Below are positions 1 through 43,456 of a stretch of 43,456 nucleotides of DNA, one piece after another. The stretch is taken from NCBI GenBank assembly GCA_905233455.1, contig CAJOES010000003.1, positions 1 to 43,456 on the forward strand. Direction: 5' to 3'. Each line of letters opens with the position of its first letter. Positions within the stretch are counted from its first letter, which is position 1. The stretch comes from an uncultured Synergistales bacterium (lineage in GTDB: Bacteria; Synergistota; Synergistia; Synergistales; Aminobacteriaceae). Both the position numbers and the translations under genes were made by a program. The notes under the pieces are model-generated. The model saw only the letters and a program-made list of their open reading frames with translations, was not told the origin of the DNA and searched no databases.

Positions 1-1469
1 AGCATCGCATTCAATCTTCCATACTCTGCCCTCATATCCTCCGAAGCTCTCAGCCAGTCTTCATAGTTCTCACTGACTGCAACATATGTGCTCTCATTCT
101 TGGCCGCAGTCCTGACATACAGAGGTATATTCAGCGAAAATTTATTGTCCGCAATCTCCTGAAGCGTTACCGCCTGTGCGAATCCTTCTTCCGTCTCATA
201 CTTCCGGTATGCCGCCGCAATCCTCTGAATGTGCCGTTCCTCAAGACAGCTTTGTGCGTTCCTGCGCTCTACCTCATCAAGAGCGTTTATGAATAATACT
301 CTACCGATACGTTCCGGGGCTTTGTTCATACTGCAGATCATGATACATGCTTCCATCGGCGAATTATAGAACAGGTTCGCAGCAAGGCCTATAACGCACT
401 CCAATCTATCGCTCCGTACAAGTTTCTCCCTCATTCCGCTTTCCTCGTTCCTGAACAGCACCCCGTGAGGAAGGAGTATTGCGCATCGTCCCGTATCAGG
501 TTTCAGGCTGGCTAAAATATGCTGTATGAATGCGTAATCTGCCCTGCCCTGCGGAGGAACACCAAGTAAATTGCGTCCGTATTTGTCGTTCTCAAAGGCT
601 GTACGATTCCACTGGCTGATAGAATACGGAGGATTAGCCAGAACAAGATCAAATTTGCGGAGCTGTCCGTCCTCTATGAATGCCGGCGAAGCAAGCGTAT
701 CATCATTCACTATGGAAAAATCCTTTATGCCGTGAAGAAACAGGTTCATTCTGCCTATTGCCGCCGTAAGTGAATTTATCTCCTGACCGTACACTGAAAC
801 GTTGCGCCATTCTTTGCCTTGTCCTTTCAGGTAAGCTATGGAGGATATGAGCATTCCTGCACTGCCGCAAGTAGGGTCATATATGGACTCTCCTGATTCC
901 GGCTTCAGCATTTCGGTCATGAGGTGAACTACGGTGCGGTTTGTGTAAAACTCCTGTGCAGTGTGGCCGCTGTCGTCTGCAAATTTCTTGATGAGATACT
1001 CGTAACCCTGTCCTAATTCATCTTCAGGGCAGTTTGCAAGCGACAGGGTTTTCGAGCTGAAATGCTCCAAAAGATCTTTAAGGAGTCTGTCGGAAAGTCG
1101 TTTTTTGTTCGTCCAGGCTCCATCACCGAAGATACCCTGTAATTTATCGTAATTTGCCCTTTCAATCTCACGGAATGCACCGACAATAGCAGCACCGACA
1201 TTTTCTGATACTGTGCGTACATTGTCCCAGTGATAACCTTCCGGCACAACGAATGCGTGAATTTCATGCTCGTCGAATTCTGCCGCGTCCTGCCCGTAAT
1301 CGCGAATGGCTGCAGCGGTTTCCTCGTCGTAAACATCACATATGCGCTTGAAGAACAGCAGCGGGAAAATGTACTGCTTGTATGCTCCTGCGTCTATATG
1401 AGTGCGGAGAAGTACGGCAGAGTCCCAAAGATACGACTGCAGTTCCTCAAGGGTAATGCGTTCATTCAT
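1..1469 (-). CDS. hsdM: Type I restriction-modification DNA methyltransferase subunit (HsdM), second tandem copy, truncated by the window edge
   Basis: Reverse-strand reading from ATG at 1469 (MNERITLEELQSYLWDSAVLLRTHIDAGAYKQYIFPLLFFKRICDVYDEE...). Contains FLIKKFAD-like and DPTCGSAG motifs and a catalytic NPPY. No stop before position 1, so it is absent from the ORF track. Confidence 0.88.
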   Translation of the reverse strand, partial: MNERITLEELQSYLWDSAVLLRTHIDAGAYKQYIFPLLFFKRICDVYDEETAAAIRDYGQDAAEFDEHEIHAFVVPEGYHWDNVRTVSENVGAAIVGAFREIERANYDKLQGIFGDGAWTNKKRLSDRLLKDLLEHFSSKTLSLANCPEDELGQGYEYLIKKFADDSGHTAQEFYTNRTVVHLMTEMLKPESGESIYDPTCGSAGMLISSIAYLKGQGKEWRNVSVYGQEINSLTAAIGRMNLFLHGIKDFSIVNDDTLASPAFIEDGQLRKFDLVLANPPYSISQWNRTAFENDKYGRNLLGVPPQGRADYAFIQHILASLKPDTGRCAILLPHGVLFRNEESGMREKLVRSDRLECVIGLAANLFYNSPMEACIMICSMNKAPERIGRVLFINALDEVERRNAQSCLEERHIQRIAAAYRKYETEEGFAQAVTLQEIADNKFSLNIPLYVRTAAKNESTYVAVSENYEDWLRASEDMRAEYGRLNAM

Positions 1470-2982
1470 GGATATAACCTCCTTCAGCAAGCAGCTTCCT
1501 CATGGTGTCCTCTGCTGTGATGACGCTGCTGCAAGCCTCGAAATATCTGCGGCGGACTTCAGCGGGGGCAACAGTTTCCTGCGCTTTTTTCCTGACATAA
1601 TTATTTACTGCAAGCGTGTAATCTTTGTCTCTTATGTCCTGTACAGAAACTATTTTGCAGCGTTCAATAAAATCTTCATAGCCCGCATAAAGAGAATATA
1701 CCGTGTCAATGTCTTCACCGGTCATTATGTTTTGTGCTCTTTGCGGAGTATATATGCCTGAAGCGTCAATCATACATACATGCCCTTTATGTGATTCTTC
1801 TTTTGCATTGTTCAGGAATAATATGCAGGCAGATACACCTGTAGAGTAAAACACTCCGCCAACAAGAGATATTACGCATTCAAGTTTGCCGGAATCCACG
1901 AGATGCCGCCGTATCTCTCCCTCTTTGCCGCCGCGAAACAGAACTCCCTGCGGCAATACTACGGCACAGCGGCCCGTTTCAGGGTTCATGGACTTGACCA
2001 TATGCTGAAGCCACGCGAAATCGCCGTTAGAGTCTGACGGACTGCCCCAGATATTACGCCCGTAAATATCAGTGCTGAATTGCTGTGCTCCCCAGTTCTT
2101 TAATGAAAACGGAGGATTAGCTACAACACAGTCAAAAGTTTTCAGCGAGCCTTTTTCGAGGTAATTCGGAGCTCTCAAAGTATCTCCCTGCGTTACGTGA
2201 AAATCTTTTGCGCCGTGCAGAAACAGATTCATTCTTGCGATGGCAGACGTTGCAAGGTTATTTTCCTGTCCGTACATTTTGCCGTAAGTGGACTTTTCAT
2301 TATTGATGTAGCGTATAGCCTCAATGAGCATTCCTCCTGTACCGCAGGCAGGATCATAGACGCTTTCCCCGGCTTTGGGAGCTAAGAGCCTGATCAGCAG
2401 TTTAACGATTGAACGAGGGGTATAAAATTCTCCGGCATTTCTTTTAGAGAGGTCTGCAAATTTCTTTATGAGGAATTCATAGCTGTCTCCCATTACGTCT
2501 GCAGGGTAATCGTTATTGCCGACTTTAAGTTTTGACATGTGTTCAATAAGATTTTTCAGGCGGTCGTCAGTAAGTTTGGTTTTATCCGTCCAGCTGGCAT
2601 CATCGAAACTGCTGAAAACTCCGCTTAAAGTGTCCGGGTTAGCTCTTTCTATCCCAATCATAGCATCTGCAACAGCCTTTCCGACATTGATGCTTTGCTC
2701 CCGAATATCATTCCAATGACAGCCGGACGGAATGATGAAGCTGTGATTTTCGGGGAAAGCAGCATATTCCTTGTCTCCGCCGGACTCCTCTAATGCAGTC
2801 TGTGTTTCTTCATCATAGACATCTGATATGCGCTTGAAGAAAAGAATCGGTGTTACGTAGCTTTTGTATTCGTCTTGATTGATTGGGCCGCGAAGGATGT
2901 TGCAGGCCTCAAAGAGATGTGAAAATAACTGCTGGCTCGTATAACTCTCCTGAAGGAATAACGGTATGGTTCTGTCTTCCAT
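1462..2982 (-). CDS. hsdM: Type I restriction-modification DNA methyltransferase subunit (HsdM), 506 aa
   Basis: FLIKKFADLSKRNAGEFYTPR, DPACGTGGMLIEA (SAM motif I), NPPF (motif IV). Overlaps the downstream hsdM start by 8 nt. Confidence 0.93.
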   Translation of the reverse strand: MEDRTIPLFLQESYTSQQLFSHLFEACNILRGPINQDEYKSYVTPILFFKRISDVYDEETQTALEESGGDKEYAAFPENHSFIIPSGCHWNDIREQSINVGKAVADAMIGIERANPDTLSGVFSSFDDASWTDKTKLTDDRLKNLIEHMSKLKVGNNDYPADVMGDSYEFLIKKFADLSKRNAGEFYTPRSIVKLLIRLLAPKAGESVYDPACGTGGMLIEAIRYINNEKSTYGKMYGQENNLATSAIARMNLFLHGAKDFHVTQGDTLRAPNYLEKGSLKTFDCVVANPPFSLKNWGAQQFSTDIYGRNIWGSPSDSNGDFAWLQHMVKSMNPETGRCAVVLPQGVLFRGGKEGEIRRHLVDSGKLECVISLVGGVFYSTGVSACILFLNNAKEESHKGHVCMIDASGIYTPQRAQNIMTGEDIDTVYSLYAGYEDFIERCKIVSVQDIRDKDYTLAVNNYVRKKAQETVAPAEVRRRYFEACSSVITAEDTMRKLLAEGGYIHE

Positions 2983-2987
2983 TTCCC

Positions 2988-4376
2988 TTACTCATGCCGC
3001 AGTACTGCAACCGTCTCAACATGAGCAGTCTGCGGAAACATATCGAACGCTCTAACGCTCTCCAAGCCGTAGCCGTACCCCGCCAAAATCCTGCAGTCCC
3101 TAGCCAGCGTTGCAGGATTGCACGACACATACACTATCCTGCGCACAGCAAAATTCTTCACGGCCTCAAGTACTGCACGGTTGCACCCGTCTCTGGGAGG
3201 ATCAAGCACTACGGCATCATACGAGTCTTTCAGGTCATCAATAATATCTTCCGAACGTCCGCAGAGAGTCCTGACATTCCCGAAACCGTTAGCCTGAAGA
3301 TTTCTCCCGGCCATCTTCACCGCACTGCGCCATTCTTCGATGCTCGTAACATTGCGGGCATTCCCGGCAAGATAGCATGTCAGGGATCCCGTGCCGCTGT
3401 AGAGTTCCAGAATGCTTTTTGCCCCGTGAACACAGCCTGAAGCATACGCAAAAAGTTTCTCCGCCTGTCCCGTGTTGACCTGAAAGAACGACGTAGTGTC
3501 GAACATAAGCCGATACCTACCAAGCATCTCCGAAATGATTCCCGCTCCTGTCAGGTTCTCCGTGTATGTCCCCAGAATCACGTTGCCGGGCTTTGAGTTG
3601 TGATTCATGGTGATTGTGTTCGGCCTCGCAATGTTACCTACGTATACGAGAGCCTTAATGCTTTTTGCCGAAAGTTTGCCGTTGACCACGAACGATAACA
3701 GGCTTTCTCCTGTGTTTATGCCTGTACGTGCGATTATGTGCCGAAGTTTGCCGGTATTGTTCCGCTCGTCGTAACCGTCAAACGGCAGTCTCTCCCTGTC
3801 GAGAGCGTCAAGAATCTTCCCGTAAATCTCGTTCAGCCTCTTAGCGTTCACCGGGCACTGCCGTATCAGTTCAAGCCTGTGAGTCCCTGCACGGTAGAAC
3901 CCCGCCGCAATCTTGCCGTGAAGGTTCTGCACCGGGAATGCTGCCTTGTTGCGGTACCCCCAAGAATCCGGAGACGGCTCGCACTCCGCATCATGAAGCC
4001 TGAAGCCGCCGATTCTGTTCATCGCGTCAATCACGAGTCCTGCCTTGAGCTTGAGCTGTGCATCATAGCTGGCATGTTGGAGCTGACACCCTCCGCACCT
4101 GCCGTAATATTTGCATCTTGGCCTTACGCGTCCCGGTGAGGAGCTCACAACTTCAACCGTGTCTGCAATGGCGAAATCCTTTTTGCGCGAGACAAGTTCT
4201 GCCCTGACCGTCTCCCCCGGCAATGCTCCCTGAACGAATATTATTCCGTGCTCAGTCCGTGCAATCCCGGCCCCGTCGCTGGAGAGTCCGGAAACCTCTA
4301 ACGTTAGCTGTTCGCTGTCAGACCATCTGTTCAGGGCGGACAACCTCCTCGAATTTCTCTGCTGTAAGGAGGCCAA
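2988..4376 (-). CDS. rlmD: 23S rRNA (uracil-5-)-methyltransferase, RlmD/RumA family
   Basis: TRAM-like N-terminus, CKYYGRCGGCQLQH iron-sulfur-type motif, LDPPRDGC and YVSCNPATLARD catalytic motifs. True start may lie inside the ORF because it overlaps fumC. Confidence 0.88.
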   Translation of the reverse strand: MASLQQRNSRRLSALNRWSDSEQLTLEVSGLSSDGAGIARTEHGIIFVQGALPGETVRAELVSRKKDFAIADTVEVVSSSPGRVRPRCKYYGRCGGCQLQHASYDAQLKLKAGLVIDAMNRIGGFRLHDAECEPSPDSWGYRNKAAFPVQNLHGKIAAGFYRAGTHRLELIRQCPVNAKRLNEIYGKILDALDRERLPFDGYDERNNTGKLRHIIARTGINTGESLLSFVVNGKLSAKSIKALVYVGNIARPNTITMNHNSKPGNVILGTYTENLTGAGIISEMLGRYRLMFDTTSFFQVNTGQAEKLFAYASGCVHGAKSILELYSGTGSLTCYLAGNARNVTSIEEWRSAVKMAGRNLQANGFGNVRTLCGRSEDIIDDLKDSYDAVVLDPPRDGCNRAVLEAVKNFAVRRIVYVSCNPATLARDCRILAGYGYGLESVRAFDMFPQTAHVETVAVLRHE

Positions 4377-5697
4377 GCTCTAAGCAGGCTTCCTTCAGGG
4401 AAATATTCTTTTCGTGCGCAAGTTTGGCTACCTTTGCGGCATTCTCATAGCCTGTTACTGGATTCAGGGCAGTAACAAGCATCAATGAACGGTTAAGATT
4501 GTCATTCATCTTATCCTTATTGGCTTTTATTCCGGAAGCACAGTTTTTGTTGAATGATATTATGCTTTCAGTGAGAAGCCTTACGGATTGCAGGAAGTTA
4601 TACGCACAAACGGGCATAAAAACATTAAGCTCAAAGTTACCCTGACTTGCCGCCATGCCCACAGCAACATCATTAGCCATAACCTGAACAGCAACCATAG
4701 TAACCTGTTCGCACTGCGTAGGATTGACCTTGCCTGGCATTATGGAGCTTCCCGGCTCATTTTCCGGTATGAATATCTCACCGAGTCCGCATCTCGGCCC
4801 GGATGCAAGCCAGCGTATATCGTTTGCGATCTTCATCATATCCGCCGCCAATGCCTTGACCGCACCGTGAGCAAACACTATCTCGCTTCTTGAAGTCAGT
4901 GCGTGGAACTTGTTCCCGGCAGGCACGAATTCCCCTCCGGTGAGTTCCGACAGTGAAGCGCAAACAGCAACGTCAAAGCCTTCCGGAGCATTAAGCCCCG
5001 TCCCGACGGCAGTCCCGCCGATAGCAAGACGGTTCATGAAGTCCAGTGATGCCGATAACGCTTCCGCATCAGCTTCAAGGCTTGTGCGCCATCCGGAAAT
5101 TTCCTGCGAGAATGTCAGCGGTGCGGCATCCTGAAGGTGTGTGCGCCCGGTCTTTATGATGCCGGTATTCTTTGCTTCAAGTTTCCTGAAAGTCTCTGCA
5201 AGCTCTTTCACTGCAGGAATCAAATTATCCTGTATGGCTAATACCCCGGCTATGTACATTGCTGAAGGGAAAGTGTCATTTGATGATTGCGACATGTTCA
5301 CATCATCGTTAGGGTGAAGCAGGTCATCACCGGCTAACTTGTTGCCCCTGTTGGCTATTACCTCATTGACGTTCATGTTTGACTGTGTGCCGCTTCCTGT
5401 CTGCCACACTACAAGCGGGAAATTATCATCAAGTTCGCCCGAAATGATCTCATCGCATACAGTTGAAATGATATTCAGCTTCTCGTATGTCATTCTCTCC
5501 GGCAGTAATCTGCTGTTGGCATATGCACAGGCTTTCTTGAGATATGCAAAGGCCTGTATGATTTCCTGCGGCATAGTCTCAATACCAACCCCAATCCGGA
5601 AATTCTGACGGCTTCGTTCTGTCTGTGCTCCCCAGTATTTTGATGCGGGTACTCTTACCATGCCCATTGTGTCATGTTCAATTCTGTATTCTTCCAT
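4318..5697 (-). CDS. fumC: Fumarate hydratase, class II
   Basis: GSSIMPGKVNPTQCE signature, SQSSNDTFPSAMY, full length 459 aa. Confidence 0.95.
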   Translation of the reverse strand: MEEYRIEHDTMGMVRVPASKYWGAQTERSRQNFRIGVGIETMPQEIIQAFAYLKKACAYANSRLLPERMTYEKLNIISTVCDEIISGELDDNFPLVVWQTGSGTQSNMNVNEVIANRGNKLAGDDLLHPNDDVNMSQSSNDTFPSAMYIAGVLAIQDNLIPAVKELAETFRKLEAKNTGIIKTGRTHLQDAAPLTFSQEISGWRTSLEADAEALSASLDFMNRLAIGGTAVGTGLNAPEGFDVAVCASLSELTGGEFVPAGNKFHALTSRSEIVFAHGAVKALAADMMKIANDIRWLASGPRCGLGEIFIPENEPGSSIMPGKVNPTQCEQVTMVAVQVMANDVAVGMAASQGNFELNVFMPVCAYNFLQSVRLLTESIISFNKNCASGIKANKDKMNDNLNRSLMLVTALNPVTGYENAAKVAKLAHEKNISLKEACLELGLLTAEKFEEVVRPEQMV

Positions 5698-5716
5698 GTA
5701 GAATGCTCCTTTATGC

Positions 5717-6673
5717 TTATGTGTACATTAATTTATTCAGCGGGTCGTCATCATCGTCATCATCTTTGTATGAATAAAGCGAAATAGTTTCAGGTTCAGG
5801 TGTCGGTTCTGGCTCTGGTTCTTTTTCCGGCGGTTTAGTCTCTTCCGCTTTAGGTTCGGGGACAGTATCTTCATGCTTCTCTTCCGGTATTGCATGTTCG
5901 GTTTCATGATGCGGTGTATCAGTGTGAACGTGGCCTTCATGGGGATGTCCTTCCCAGTCGAAATTTTCACCGAGATAGAATTTGCGTGCAAGCTCATTCT
6001 CTGCAACTTCCTCCGGGGATCCTGCAAGGAAAATAGTCCCGTCATGTATAAGGTATGTCCTGTCGGTGATCGAGAGAGTCTCGCGCACGTTGTGATCCGT
6101 GATGAGTATTCCGAATCCCTGCTCTTTAAGCTCGTCTATCATGCTCTGAATGTCTGCAACTGCTATCGGGTCAATTCCGCTGAAAGGTTCGTCAAGCAGT
6201 ATGAATTTCGGCCGTAGAGTCATAGCCCGTGCAATCTCTACCCTTCTGCGTTCTCCTCCTGAAAGCGAATATCCTTTAGTGTCAGCAATGTGGGTTATCT
6301 TGAACTGCCTCAATAATTCGTCCGTAAGGTCATCAGCATAACGTTTCTTGCCGGTTTCCTCCCATACGAGGTTAATGTTTTCACGTACAGTAAGGTTGCG
6401 GAATATTGACGGCTCCTGCGGAAGATAGCCTATGCCTGCCTTTGCACGCGCATATACGGGAAGTTCAGTGATGTCCTCCCAATCCAGAACGACAGAACCG
6501 GAGTCAGGACGTATCAGCCCAACGATCATATAGAATGATGTAGTTTTCCCCGCGCCGTTAGGGCCAAGCAACCCGACGACCTCACCGCCCTTGACATTTA
6601 TGCTGACTCCTCCTACAACAAGCCTTCCGTTGTAGCTCTTGCGCAAATCCGTAGCTGTTAGCTCGCTGTTCAT
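5717..6673 (-). CDS. lptB: LPS export ABC transporter ATP-binding protein LptB with an unusual acidic/His/Pro C-terminal tail
   Basis: Walker A GPNGAGKTT, LSGGERRRVEIARAM signature, LLDEPFSGIDP. Overlaps the upstream lptA-like gene by 4 nt. Confidence 0.9.
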   Translation of the reverse strand: MNSELTATDLRKSYNGRLVVGGVSINVKGGEVVGLLGPNGAGKTTSFYMIVGLIRPDSGSVVLDWEDITELPVYARAKAGIGYLPQEPSIFRNLTVRENINLVWEETGKKRYADDLTDELLRQFKITHIADTKGYSLSGGERRRVEIARAMTLRPKFILLDEPFSGIDPIAVADIQSMIDELKEQGFGILITDHNVRETLSITDRTYLIHDGTIFLAGSPEEVAENELARKFYLGENFDWEGHPHEGHVHTDTPHHETEHAIPEEKHEDTVPEPKAEETKPPEKEPEPEPTPEPETISLYSYKDDDDDDDPLNKLMYT

Positions 6674-7614
6674 TTCCTGCCTGTCTTTCTTGCTGTTCTC
6701 TTTGCGGCCTTCTTTGCTGTTTCTTCAGCCTTCTTCTGTGCTTCCTGCCGGGTAGGCGTTACAGCTGGTTTGCTGTTGCGTTCCCGTGAAAGGTCTATGG
6801 TTATCTCTGCCCTGTCCTGATTCATAGTGCCGTCTGCCGTCCGTGTGAGTCCTCCTAATGCTTCTACCCTGTTCAGGTCAGGGAAATACACAACAGAATC
6901 AGACTTCAGAGTCCTTCCTCCCTGAACTGCCGTAACATGCCCGCTGACTACAACGCTTCCCCGTTCAAGCGAATATAACGCGTTATCGCCTCTGAGACTC
7001 ACGGGAGCTTCATTAGCCTTCGGCCTGCCCTTGAGCCTTACGCCGCGTTTTGCCGTGAGGTCATAGAGTTCGCCTGCACGCAATACGCCTTCAACTGAAT
7101 CCGCGCTGAAAGACATTCCCCTGCTTCTGTCCTCCATGCTTCTGACCTTAGCCAGCGAAAATTTCGTCTGCATATCCTTCGGTGTAGGGTCTCCCAGTCC
7201 CCCGGCACCTATGAGGGTGAGCCTGTCAGCGTCAAGGTACATTGCGCCTATGCCGCCCTTTACGCCGTTCTGGAATCTGCATACCGGAATATCATCGAAC
7301 GTCAGCAGGAGTTTTCCCGCCCTGATGTCTACCTTGTCGCCCTGCCACCTGCCTGAAGCCTTTATGCCACGCTCGAATGTGATTATGCGGTTCTCGACAT
7401 TCCCGGAGCCTTCCGGAGCATCTATCTTGAGTTCTCCGGCAGTGATGGTAACGTCCCCGTCAGCGAGGAAGTCGCCTGTCTCGGCATCAAAACGCATACG
7501 GTTAGCCGCAAGCGTAGCCCTTTCCGGAAGAGATTCATCCATTGCGTATGAGGCAGGTATATAGCAAAAGCAAAGCCACGAAAAAATTATGATCAAAGGA
7601 ATTTTTCTGGGCAT
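6670..7614 (-). CDS. lptA: LptA/OstA-like LPS transport periplasmic protein
   Basis: Signal peptide (MPRKIPLIIIFSWLCFCYIPASYA), OstA-like beta repeats, Lys/Arg-rich C-terminus. ORF open to 7668, but ATG at 7614 has an upstream AAAGGGGA Shine-Dalgarno. Confidence 0.72.
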   Translation of the reverse strand: MPRKIPLIIIFSWLCFCYIPASYAMDESLPERATLAANRMRFDAETGDFLADGDVTITAGELKIDAPEGSGNVENRIITFERGIKASGRWQGDKVDIRAGKLLLTFDDIPVCRFQNGVKGGIGAMYLDADRLTLIGAGGLGDPTPKDMQTKFSLAKVRSMEDRSRGMSFSADSVEGVLRAGELYDLTAKRGVRLKGRPKANEAPVSLRGDNALYSLERGSVVVSGHVTAVQGGRTLKSDSVVYFPDLNRVEALGGLTRTADGTMNQDRAEITIDLSRERNSKPAVTPTRQEAQKKAEETAKKAAKRTARKTGRK

Positions 7615-7703
7615 TAATTTTTGTCCCCTTTCATTTATATACATGAGCTGTGAAATAAAATATATCACAGAAATTTTTGCGGAGAATGAGAATTTTACTG
7701 CAG

Positions 7704-7739
7704 CAAATAAAAAGGGAAACGAGGTAAATCGTCTCCCTT
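7704..7739 (-). terminator. Rho-independent terminator/attenuator upstream of lptA
   Basis: Minus strand AAGGGAGACGA-TTTACC-TCGTTTCCCTT followed by TTTATTTG. Confidence 0.7.
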
Positions 7740-7850
7740 CTATTCAAGGTAAAAATTCCGCAAACAAAAACGAGGGGGGAGCATCCATCAATGTACCCTC
7801 CAATATCAAGGAGTGTTTGTGTGCCCGTCTCAAGATTGTTCGCCTTAGCG
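7704..7850 (-). ncRNA. Candidate structured small RNA or leader RNA (6S-like rod, or lptA attenuator)
   Basis: Minus-strand TATAAT at 7862-7857, 8-bp closing stem GCGAACAA/TTGTTTGC with inner GAG/CTC, GGG/CCC and CTCC/GGAG pairings, ends in a terminator. No convincing minus-strand ORF. Confidence 0.42.
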
Positions 7851-7904
7851 TGTAGTATTATAGGAATTATGCCCCTCAGCAGGAATAATTAACGCCGATA
7901 AGAA

Positions 7905-8930
7905 TTGATTATGAAATTTGATAATGCTGAATTTATGCTTTTGATTATTCCATATAAAAGTTTTTTGGCTAGGATTTTGCAAAGGAGTGAAAGAGGGGTA
8001 TTATCTGAATTGAACATACTACACATGAAATATGCTGTTGAAGTGGCAAATGCAGGGTCATTGAACAGGGCATCAGAAGAGCTTTTGATTGCACCGCCGA
8101 ACCTGAGCAGATCCATCAAAGAACTTGAAGCAGATTTAGGCATAATGATATTTGACCGGTCATCTAAAGGAATGATGCTGACCAAACGCGGCGAGGAATT
8201 CGTACATTACGCGAAAAAGATTCTTGAACAGATTGATGATGTCGAACGGGCATTCAAGGAAACACCTCCGGAAAAAAAACAGTTCTCTATATCAGTGCCA
8301 AGAGCAAGTTATATCGCTGATGCCTTCGTGAGGTTCTCTAAGTCTATAGGCAGCGAGCCTGTAGAGCTGTACTACAAGGAAACCAACCCATACAGAGCCA
8401 TCAAAAATATCATGGAAGTGAATTACAGGCTGGGGATAATACGTTATGCGGAATGTTACGACAAATATTTTATTGACACTCTTGAAGAAAAAGGACTTGC
8501 GCATGAACTCATAGCAAAATTTCATTACGTCCTCATCATGAGCAAGGATAGTCCACTTGCTGAAAAGGATACCATACATTTTGATGACTTGAAGACTCTT
8601 GTAGAGATTGCACACGCAGATCCTTTCGTGCCGACCCTGCCGTCCGCAATCGTCAGGAAGGAGGAACTGCCCGACAATATCGGAAGGCGCATATTCGTAT
8701 TCGAGAGAGGGAGTCAGTTCTATCTGCTGTCGGATAACACTGAAACATTCATGTGGGTATCACCTGTTCCGAAGAAGATTTTAGCGCGGCATAACCTGAT
8801 ACAGCGGGAATGTCCGGACAATACGAAAACATACAAGGACGTGCTGATATACCGCAAAAACTATGAGCTGTCGGATCTGGACAAAAAATTTATCTCTGAA
8901 GTTCACAAATCCATACAGAATAATTTTTAG
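7905..8930 (+). CDS. LysR-family transcriptional regulator
   Basis: HTH region MKYAVEVANAGSLNRASEELLIAPPNLSRSIKELEADLGIMIFDRSSKGMMLTKRGEEF. True start is probably near 8010-8030. Confidence 0.88.
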   Translation: MIMKFDNAEFMLLIIPYKSFLARILQRSERGVLSELNILHMKYAVEVANAGSLNRASEELLIAPPNLSRSIKELEADLGIMIFDRSSKGMMLTKRGEEFVHYAKKILEQIDDVERAFKETPPEKKQFSISVPRASYIADAFVRFSKSIGSEPVELYYKETNPYRAIKNIMEVNYRLGIIRYAECYDKYFIDTLEEKGLAHELIAKFHYVLIMSKDSPLAEKDTIHFDDLKTLVEIAHADPFVPTLPSAIVRKEELPDNIGRRIFVFERGSQFYLLSDNTETFMWVSPVPKKILARHNLIQRECPDNTKTYKDVLIYRKNYELSDLDKKFISEVHKSIQNNF

Positions 8931-9038
8931 TTATCAATTTTCATAACACGGGCTGAAACTTTTTAATCATTCCGATAAAACCGCCAATAAAATAATATTC
9001 CCCTTATTTACACAAATTTTATGAGGGGGGATATTATT

Positions 9039-9524
9039 ATGCTTGATCAATCTTTCTACACGAAAACTGACGAGATATTAAGCAAATATCCAGCGCAGGA
9101 ACGTTCATTAATTCCCATAATACATGAAGTACAGGAAGCATATAACTACGTACCGCTTGAGCTTCTGCCCTACATCGCAAAGCACATAGGCATAACCGAG
9201 ACGAAAGCCTACAGTGTTGCGAGCTTCTATGAGCGTTTCTCGTTTGAGCCTAAAGGGAAATACATTATCCGTGTATGCGACGGTACAGCCTGCCACGTCA
9301 GGAACTCTCTGCCTGTTCTTGAGCGTCTCAGGGAAGAACTCGGTTTGAGTTCCCAGAAGAAGACCACCGACGATATGCTTTTCACCGTAGAAACCGTTTC
9401 ATGTCTTGGTGCTTGCAGTCTTGCACCGGCATTGATGGTGAATGACCACGTGCACCCGGCAATGACTCCGGACAAAGCTACGGAAATGCTTAAGACTCTT
9501 AGGGAGGAGGACGCGAAATCATGA
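9039..9524 (+). CDS. NuoE-like [2Fe-2S] subunit of NAD(P)-linked [FeFe] hydrogenase (HydC/HndA)
   Basis: CDGTACHVRNS ... CLGACSLAPALMVNDHVH. ATG at 9039 preceded by GAGGGGGG. Confidence 0.9.
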   Translation: MLDQSFYTKTDEILSKYPAQERSLIPIIHEVQEAYNYVPLELLPYIAKHIGITETKAYSVASFYERFSFEPKGKYIIRVCDGTACHVRNSLPVLERLREELGLSSQKKTTDDMLFTVETVSCLGACSLAPALMVNDHVHPAMTPDKATEMLKTLREEDAKS

Positions 9525-11410
9525 CCGAGAGAATATCCAGCCGCGAACAGCTCAACGCATTACGCGACAAATATACAGCCGCAATAGAGCATGAACCCGT
9601 AAGAATATTGGTGTGTGCAGGTACAGGGTGTCAGGCTTCGGGATCATTGGCCGTATGGGAGAAGATGAGCGAGCTTGCCGCAGGGACTGAAGTATCCGTA
9701 GAGTTCGGTGCAGAGATTGCGCACGGCAAAAACTTTCCGGCAGTCCATAAGTCCGGGTGCTTGGGATTCTGTGAGCAGGGGCCGCTGGTACGCATTGAAC
9801 CTTTAGGAGTTCTGTACACTAAGGTTAAGCCTGAAGACTGCGAAGAGATTTTTGACGTTACTGTCAGGAACAAAGATATAGTTCACCGCCTGCTATACAA
9901 GAACAAGATCACCGGAGAAGAATGCTTCAATCAGGATGAAATACCGTTCTATAAGGGGCAAACGCGCGTAGTTCTGAGGACTTGCGGAAAGATAGACCCG
10001 GAATCAATAGATGAGGCCATTGCGGCAGGAGAATATCAGGCACTAGCTAAGGCACTGTTCACGATGAGCCAAGAAGAAGTCATAAAAACCGTGCTTGACT
10101 CAAAACTCAGAGGAAGAGGCGGCGGAGGATTTGTTGCCGGCAAGAAGTGGCAGCAGGTTGCAGGACAGCCCGAGAAGATACGTTATATCGTCTGCAACGG
10201 CGATGAAGGAGACCCCGGCGCATTTATGGACTGCTCAATCATGGAGGGAGACCCTCACAGGATGATTGAGGGAATGATCATTGCGGCATATGCTGTAGGC
10301 GCTCAGGAGGGATATATATACGTCCGTGCTGAATACCCCCTTGCGGTCAAGCGTCTCAACCTCGCAATCAAACAGGCAACGGAACGCGGCTTGCTGGGCG
10401 ATAACATTCTTGGTTCAGGCTTCAGCTTCAGGCTCAACATCAACAGGGGTGCAGGTGCATTTGTCTGCGGTGAGGGAAGCGCGTTGACGGCATCAATCGA
10501 GGGCAAACGCGGAATGCCGAGAGTCAAGCCTCCGCGCACTGTAGAGCAGGGATTGTTCGGCAAACCTACGGTGCTCAACAACGTAGAGACATATGCAAAC
10601 GTACCGCAGATAATTCTTGACGGCGCGGAATGGTACAGGAGCATCGGGACGGAGAACAGCCCCGGCACAAAGACATTCGCATTAACCGGAGCGGTGAGAA
10701 ATACGGGACTCGTTGAAGTGCCTTTCGGGATTACTCCGCGCAAAATCATATTCGACATTGGCGGCGGCATCAGGAACGACAAAAAGTTTAAGGCGGTGCA
10801 GATCGGCGGGCCTTCCGGAGGGTGTCTGACGGAATCACAGCTAGATGAACCGTTAGACTTCGACAGCGTGAAGAAACTCGGCGTAATCGTAGGATCCGGC
10901 GGGCTTGTCGTTATGGACGAGGATACATGTATGGTTGAGGTTGCACGGTTCTTCATGGAGTTCACGCACAGGGAGTCTTGCGGTAAATGCGTCCCCTGCC
11001 GTGAAGGTACTTTGAGGATGCTTGAGACCCTTGAACGTATCGTGGCAGGGCAGGGAGAAATGAAGGACATTGACGAACTCCGGACGCTTGCGGATCTCAT
11101 CATACATACTGCATTATGCGGACTGGGCAAGAGCGCGCCACTTCCTGTAGTCAGCACGTTAAACGCATTCCCTGAAGAATACATTGCGCACATTCAGGAC
11201 AAGAAGTGCCCTGCTCATGTATGCCAGAAGCTGAAGCAGTACATTATAGACGAGGCAAAATGCAGATCCTGCTCAAAGTGTGCCAGAGGATGCCCTGTAC
11301 AGGCTATTGACGGCAAACCGAAAGTGCCATACGTCATCAATCAGGACAAGTGCATAAAGTGCGGTGCGTGCCAGTCAGCTTGCCCGTTCAAAGCTATATA
11401 TGTCGCTTAG
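9521..11410 (+). CDS. NuoF-like subunit of NAD(P)-linked [FeFe] hydrogenase (HydB/HndC), 629 aa
   Basis: N-terminal thioredoxin-like 2Fe-2S domain, GRGGGGFVAGKKW, CNGDEGDPGAFMD, ESCGKCVPCREGT, and a C-terminal pair of CxxCxxCxxxCP clusters. Confidence 0.93.
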   Translation: MTERISSREQLNALRDKYTAAIEHEPVRILVCAGTGCQASGSLAVWEKMSELAAGTEVSVEFGAEIAHGKNFPAVHKSGCLGFCEQGPLVRIEPLGVLYTKVKPEDCEEIFDVTVRNKDIVHRLLYKNKITGEECFNQDEIPFYKGQTRVVLRTCGKIDPESIDEAIAAGEYQALAKALFTMSQEEVIKTVLDSKLRGRGGGGFVAGKKWQQVAGQPEKIRYIVCNGDEGDPGAFMDCSIMEGDPHRMIEGMIIAAYAVGAQEGYIYVRAEYPLAVKRLNLAIKQATERGLLGDNILGSGFSFRLNINRGAGAFVCGEGSALTASIEGKRGMPRVKPPRTVEQGLFGKPTVLNNVETYANVPQIILDGAEWYRSIGTENSPGTKTFALTGAVRNTGLVEVPFGITPRKIIFDIGGGIRNDKKFKAVQIGGPSGGCLTESQLDEPLDFDSVKKLGVIVGSGGLVVMDEDTCMVEVARFFMEFTHRESCGKCVPCREGTLRMLETLERIVAGQGEMKDIDELRTLADLIIHTALCGLGKSAPLPVVSTLNAFPEEYIAHIQDKKCPAHVCQKLKQYIIDEAKCRSCSKCARGCPVQAIDGKPKVPYVINQDKCIKCGACQSACPFKAIYVA

Positions 11411-11423
11411 GAGGTGTTGAAGA

Positions 11424-13109
11424 ATGGGAAAAATGATTATTGACGGAATACCTGTAGAGTTCACGGACGAGCAAAATATTTTGTCGGTTATACGCAAGGC
11501 CGGAATAGACCTGCCGACACTGTGCTATCACTCGGAACTGTCGATTTACGGAGCCTGCCGCCTGTGCAACGTTGAGGACGACAGGGGGAGAATGTTCGCA
11601 TCATGTTCGGAGCGTCCCAGAGACGGAATGATCATCAAGACCAGTACGCCGAGATTAGTGCAGTACAGACGCTTGCTGATTGAGTTATTGCTTGCCTCGC
11701 ATCACAGGGACTGCACTACATGCGTGAAGAGCGGGGACTGCGAACTTCAGAGGCTTGCTCACCGTCTGGGCGTAAGTTCTGTGCGCTGGGGCTACAAGGA
11801 GAGGACGCACAAAAAGGATTTCAGCTCGCCATCAATCGTGAGAGACCCGGACAAGTGCATATTATGCGGGGACTGCGTGAGAGTATGCGAGGGTATACAG
11901 GGCATAAACGCAATAGATTTCGCACACAGGGGAACAGAAGCTATGGTGATACCGGCCTTCAACAAGGACATAGCACACACAGACTGCGTGAACTGCGGAC
12001 AGTGCCGTGTAGTGTGCCCTACAGGTGCAATCACGATCAACACTAATATTCGTCCTGTATGGGAGGCATTAGCGGATCCTAACGTGAAGGTTTATGCGCA
12101 GGTAGCTCCGGCAGTGCGTGTTGCAGTGGGGCAGGCTTTCGGCGGTGCAAAGGGCGAAAATGTCATGGGCAAGATCGTAGCTGCACTTCACCGCTTGGGC
12201 TTCGATGATGTGTATGATACGACGTTCGGGGCGGATATGACGATACTTGAGGAGAGCAAAGAGTTCCTTGAAGTGTTCGAGAAGGGCGGGCCTTTCCCCC
12301 TGTTCACGTCATGCTGTCCTGCGTGGGTGAGTTTCTGCGAAAAGAGATGGCCGGAGTTCAGGAACAACATATCAACGAGCTATTCACCGCTTCAGATGCT
12401 TGCTTCAGTTGCACGGGAATACTACGCTGACCCCGCAAAGAATGAGGGCAAAAAGATAGTATCAGTAGGTATCATGCCATGCACGGCCAAGAAGGCAGAA
12501 ATCCTCCGTGAAGACCTCAAGCGGGACGGAAAGCAGAACGTGGACTACATACTCACGACAGAAGAACTCATCAGCATGATTCGCCGGGCAGGCATACGCT
12601 TTGACCTGATTGAAGGCGAGGCAGCTGATATGCCGTTTGGTATAGGTTCAGGAGGCGGCGTAATCTTCGGGAATTCCGGCGGCGTTATGGAGGCGGCTTT
12701 GCGTACTCTGTGCGAAGGGCCGGAAAGGTCATCTATTGAGCAGTTACGGAACAGCGGTGTAAGAGGGCCGGGACCTTTGAGGGAGTTCACGTTCACCTAC
12801 AAGGGCAATGAGATCCGTGCGGCAGTGGTGAGCGGGCTTGCTGAGGCTGATGCGTTACTGCGGAGGATCAAGTCGGGTGAGAGTATATATCACTTCGTCG
12901 AAGTCATGGCCTGCCGCCGCGGGTGCATCATGGGAGGAGGACAGCCGGCTCATGCTGGATTCAGGACGAAAGAGGCAAGGAAGCACGGGCTGTATGAATC
13001 TGACGTGAACACGCAGATAAAGAAATCAAACGAGAACCCGTTAGCGTTGTCGGTGTATGATACGCTGATTAAAGGCAGGGAACACGAACTGCTGCACAGC
13101 CACAGATAG
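11424..13109 (+). CDS. [FeFe] hydrogenase catalytic subunit (HydA/HndD type), 561 aa
   Basis: N-terminal 2Fe-2S and 4Fe-4S clusters; H-cluster motifs FTSCCPAWV, MPCTAKKAEI, VEVMACRRGCIMGGGQP. Confidence 0.95.
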   Translation: MGKMIIDGIPVEFTDEQNILSVIRKAGIDLPTLCYHSELSIYGACRLCNVEDDRGRMFASCSERPRDGMIIKTSTPRLVQYRRLLIELLLASHHRDCTTCVKSGDCELQRLAHRLGVSSVRWGYKERTHKKDFSSPSIVRDPDKCILCGDCVRVCEGIQGINAIDFAHRGTEAMVIPAFNKDIAHTDCVNCGQCRVVCPTGAITINTNIRPVWEALADPNVKVYAQVAPAVRVAVGQAFGGAKGENVMGKIVAALHRLGFDDVYDTTFGADMTILEESKEFLEVFEKGGPFPLFTSCCPAWVSFCEKRWPEFRNNISTSYSPLQMLASVAREYYADPAKNEGKKIVSVGIMPCTAKKAEILREDLKRDGKQNVDYILTTEELISMIRRAGIRFDLIEGEAADMPFGIGSGGGVIFGNSGGVMEAALRTLCEGPERSSIEQLRNSGVRGPGPLREFTFTYKGNEIRAAVVSGLAEADALLRRIKSGESIYHFVEVMACRRGCIMGGGQPAHAGFRTKEARKHGLYESDVNTQIKKSNENPLALSVYDTLIKGREHELLHSHR

Positions 13110-13120
13110 AATGAAGATTG

Positions 13121-13155
13121 AATCCCTCCGGTAAAAAGCCGGGGGGAATTTTTTG
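13121..13155 (+). terminator. Rho-independent terminator of hydrogenase operon
   Basis: CCCTCCGG-TAAAAAG-CCGGGGGG followed by AATTTTTTG. Confidence 0.75.
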
Positions 13156-13170
13156 CTGGTTATCTGGTTC

Positions 13171-13719
13171 TTAGCTTACGTTGAATGACAGCAGCTTATC
13201 ACGGTAATACCCGTATTGTTGCCTGCGTAATTCAAGCTCTCTTTCTATCTCAGCTATAAGCCCATTATTAGCGTCAGACCATTTATCGAGAATGCGTATT
13301 GTTTCCTGCTGAATCTCCAAAGGCGGCAAGGGGATTATCAGCCCTTCTATTACTGCCTTTGATAGTCTAGGAACGGCTGAACGTCTTACCCGTGAATATA
13401 TAGCGTACTGCTGCCATAGCAGAACATGATATAAATATCTGTCTTCGAGTCTTTCATCAGGCATAATATACAGACAGTCATCAGCCGCCCAAAAGTCTAC
13501 ATAACTATAACCTATATCACCGGCAGCCCCGGCACTTATCACAAATACAGTACCAGCATGGCAGTTGTATTTATCGTAATACCCGAGAGGCTTCATGCTG
13601 TTCTGATAGACAGGATATTTTCCTTCCCGTGATAGCTGGTTTCTTACTACACGAACACCGCGAATAACTTTTGCTACTTCTGAAACCTTCACATACTCTG
13701 CATAATCAAACCTGCTCAT
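13171..13719 (-). CDS. Half-size type I restriction specificity protein (HsdS-like, single TRD)
   Basis: Single target-recognition domain (VSEVAKVIRGVRVVR...YPVYQNS...FVISAGAAGDIGY...) plus one conserved region (IPLPPLEIQQETIRILDKW...ELELRRQQYGYYRDKLLSF). About 182 aa from ATG at 13719. Confidence 0.85.
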   Translation of the reverse strand: MSRFDYAEYVKVSEVAKVIRGVRVVRNQLSREGKYPVYQNSMKPLGYYDKYNCHAGTVFVISAGAAGDIGYSYVDFWAADDCLYIMPDERLEDRYLYHVLLWQQYAIYSRVRRSAVPRLSKAVIEGLIIPLPPLEIQQETIRILDKWSDANNGLIAEIERELELRRQQYGYYRDKLLSFNVS

Positions 13720-13731
13720 GAAATCCACCAA

Positions 13732-13767
13732 CAAAAAAGCCGGACAGACATAATCAATCCATCCGGC
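13732..13767 (-). terminator. Terminator of the ABC importer operon
   Basis: Minus strand GCCGGA...TCCGGC followed by TTTTTTG. Confidence 0.72.
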
Positions 13768-13778
13768 AGAAAAAATCT

Positions 13779-14885
13779 TTATGCTTTCTCTAAATCATCA
13801 ACAAGCACTTTCGTCAATGCAGGATCAAACGACAGAGAAACCGTTGACCCCTCGTCCCAAATCTTTTTCACGTCAGGGTTGTCTATCTGCACAAGCACAT
13901 TCCCCAAGTCCGTATGAACCCAAGTCTCTACGCTGTTGCCCAGATAGATGTTAGCCGTAACGACTCCGTCCTCAACTCCTGCACCGGCTTCACCGATAGA
14001 GAGAGATTCAGGACGCGCCATCACTAACGCCTTATCACCGGCCTTGAGCTTATCCGACCATCTAGGAGCGGTGAAACCCTGTCCCTTGACTTCGACATGA
14101 CAGCCGGAATCTATGCTCTTGACTTCGCACGGGAAGAATGCCACTTTGCCGACAAAACCGGCAACAAACGTATCAACAGGATCCCTGTATATGTCGCTGG
14201 GAGTTCCTATCTGTATTATGTTCCCGAGCTTCATCACTATGATTCTGTCGGAAAGGCTCATTGCTTCAACACGGTCATGCGTAACGTACATTGCAGTGAT
14301 GCCGAGCGATTTCTGCAGTCTCCTGATCTCTACGCGCATCTGTTCGCGGAGCAATGCGTCAAGGTTGCTCAAAGGCTCGTCAAGCAATAACACTGACGGC
14401 TCAACTATAAGGCTTCGTGCAAGTGCTACTCTCTGCTGCTGGCCTCCTGAGAGTCTCGACGGCGGACGCTTCCCCATCTGGCCAAGCCCGACCATCTCCA
14501 GAAACCTCTGCACCTTCTCCGCAATCTCATTCGCGGGCATCTTCCGGAGCTTCAAGCCGTATGCTACGTTCTCTGCTACGTTCATATGCGGGAACAGTCC
14601 GTAGCTCTGGAACACCATTGCAGTATCGCGCTTGTTGGGAGGTGTCTGCGTAACGTCGTTGTCGCCGATGAGTATTCTTCCGGAAGTGGGCTGCTCAAAC
14701 CCTGAGAGCATACGCAGAATCGTGGACTTTCCGCACCCAGAAGGCCCTAACAGCGTAACCAGTTCACCCGGCTCAATCGTGAAGGATACCCCGCCGACTG
14801 CCGTAACGTCTTGGCCTGACTGGGGATCCCTGAATATCTTTACTATGTTGTCAAATGTTACTGACTTTGATTTACTGCTCGCCAA
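13779..14885 (-). CDS. ABC importer ATP-binding protein, Fe3+/polyamine (FbpC/PotA) type
   Basis: GPSGCGKST, LSGGQQQRVALARS, TOBE-like C-terminus. Confidence 0.9.
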   Translation of the reverse strand: MASSKSKSVTFDNIVKIFRDPQSGQDVTAVGGVSFTIEPGELVTLLGPSGCGKSTILRMLSGFEQPTSGRILIGDNDVTQTPPNKRDTAMVFQSYGLFPHMNVAENVAYGLKLRKMPANEIAEKVQRFLEMVGLGQMGKRPPSRLSGGQQQRVALARSLIVEPSVLLLDEPLSNLDALLREQMRVEIRRLQKSLGITAMYVTHDRVEAMSLSDRIIVMKLGNIIQIGTPSDIYRDPVDTFVAGFVGKVAFFPCEVKSIDSGCHVEVKGQGFTAPRWSDKLKAGDKALVMARPESLSIGEAGAGVEDGVVTANIYLGNSVETWVHTDLGNVLVQIDNPDVKKIWDEGSTVSLSFDPALTKVLVDDLEKA

Positions 14886-14905
14886 TTTATTTTATGCTCC
14901 TTTCA

Positions 14906-17110
14906 TCATGTTACGTTCTTCATCAGGTTGGAATTTTCACGGACAATCAGCCGCATAATCCCGAACGCCCCGAACACTATAATAATCAGCACCGTAGAAA
15001 GCACGCTTGCCAGTCCGAAGCGTAAATTTTCCGAGAAGTTGTAGATCAGCACCGTTATGTGATACCACCTTGCAGAGATCAGGAATATTACCGCACTAAC
15101 CGCCGTCATTGACCGCACGAAAGTATATGACAGGCTAGACAGGAATGCAGGACGCACAAGCGGCAGCACTATTGACCTGAACACCATAGCCTGATCCGCG
15201 CCGAGATCTGTAGCTGCTTCCTCTATTGAAGGATCTATCTGCCTCAATGACGCTATGCCGCCCTCAATCCCGACAGGAAGCTCACGTATAACGTAATTGA
15301 TGACGATTATTGCCGCAGTCCCGACAAGGATTATCGGTGCATGGTTGAACGCAAGAATGTAGCTTATGCCCAAGAGAGTCCCGGGCAGTGCAAACGGTGT
15401 CATCAGGAGCATCTCCAGCAGCTTTTTGCCGTGAAACTTCCTGCGCACGATCAGCAGTGCCGCAATCATCGCGATAATTCCCGCAATCGGTGTAGCTATT
15501 GCCGCAAGGGTTACGGTGTCGAACAGCGCATCACGCGAACGGGTTATGGCTTCCGTTATATTCTCCAGGCTGAAGGTGTAATCTATGCCCCAGTTCTTTA
15601 CGAAACAGCCCGCAAAAATAGTTCCGTATAACATGATGAGGAAGAACACAATCACGAAAATTATTCCCGTCAGAATCCTTCTTACTGTCGGTGTAGTGAG
15701 TTCGGTAATTCGTCCTGAAGGCTTGCCCGTAACAGTAACGTATGACCTTTTCGCCACCCAGAACCTTTGCGCCAGAAATGCCGTCAATGTCGGCAGCAGG
15801 AGCAGGATAGACAGTGCCGCACCATGTCCGAGTCTGTTCATGCCGGTAACCTCTATGTAGCTCTCAAGCGATAACACCTTCAGGTCTCCGGCCAGCAGTA
15901 ACGGGTTCGCGAAGTCTGCAAGCGATGTCGTGAACACTAACAGCCATGCGCTTAGGAGTCCCGGAACGGCTAAAGGCAGTGTGATTGATGAAAACGTCTT
16001 GAACCTCCCCGCTGAAAGATTCAGTGAGGCTTCCTCGTATGTAGAGTCGATCGCCTGCAGGACTCCTCCCAGCGTCAGAAACGCAATCGGGAACATTCCC
16101 ATAGTCTGAACTATAACCAGCCCGGGCAGTCCGTATATCGAGAAATCCAGACCTATAACACGAAGCCAGCGCGTAATCAGTCCGTTGTTGCCGAACAGTA
16201 ATATTATTGATAGCGTCAACGAGAACGGCGGGGATATTACAGGCAGGACTCCCATTGTTGATATGAGCTTCTTGCACGGCGCGTTAGTCCTGGACACCAC
16301 GAACGCGAACAGAAACCCGACGAGCGTGGAAAATGTTGCAGTCCAGCACCCCAGCTTCAGGCTTCCCCATAATGCCGACATATAGCCTTCAGAGTTCAGG
16401 ATAGTCCGCCATACTGCAAGCGAAAATTTCCCGTTCTCCATGAATGACAGCCTCAATGCCTCAAACAGCGGGTACGCAACAAACGTTATCGTCATCAGGA
16501 ACAGTCCCGCCAGAGCAAAACCTACTATAGGATCTCTGCTCAGCATCATCTGCCATATCACTACGGCAAACAGGATGAATGCCGCCGCAAACAGCGTATT
16601 CATCATACGCATGAATCCCTGTTCGCCTTCAGTGCTGAAAGAGAATACTAATGCCCCCTCAATATCATGCGTTCTGAGGTCAACTGCCGGTGCAAAGAAC
16701 AAAGCCTGTTCCTCCTGTGTGCCGACAGTCCATGTTTTTGCGCTCCGGTAAATCTCCTCGTATGCGGCATTGTCGAATCCCTTCGAGAACTCCGGATCTG
16801 ACGCTGAATCTTCCGTGAGTTTCGAGAGTTCCGCATCACCACGCGGGGGAACTTCCAGCTTTTCGCCGGGCATGGGGATTTCAGGGACTAATGCGACGCG
16901 GTAATCATTGGCATCTTCTGCAAGACGCTTTAGCCATTCGCCGATTTCGTCATCACCTGAAGGATAACCTGCCGCAACTGTCTCTACAGTCCGTCTTTGT
17001 GCTGCCCTTGACTGCTTGAGAAATTCATCACGAACGCTTGTATATATCCAGCCTCCGACTATAATAATGAAAATCATCATAAGCAGAAAATTTATTATTC
17101 GTTTCTTCAA
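14906..17110 (-). CDS. ABC importer permease, double-domain Fe3+ (FbpB-like) type
   Basis: Two BPD_transp-type modules with EEA-like loops (YEEASLNLSAGRFKTFSSITLPLAVPG, IEEAATDLGADQAMVFRSIVLPLVRP). ORF open to 17176; TTG at 17110 has AGAGGT upstream. Confidence 0.88.
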   Translation of the reverse strand: MKKRIINFLLMMIFIIIVGGWIYTSVRDEFLKQSRAAQRRTVETVAAGYPSGDDEIGEWLKRLAEDANDYRVALVPEIPMPGEKLEVPPRGDAELSKLTEDSASDPEFSKGFDNAAYEEIYRSAKTWTVGTQEEQALFFAPAVDLRTHDIEGALVFSFSTEGEQGFMRMMNTLFAAAFILFAVVIWQMMLSRDPIVGFALAGLFLMTITFVAYPLFEALRLSFMENGKFSLAVWRTILNSEGYMSALWGSLKLGCWTATFSTLVGFLFAFVVSRTNAPCKKLISTMGVLPVISPPFSLTLSIILLFGNNGLITRWLRVIGLDFSIYGLPGLVIVQTMGMFPIAFLTLGGVLQAIDSTYEEASLNLSAGRFKTFSSITLPLAVPGLLSAWLLVFTTSLADFANPLLLAGDLKVLSLESYIEVTGMNRLGHGAALSILLLLPTLTAFLAQRFWVAKRSYVTVTGKPSGRITELTTPTVRRILTGIIFVIVFFLIMLYGTIFAGCFVKNWGIDYTFSLENITEAITRSRDALFDTVTLAAIATPIAGIIAMIAALLIVRRKFHGKKLLEMLLMTPFALPGTLLGISYILAFNHAPIILVGTAAIIVINYVIRELPVGIEGGIASLRQIDPSIEEAATDLGADQAMVFRSIVLPLVRPAFLSSLSYTFVRSMTAVSAVIFLISARWYHITVLIYNFSENLRFGLASVLSTVLIIIVFGAFGIMRLIVRENSNLMKNVT

Positions 17111-17209
17111 ATCTTGATACCTCTTTTCAGCTACATTTTCAACTACAAAATTTGTACATAAAACAGCCTCCCGCAATATTTCATGACGAGAGGCCGCAAA
17201 ATTAAATGA

Positions 17210-18211
17210 TTATTTTTCCGGTGCTGTTGAAATTTCCTCGTTCCAGCGCGCTAATAATCTCTCCTTGTTGGATGCGTCCCACTGGTCATCCTGATTCACA
17301 AGATTCATATGGTCAAGAGAGAAGCCCGTATTTGTCGGTGTTGCAAGGCGTGAAAGCGGGATAACGTACCATCTTGCGATAATGTCCATGGCCTTCTGCC
17401 CGAGTACCCAGTCATAGAGCTTCTTCGCATTGAGGGGATCAGGGCCGCCCTTGAGGATTGACATTGATGCAGTCTCAAAGCCTGTGCCGTCCTCCGGGAT
17501 AACTATCTGAATCTTTGCGCCCTCACGCTGCAGCTTTATCTGGTCGTGCAGGTATCCTATCGCTATGGGAATCTCACCGAGTGCGCATGACTTTCCGGGA
17601 GCAGAACCCGAACGCGTAAACTGCTCGACAGACTTTGCCAGCTCCTTGAAGTAGGCAAATGCTTTGTCCTCGTCCCCGCCGTTAATGCGTATAACCGTCG
17701 TAATCATGTTGTACGCAGTCCCTGATGTGCTGGGGTGTGCAACGCGTACTTTCTTTGCATATTCCGGCTTGATCATGTCCGCCCAGCTCTTTGGCATTTC
17801 GAGTCCGAGTTCCTTTGCGCGCTCCGTGTTCATGCAGAAAGCTATCGGCCCGACATAGAGTCCCGTCCAGTAATTTTCGGGGTCTCTGTACCTTGCAGGG
17901 ATACTGCTTGCTACCCTTGAACGGTAAGGTGTGGAGAGTCCGCGAAGTTTCGCCTCTATGTGCTGTGTCCCGACTCCGCCGACCCAGATGGATGCCTGCG
18001 GATTGGCGCGTTCTGCCTCAAGACGTGCAATGGCCTCGCCGCCGGAGAGACGTACCCATTCAACACGGATTCCGGTCTCTTCCTCGAAAGCATCAAACAG
18101 TGCTTTGGCTAAAGGCTCTTCCATAGTCGTATATGCCTTGACGACCTCAGCACTGAAAGCACATGAAGCAAAAAGAATTACGCAGAGAAAAGATAATGCA
18201 AGTTTCTTCAT
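17210..18211 (-). CDS. ABC importer substrate-binding protein, Fe3+ (FbpA/AfuA-like) type
   Basis: Signal peptide MKKLALSFLCVILFASCAFSA followed by a periplasmic binding protein fold; adjacent to cognate permease and ATPase. Confidence 0.88.
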   Translation of the reverse strand: MKKLALSFLCVILFASCAFSAEVVKAYTTMEEPLAKALFDAFEEETGIRVEWVRLSGGEAIARLEAERANPQASIWVGGVGTQHIEAKLRGLSTPYRSRVASSIPARYRDPENYWTGLYVGPIAFCMNTERAKELGLEMPKSWADMIKPEYAKKVRVAHPSTSGTAYNMITTVIRINGGDEDKAFAYFKELAKSVEQFTRSGSAPGKSCALGEIPIAIGYLHDQIKLQREGAKIQIVIPEDGTGFETASMSILKGGPDPLNAKKLYDWVLGQKAMDIIARWYVIPLSRLATPTNTGFSLDHMNLVNQDDQWDASNKERLLARWNEEISTAPEK

Positions 18212-18376
18212 GAATGCAAAACCTCCTGAAACGTTAAAGATAAATTTTTTGGGTGAGAATATTTTAGCTGTCATGTGCAGGATTGGTACAGAGTATTTCT
18301 ATCATTGCTTGAATTAAGAGAAATACAATATACAATTTTGATGATACAAATTTTAGGAAAGCGTGAAAAAAATTTA

Positions 18377-18937
18377 ATGAAAAAACATGACAGACTGAAA
18401 GATATTGTGTTTTTGGCTATGCTGTCTGCTCTTGCTTTCGTGTCGGCAGCAATAATAAAATTTCCTCTGATCCCCTCTGCCCCGTTCCTTGAATTTGACA
18501 TTAAAGATTCTATTATTGCAATAGGCGGACTCTTGTACGGCCCTGTATCTGCTTTGGGAGTGTCAGTGCTCGCAGCCCTGCTTCAGTTCCTCATGACTTC
18601 CCAGAGCGGCATTATCGGCTTCTTCATGAATCTGCTGTCTACGGCATCATTTGTCTGTACGGCTTCCGCAGTATACCGCTTCAGGCAGGACAGGAAAGGG
18701 CTTGTTCTCGGTGTGGTTTCAGGAGCATTAGTGATGTCGGCTGTGATGGTGCTGTGGAATTATATTGTTACCCCTCTCTTTATGGGAATCCCGCGTGAGG
18801 CAATAAAGCCAATGCTATTTACGGTGTTTCTTCCGTTCAATCTCCTAAAGGGCGGTATAAATGCGGTGATAATTCTGCTGTATTACAGGCCGCTGATGTC
18901 TGCTCTTTCAGATTTTATCGGGGACAATTCACAGTAA
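18377..18937 (+). CDS. ECF transporter S component (RibU-like)
   Basis: MKKHDRLKDIVFLAMLSALAFVSAAIIKFPLIPSAPFLEFDIKDSI, six hydrophobic segments. Confidence 0.82.
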   Translation: MKKHDRLKDIVFLAMLSALAFVSAAIIKFPLIPSAPFLEFDIKDSIIAIGGLLYGPVSALGVSVLAALLQFLMTSQSGIIGFFMNLLSTASFVCTASAVYRFRQDRKGLVLGVVSGALVMSAVMVLWNYIVTPLFMGIPREAIKPMLFTVFLPFNLLKGGINAVIILLYYRPLMSALSDFIGDNSQ

Positions 18938-18944
18938 TTTTGTG

Positions 18945-18985
18945 CAAAAAATTCCCTCCCCATCAAAACGGAGAGGGATAAAATT
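18945..18985. terminator. Convergent (bidirectional) terminator
   Basis: TCCCTC...GAGGGA stem flanked by A- and T-rich tracts between convergent genes. Confidence 0.65.
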
Positions 18986-20257
18986 TTAGCGGGTAATAGC
19001 TTCTCTTACTTCACGTGCTTTAGCAATAATCTCTTCACGGTCAAGCGTGGGATATTCTCCGTTCTTGTATACCCATCTGCCGTTAATCATAGTGCCTGCA
19101 ACATCAGCAGAACTCCCAGCATACACGATATACACAGCAAGATTCTCATCATTCACGCCGATATAGTGAGGCTTGTCGAGATCCACAAGCACCAGATCCG
19201 CAACCCAGCCTTCATGAATCATTCCCTTCTGTGCGAACCCGAAAGCCTTTGCTCCCTCATACGTAGCCATTCTCAGCACGTCCAGAGCCGAAACGCATAC
19301 AGGATTCATATTTACGCCCTTATGGAGCAGTGCCGCATATCTCATCTCGCCCCAAATGTCCAGCCTGTTATTGCTCGATGCGCCGTCAGTCCCTAACGCA
19401 ACGGAAACATCACGCTCAAGCCATGACACTAACGGCATAACACCGCTTCCGAGCTTCAGGTTGCTGCAGGGATTGTGCACAAGCGTAACGTTATCGGGAA
19501 GTGATATTGCGGGATCAAGCCATACTGCATGGGCAAGAGTCAGGTACGGCACGGATAACAGCCCGGATTCATTCAGGTATTCTTCTGCTGTCATGCCGAG
19601 ATTGTCCCGTTCGCCCTTTGTCTCCAGAAAGTGAAAATGCACACCGAGTCCGTGAGATTTTGCGGCTTCAGATATTTGCTTCATGTACTCAATCGGCACT
19701 GTGTACGGAGCATGAGGCCCCATCTGTACGGTGATCAGTCCCTCGCGCCCGTGATACTTCTCTGCAAGCTCAAGGTTGTTGGCGATTGAACGCTCAATCT
19801 TTCCCGGCTCTCCTGCAGTGATGCCCCGGCATAATCCTGCCCTCATTCCTGCACCGAGCACGGCCTCCGCAACCCTGTCCATCTCGAAATACATATCAGC
19901 AAAGCATGTCGTTCCGGTTTCGAGCATCTCAAGCATTGCCGACAGTGTACCCCAGTAAATATATTCCGGCGTTAATTTGTCCTCAACAGGCCATATCTGA
20001 GTCTGCAGCCACTCCATTAATGCAGTCTCCTCACCGAGTCCGCGCAGTAATGTCATTGCCGCATGTGTGTGGGCATTCACGAAGCCGGGAATTACTGCCA
20101 TTCTTCCGTGCCCGTAAACTATCTTGTCGGCCGTCGGTGGAGTCTGTGATACGTCAATGATTGATTCTATTCTGCCTTTCGACACGAGAAGGTGAACGCG
20201 CTCTGCCTTCTCCCGCGAACCGTCAATAATCAGTACGTCCTTAAACAGTGTAGCCAT
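18986..20257 (-). CDS. mtaD: 5-methylthioadenosine/S-adenosylhomocysteine deaminase (amidohydrolase)
   Basis: PGFVNAHTHAAMTLLRGLGEE, HFHFLETKGE, LGTDGASSNNRLD. Confidence 0.9.
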   Translation of the reverse strand: MATLFKDVLIIDGSREKAERVHLLVSKGRIESIIDVSQTPPTADKIVYGHGRMAVIPGFVNAHTHAAMTLLRGLGEETALMEWLQTQIWPVEDKLTPEYIYWGTLSAMLEMLETGTTCFADMYFEMDRVAEAVLGAGMRAGLCRGITAGEPGKIERSIANNLELAEKYHGREGLITVQMGPHAPYTVPIEYMKQISEAAKSHGLGVHFHFLETKGERDNLGMTAEEYLNESGLLSVPYLTLAHAVWLDPAISLPDNVTLVHNPCSNLKLGSGVMPLVSWLERDVSVALGTDGASSNNRLDIWGEMRYAALLHKGVNMNPVCVSALDVLRMATYEGAKAFGFAQKGMIHEGWVADLVLVDLDKPHYIGVNDENLAVYIVYAGSSADVAGTMINGRWVYKNGEYPTLDREEIIAKAREVREAITR

Positions 20258-20261
20258 TTCG

Positions 20262-21506
20262 TTACTCCTGCCAGCTCTTCATGTATTCTGTCTGCTCATC
20301 GGTCATGGTGTCAATCTCAATGCCTAATGCCGCAAGTTTGGACTCCATAACTGCCCGGTCAGCCTCTACAGGTACGGGATAAAGTCCAGGTTCAAGTTTG
20401 TGCGTGTAGACGTGCAATGCTGAAGCAAGCTGAAGGGAAAAGCTCAAGTCCATAATCTCTATGGGGTGTCCGTCCGCACATGCAAGGTTAGTGAGCCTGC
20501 CCTCGCCGAGAAGGTTAATGCGCCTTCCGTCCTTCATCACGTAAGTGTCTATGTTGTCGCGCAAATGTTCCATGTGATCCGAAAGCGCAGAAAGGTCGGG
20601 TTTGCTGATCTCAACGTCAAAGTGTCCTGCATTGCCCAGAACTACGCCGTTCTTCATTCGCATAAAGTGTTCGCGCCGTATAACGTGAATGTTTCCCGTG
20701 AGCGTCAGGAAAATATCCCCCAGCGGTGCGGCCTTCTCCATGCTCATTACGCGGAAGCCGTCCATCAGTGCCTCACATGCTTTATGCGGGTCAATCTCCG
20801 TAACGATTACGTGTGCTCCGAGTCCTGCCGCCCTCATTGCAACACCTCTTCCGCACCAGCCGTAACCGACAACTACAACGGTTTTTCCGGCAACTATCAT
20901 ATTTGTTGTGCGTATGAATCCGTCCCATACGGATTGGCCCGTGCCGTAACGGTTGTCGAATAGGTATTTGCTGAGAGCGTCATTGACATCAAGCACCGGG
21001 AATTTCAGGACTCCTTGCGCGTTCATGGCCTTCAAGCGTTTTACTCCTGAAGTTGTCTCTTCAGATGCTCCCATGATGCCGGGTATAAGGTCAGTCATTT
21101 CGGTGTGAAGGGTTGCTACAAGGTCAGCACCGTCATCTATTACTACGCTGGGCTTGTAGTTGAGGACTTTGCGGACGTTGGCGAAATATTCATCGCTAGT
21201 CATTCCCCGTTTGCTGTAGACATGCACGCCGTTCTTCGCGAGTGCGGCGCATATATCGTCCTGCGTCGAGAGAGGATTGCTCCCGCAGGCGGCTACACGT
21301 GCACCGAGCTTCTTCAGGGTAATGAGCAGGTTTGCTGTCTTGGCCTCAAGGTGAAGACATGCTGCTATTACTGCTCCCTTGAAGGGCTGTTCATTGCGGT
21401 ACTTGTTGTACAGATACTGCATTGAAGGCATATACTGCCATGCCCAGTCTATTTTTTTCTGCCCGTGATCTGCCAGGTTAATATCTTTCACTTCATAATC
21501 TGCCAT
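20262..21506 (-). CDS. ahcY: Adenosylhomocysteinase
   Basis: MADYEVKDINLADHGQKKIDWAWQYMP, GYGWCGRGVAMRAAGLGAHVIVTEIDP, LLGEGRLTNLACADGHP. Confidence 0.93.
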   Translation of the reverse strand: MADYEVKDINLADHGQKKIDWAWQYMPSMQYLYNKYRNEQPFKGAVIAACLHLEAKTANLLITLKKLGARVAACGSNPLSTQDDICAALAKNGVHVYSKRGMTSDEYFANVRKVLNYKPSVVIDDGADLVATLHTEMTDLIPGIMGASEETTSGVKRLKAMNAQGVLKFPVLDVNDALSKYLFDNRYGTGQSVWDGFIRTTNMIVAGKTVVVVGYGWCGRGVAMRAAGLGAHVIVTEIDPHKACEALMDGFRVMSMEKAAPLGDIFLTLTGNIHVIRREHFMRMKNGVVLGNAGHFDVEISKPDLSALSDHMEHLRDNIDTYVMKDGRRINLLGEGRLTNLACADGHPIEIMDLSFSLQLASALHVYTHKLEPGLYPVPVEADRAVMESKLAALGIEIDTMTDEQTEYMKSWQE

Positions 21507-21559
21507 AAAGTTTTCAGCCTCCTGTAAAGTGTATATGTTATGCAATGTCCATAGTATAG

Positions 21560-21595
21560 CAAAAACCCTCCCTAATAATTATCGAGAGGGTTATA
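21560..21595 (-). terminator. Terminator of uvrA
   Basis: Minus strand ACCCTC...GAGGGT followed by TTTTTGC. Confidence 0.65.
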
Positions 21596-21630
21596 TTAAG
21601 AGTGATTAAAATCTTACTGTTATGTTGTCA

Positions 21631-24450
21631 TCATATTACCGCGTCTTCATATTCCCGCAAAAATCTTGACGTATATCCATTGCCGCCCTTCATGACCTCT
21701 TCAGGAGTCCCGAAAGCTACAATATTTCCTCCTGCTTCTCCTCCTTCCGGCCCTAAGTCTATTATGTAGTCCGCCGACAAAAGCACGTCCAGATTATGCT
21801 CAATGAATATCACCGTGCTTCCGTTCCTGTCAATCATCCTGTGAACTATCTCTAACAGCTTCTTCACGTCCGTATAATATAATCCTGTTGTAGGTTCATC
21901 GAGCAGATACAGAGTCCTTCCGCCGAACTTCTTCGACAGCTCTTTAGACAGCTTGACCCTCTGAGCCTCTCCTCCCGACAGAGTCAGCGCAGACTGCCCA
22001 AGATGTATATAGCCTAATCCTGCGTCCTGAATCACTTTCAGCTTTAAGGCAATTCTCGTGATGCTCCCGAAGAACTCTGCAGCCTCATCGACGGTCATAG
22101 CCAGAACGTCCGCAATATTCTTCCCCTTGAAGCGAACTTCTAACGTCTCATGATTGTAGCGGGTTCCTCCGCAGACCTCACAGTCAGAATATATGTCCGG
22201 CAGGAACAGCATAGATGTCCGCACACTGCCCGCCCCGCCGCAAGCCTCACAGCGTCCGCCCTTCATGTTGAAGCTGAAACGCCCCGGTGTGTAGCCTCGT
22301 ATCCTGGCCTCCGGAAGCCCCGCGAAAAATTCACGTATCAGCGAGAAGACTCCGGTATATGTTGCAGGGTTTGAGCGCGGAGTCCTGCCTATAGGACTCT
22401 GATCTACCAGAACGATATTATCGAACGCTTCAGCACCCTCAATACTGCGGAACTTTCCGGGACGCTCCCTGTAATCACGGTCCAGCATTCTGCGCAGTCC
22501 CCGGTACAGCACATCATACAGGAAGCTGCTTTTGCCCGAACCTGATACGCCAGATATGCACGAGAACACGCCGACAGGTATATTCACGTCAATATTCTTG
22601 AGGTTGTTGTGTGATGCACCCTTCACCGTAAGCCAGCCTGCCGGAGTCCTGCGTGAGCCGCGCATTACGATTCCGGTTGCCTCACCGCGCAAATATCTTC
22701 CCGTCCTGCCGTCAGTCTTGAGCACGTCATCATAGCTCCCGGCATAAAGTATCTCCCCGCCATTCTCACCGGCATCCGGGCCAAGCTCTATGAGTTCATC
22801 TGCCGCCTGCATGGTCTCACGGTCATGCTCAACTACTACTACGGTGTTGCCGAGCTCGCGAATGGATTTCAGGGAACGTATCAGCTTCTCCGTGTCGCGT
22901 GAATGAAGCCCGATCGTAGGCTCGTCCAATACATACAGCACGCCGCTTAGGTTTGAGCCGATCTGTGTTGCGAGTCTGATTCTCTGGCTCTCTCCGCCCG
23001 AAAGCGTATCAGCCCTCCGGAGCAATGACAGATAACCGACTCCGACATCAGCGAGAAATTCAAGACGCTTCATTATTTCCGTCATGACCTGCTCAACTAT
23101 TGCGGACTCACTTTTCGACAGCGTAAAACCCTTCATGACCTGCAAAAGTTTTTCCACCGGCATAACAAGCAATTCACCTATACCGTAACCTGAAACCTTT
23201 ACGTTCAATGCCTCCTGCCTTAACCTTAAGCCTTTACACGTCTTGCATATATCTTCCTCCTTATATAATGCAACCTCATCAACAACATTTTCATTCTCCG
23301 CAAAATACTTCAGCTTTGCTTCAAGCCATCCTGCAACCCCCTCATACCGTCCCATATAAGGCCGTGCAATGCCTTTCTCATCAAATATCATGGGCATACG
23401 TTCATCCCCTGAACCGTTCCATATGAAGTCCTGAACTTCCGGTGAAAGCTCCTTATACGGCACTGACAAATCCCAGCCGTGTTTTTGCGCAAACATATTC
23501 AGCTTCTCGATAGTGTGCGGCTTGGTCTTCCAGGGTATAACTGCACCGTCAAGCACCGAGCGTTCCGGATCAATCGCTAATTCACGGGAAAAATGCTCAT
23601 GGCTTCCGAGTCCTCCGCAGTCAGGACATGCACCGAGAGGGTTGTTGAACGAGAACAATCTCGGCTCAATCTTCGGCATACTGATCTCACAGTCCGGGCA
23701 TGAATAATTCTCTGTCATGGTGTATTCTGCTTTCCCTTCCGGAGCAATCACTACATATCCCCCTGACAGCTTTAGCGCGGCTTCTATGCTCTCGGCGAGT
23801 CTGCTTCTTCTGTCTGCTGAAACTTTAAGCCTGTCTATAACTATTTCTATGTTGTGTTTTTTCTTCTTGTCTAAGCTAATTTCTTCCTCAAGGTAATAAA
23901 CAGTCCCGTCAACCCTTGCCCGTGTGTATCCTTTCTCGCGTGTCTGGCTGAATAAGTTTTTGAACTCTCCCTTTTTGCTGCGTGCCATAGGTGAAAGTAT
24001 CTCTATGCGCAGATCATTTTCCTGCTCCAGAATATAATTCAGTATCTCGTCGATTGAATGACGGTGCACAGGTTTTCCGCATTTCGGGCAGTGTGGAATG
24101 CCTATGCGCCCGTATAACAGCCTGAAGTAGTCGTATATCTCCGTAACAGTTCCGACGGTTGAGCGTGGATTATGGCCTGTTCCCTTCTGTTCAATCGATA
24201 TTGCCGGAGATAGTCCGGAGATCTCATCAACGTCCGGCTTCTTCTGGACACCGAGAAACTGACGTGCATACGCTGAAAGGCTCTCTACGTATCTGCGCTG
24301 GCCTTCTGCGTAAAGCGTGTCGAATGCAAGTGATGATTTCCCTGATCCTGAAGGGCCGGTTATGACAATTAATTTTCCGCGTGGTATATCTAAGCTGACG
24401 TTCTTTAGGTTATGCTCGCGTGCTCCTCTGATTGAAATTTTATCGTTCAA
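21631..24450 (-). CDS. uvrA: Excinuclease ABC subunit A
   Basis: 939 aa; duplicated ABC modules with [16 protein letters not shown] and [15 protein letters not shown]; zinc-finger CxxC motifs. Confidence 0.97.
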
Positions 24451-24504
24451 GTAATTATTCTCTCCTTCCTGTTCTCAAAGTCATAAATATAGCACCAAAA
24501 GCCA

Positions 24505-24545
24505 TAAAGAAAGAGCCGCCCGGAAAGTGGACGACTCTTTTTATA
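24505..24545 (-). terminator. Terminator of the pilin gene
   Basis: Minus strand GAGTCGTCC-ACTTTCC-GGGCGGCTC followed by TTTCTTT. Confidence 0.6.
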
Positions 24546-24587
24546 TTGGTTGGCTGTAGGTTTTAAGCTGTTTTCATAAGCAACAGA

Positions 24588-25010
24588 TTATTTCACTGGC
24601 ATAGTTGCTACGCCAGAATCAGTATCAATAGTGATTCCGAGCTTACTGCCTGCACTGGAAATTGCAGTACCAAGCGTAGTGGCATTTGCACCATAAGTAT
24701 ACTGTGCCTGCCATACACCATCATCACTTGTCATCGTATAGTCCCTAAGCAGACCCACTGATTCAGGGCCGACATAATCTTTAGATGCCGTATCCTTAAA
24801 ATAAACCCAAGTGGGTCCTTCATCAGAACTGGCTGCTTCATACATTATTACTGCAGTCCTTACCATCTTGAAGCCTGATATTATGGCTGAGGCTTTCGCT
24901 TTGGTTGCTGAATCACCAGCGGATAATGTCATCATCGTGGCGAGTACTCCTATTATTGCAACAACAATCAGTAATTCTACTAACGTGAATCCTTTGCGCA
25001 TTTTCCTCAT
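24588..25010 (-). CDS. Type IV pilin/pseudopilin-like protein
   Basis: KGFTLVELLIVVAIIGVLATMM prepilin peptidase and N-methylation motif; 140 aa. Confidence 0.9.
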   Translation of the reverse strand: MRKMRKGFTLVELLIVVAIIGVLATMMTLSAGDSATKAKASAIISGFKMVRTAVIMYEAASSDEGPTWVYFKDTASKDYVGPESVGLLRDYTMTSDDGVWQAQYTYGANATTLGTAISSAGSKLGITIDTDSGVATMPVK

Positions 25011-25288
25011 TATTTACATCCTCCTGTAAATTTAGTTGTTCATTGGGTTTTATCCCGTCCCATACCTACAACCAACAACGCAAAAAAATTATTTCCCTGC
25101 ACAAAACAATTCACGCCTAAAACGCCATGTGATATAATAACCACAGACAAGGGGTCTAATTGTTATTGTGCATATTCTTTTCAACGAGAAACATTATAGC
25201 ATAAATCCTTGTCTTTTTCTTCTGCCTTATCTTAATTTTTCCGGAAAGATTTTTTTGAATAGTAATTTGAGTTTGCGGTTAATCATTG

Positions 25289-26578
25289 CTATATTTTACT
25301 ACGATGTTCTGCTTTCCACTTCCTGATATTCTCTAACCTGTTCTTATAGCGTCCCTCTGCTCCCTGTTCCGTAGGCTTGTAGTATTCCCGTCCTTCAAGC
25401 GATTCCGGAAGGCAGGTCATAGCCGTAATCTTTTCGTCGAAATCATGTGCATACTGATAGCCTTTCCCGTACTCCAATTCGCGCATTAACCTTGTCGGTG
25501 CATTCCGGATATGCAGGGGCACAGGCTCGGCGAGGGTATTCACTGCGTCATCACGTGCGGCATTATAGGCCGTGTAGAGTGCGTTGCTCTTGGGTGCAAC
25601 CGACATGTGAACTACTGCCTGTGTGAGGTGCACTGAGCATTCCGGCATTCCCAGAAAATGACAGGCATGATACGCAGATACGGCCATAGTGAGCGCGTTC
25701 GGATCAGCCAGCCCGACATCCTCGCTCGCGAATCGTACAACACGACGTGCAATATACAGCGGGTCTTCTCCTGCTTCAAGCATTCGTGCAAGCCAGTATA
25801 CCGCCGCATCAGGGTCTGAATTCCTCATGGACTTGTGCAGGGCTGAAATCAGGTTATAGTGTTCCTCGCCGTTCTTGTCGTACAGCAGGGATTTCCGGGA
25901 GGTGCACTGCGCAAGAATTTCGGGCGTTATCGTGCCGTCAGAATTTACCGCCATCATCTCCAGCAAAGACAGTGCAGAACGGGCATCACCGTTAGAGAAG
26001 TTTGCGACTGCCGAAAGAATATCATCACCTGCAGATACATTCAGGACACTCAAAGCACGTTTCAGGAGCTTCACAATATCACCTGAACCTAAAGCCTTAA
26101 GCACAAATACTTTGCACCGGGACAATAACGCGCTGTTCACCTCAAATGAAGGGTTCTCCGTAGTTGCGCCGATGAGTATAATGCTCCCCTTCTCGACGAA
26201 AGGCAGGAATGCGTCCTGCTGTGCCTTGTTGAAGCGGTGAATCTCGTCAACAAACACTATCGTACGTCCTCCGAAATTCCTGTTTGCTTCAGCCTGTTTC
26301 ATGACCTCCCGAATTTCCTTTATGCCGCTGGTTACTGCGGAAAAGTTGATGAAGTGTGCGTGTGTCTTCCCGGCGATTATGCTGGCTAATGTCGTCTTCC
26401 CGACTCCCGGAGGCCCCCAGAATATCATTGACGGTATCCTGTCGCTGTCGATTATACTGCGCAGAATCTTTCCGGGTGCTATAAGGTGTTCCTGCCCGGC
26501 GAAGTCCTCTAATGTCTTGGGACGCATCCGGGCAGCTAATGGCTCATTCTCTGTGCTGGCGAAAAGTGATGATGTCAT
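25289..26578 (-). CDS. rarA: Replication-associated recombination protein A (MgsA/RarA AAA+ ATPase)
   Basis: MRPKTLEDFAGQEHLIAPGK, GPPGVGKTTLA, FVDEIHRFNKAQQDAFLP. Confidence 0.95.
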   Translation of the reverse strand: MTSSLFASTENEPLAARMRPKTLEDFAGQEHLIAPGKILRSIIDSDRIPSMIFWGPPGVGKTTLASIIAGKTHAHFINFSAVTSGIKEIREVMKQAEANRNFGGRTIVFVDEIHRFNKAQQDAFLPFVEKGSIILIGATTENPSFEVNSALLSRCKVFVLKALGSGDIVKLLKRALSVLNVSAGDDILSAVANFSNGDARSALSLLEMMAVNSDGTITPEILAQCTSRKSLLYDKNGEEHYNLISALHKSMRNSDPDAAVYWLARMLEAGEDPLYIARRVVRFASEDVGLADPNALTMAVSAYHACHFLGMPECSVHLTQAVVHMSVAPKSNALYTAYNAARDDAVNTLAEPVPLHIRNAPTRLMRELEYGKGYQYAHDFDEKITAMTCLPESLEGREYYKPTEQGAEGRYKNRLENIRKWKAEHRSKI

Positions 26579-28350
26579 GACAGCTCAAACGCTCCGGTGT
26601 ACAGCCTGTAATACTGTCCTCTAAGTCGTATCAATTCCTCATGAGTCCCCCGCTCTATGATCTCCCCGTGCTCCATCACAAGAATCAGATCCGAATTTCT
26701 CACGGTCGAAAGCCTGTGCGCAATCACAAAAACCGTCCTTCCCTTCATCAGTGCGTCCATTCCCCGCTGAACTAATGCCTCTGTACGTGTATCTATTGAG
26801 CTTGTAGCCTCGTCGAGAATCATCACTACAGGATTCGCCGCCGCCGCACGCGCAATAGCTATGAGCTGCTTTTGCCCCTGTGAGAGATTCGCGCCGTTGC
26901 CCGTAAGGTGTGTGCTGTAACCTTCAGGGAGTCTCCGTATGAACTCATCAGCACCGACAAGCCTTGCCGCCGCAATGCACTCATCATCAGTCGCATCAAG
27001 TTTCCCGTACCGTATGTTCTCCAGCACCGTCCCCGTGAACAGGTTGGTATCCTGAAGCACGATCCCCAGATTCCTGCGCAGTGATGATTTCTTCGCGTCA
27101 AGTATATTCACGCCGTCATAGAGTATCTCGCCCGCCTGAACGTCATAGAATCTCGGTATCAGATTCGCTATCGTCGTCTTGCCTGCTCCCGTTGATCCTA
27201 CAAGCGCGGTCTTCTGCCCGGGCTTGGCCGTCAGGGTTATGTCTTTCAGCACAAGCCTATCTGGAGTGTAGCCGAAATCTACGTGCCTGAACTCTATGCT
27301 CCCTTCTGCTTGTGTGCTGTCTATGGCGGCAGTTCCCGAATCATCTTCGGGCTGTGAGTCTGTAAGCTCGAATATCCTTCCGACACCTGCAAGTCCTGAC
27401 ACTATAGCGTTTAACTGCATGGACAGCATATTTATGCTCATGGCAAACTGTTTCGTCATGTTCAGGAACGGGATAGCAACACTAATACTCATGGGCAGAC
27501 CAGAAATGCTCACGTTCGGAACTCCTGAAAGTATCAGTATTCCTCCCGACAACGCAGTTACTACATAAAGAATGTTCCCTATGTTGTTCAGGATAGGGCC
27601 AAGAGTGTTGGCTCTCTTGTTTGCCTTGCTGGCTTCCGCAAAAAGTTCTTCATTTATCCTGCTGAACTCTTCAATGCTCTCTTTCTCACGGCAAAATACT
27701 TTTACCACCTTCTGACCGTTCATCATCTCCTCCGCAAAGCCTTCAAGTATTCCTGTGTTCTTCTGCTGCCTGCGGAAATTCCGTGCTGACCGGCCGCCGA
27801 CTCTCTTCGTTACTACCGACATAACAACTATTCCCGCTATAGTTACCAGAGTAAGCCACAGGGAGAAATACAGCATGATAGAGAGAATTGCAACCAGCGT
27901 GATTGAAGCCGTAAGCATCATGGGCACTGCCTGAGAGATCATCTGACGCAGTGAATCTACGTCGTTGGTGTAATGGCTCATGATGTCTCCGTGTGCGTTG
28001 GTGTCGAAAAATTTTACGGGCAGGTTCTGCATACGGTCAAACATCTTCCTGCGTAGTCTCACTAACACTCCCTGCGTTATCTCTGCCCCTAACTGTCCGT
28101 TGAGGAATGCTCCTGACAACGACAGAAAATAGAATCCCAGCAGAACAGCCAACAGCCTCACTACCTGAGAGCTTATATCGGCCCATGAAGAAGAAGCCCC
28201 GGATAACTCTATCAGGGCAATAATCTTCTGTATGAATATCGAAGGCACGGTGTTAATGGCGGCGCAAAAGAGTATAAGGAAGATTTCAGCGGGAAGTTTT
28301 ACGGGATAGAAAGAAAAAATTTCGCGTATCAGTCTCACAAGGTTCTTCAT
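26575..28350 (-). CDS. ABC exporter, fused membrane/ATPase (MsbA/LmrA-like)
   Basis: 591 aa; TM domain, GSTGAGKTTIANLIPRFYD, LSQGQKQLIAIARA, MILDEATSSIDTRTE. Confidence 0.92.
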   Translation of the reverse strand: MKNLVRLIREIFSFYPVKLPAEIFLILFCAAINTVPSIFIQKIIALIELSGASSSWADISSQVVRLLAVLLGFYFLSLSGAFLNGQLGAEITQGVLVRLRRKMFDRMQNLPVKFFDTNAHGDIMSHYTNDVDSLRQMISQAVPMMLTASITLVAILSIMLYFSLWLTLVTIAGIVVMSVVTKRVGGRSARNFRRQQKNTGILEGFAEEMMNGQKVVKVFCREKESIEEFSRINEELFAEASKANKRANTLGPILNNIGNILYVVTALSGGILILSGVPNVSISGLPMSISVAIPFLNMTKQFAMSINMLSMQLNAIVSGLAGVGRIFELTDSQPEDDSGTAAIDSTQAEGSIEFRHVDFGYTPDRLVLKDITLTAKPGQKTALVGSTGAGKTTIANLIPRFYDVQAGEILYDGVNILDAKKSSLRRNLGIVLQDTNLFTGTVLENIRYGKLDATDDECIAAARLVGADEFIRRLPEGYSTHLTGNGANLSQGQKQLIAIARAAAANPVVMILDEATSSIDTRTEALVQRGMDALMKGRTVFVIAHRLSTVRNSDLILVMEHGEIIERGTHEELIRLRGQYYRLYTGAFELS

Positions 28351-29555
28351 GGATCAAACGGCTCTAAGCTCCTTCGTAATATTCCGTGCATTTCGGCGAT
28401 GGCAATGCCATAATTCACGATCGGCACTCCTGCAAGTTTAGCACCTTCAAGCCGTGAACGCATAGCCTGTTCATTGAGCATACATCCTCCGCAGTGCACA
28501 ATAAGGCTGTATTGCTTCAGGTCTTCAGGGTCAGGGAACTCACCGCCTGACGTGAACGCAAATTCCGGCTCTGAATGCGAGAATGCTTTTATCCATGCGG
28601 GCATTTTCTCCGTCCCTATGTCCCCGCACTGCCTGTGATGCGTACACCCTTCCGATATTAATACCTTGTCGCCGTCCTTTAGGCATGACAGCTTATCCGC
28701 CCCCTGCACTAATGCCTTCAGGTCTCCTTTGTACCGTGCGAACAGAATCGAGAATGACGTTAGCATTATGTCTTTCGGGACTATTGCGTCAGCCTTCCCG
28801 AACACCTGAGAGTCCGTGATGACTATTCGGGGCTTGGCCGTGAGTGCAGAGAGTACATGCGGCAGTTCATTCACCTGACACATGAACGCCGAACACTGCG
28901 CGTCGAGTATATCGCGTATGGTCTGCTGCTGGGGAAGTATCAGCCTTCCTTTAGGTGCTGCCTTGTCGACAGGAATAACCAGAATCACAATATCCCCTGC
29001 CGTAAGCAGATCCGCAACAAGCCTTTTGCTGTTCTCCCTGCGTTTTGCGATTGAGGCTATCCTCTCCTTGAGTTCGTTCACGTTCTCGCCGGTCAGGGCA
29101 CTGACATACAGCGCATTATTGTCCGGCCTTGACACGAGCATATCTGCCTTGTTGTGCGCAACGATATACGGCAGATTACGTTCCGCAAACACATTCAGCA
29201 GATCCCGTTCCGACTGCGTGAAGTCCTGCCCCGAATCATGCACCAATACAGCAACATCACACCCTGCAAGAACCTGATGCGTGCGTTTCACCCGGAGTTC
29301 TCCCAGTGTCCCTTCATCGTCGAGTCCCGGAGTATCCACTATCACTACCGGGCCGATCGGTAACAGCTCCATAGCTTTCCGAACAGGGTCGGTAGTCGTG
29401 CCCTTAATGTCAGACACGACCGCCAAATCCTGACCTGTTACGGCGTTGACGAGGGAGGATTTTCCCGCATTGCGCAGGCCGAAGAATGCTATGTGTATGC
29501 GTTCTCCTGAAGGCGTATCATTGAGGCTAGAACCTGAAGTCCCGTTTGTTGTCAT
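28347..29555 (-). CDS. hydF: [FeFe] hydrogenase H-cluster maturation GTPase HydF
   Basis: GLRNAGKSSLVNAVTGQDLAVVSDIKGTTTDPVRKAMELLPIGPVVIVDTPG; C-terminal CTHHRQCGDIG and HCGGCMLN cluster motifs. Confidence 0.95.
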   Translation of the reverse strand: MTTNGTSGSSLNDTPSGERIHIAFFGLRNAGKSSLVNAVTGQDLAVVSDIKGTTTDPVRKAMELLPIGPVVIVDTPGLDDEGTLGELRVKRTHQVLAGCDVAVLVHDSGQDFTQSERDLLNVFAERNLPYIVAHNKADMLVSRPDNNALYVSALTGENVNELKERIASIAKRRENSKRLVADLLTAGDIVILVIPVDKAAPKGRLILPQQQTIRDILDAQCSAFMCQVNELPHVLSALTAKPRIVITDSQVFGKADAIVPKDIMLTSFSILFARYKGDLKALVQGADKLSCLKDGDKVLISEGCTHHRQCGDIGTEKMPAWIKAFSHSEPEFAFTSGGEFPDPEDLKQYSLIVHCGGCMLNEQAMRSRLEGAKLAGVPIVNYGIAIAEMHGILRRSLEPFDP

Positions 29556-30981
29556 TCTTCATGGCCTCAATATTTTCCCGCGCAATCTCCCTGACATTCT
29601 CACGCGGTATGCGCATAAGCTCCCGTTCAATCATCTCATAGCCCAGCTTCTTTGTCTCAGGCGAGGCGTAATCTTCAAGGTACTCCGTGAGCGTCATCAG
29701 TGCGTTGGGGTGGCAGCAATTGAGTATCTGCCCGGACTTGCACAACGCCATGAACCTGTCGCCTGTCCTGCCAGCCCTGTAACATGCCGTGCAGAACGAC
29801 GGTATATGATCCTGCTTCATGAGCCAGTACACTACTTCATCGAGCGTTCTCTGGTCGGAAACGTCAAACTGTTCTGTGTCGTGAGGCCTTTCCGCTTCCG
29901 TATAGCCTCCCACTGAAGTGCGCGAGCCTCCAGAAATCTGCGAGATACCTACCTGAAGCATTTTTGCCCGGACTTCTTCGCTTTCTCTGGTGGATATAAT
30001 CATTCCTGTATACGGAACTGCTACCCTGATACATGCGGCAATCTTCGTGAACACGTCATCAGGAATCGCGTTGTTGAACTCGTCCGGGTCAATGTCGTCT
30101 GCCGGTTTCACTCTCGGTACGCTGATCGTATGAGGCCCTACGCCGTGAACTGCCTCTAAATGCTCCGCGTGCATGAGCAGTCCCGCAAATTCATACTTGT
30201 AGCCTTCAAGCCCGAACAGCACGCCCAAGCCGACATCATCAATGCCGCCTTCCATTGCGCGGTCCATAGCTTCCGTATGATACGCGTAATCATGCTTAGG
30301 CCCGGTCGGGTGAAGTTCCTCGTAACGCTTCCTGTTGTAGGTCTCCTGAAAGAGTATGTATGTCCCTATCCCTGCCTCTTTCAGTTTGCGGTAATTCTCT
30401 ATGGTTGTTGCGGCTATGTTGACATTGACGCGGCGAATATCACCGTTCTTGTGATGGACGCTGTATATAGTCTTTATGCTGTCGAGTATGTACTCTATCG
30501 GGTTGTTGACGGGATCCTCTCCGGCCTCTATCGCAAGGCGTTTGTGCCCCATGTCCTGCAGGGCTATGACTTCTGCGCGAATCTCTTCCTGCGTGAGTTT
30601 CTTGCGCGGAATGGTCTTGTTCTTCGTGTGGTAGGGACAGTACAGACAGCCGTTGATGCAGTAATTCGACAGGTACAGCGGAGCAAAAAGCACTATCCTG
30701 TTGCCGTAGAACGCTAACTTTATCTCTTCAGCAACCTCATAGATGCGCTTGATCTTTTCGGGGTCTTCACATGCCAGCAAGACCGATGCTTCACGGTGAG
30801 TCAGCCCCGAACACGTGCAGCCCTTTTCGTTGTATTTAGGCCGTGCTTTCTCCAGAAGTGAATCGATTAGCGCAGAATCATCCTTGTGTGCCTGAGCGTA
30901 AATCAGCGTGTCAAGAATCTCATTATGATTGATGAACTCATCAGCTTTTAGTGATGCGGGATTGTATGTTGGTGCAGTCAT
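29527..30981 (-). CDS. hydG: [FeFe] hydrogenase H-cluster radical SAM maturase HydG
   Basis: CINGCLYCPYH radical SAM motif, C-terminal CTACYRAGRTGDRFMALCKSGQILNCCHPNA. Confidence 0.95.
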   Translation of the reverse strand: MTAPTYNPASLKADEFINHNEILDTLIYAQAHKDDSALIDSLLEKARPKYNEKGCTCSGLTHREASVLLACEDPEKIKRIYEVAEEIKLAFYGNRIVLFAPLYLSNYCINGCLYCPYHTKNKTIPRKKLTQEEIRAEVIALQDMGHKRLAIEAGEDPVNNPIEYILDSIKTIYSVHHKNGDIRRVNVNIAATTIENYRKLKEAGIGTYILFQETYNRKRYEELHPTGPKHDYAYHTEAMDRAMEGGIDDVGLGVLFGLEGYKYEFAGLLMHAEHLEAVHGVGPHTISVPRVKPADDIDPDEFNNAIPDDVFTKIAACIRVAVPYTGMIISTRESEEVRAKMLQVGISQISGGSRTSVGGYTEAERPHDTEQFDVSDQRTLDEVVYWLMKQDHIPSFCTACYRAGRTGDRFMALCKSGQILNCCHPNALMTLTEYLEDYASPETKKLGYEMIERELMRIPRENVREIARENIEAMKNDNKRDFRF

Positions 30982-31081
30982 TTTTAGTTTTACCCTCCTT
31001 CTTTAGGGTCAGAGCGTGAATAAAAACTCTTTCCCGTCAGAAAATTTTTTGCATGATTATAGCACTCATACAGTATTATGC

Positions 31082-31087
31082 TATAAT
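31082..31087 (+). promoter_or_regulatory. Extended -10 promoter element (TGCTATAAT)
   Basis: TATGCTATAATTTC upstream of the repeat-bearing glycosyltransferase; a matching TGCTATAAT lies upstream of the paralog (32272-32277). Confidence 0.55.
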
Positions 31088-31125
31088 TTCAAAAAATACA
31101 TGAAAAGGAGCTTGACAAAATCAAA

Positions 31126-32192
31126 ATGGCCGTCATAATTGACCAGACCAGACCAGACCAGACCAATTTTATGTACTTATAAACCATATTAAACAAGTTG
31201 TAAAAAAATTCCTTTCAAGGCTTAGTTTATTGAAATATATACAAAGAATGAAGCATAATTTTGGTTTCATTTTATGGCCTTTTGTGCGGTTCATATGGTA
31301 TATGGAACACATCTTGTTTAAGATATTCAAGAGAAAGAAAGAATACTGTATCCTTCGTTATTTAGGAAATGGAGCAGGTTTTTTTTGTTATTTCAATACG
31401 CTTCTGGGCGGTATTGCTTATGCAGACAGAAAAAATATGATTCCCATAATTGACATGAAATACATCAGAAACACATACCTTACTGATGATAAAGTAGGAA
31501 GGGTAAATGCGTGGGAATATTATTTTGAACAGCCGGCAAAAATATCTGCAGATGAAGTTCTTTCGCATGAAAGGTGTTTTATATTCGACCAGACACATTA
31601 CCTGCCGGGACCGCTTCAGAATCCTAATTTTTATTCTGGAAGAGGCGGTATGCTGAGTTACTGGCAAAAGATACGCAAAAAATACATTCGTTTAGCTCCT
31701 GCAGTTATAAACAGATTTGAGAATATGAAGATAAAGTACAAAGGCAAAAAAATACTTGGAGTACATATACGCGGAACTGATTACACAGTACTGAAACCAG
31801 CCGGACATCCTGTACAGCCTACACCTGAACAGGCGATAGACAAGGCAAAAGAAGCTATGCAGGAAAAAAATTTTGATATTTTATATCTTTCTACTGAAGA
31901 CAAGCGAATTATGTCGAAATTTCAAAAAGCATTCGGAGAAAAGCTGATATATCCCGAAAGCGAATATGTAGAATTTGATTATACAGGAAGCAATCACGGA
32001 TATATTGATTCGTATACTATCGACAGGGATAACGATAAATACCTGCGCGGCATGGAGTATCTAGTTTCTATATTGTTCCTGAGTCAGTGCGATGGAATAA
32101 TTTGCTCGCAATGCGGCGGTTCTACAGGAGCTTTCCTGTTTTCCGAAGGTTTCGATTATCTCTATGTCTTTGACTTGGGATATTATGACTGA
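31126..32192 (+). CDS. Putative fucosyltransferase-like glycosyltransferase (O-FucT/NodZ-like HIRGTD motif), predicted phase-variable; ORF-track start is TTG at 31230
   Basis: GVHIRGTDY motif, LYLSTEDKRIMSKFQKAFGEKL, GIICSQCGGSTGAF. ATG31126 is out of frame at 5 repeats and in frame at 4 or 7. Frame 0 is open from 31143 through the ORF. Confidence 0.75.
31141..31165 (+). repeat. Pentanucleotide simple sequence repeat (GACCA)x5
   Basis: Exact gaccagaccagaccagaccagacca, immediately downstream of ATG at 31126. Confidence 0.98.
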
Positions 32193-32311
32193 AGTATTGA
32201 TATGATAATTTTATTTTCATCTGCTACCTGGAAAATTTTTGGAGCATTAAAACACGTAAATATCTACATGCTATAATTGCAAAAATTTGCTGTTATGGAG
32301 TTATATAGCTT

Positions 32312-33215
32312 ATGAAACCATCAGGTAATTTCCATCCAATTAGATATATATTCAAACTGATGAGAAAATTTATCAGAAATTCTAAATTGCTTGATTTTCT
32401 GCTCAGAATAAGGACAAATTACCGCCTGTTCCTCTGGAAAGTCGAGTATGCACTCTTCAGCAGTATACGCAGAAGCAAAAAACTGTGCGTTATTTACATA
32501 GGCGAAACAAAAGCAGGCTTCTTTGCATGTTTTTTAAGAATCTTGTCAGGAATAGCATATGCTGACAGACATGCAATGATACCTGTAGTTGATATGAAGA
32601 ATCACTATAACGCTTATCTTGAGGAAGGAGAGCTAGGTAAAGTAAACACTTGGGAATATTATTTTATAACATAGACGGACAATTAGATTACTGGAGATAT
32701 ATATGCAGAAAATATATAGTACCTTCTCTTGCTGTACAAAATGAAATTGATAAGTTTAAGAAAAAATTTACGGGCAAAAGGGTTCTGGGAGTATCATTGC
32801 GCGGAACAGATTATGTAGTGCTCAAACTTCATGATCACCCTGTACAGCCGGAATCTGAGACCGTAATCACTAAAGCAGTAGAGGCAATGCGTGAAAATAA
32901 TTTTGATGCTTTATATCTATCGACTGAGGATAAAAACATTGTTGCAAGATTTCAGGAAGTGTTTGGTGAAAAGCTGCTGCTTCACGATGAAAAGTATGTG
33001 GATTTTGATTACAACTCTGACAAATGGATAACCCATTATTCAACCAACAGAGAACATGATAAATATCTTATGGGATTTGAATATGTAGTCTCAAAACTTC
33101 TGCTCATGGAATGCGCGGGTCTTATTACTACTATGACCTGCGGTACTACAGCATTAATGTGTATGTCCCAAGAATGGGAATATTTATATGTGTTGATTTG
33201 GGATATTACAGTTAG
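32312..33215 (+). pseudogene. Decayed paralog of the fucosyltransferase-like gene (internal frameshifting deletion plus 3' single-base frameshift)
   Basis: Two ORF fragments (32312-32674 and 32650-) align to the upstream paralog: GKVNTWEYYF | ...QLDYW...VLGVSLRGTDYVVLKLHDHPVQP. About 35 codons are missing between them. TATGTGTTGATTTGGG probably lost one T, since an added T restores YVFDLGYYS-stop. Confidence 0.82.
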
Positions 33216-33219
33216 AAGT

Positions 33220-33248
33220 TTGACAAAATTTAGGTTTGTTGCTATATT
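33220..33248 (+). promoter_or_regulatory. Sigma70-type promoter for tRNA-Arg
   Basis: TTGACA - 17 nt - TATATT, about 20 nt before the tRNA. Confidence 0.8.
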
Positions 33249-33267
33249 CTCACAGTTGACTTTTTCA

Positions 33268-33343
<76 letters not shown>

Positions 33344-33371
33344 TAAGTTCCTCAATACGTACATCACCTCA

Positions 33372-33412
33372 CAAAAAATCCCACCCCGCATAGGAATGGG
33401 ATTGTTTTTTGT
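33372..33412. terminator. Terminator after tRNA-Arg, also facing the M48 protease gene end
   Basis: AATCCCA...TGGGATT followed by GTTTTTT, with A-run on the other side. Confidence 0.7.
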
Positions 33413-33417
33413 CCCTG

Positions 33418-34488
33418 CTACTTGAAGAATTTTGATGTAGGGTATTTCGCCCGCCCGGAGTTTATTGCCTTCAGCAGATTTTTGCGTATCTCGTCCGGCT
33501 GTGTCATGCCGTCAACCCTTCCGGCCGTGAAATGATTCCCGATATACAGCGAGCCGTTCTCCACATGAAGCTCATACGGTGCAAGCTCAAGCTGAAGGTA
33601 TCTGTCGAGTGTTCCGCGTATCCCCTCCATCATTGCTTTAGTCTCCGGATTCTTCCTGCCTGTGATCACAGCCTGCCCGTCAACCGTAAGCTGTATGTTG
33701 TAGTCCGTCTCCTGTATATTAGTCCTCAGCAGGCCGAGAGGATATTTGCGCTCAATCGGTATATTGCGGTCATGCAGGGTCTTCACTGTTGCACTGAGCC
33801 TTTTCGGTGTCTCCGGGTGATTCATGTATATTCCGTAGTCCGCTATGGGCTGCTTGTAGTCCTCCGCCATGAATTTTTCGAACAGCGTAATCATTCCCGT
33901 AGGAGGATACCCCGCCTGAATCACCGCCTCAAGCCCCAACCTGTCAGCTTCAGCCTCAAGGTCAATCGTATACGCGCTGGTTATAGCAACATTCGCCATC
34001 TGCGCAAGAACGATCGGAGCAACAGCACCTCCGCCGAGAATCATTACTGCCAGTGCACCTATCGTAACCTTTCTGCTTTCTGCCGCCATGCGCAAACTGT
34101 GTTTCCTGTCCGCGTGAATCATCTCGTGCGCCATAACTGCGGCCAGTTCAGAATCAGTGTTGAGCGCGTCAATTATCCCCGTCGTGAAGAATATGAATCC
34201 TCCCGGAAGGCAGAACGCGTTTAATGCTTCCGTCTTCACTAATCTTATCTCCCATGGGATGCGCCGGGACATGTACGGTTCAAGCCTCTTGTTGATCATC
34301 TGAAGTTTTGCCGTAACCGCCGGGTCAGACGTTAGCGGCCATTCCTGCTCTATCCTCTCGACTGCCTTGCGTCCTATAGCAATCTCTTTCGCAAGGTCAG
34401 CATCTCCGGAGAGTGCTTCAGCTCCCCAGCATTCAAGCGGCACAAGAAGGAACAGCAATACCAGTGCAAATTTCTTCATCGTATCCAT
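33418..34488 (-). CDS. M48-family (BepA/Oma1-like) metalloprotease
   Basis: AVMAHEMIHADRKHS (HExxH), second-site EAEADRLGLE, N-terminal signal peptide. Confidence 0.88.
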   Translation of the reverse strand: MDTMKKFALVLLFLLVPLECWGAEALSGDADLAKEIAIGRKAVERIEQEWPLTSDPAVTAKLQMINKRLEPYMSRRIPWEIRLVKTEALNAFCLPGGFIFFTTGIIDALNTDSELAAVMAHEMIHADRKHSLRMAAESRKVTIGALAVMILGGGAVAPIVLAQMANVAITSAYTIDLEAEADRLGLEAVIQAGYPPTGMITLFEKFMAEDYKQPIADYGIYMNHPETPKRLSATVKTLHDRNIPIERKYPLGLLRTNIQETDYNIQLTVDGQAVITGRKNPETKAMMEGIRGTLDRYLQLELAPYELHVENGSLYIGNHFTAGRVDGMTQPDEIRKNLLKAINSGRAKYPTSKFFK

Positions 34489-34964
34489 GATCCTCCCATG
34501 CGTGCATAACTTGCGGCGGCGTTCCTGCCATGTACCCTGTTCACCATCTGACCGCGAAGCCCGGCGTGAAGTTTGCTCATCTCTTCTACTGCTTCATTCT
34601 CGGCCTTTATGATGCTCTCGGAAATTTCGTGCGTCTGTTCGATCAATCCCGGCAGTTCTGCATCATCTGGGTAAAGCTCAAGCAGATATTTTCCGAAACC
34701 GTCAGGATTAGCTTTGCATTCAATTCCTGCTTCAGTGAATATGTCCCGCCACCCGTCAGCAAGCAGCTGAAGCTGTGAGATGATTTCGTCCTTGCGCTCA
34801 AGAATGGAAAATAACTCGTCCATATCACCATTAAGGACAATGGCCTCAAGTTCCCCTGAGATCATTGCCCTTAACATTTTGCAGAGTTTTATTTCTCTGG
34901 TGATTAATTCTTTTGCGCGGGTTAATACCTTATCCTGCAAGCGTAAAACTTCCGGCCTTTGCAT
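34476..34964 (-). CDS. FlgN-like flagellar chaperone-type coiled-coil protein
   Basis: Helical 162-aa protein (LLELY..., LERKDEIISQLQLL) directly downstream of and overlapping fliS. Confidence 0.55.
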   Translation of the reverse strand: MQRPEVLRLQDKVLTRAKELITREIKLCKMLRAMISGELEAIVLNGDMDELFSILERKDEIISQLQLLADGWRDIFTEAGIECKANPDGFGKYLLELYPDDAELPGLIEQTHEISESIIKAENEAVEEMSKLHAGLRGQMVNRVHGRNAAASYARMGGSWIR

Positions 34965-35493
34965 TTTTCACCGCCGCAACTGGAGCTTTCACTGCCGGCG
35001 TAACCGGTGCAGATGGTACTGATGCCGCAGGTTTTCTCCCTTCAACTTCTGCTACTGCATTCTGCAGATCCTTATCATCCGGGTGTGCTGCCTGATATTC
35101 TTTCAGGAGCTGGACTAATGCAGCCTCCCATGTCTGTTTCAGTTCCTCAAGCATTCCGCGCACTTCCCTGATGTTGTCGGGTTCTTTCTTCATGTTGGCT
35201 TCAACAAGACGCTGGTGCATGTATTCGTAGAGCTGTACGAGCTTATCGGCCATTTCTCCGCCCTTTTCGCGGTTAAGTGTTACCATGAGTTCCCGTATGA
35301 CTTCCTGAGCGCGTATGATTTCCCTGTTCGCTATGTCGTAATCAGGACTTCCGGAGATCTTTCCGAGCATAGCATTTTCCGCCATGTTGCACGCCTTTAT
35401 TCCTATATCGTATGTGATGAGCAAGAGCTGTTCTTTCGTTGCTGTTGAAATCCTCGTGGCCTGATAGGTGAACTGTGCATTGCTGTTTACCAT
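34930..35493 (-). CDS. fliS: Flagellar secretion chaperone FliS with Ala/Pro-rich tail
   Basis: YQATRISTATKEQLLLITYDIGIKACNMAENAM, NREIIRAQEVIRELMVTLN, LYEYMHQRLVEAN. Confidence 0.88.
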   Translation of the reverse strand: MVNSNAQFTYQATRISTATKEQLLLITYDIGIKACNMAENAMLGKISGSPDYDIANREIIRAQEVIRELMVTLNREKGGEMADKLVQLYEYMHQRLVEANMKKEPDNIREVRGMLEELKQTWEAALVQLLKEYQAAHPDDKDLQNAVAEVEGRKPAASVPSAPVTPAVKAPVAAVKNAKAGSFTLAG

Positions 35494-35566
35494 CTAAACT
35501 AACCCCCTGAATTGTTCTTTATTGCTTCTGCATAACTTATCGGCAAGGGCATAAGCACACTTAAAC

Positions 35567-37474
35567 CTAAACGTCAAGATTTTTCACCTCATGGGCATTT
35601 GCTATGATGAACTCCCTGCGCGGCTCTACCTTATCACCCATGAGAATATCAAAATATTCATCTGCAAGGAAGTTATCATCAAGTTCAACCTGCTTCAGTA
35701 TCCTGTTGGCAGGATCCATAGTAGTCTCCCATAACTGTTCGGGATTCATCTCGCCGAGTCCCTTGTATCTTTGCACGCTGACCTTTGAGGGATCCGGCGC
35801 ACGGTCAACATGTTCGCGCAGTTCCTTATCCGTGTAGCAGTAGTTTATCTCCTTGCCGTACTGCACCCGGTATAACGGCGGCTGTGCAAGATACAGATAC
35901 CCCTGCGACAGAAGCTCCGGCATATGACGGTAAAAGAACGTAAGAAGCAGTGTGCTGATGTGCGCTCCGTCAACGTCAGCATCAGTCATGATGATAATCT
36001 TGTGATAGCGCAGTTTGCTCGCGTCAAATTCATTGCCTATCCCGCAGCCCAATGCAGTTATGATCGTCTGTATTTCCTTGTTGGCTAACATTCTGTCCAT
36101 GTGCGCCTTCTCCACGTTGAGGATCTTCCCCCGCAAAGGCAGGATAGCCTGAAACTTTCTGTCCCTTCCCTGCTTGGCCGAACCTCCTGCGCTGTCCCCT
36201 TCAACAATATACAGTTCCGTATTCTCTGCCTTCTTCGACGAACAGTCCGCAAGTTTCCCCGGCAGGCTCATTCCCGACATTGCCCCCTTCCGGACAAGTT
36301 CACGGGCTTTCTTTGCGGCCTCCCTTGCGCGTCTTGCACGTATAGCCTTCTCCGCAATGGGCCGTACAATCTCCGGGCGTTCCTCGAATACCGACAGCAA
36401 GCCTTCATACACGAACGAATCAACTGCACCGCGTACTTCACTGTTGCCGAGTTTGGTTTTGGTCTGCCCCTCAAACTGAGGCTCTCCCAGCTTCACCGAC
36501 AGCACACAGGTTAGCCCCTCCTTGAGATCATCACCTGTAAGGTTCTCTTCCTTGTCGCGCAGAATCTTCCCGGAACGTGCAGCTTCATTCAGTGCCCTCG
36601 TAAGTGCTGTGCGGAGTCCTACAAGGTGTGTCCCGCCCTCTATCGTGTGTATCAGGTTAGCGTAGGTGTATATGTGCTCCTGATAACCGTCGTTGTACTC
36701 AAACGCAACATCAATAGCTATATCGTCCCTTGTGCCTGTGAGAACTACAGGAGGCTCAAACAGTGCAGTCCTGTCGCGGTCAATATACTTCACGAATGCC
36801 CCGATGCCGCCCTTGAAGAAATATTCCCGTGATTCATTTGTGCGTTCGTCGAGCACGGAAATCTTCAGGCCGGGATTCAGGAATGCAAGCTCCATGAACC
36901 TGCTCTTGAGCGTGTCGAGTGAGTGATGCACGTCCTCGAATATTTCTTTGTCGGGAAGGTAATCTATTCTCGTCCCCTGCCAGTCAGCCGTTACGCCTTC
37001 CGACAGTTCCGTTACGGGTATTCCGCGCTCAAACCTCTGCGACTTCTCGATCCCGTCCCGTGCGATCGTAACGACGAGCCATTCAGACAGCGCATTGACG
37101 ACAGAGACTCCCACGCCGTGAAGTCCTCCCGATACCTTGTACGCGCCCTCGCCGAACTTCCCGCCAGCATGAAGCACCGTCAATACGACCTCGCTTGTAG
37201 GCCTGCCGTTATAGGGGTGCGGGTCTGTAGGGATTCCCCTGCCGTTGTCCTGCACCGTTATGCTTTCATCCCGGTGAATTACTACCTGTATCTTGTCGCA
37301 GTACCCGGCCATAGCTTCATCGACCGAGTTATCGACAACTTCATACACTAAGTGATGAAGCCCCCGTGCTGACGTGTCGCCGATGTACATTCCCGGGCGT
37401 TTGCGTACAGCTTCAAGGCCTTCAAGAACTTTTATGCTTTCTGCTCCGTAATCGTTAGTGTGAGTTATTTCCAT
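35567..37474 (-). CDS. gyrB: DNA gyrase subunit B
   Basis: GLEAVRKRPGMYIGDT, HHLVYEVVDNSVDEAMAG, EGDSAGGSAKQGRDRKFQAILPLRGKILNVEKA, QRYKGLGEMNPEQLWETTMDP. Confidence 0.97.
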   Translation of the reverse strand: MEITHTNDYGAESIKVLEGLEAVRKRPGMYIGDTSARGLHHLVYEVVDNSVDEAMAGYCDKIQVVIHRDESITVQDNGRGIPTDPHPYNGRPTSEVVLTVLHAGGKFGEGAYKVSGGLHGVGVSVVNALSEWLVVTIARDGIEKSQRFERGIPVTELSEGVTADWQGTRIDYLPDKEIFEDVHHSLDTLKSRFMELAFLNPGLKISVLDERTNESREYFFKGGIGAFVKYIDRDRTALFEPPVVLTGTRDDIAIDVAFEYNDGYQEHIYTYANLIHTIEGGTHLVGLRTALTRALNEAARSGKILRDKEENLTGDDLKEGLTCVLSVKLGEPQFEGQTKTKLGNSEVRGAVDSFVYEGLLSVFEERPEIVRPIAEKAIRARRAREAAKKARELVRKGAMSGMSLPGKLADCSSKKAENTELYIVEGDSAGGSAKQGRDRKFQAILPLRGKILNVEKAHMDRMLANKEIQTIITALGCGIGNEFDASKLRYHKIIIMTDADVDGAHISTLLLTFFYRHMPELLSQGYLYLAQPPLYRVQYGKEINYCYTDKELREHVDRAPDPSKVSVQRYKGLGEMNPEQLWETTMDPANRILKQVELDDNFLADEYFDILMGDKVEPRREFIIANAHEVKNLDV

Positions 37475-37518
37475 GTGTAATAAAAGACTGCTCCTAACGT
37501 AAGATTTTATTTTCGGAT

Positions 37519-37560
37519 TGATTATAGTTAATCACGCCAAAAATTTTAAGGAGGCTTTTA
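37519..37560 (+). repeat. Duplicated leader copy A
   Basis: gattatagttaatcacgccaaaaattttaaggaggctttta resembles 37893-37932 gaattataattaacgcgtcaaaaaattaaagggggctttta. Confidence 0.6.
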
Positions 37561-37892
37561 TTGAATTGCGCTGTGCTGAAGAGTTTAATGCTTCTGCTGT
37601 TGTGCAATGCCCCTGATAGTCTCACGCAAAAATTTTCATGACATGAAATATTGAACTGTCCATACAGATTATCATGATGCTTAAGAGTCTAATGCTTGTG
37701 CCTATGGGGTATGCTCCGGTTAATTGTATATGGCAGTAAAATCATCTCCAACAAAAAATTATGATTCTATTTCGGGAATTATCTTTGTCATTGATCGTTA
37801 GTGCTGAATAATTTTAACTTTTTTGTAGTTGAAAATGTAGTTGAAAAAACTTCTCTGCTTCGTAAGCTGGCAGATAAAAATATTATGTTCAG

Positions 37893-37932
37893 AATTATAA
37901 TTAACGCGTCAAAAAATTAAAGGGGGCTTTTA
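37893..37932 (+). repeat. Duplicated leader copy B, immediately before the thioesterase start
   Basis: See copy A. Both carry a -10-like TATAGT/TATAAT and an RBS-like purine tract at the same spacing to the start codon. Confidence 0.6.
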
Positions 37933-38355
37933 GTGATTATGCTTGCAGTGAAGGAAACAATAACCACGCGTGTGCGTTACGGCGAGACGGACAAAATGGG
38001 AGTGGCATATTACGGGCGATATATGGACTGGTTCGAGATGGGCCGCACGGAGTTCTGCCGCACCACAGGGAAGAGCTTTGCGCAGTGGGAGGCTGAAGGG
38101 ATCTTATTGCCGGTGGTTGAAGCTCACTGCAGATACAAATCTTCGCTGAAGTATGATGACGAGATCGAGATCGAGACGAGCATAAAGGAACTCTCTAAGG
38201 TCAGCATAATCTTCAGGTGCAGGATATTCCTGAAGGACGGCCATAAACTTGCGGCGGAAGGCTATACCAAACATGCGTTCGTGTCTGCGGACGGAAAGTT
38301 ATTGCGCGGGGGCAACGGCTTAGAGCGGAGTCTGCATGAACTTCTGGGAGAGTGA
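37933..38355 (+). CDS. Acyl-CoA thioesterase, YbgC/4-hydroxybenzoyl-CoA thioesterase family
   Basis: RVRYGETDKMGVAYYGRYMDWFEMGRTEFCR hot-dog fold motif. Confidence 0.92.
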   Translation: MIMLAVKETITTRVRYGETDKMGVAYYGRYMDWFEMGRTEFCRTTGKSFAQWEAEGILLPVVEAHCRYKSSLKYDDEIEIETSIKELSKVSIIFRCRIFLKDGHKLAAEGYTKHAFVSADGKLLRGGNGLERSLHELLGE

Positions 38356-38630
38356 TATTTTGTCTGGGGCTTCCGCAAAAATTTCGGCTTGTTCGTATCA
38401 TGGAAAGCGCAGAAACACAGCCGGTTAAAGATTATCATGATTAATACCGAAACAAATAGCGAGTAATTCAAGGGTAATTCATTCAAACGAAATACCCAGA
38501 GAACAGCACTTACGGCCATTACGGGAAACAAGCTCTCCTGTGATTTGCGGATATACAGTTCAGGAGGAATAGTTGCCGTGAGTAACAGGGGCAGTGAGTG
38601 TAAATTCAACAGCATTCTTTCAGGAGGTGA

Positions 38631-38715
38631 GGCGCATAATTTTACGTAATGCGCTAGAAGGAAGAAATACCCGGCCGGGAATTAAGGGAAAGCACCTTAA
38701 ATCGGAAGGGTATTT
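38631..38715 (+). promoter_or_regulatory. Candidate structured 5' leader of the giant surface protein
   Basis: GCGCAT/ATGCGC hairpin (38632-38637/38649-38654); outer stem AAATACCC/GGGTATTT (38665-38672/38708-38715) enclosing TTAAGG/CCTTAA (38682-38687/38695-38700). Confidence 0.4.
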
Positions 38716-38784
38716 TGCGGAAAGATTTTCATATTTACTCTCATTCAAGAAGATGGGAAGAAAGGACAAGGAGGTTTGAAATAC

Positions 38785-41700
38785 ATGAAAAAGCGTTTAT
38801 TGGGTCTTGCTGTACTGGCGGGACTGGTTTTTGCTATCGGCGCGTCGGCATTCGCAGAAGAATACTGGATTGACGACGTGTTTGCTTCCGGCGGGCTTAC
38901 TGGTGTAACCGTAGGCACTCAGCAGACAACTTCCATAAATGAAGGTGCTGATGAGACTTTTATAGCAGAGGTAACCTTGAGGTTCTCTAACGGCGGCAAT
39001 GTACAGACACCTTCAGTAACGTTTACGAAAGGCAACACAGAAGCGTCATTGCCGTATTACTGGGATGCTGCGGATGGCTACGAGCTTTACGGAAGCAATA
39101 TGAAGCTTGTAGCCATCAACTCAGAAAGCGGTAATGACGATGAAATAGGCGTAGACCATTATGAGTTCAAGCTCCTGCTTTACATCGGCGCAAATTCTGA
39201 CAGTGCAGGAAGCTATACCGGTATTATAGGCTACAGCGGCAACAATAACACAGGCACAGTCACTCTTACGGTTAATGAGTATGCCGCAGACCCTGTGTTC
39301 TCTTCAGCCGAAGAAGTCAGCGTCGAATTAGGGGAACAGGGAGCTGTTGCAGGAATGGCTCTCAGCAACTACAAGAACAGTGAAGTAACTTGGAGCATAA
39401 ACGCTGAGGGAGAAACTGCACTAAACGCGCTGAACCTTACCTTTAATACAGAAAACGGCACAGTCAATGTAAAAGATAAAACTTCAGGCAATAACGGCGT
39501 AGATTACGGCACAACAGGACAGGCAAAATTTACCGTAACAGCAACGGTCAAGAAGAATCCTAAGCCCCATGAAGACCAGACAGTTACGCTCACTGTAACC
39601 GGTGCGGAAGCTGCAACTTTCTCTGCATCACCTGCAGATGGTTCAGACCTTGCAAAACTGTATGATACATATGAAAAAGGTATTTATGTTGGTGATGAAA
39701 TCGATGTCGCAAACGCAAACTATGAGAAAGCGTTCAAGTTCACCATCAGCGGCACTATTCAGGGACTCAGCTTCGATTACTATGGTCTTCCTGCCGGCTT
39801 GAATGTCTACAGCACTACTGCTGTTGCCAACAACAGGTTTGCAGACGGTCCCGATGCCAAGAACGGTACAAGGGACATCACAATTACCGGAAAACCTACA
39901 ACGCCAGGCCCCAGCACATTCACAATCACTGCTTACAATAATGTCGGCGATCCTGTTACGAAGACATACCCGATAACTGTTCTTGCTGCCCCGGCACTTG
40001 CTGACGGCACAGGATCAGTAACATGGAACACGGCTTTCACGTCAACGGCACTTGAAGCATCAAACTTCGCTGAAGGCAGTGATCCTATTGTATGGGAAGT
40101 CGACGACAACGTAAGCGGTGCATCTTATCTCACATCTGCAAACCTTGCTTCACTCGGCCTTTCCTTCAACGCTTCAAACGGAACGGTTTCCGGAACATGG
40201 AAAGGCAACGGGGACAGCGGCGGGCTTGTTTCATTCGGCTCAAGTGCTACGGCAGAGAAGAAAGTCAGGATCAAAGCCACAAAGTACGGCAAATCAGCTG
40301 AAGCAGATCTTACATTAACGTTCAACATGGTAGAGCCTGTGCTTACAGTGCCGGCTGAAATGACCTTCTACTATGATGAAAGCGCAGATCAGTACGAGAT
40401 TACGGCAGCAGGCGCAGGCAATATCAGGTTCAGCAGTTTGCCTTATGATCTCTCGAAACTTGATTTGGTTGCAGTAACCAGCACTGATGACGAAGGAAAA
40501 GCCACATATACCATCGGCGGCACTCCTAACTATGTTCTCGGTACAACAGAGCTTTCATTCACAGCATCCAACGCGGCAGGTTCGACGACGGGAACATCCA
40601 AAGTAACGGTAAAAACCAAAAAGGTAGATATACTTGACGTTTCAGAGTTACCTAACAGCGGAGATATATTCTCTCTAGGCAATGTTGTAGGCCCCTTCAC
40701 GGTAAAGGCCAGTCCTGCACCGGTAAAATGGTCTGTTCAGACAATTTTTACTGTAGGCAAGAAAGATACAGAGCGTGATGATATAGTTACCATCAAAGAC
40801 GAAGTATCCAATGCAGATCCTACGGGCGAGACGCATCTGCTCACGCTCACAATGGCGAGACCTACAGGAACTTACGACAACAAGTTTACTAACCTCACCG
40901 CAATAGGCAGCAATAGAATTAAGTTCACCGTTACACACGTTTCAGAGGATACTCCGGCGAAAGCTACTGATGAACGCATAATCACTATACGCCCCGTACC
41001 TGTTATCTCAACAAAGGTTAGTGAGTGGAAGATAGCAGACGGAAAGGCATTCACCAGCCCCAAACTTGAGACGAGCGTAAAGAATGCTGATAAAACGAAT
41101 ATCGTCGGCAACGGAAGCTGGGATATTCGTATGAGTTACAAAAATCAGAATGGCGAGACTATAGAATTCAAAGGATTTGATCCTAATGTTACTTACGAGG
41201 GCGATGATGCCTTTTACAATCAGGTCAATGCCAGCGGTGCTTACATCATTGATGACACTGGGAAAGATGATGACACTTCGAAAGATTACACTGTGGCCTT
41301 TGATAAAGTCGGCGATACATGGGTAAAGCGTCATAACTTCTTGTACGTAACTACAAACGCTAAAGGTGAACCGATAATTACGGGAAGCTTCGACAGGGCA
41401 GTCGACGGAAAGATTACCGTAAAGGTTTATGCAGTAGGCGAAGGCAATCTGGTAGGCAGCCAGGACTTCCCGGCATCGTTTACAGCAGCGGCACCGAAGC
41501 TCGACAAGAACTACAGTCTTCAGCTGGGATGTTGTTGCTACGGGAACGAAGCCGGTAACGATGAATGCTTACATTGCCGGAAAGGACGCTGCAAAAATCT
41601 ACGGCGGCGATGCTAAGACTGCACCTAATATTAGCATCATGTCCGCAGATGACAACGGCCTCGACCCTAACTACAAGGAATTTCCGAAAAGTTTGTCGAA

Positions 41701-43456
41701 TGGCAGTGCGACACCCAACACTACAAGGCTGTTCTTCAGGTACAACAAGTATGACGGCAAAGGACGTATCTTCTTCATGAGGTACGGTTCATCTGAGGCT
41801 GCATCGGATGATCATACCGGACAGTCATACAAGGGCATTCCTGTAACGGTAACGTTTGACAATGCGGCTGTTAAGGATCACAACAAACCTACTACTGCTT
41901 CACTAAAGCTGTCGACTTACGATGGGAAAAACGCACCGACTCTTGAGTGGAGAATTAAGAGCGGAGACGGATTCGTGAGTGTTCCTGATGCGAAAGGCAG
42001 TACAGCTAATGCAGTCAAAGAGTTCAATGCGATTGCCGGAACGCCGTTATCTGATGTTGATACGGACGGCGAACTCACATTCGTGCTGAAAGGCGACGGC
42101 CCTGTAACCGTTACTGCTTCACAGGCAATCGGCGAGGCAAACGCCAAAAACTTCCTTAAGATTGAGGCAGAAGACAGCGACGAGACAACTGACGGCAAGA
42201 TCTACAGGATCACCGGAACTCCTGACAGTACAAAAGAGACCAAGAACAAGATCACCCTTACGGCCAAGAACAACTCAACCGGAGCAAGTGCAAAGATCGA
42301 CGTTACGATTGTAGGCCAAGTTCCCGCTAGTATAGATGCGAAATACTTGGTCAAGACGGCCAACTACCAGAAGGAATTTGACTTGAGCAAGAAGGTAAGC
42401 ATAAAACTTTCTGCTACAGGCTCAAAGCCTCTGACTTGGGATTTTGCTAACGGCACTACTGCTGAGGATTTATCGAAATACAACCTGACGCTTGATTCTG
42501 CTAAAGGCGTGATAGAAGGAACTCCTGAGATTGTTACGGCAAACTCGGACGGTACTGCCTATGAATCTAAGGATTTCTACGTTAAGGCTGTAAACGATGC
42601 GGGTGAGAGTGTGCCTCTTAACGTCAAGATTGGTATCAAAGGGCCTAAGGTGAAAATTAACTCGAAGCAGGTTGAAGTTACCAGAGGCAGCGATCTTGCA
42701 AAGCAGTTAGAAGAGAATCTGATTGAAACAGATGCTGGTGATGGCTACTATGTAACATACAAGTTAGATCCTAAGATGAAGGATACGGAAACAGCGGCTG
42801 TAGAAAATATCGGTATAGACCCTTATAACATAAGCAGGACTGACGATAACAAAGGCAAGCTGAACTTCCTTAGCGGTGTTTCTGACCTTAAGGCTACGAC
42901 CGGAACAACATTAAAGTTCATTGCGGACAACTACGGGACTGAAGTTGCCGGCAGTATCAAGATCATTGTACATGACCCGAAACCTGTAATAGCACAGGCT
43001 TCCGGAATAACCATGACTGCCAGCTTGAATGAGGCACTGACAGATACAATACCATTATCGATTGCAGACAACACCAGCACCGGAGATTCAAAGATTACAT
43101 GGAAGATCAATAACAAGGTTGATAAGCCTGTAACTGCGAAAATTAATATTCCGGACAAGACAGACACTACTAACGCTGAACTGCAGATAACGGTAGCGAA
43201 GGTTAAAGCAGACCAGTACGAATATCCATTAACCATACCGGTTGAGGTAATTGCTACAACCAGCTCTATCAAGGATAAGACTGCTGCTGCGAGTGAGGTA
43301 ATGCCTGTAAATATTACAGTCAACGCACCTGGCGATGCTGCAGCAGAAGCACCTGAAGCAGAGGCTGTACCCGAAGACGTGATCGCCCCCGAAACCGACA
43401 CTGAAGCAGAGGCAGAAACTGAAGCTGAACCTGAAGCAGAAGCAGAAGAGAATGCT
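38785..43456 (+). pseudogene. Giant secreted Ig-like/cadherin-like repeat protein, frameshifted near 41515-41521 and truncated by the window end
   Basis: Signal peptide MKKRLLGLAVLAGLVFAIGASAFAEE with AAGGAGG upstream; repeated Ig-like units (YGLPAGLNVYS..., ITGKPTTPGPSTFTITAYNNVG). The +1 frame then continues WDVVATGTKPVTMNAYIAGKDAAKIYGGDAKTAPN... open to 43456 (not in ORF track). Acidic EAEAE tail at the edge. Confidence 0.78.

Follow-up and report, generated by a model that had tools for sequence, protein, structure and literature searches.

The closest described systems are the SSR contingency loci of Haemophilus influenzae, which are tetranucleotide loci of LPS and other surface genes (PMC2651432). 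The arrays of those loci, some of them directly past the presumptive start, shift the frame of glycosyltransferases, many such loci occur per genome and surface glycans are affected (PMC2651432). The loci of the Synergistaceae genus described in this work are alike in these respects. However, the H. influenzae loci have mostly 4-bp repeats of few units, whereas the Synergistaceae loci exhibit 5- and 7-bp repeats of 46 units and no 4-bp repeat. The Synergistaceae loci also belong to a different phylum and exhibit a fixed promoter-like element (P2) at every array as well as a leader-ORF design. The pentanucleotide GACGA array of H. influenzae hsdM is likewise a 5-bp frame-shifting array, for which a high switching rate has been reported at only four units (PMC2651432), but it is a single locus in a restriction-modification gene without a shared cassette. 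The heptanucleotide arrays of hmw1A and hmw2A resemble our loci in their 7-bp units and in having a promoter near the array (PMC2651432). Those arrays lie upstream in the promoter region and affect transcription, whereas the Synergistaceae arrays lie inside an ORF, 0-5 nt downstream of the -10 of P2 and downstream of the predicted upstream promoter (P1), which is not the promoter-spacing arrangement of hmw1A.

Repeat switching at many loci has mainly been described in mucosal pathogens, and a recent review points out that biased databases may be behind this restriction (PMC11868660). No report of phase variation for GACCA, Synergistota or Fretibacterium was found in the open-licence literature, and a paper on rumen Synergistota (PMC12366334) has no mention of such repeat switching. 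The earlier note was likewise not aware of a description for this type of organism. Repeat switches as such are already known from a few pathogens; the scale, the fixed layout and the bacterial group appear to be new.

The window is the whole stretch of 43,456 nucleotides that was analysed. The features of its switch-like locus are shown in Table 1. The array (5.0 copies, 100% match by TRF) and its entry were re-read at the positions first proposed, where ATG31126 is followed by GCC GTC ATA ATT and then by the repeats. At five copies the ATG31126 frame is translated as MAVIIDQTRPDQTNFMYL and stops after 18 residues. Re-derivation of the coordinates and of the arithmetic joins this frame to the long frame at four copies, seven copies and so on. 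A TGA at 31140-31142 precedes the long frame, which runs open from 31143 to 32192 and whose first ATG, GTG or TTG is TTG31230; some protein could be made from this codon in the OFF state. The core AAGGAG (31105-31110) lies 15 nt ahead of ATG31126, and across the window's subclass of loci this gap measures 15-17 nt, which is longer than ideal. The coordinates and the arithmetic of the earlier note are correct. A pattern search of the 2.49-Mb genome of the organism gave just four sites with three or more GACCA copies, and the array is far beyond chance.

Table 1. Coordinates of the features of the window locus.
Feature	Position	Strand	Basis
Predicted upstream promoter of the SD-bearing mRNA (P1), extended -10 TGCTATAAT	31079..31087	+	Sequence; TGnTA[TA]AAT at this place in 59/133 sister loci vs 1.0 expected
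Shine-Dalgarno (SD) AAAGGAG	31104..31110	+	Sequence; SD before or inside the cassette in 132/134 sister loci
TTGACA, -35 of P2, kept between SD and tract	31112..31117	+	Exact in register in 37/44 GACCA/TGGTC tracts; reversed-pattern control 0
Start codon ATG, tract entry	31126..31128	+	Sequence; open starts into the array in 127/134 sister loci vs 44 expected (shuffled spacers)
CATAAT, -10 of P2, 16 nt past TTGACA and 1 nt ahead of the tract	31134..31139	+	Association of -10 with array, OR 18, p 2.5e-6
Tandem array, putative switch, (GACCA)x5	31141..31165	+	TRF
Fucosyltransferase-like frame after the tract, 341 codons + stop	31167..32192	+	Joins ATG31126 at n = 1 mod 3; weak FUT8 match; FUT8/NodZ fold
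TTG, sole ordinary start in the 5' part of the long frame if no slippage occurs	31230..31232	+	Frame reading

The 341 residues after the tract exhibit no match to a Pfam or NCBIfam family. A phmmer comparison with FUT8 gives a weak match (E 7e-4). In a Foldseek search with a model built from six homologues of the genus (pLDDT 73.7), FUT8 (E 2e-9) and NodZ (E 3e-8) are among the best PDB matches. The best fold match is to the alpha-1,6-fucosyltransferases of GT23, from which the window enzyme differs in its 14-18% identity, a TM-score of about 0.5 and the lack of a Pfam family. The label "fucosyltransferase-like" that had been given to the enzyme is well founded on the modelled fold and the weak sequence match. 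A second fucosyltransferase-like gene lies directly downstream (32312-33210) without TTGACA and without an array; this paralogue is disrupted by a frame change and by a gap within it that covers about residues 122-158 of the first enzyme. The window also contains a hexanucleotide array of GAAGCA type at 43403-43452 (8.5 copies, 80% match) within an ORF that starts at 41561. That array is in frame and is thus no frame switch.

The window locus is not a lone tract. Its switch anatomy stands, and it belongs to a family of well over a hundred loci with the same anatomy genome-wide and with many other units; this family, the sigma-70-like promoter P2 directly against the tract and P1 upstream had all been missed by the first reading. 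The common layout consists of an SD, TTGACA, a spacer of 16-18 nt, a TATAAT-like hexamer and a perfect tandem array 0-5 nt further. The counts given here rest on pattern searches and on fetched stretches. By pattern search, 18 of the 43 genomes in the genus have a tract of at least four GACCA copies and the 145 other genomes of the phylum gave no match; the named records with such tracts are Synergistaceae MAGs from goat gut and one "uncultured Fretibacterium". The SD, TTGACA and a -10-like hexamer 16-18 nt further and against the array accompany 39 of the 44 GACCA/TGGTC tracts. The pattern TTGACA-N14-28-GACCAGACCA gave no match when reversed as a control. Three patterns that combine the SD with TTGACA gave 70 matches in the genus against about 18 when reversed (AAAGGACTTGACA), 81 against 1 (AAAGGAGCTTGACA) and 60 against about 11 (AGGAGGTTGACA). 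The second of these gave about 10 matches in the 145 genomes outside the genus, which is near background.

Most of the SD and TTGACA sites in the genus carry arrays other than GACCA, such as GACAC, CCACA, CACAT, CGCACAT, GTTCGCA, GCTCACA, GACAGCA, CGGCTGT and many more. A total of 134 distinct loci with the cassette layout were fetched from the genus, among which GACCA is over-represented as the first unit to be searched. These loci comprise 46 repeat units after rotations are collapsed; GACCA as a special sequence was rejected, and an inverted repeat that flanks the tract (CATAATT...AATTATG) was dropped as not general across units. The reverse-complement unit TGGTC occupies the same sense-strand position at two loci of the window's own genome (L312 and L020, on contigs 38 and 35 of G000), and therefore both strands of the GACCA repeat serve. 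The window's own genome has at least 26 cassette loci. Its sequence has 38 matches to TTGACA-N16-18-YAYAAT, of which 24 enter an array directly and one more enters a gap of N, and two further loci are on contig 35. On contig 83 of G000 (8131-8159), a cassette has ten N at the array site, an assembly gap at a probable array.

The periods of the 134 loci are 7 (66 loci), 5 (65), 2 (2) and 8 (1), and none is a multiple of three. At the window and at these loci, a perfect array of such a period lies between a start codon and the gene body. Copy number ranges from 2.6 to 15.6, where all genomes are metagenome assemblies in which repeat number may be consensus or error, and several contigs end inside arrays. 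The open starts and the SD (Table 1) point to translation that enters upstream of the array; ATG is the open start at 91 loci against 22 expected. The start codon is spread evenly over the three phases relative to the gene (21:21:26 in design 1 and 12:14:12 in design 2, as defined below), and copy number is thus not constrained to the frame of the gene.

Two designs were identified among the 114 loci with enough downstream sequence. Design 1, to which the window locus belongs, consists of an array within the N-terminus of a long ORF (68 loci). Design 2 consists of an array within a short leader ORF (46 loci). In several loci of design 1, the Pfam domain starts 2-10 residues past the array, as observed for GT2 (L333, L340 and L314), Acyl_transf_3 (L291 and L061) and Stealth (L321). 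This leaves no room for a later start, so translation probably enters from upstream. In design 2, one leader frame stops at the start of the next gene, overlapping or adjoining it, in 39 of 40 callable cases (23 expected; at most 31 across 500 shuffles), and the overlap is ATGA or GTGA in 16 cases against 5.4 expected (at most 11). This arrangement is a signature of translational coupling, by which the next gene would be expressed. The target genes encode GT1, GT2, GT61, Acyl_transf_3, MBOAT, Stealth, Bac_transf, sulfatase, PIG-L and methyltransferases, and a few are not obviously surface genes (ornithine cyclodeaminase-like and GNAT).

We propose, with a probability of about 0.9, that the tract is a translational contingency switch. 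An mRNA from P1 or from the operon would carry the SD and the start codon just 5' of a perfect 5- or 7-bp array, and slipped-strand mispairing would add or drop units. As the unit length is not divisible by three, each copy change would move the reading frame. In design 1 the right phase would fuse the start to the enzyme, which in the window is the GT23-like fucosyltransferase, and the other two phases would stop early. In design 2 only one leader phase would reach the stop at the start of the next gene, which would then be translated by coupling. Translation through the tract with ON/OFF control by slippage is strongly supported by the anatomy of the loci; we infer slippage as the source of change, the lack of enzyme as the OFF state and the coupling of leaders. 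The ON/OFF reading of the earlier note, with the present state OFF and ON at n = 1 mod 3, is backed by the periods, the even phases, the domain starts and the tract-free homologues described below.

The alternative that survives best is a transcriptional element. It holds that P2 is a real promoter with its start within the array, that copy number acts by tuning the 5' UTR or the initially transcribed sequence, and that the SD and ATG are accidental. P2 (TTGACA-N17-TATAAT) is indeed the same as the promoters of this organism ahead of tRNA genes. Its -10 is also linked to the array: 79 of the 85 sites that carry an array have it, against 8 of the 19 that lack one. The genes of design 2 have their own RBS. 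However, upstream SDs and open starts occur far above chance, the domains of design 1 begin right past the array, and the periods avoid multiples of three, which an effect on the UTR does not need. This alternative is therefore considered very unlikely. The predicted +1 of P2 falls inside the array, downstream of the SD and ATG, and thus RNA from P2 could not make the proteins of design 1.

The -10 positions of P2 are more informative than most spacer positions; the 134 loci were gathered by pattern, which fixes TTGACA and the A2 and T6 of the -10 by construction. P2 is not required by the translational switch, and we can only propose roles for it: a driver of array instability, extra transcription of the genes of design 2, or interference with P1. 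The view that an array arises wherever a promoter is strong is not supported because 13 of the 38 consensus promoters of the window's own genome, two of them ahead of tRNA genes, have no array. It is conceivable, though rather unlikely, that P2 belongs to the switch as a dedicated component, with the DNA melted by RNA polymerase exactly at the array and with repeated rounds of initiation destabilising the array or even spawning new 5- and 7-bp arrays at this one site.

The comparison of related loci bears on the remaining alternatives. Three fucosyltransferase homologues (L342, L345 and L349) lack an intact array but retain the SD and TTGAC, and their ATG start is at the tract position. Pairs of homologous loci (L398/L402, L256/L260, L084/L386 and L035/L064) vary in copy number and, throughout the array, even in the unit; the units are GACCA and CAGAGAG in L084/L386, and GACCA and AGAGCAC in L035/L064. 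The comparison of L366 and L389 for copy number was set aside, as one of the two contigs breaks off inside the array. These differences are as expected if slippage turns the arrays over. Two loci of one genome (L279 and L282, on contigs 16 and 114 of G029) exhibit a near-identical 5' cassette and N-terminus with 4.4 and 5.3 copies and different gene bodies, which suggests that cassettes are also shuffled.

An assembly error or a pseudogene, where the window gene is merely frameshifted, would fit the fragmented assembly of 166 contigs and the broken paralogue next to the gene. This is slightly less probable again than the transcriptional element, as the same anatomy is present with open genes in dozens of independently assembled genomes and some loci are in frame (L019, L053, L083 and L086). 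The reading that the arrays encode an N-terminal peptide repeat of the DQTRP type, which the proteins would need structurally and which would have no part in switching, can practically be dismissed: a stop-free 5- or 7-bp unit does encode the same repeat in all three frames, but the homologous genes with swapped units carry unrelated ones, about two thirds of the arrays are out of frame with the gene, and such a repeat would favour periods of 3, 6 or 9.

GACCA arrays of 6-17 copies were also observed at several places in two unrelated kinds of gut bacteria, Brachyspira (L164 of Brachyspira alvinipulli, L110, L113, L142 and others) and Endomicrobium (L132, L145, L159 and L172). L164 reads ATG-CCT-GCA-(GACCA)11 ahead of a frame of 549 codons. 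The TTGACA cassette is absent from the flanks read at these arrays, which look independent of the cassettes of the genus; convergence and transfer of the unit are both possible. A cassette of the genus type (TTGACA-N17-CAAGCT-T-GACCA x5; L148, 4025-4049) stands at the end of a contig that was assigned to a Eubacterium MAG from roe deer rumen (RGIG4867), and this contig is either mis-binned or a transfer.

The reading in which transcription drives the arrays, if true, would give the contingency loci a built-in mutator. It would account for two observations: across homologous genes the position and the promoter stay while the repeat unit is exchanged, and sites that lack the array often lack the -10 as well. 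The promoter against the arrays makes it directly testable whether transcription initiation drives repeat mutation.

With the translational switch as the preferred reading, a genus-wide set of predicted translational contingency loci for surface glycans stands in Synergistaceae, with two designs and a conserved promoter-like element. This would be large-scale repeat switching in an uncultured, mostly ruminant-gut genus, with at least 26 loci in one genome and dozens of units at one fixed site. Each cell would express a chance combination out of at least 26 surface-glycan and envelope genes. The findings in this work predict cell-to-cell diversity of surface glycans in gut commensals, which may bear on phage escape and host immunity.

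Follow-up and report, generated by a model that had tools for sequence, protein, structure and literature searches.

The stretch of DNA analysed here (the window, 43,456 nucleotides) carries on its forward strand a glycosyltransferase frame at 31167-32192, which is open for 341 codons from a tandem array and is distantly FUT8-like. The array, (GACCA)5 at 31141-31165, was identified by Tandem Repeats Finder with a 100% match; it encodes DQTRP repeats and is stop-free in all three frames. In the mechanical list of open reading frames the gene starts at TTG31230 (31230-31232), with a weak AAGG 9 nt before it. The neighbouring paralogue on the same strand (32312-33195) has its own ATG and no array. 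This paralogue is damaged: its frame is interrupted (open frames 32312-32674 and 32650-33312), and a stretch known in relatives is missing.

Upstream of the array, all on the forward strand, a series of expression signals can be recognised. The sequence TGCTATAAT at 31079-31087, seen by inspection, is the extended -10 of P1, a likely promoter further up, whose transcript is predicted to start near 31094. Then follow a Shine-Dalgarno-like AAGGAG (31105-31110), the -35-like hexamer TTGACA (31112-31117), the proposed translation start ATG31126 (31126-31128, in a leader of the 29-nt class) and the -10-like hexamer CATAAT (31134-31139), which ends one base before the array. The distance of 15 nt between AAGGAG and ATG31126 is longer than usual. 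The two hexamers form an embedded promoter-like pair, P2.

In the assembled state the frame from ATG31126 (31126-31182, forward strand) has 18 codons, MAVIIDQTRPDQTNFMYL, and ends at the TAA at 31180-31182. Because the unit is 5 nt long, ATG31126 joins the enzyme frame only when the copy number is 1 modulo 3 (4, 7, 10 and so on); by translation its frame has 353 codons at 4 copies, 18 at 5 and 23 at 6. Five copies put ATG31126 out of frame, and the assembled allele is therefore predicted to be OFF. Two marks of a simple-sequence-repeat contingency gene of the translational type are present here: the unit between start codon and gene body is not a multiple of 3, and one copy number in three leads to a full-length protein, the latter by translation only.

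The enzyme gives a profile match to FUT8 structures (E 5e-4), with which it has the stretch around ILGVHIRGTDY in common. Unlike true members of the FUT8-like alpha-1,6-fucosyltransferases (PF19745), it remains below the Pfam cutoff (E 0.0035, 16.6 bits against 27.6), and this membership test is not met. Judged from its sequence, it would be no more than a distant FUT8-like glycosyltransferase, whose substrate is unknown.

Similarity upstream of the listed start

The earlier note had described similarity to the paralogue that extends across TTG31230, and had read it as translation out of the repeat. The residues quoted there are present: from 31167 the frame of TTG31230 reads FYVLINHIKQVVKKFLSRLSL followed by LKYIQRMKHNFGFILW and, going back, is open into the repeat, and the paralogue begins with MKPSGNFHPIRYIFKLMRKFIRNSKLLDFLLRIRTNYRLFLW from ATG32312. 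The similarity was confirmed, and on the window gene alone it is modest. In a tblastn search against the window's own genome the alignment (32339-32668, E 6e-23) starts from query residue 5, 17 codons before TTG31230; in relatives it starts from residue 11 (G031), 12 (G032) and 18 (G036), in all three beyond the TTG.

The 17 upstream codons align with the paralogue without gaps at a BLOSUM62 score of +26, which 2 of 300 shuffles also attain. When ten homologues are taken together, the gain from the upstream residues is 62 points; shuffles give 21±10 (1/300 reaches 62), and out-of-frame readings of the same stretch add only 29 and 9. Further, several homologues align in a K-x-FLK-x-x-DR type of helix immediately ahead of TTG31230. 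Matches to the paralogue at the three codon positions number 9, 10 and 6 over the 17 codons; the paralogues, only about 45-50% identical, are too diverged for dN/dS.

We judge from these alignments that TTG31230 is not the main start; homology continues upstream of it. The proposed N-terminus lies on the repeat side, as the earlier note suggested, and our addition is to place it still further up, upstream of the repeat at ATG31126.

The start module in the genus

Elsewhere the same elements recur in the same order: Shine-Dalgarno sequence, TTGACA, start codon, TAnnnT and tandem array, before mostly surface-polysaccharide enzymes. A search for (GACCA)4 was positive for 15 of the 37 genus members examined, and the 24 genomes from elsewhere in the order had none. 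With a looser leader search, arrays of GACCA, GACAA and GACAC were found in 20 of the 43 genomes from this genus of gut Synergistaceae; the phylum's 142 remaining genomes gave one chance match without an array. The window's genome has at least 24 module loci; all locus counts come from pattern searches and are minimum values. The named records are Synergistaceae MAGs of the goat gut, one reindeer MAG and uncultured Fretibacterium.

These counts bear on the possibility of chance, that is, a decaying gene beside a fortuitous repeat. In its support one could cite the damaged neighbouring paralogue and the modest upstream similarity of the window gene alone (the 2/300 and 1/300 above). A module at 24 places in one genome, and in 20 genomes of the genus, already contradicts it, and practically no weight remains on it. 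The decisive evidence for upstream coding is that of the other loci with the same module, not that of the window gene alone.

Some matches outside the genus deserve mention. In a scan of 85,000 genomes the non-family matches (Endomicrobium, Acidobacteria and others) were on inspection without the module. Termite-gut Endomicrobia have GACCA arrays of 13 and 4 copies (L120, L135) from which the leader module is absent. A contig binned as Eubacterium (L128, Eubacterium sp. RGIG4867), and assigned to another phylum, carries the module; this may be misbinning or transfer. A phage origin was considered and rejected: the sole match in viral contigs is an array without the module, and in a phage collection the match, of 47 nt, was only weak. 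In two genus members without GACCA arrays (G020, G009), a search for other units found no comparable arrays.

For the three units GACCA, GACAA and GACAC, 67 distinct leaders were collected. It should be kept in mind that the leaders are related, so that counts among them are not independent. A start codon (ATG, GTG or TTG) with a frame open into the array is present in 61 of the 67, mostly at +8/9 or +14/15 from TTGACA. The largest class, with leaders of 29 nt, has an open start codon in 33 of 33 cases, against 24.4±1.4 after column shuffling (0/2000 reach 33) and 4.9±2.0 after shuffling within rows. In addition, substitutions at the same place preserve the start: ATG in L064 is TTG in L065, and GTG is found in L081 and L156.

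A Shine-Dalgarno-like tetramer lies at most 14 nt before TTGACA in 61/67 leaders. TGnTAnnnT occurs within 60 nt upstream of TTGACA in 40/67, where 5.4 are expected, and an open frame of at least 80 codons ends within 150 nt upstream in 49/67; the Shine-Dalgarno sequence and the start codon can therefore sit on RNA begun upstream. The idea that the leader peptide is conserved as amino acids was rejected: the nucleotides of TTGACA and TAnnnT are kept, and the encoded residues vary. The spacers differ at 4.87 of 16 positions within a genome and at 6.76 between genomes (0/5000 label shuffles), and this greater likeness within genomes suggests that leaders may have been copied or converted there.

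Arrays and the frames behind them

In wider sampling 27 distinct units were seen. They have 5, 7 or 8 nt, never 6 or 9, and all 27 are free of stops and of ATG in the sense frames; among sets of random units of the same composition, all are stop-free in 119 of 20000. Further units behind the same leader include ATCGCAC, GACTCAG, GACAGCA (11.9 copies), CCACA, GAACA and TCGGCTGT, and at further loci with other units the start codon is open into the array in 32 of 32. Non-GACCA units in the window's genome, GACAGCA with its 11.9 copies among them, are those of G000:C8, C9, C17, C18, C22 and C27; more such loci are G000:C31, C47, C67, C71, C78 and C117 (set L279-L302, L317, L318).

At L045 and L046 (G000:C35 and C38) the module is followed by (GGTCT)7, with no clear long open frame in the available bases; G000:C38 ends soon after its array. 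That (GGTCT)n might be flipped GACCA arrays was rejected, since about two dozen other units are known and this is simply another one. Outside the module set, the contig ends G031:C4 and C5 have long (TTGAC)n arrays with a stop in one frame.

Between orthologues of 45-76% identity both the copy number and the unit differ, and homology starts at the end of the array. Examples are GACCA4 against GAACA11 (68% identity), GACAC4/9/10 (75%) and GACAC3 against GACCAGC6 (45%). The membership test of array lengths that differ among related genomes is thus met, between species and not between strains. The assembled arrays have low copy numbers, mostly 4-5, and assembly may have collapsed them. A number of contigs end exactly within an array (L053, L057, L058, L072, L081, L082, L123, L156, L194, L247 and L249), as if assemblers had met unresolved or variable repeats in several genomes. 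Many loci have in common a weak motif, approximately TATTNTG(C/T), which lies no more than 20 nt behind the array and in differing reading frames.

Of the 57 readable loci, 44 have an open frame of 200 codons or more that runs on directly from the array. Behind the array, the median distance to the first ATG, GTG or TTG is 21 codons, a position that often falls within the conserved domain, and to the first ATG it is 58 codons. In the acyltransferases a conserved RNSSLELLR follows a few codons after the array with no intervening start codon. Together with the 61/67 leaders open into the array, these frames support translation out of the repeat far beyond the single gene for which the earlier note had claimed it. 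Among the other 13 loci, four are apparently broken by a stop or a frameshift, and a fifth has a start of its own a long way downstream. At the remaining 8, one leader frame of the three comes to its end no more than 6 nt from the enzyme's ATG, in five cases overlapping it; this is the geometry of translational coupling, in which expression would again depend on copy number. Where states can be assigned, 10 are predicted ON (in frame) and 28 OFF, near one in three.

The downstream families are GT2, GT4, GT61, DUF4422, Acyl_transf_3, PIG-L, sulfatase, Stealth and Bac_transf, and also pyruvyl-, sulfo- and methyltransferases. A role of the module genes in surface glycans is inferred from these families.

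The continuity of enzyme frame and array also bears on leader-peptide attenuation, where the copy number would set the end of a leader peptide relative to a terminator hairpin. Such a system is known from the pil1 and pil3 operons of Streptococcus gallolyticus, and it resembles the present module in several ways: a pentanucleotide array (GCAGA) stands just after a ribosome binding site and ATG, near the start of a short leader frame in pil1, and the copy number modulo 3 decides (PMC3894217). Those operons act via leader peptide and terminator hairpin (PMC3894217), whereas no terminator-like hairpin lies between array and enzyme here, and the hairpin membership test is not met. The RNA behind the arrays shows no more structure than shuffled sequence does (mean z 0.21, 57 loci). 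With a frame that runs on from the array into the enzyme, we regard attenuation of the pil1 type as very improbable.

The embedded promoter-like pair and the proposed switch

TTGACA is present in 62/67 leaders. Since TTGAC was part of the pattern by which the leaders were gathered, only the last base is independent and the -35 count is biased; an array-only search, without TTGAC in the pattern, also finds TTGACA at nearly every GACCA array. For TAnnnT, 65/67 leaders have A as the second base and T as the sixth, with 19.3 expected. The two hexamers enclose the start codon at a spacing of 16-17 nt, and the array starts 0-8 nt after the -10. In the window the hexamers of P2 have 11 of 12 consensus matches with a spacer of 16, meeting the sigma70 hexamer test (16-18 nt), and they resemble a promoter-like pair before the tRNA-Arg gene in the window.

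P2 (31112-31139) might then be a working promoter whose RNA starts in the array, with translation from TTG31230; the untranslated array would tune transcription or RNA stability. The quality and strong conservation of P2, its likeness to the tRNA-Arg pair and the weak AAGG before TTG31230 agree with this. Against it stand the conserved start codons upstream of the arrays, the open frames, most of which lack any start codon from the array up to the conserved domain, and the similarity that continues upstream of TTG31230. Nor would an untranslated array need stop-free units or unit lengths that are not multiples of 3. We consider an untranslated array unlikely.

Instead, we propose that the gene at 31126-32192 is phase-variable, a contingency gene read from ATG31126 through the GACCA array into the glycosyltransferase and switched by slippage and frameshift. 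We put the probability of this at about 0.87; switching has not been observed. Slipped-strand mispairing would add or remove copies, each shifting the frame by 5 nt, and one copy number in three (4, 7, 10 and so on) would give the enzyme, the others a peptide of 18 to 23 residues. The same module before tens of mostly surface-polysaccharide genes would then generate combinatorial surface variation.

The architecture, the conserved start codon, the open frames without a start of their own, the frame logic and the differences in unit and copy number between orthologues are observed features. Slippage in living cells, switching of expression and the surface role are inferred. Change in copy number is likewise an inference; without read data or a strain series, no change within a species was seen. 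Counted against phase variation are the 15 nt between the Shine-Dalgarno sequence and ATG31126 in the window, the low copy numbers in assemblies, and P2, which would start RNA inside the array.

Repeat-mediated phase variation is already known. In neuO of E. coli K1, a phase-variable capsule O-acetyltransferase with an AAGACTC heptamer array, units not divisible by 3 also lie in the 5' part of the coding sequence for an enzyme that modifies a polysaccharide, and one copy number in three gives full-length translation (PMC13001214). However, neuO is one gene with one unit on a phage, while the Synergistaceae module has 27 units before tens of chromosomal genes and a promoter-like pair around the start codon. 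In Haemophilus influenzae the hsdM pentamer (GACGA)4 switches at a high rate with only 4 copies, and several phase-variable LPS and other genes occur per genome (PMC2651432), as is proposed here. In contrast, as far as the accessible part of that source goes, its repeats are mostly tetramers inside unrelated gene starts, and no shared start module is described. The TAACTGA repeats of Beggiatoaceae are similar in that a single lineage has a short array at the beginning of a great many genes, but they consist of one unit, mostly just upstream of start codons, not of many stop-free units downstream (PMC4679880).

What is new is a single start module that tens of genes have in common, in which units of 5, 7 or 8 nt are interchangeable and a promoter is embedded. 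A search limited to open-access literature turned up no description of phase variation in Synergistota, which is weak evidence of absence. If the proposal is true, gut Synergistaceae carry a large repeat-switched gene set, 24 or more genes in the window's genome, built on one reusable start module. Mechanical gene starts would be wrong at module genes, as at TTG31230, and OFF alleles may be mistaken for pseudogenes. The module also permits searches for switchable genes in uncultured genomes.

A clean question that remains is why the promoter is kept around the start codon. RNA from P2 would begin inside the array, without Shine-Dalgarno sequence or start codon, and transcription from P2 is itself only inferred. 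The phase-variation model does not need P2 and does not explain its retention. P2 might serve polymerase-driven instability of the array, might act as an internal promoter, or might be no more than a relic left by copying of the module. Tentatively, P2 could be a part of the switch, if the array mutates faster when polymerase initiates on it or if such initiation competes with the transcript from upstream, a possibility we rate well below even. One transferable module would in that case both start translation and drive its own switching. At L063 (G004:C23) the array has overrun or replaced the -10 hexamer, a natural promoter-minus variant.
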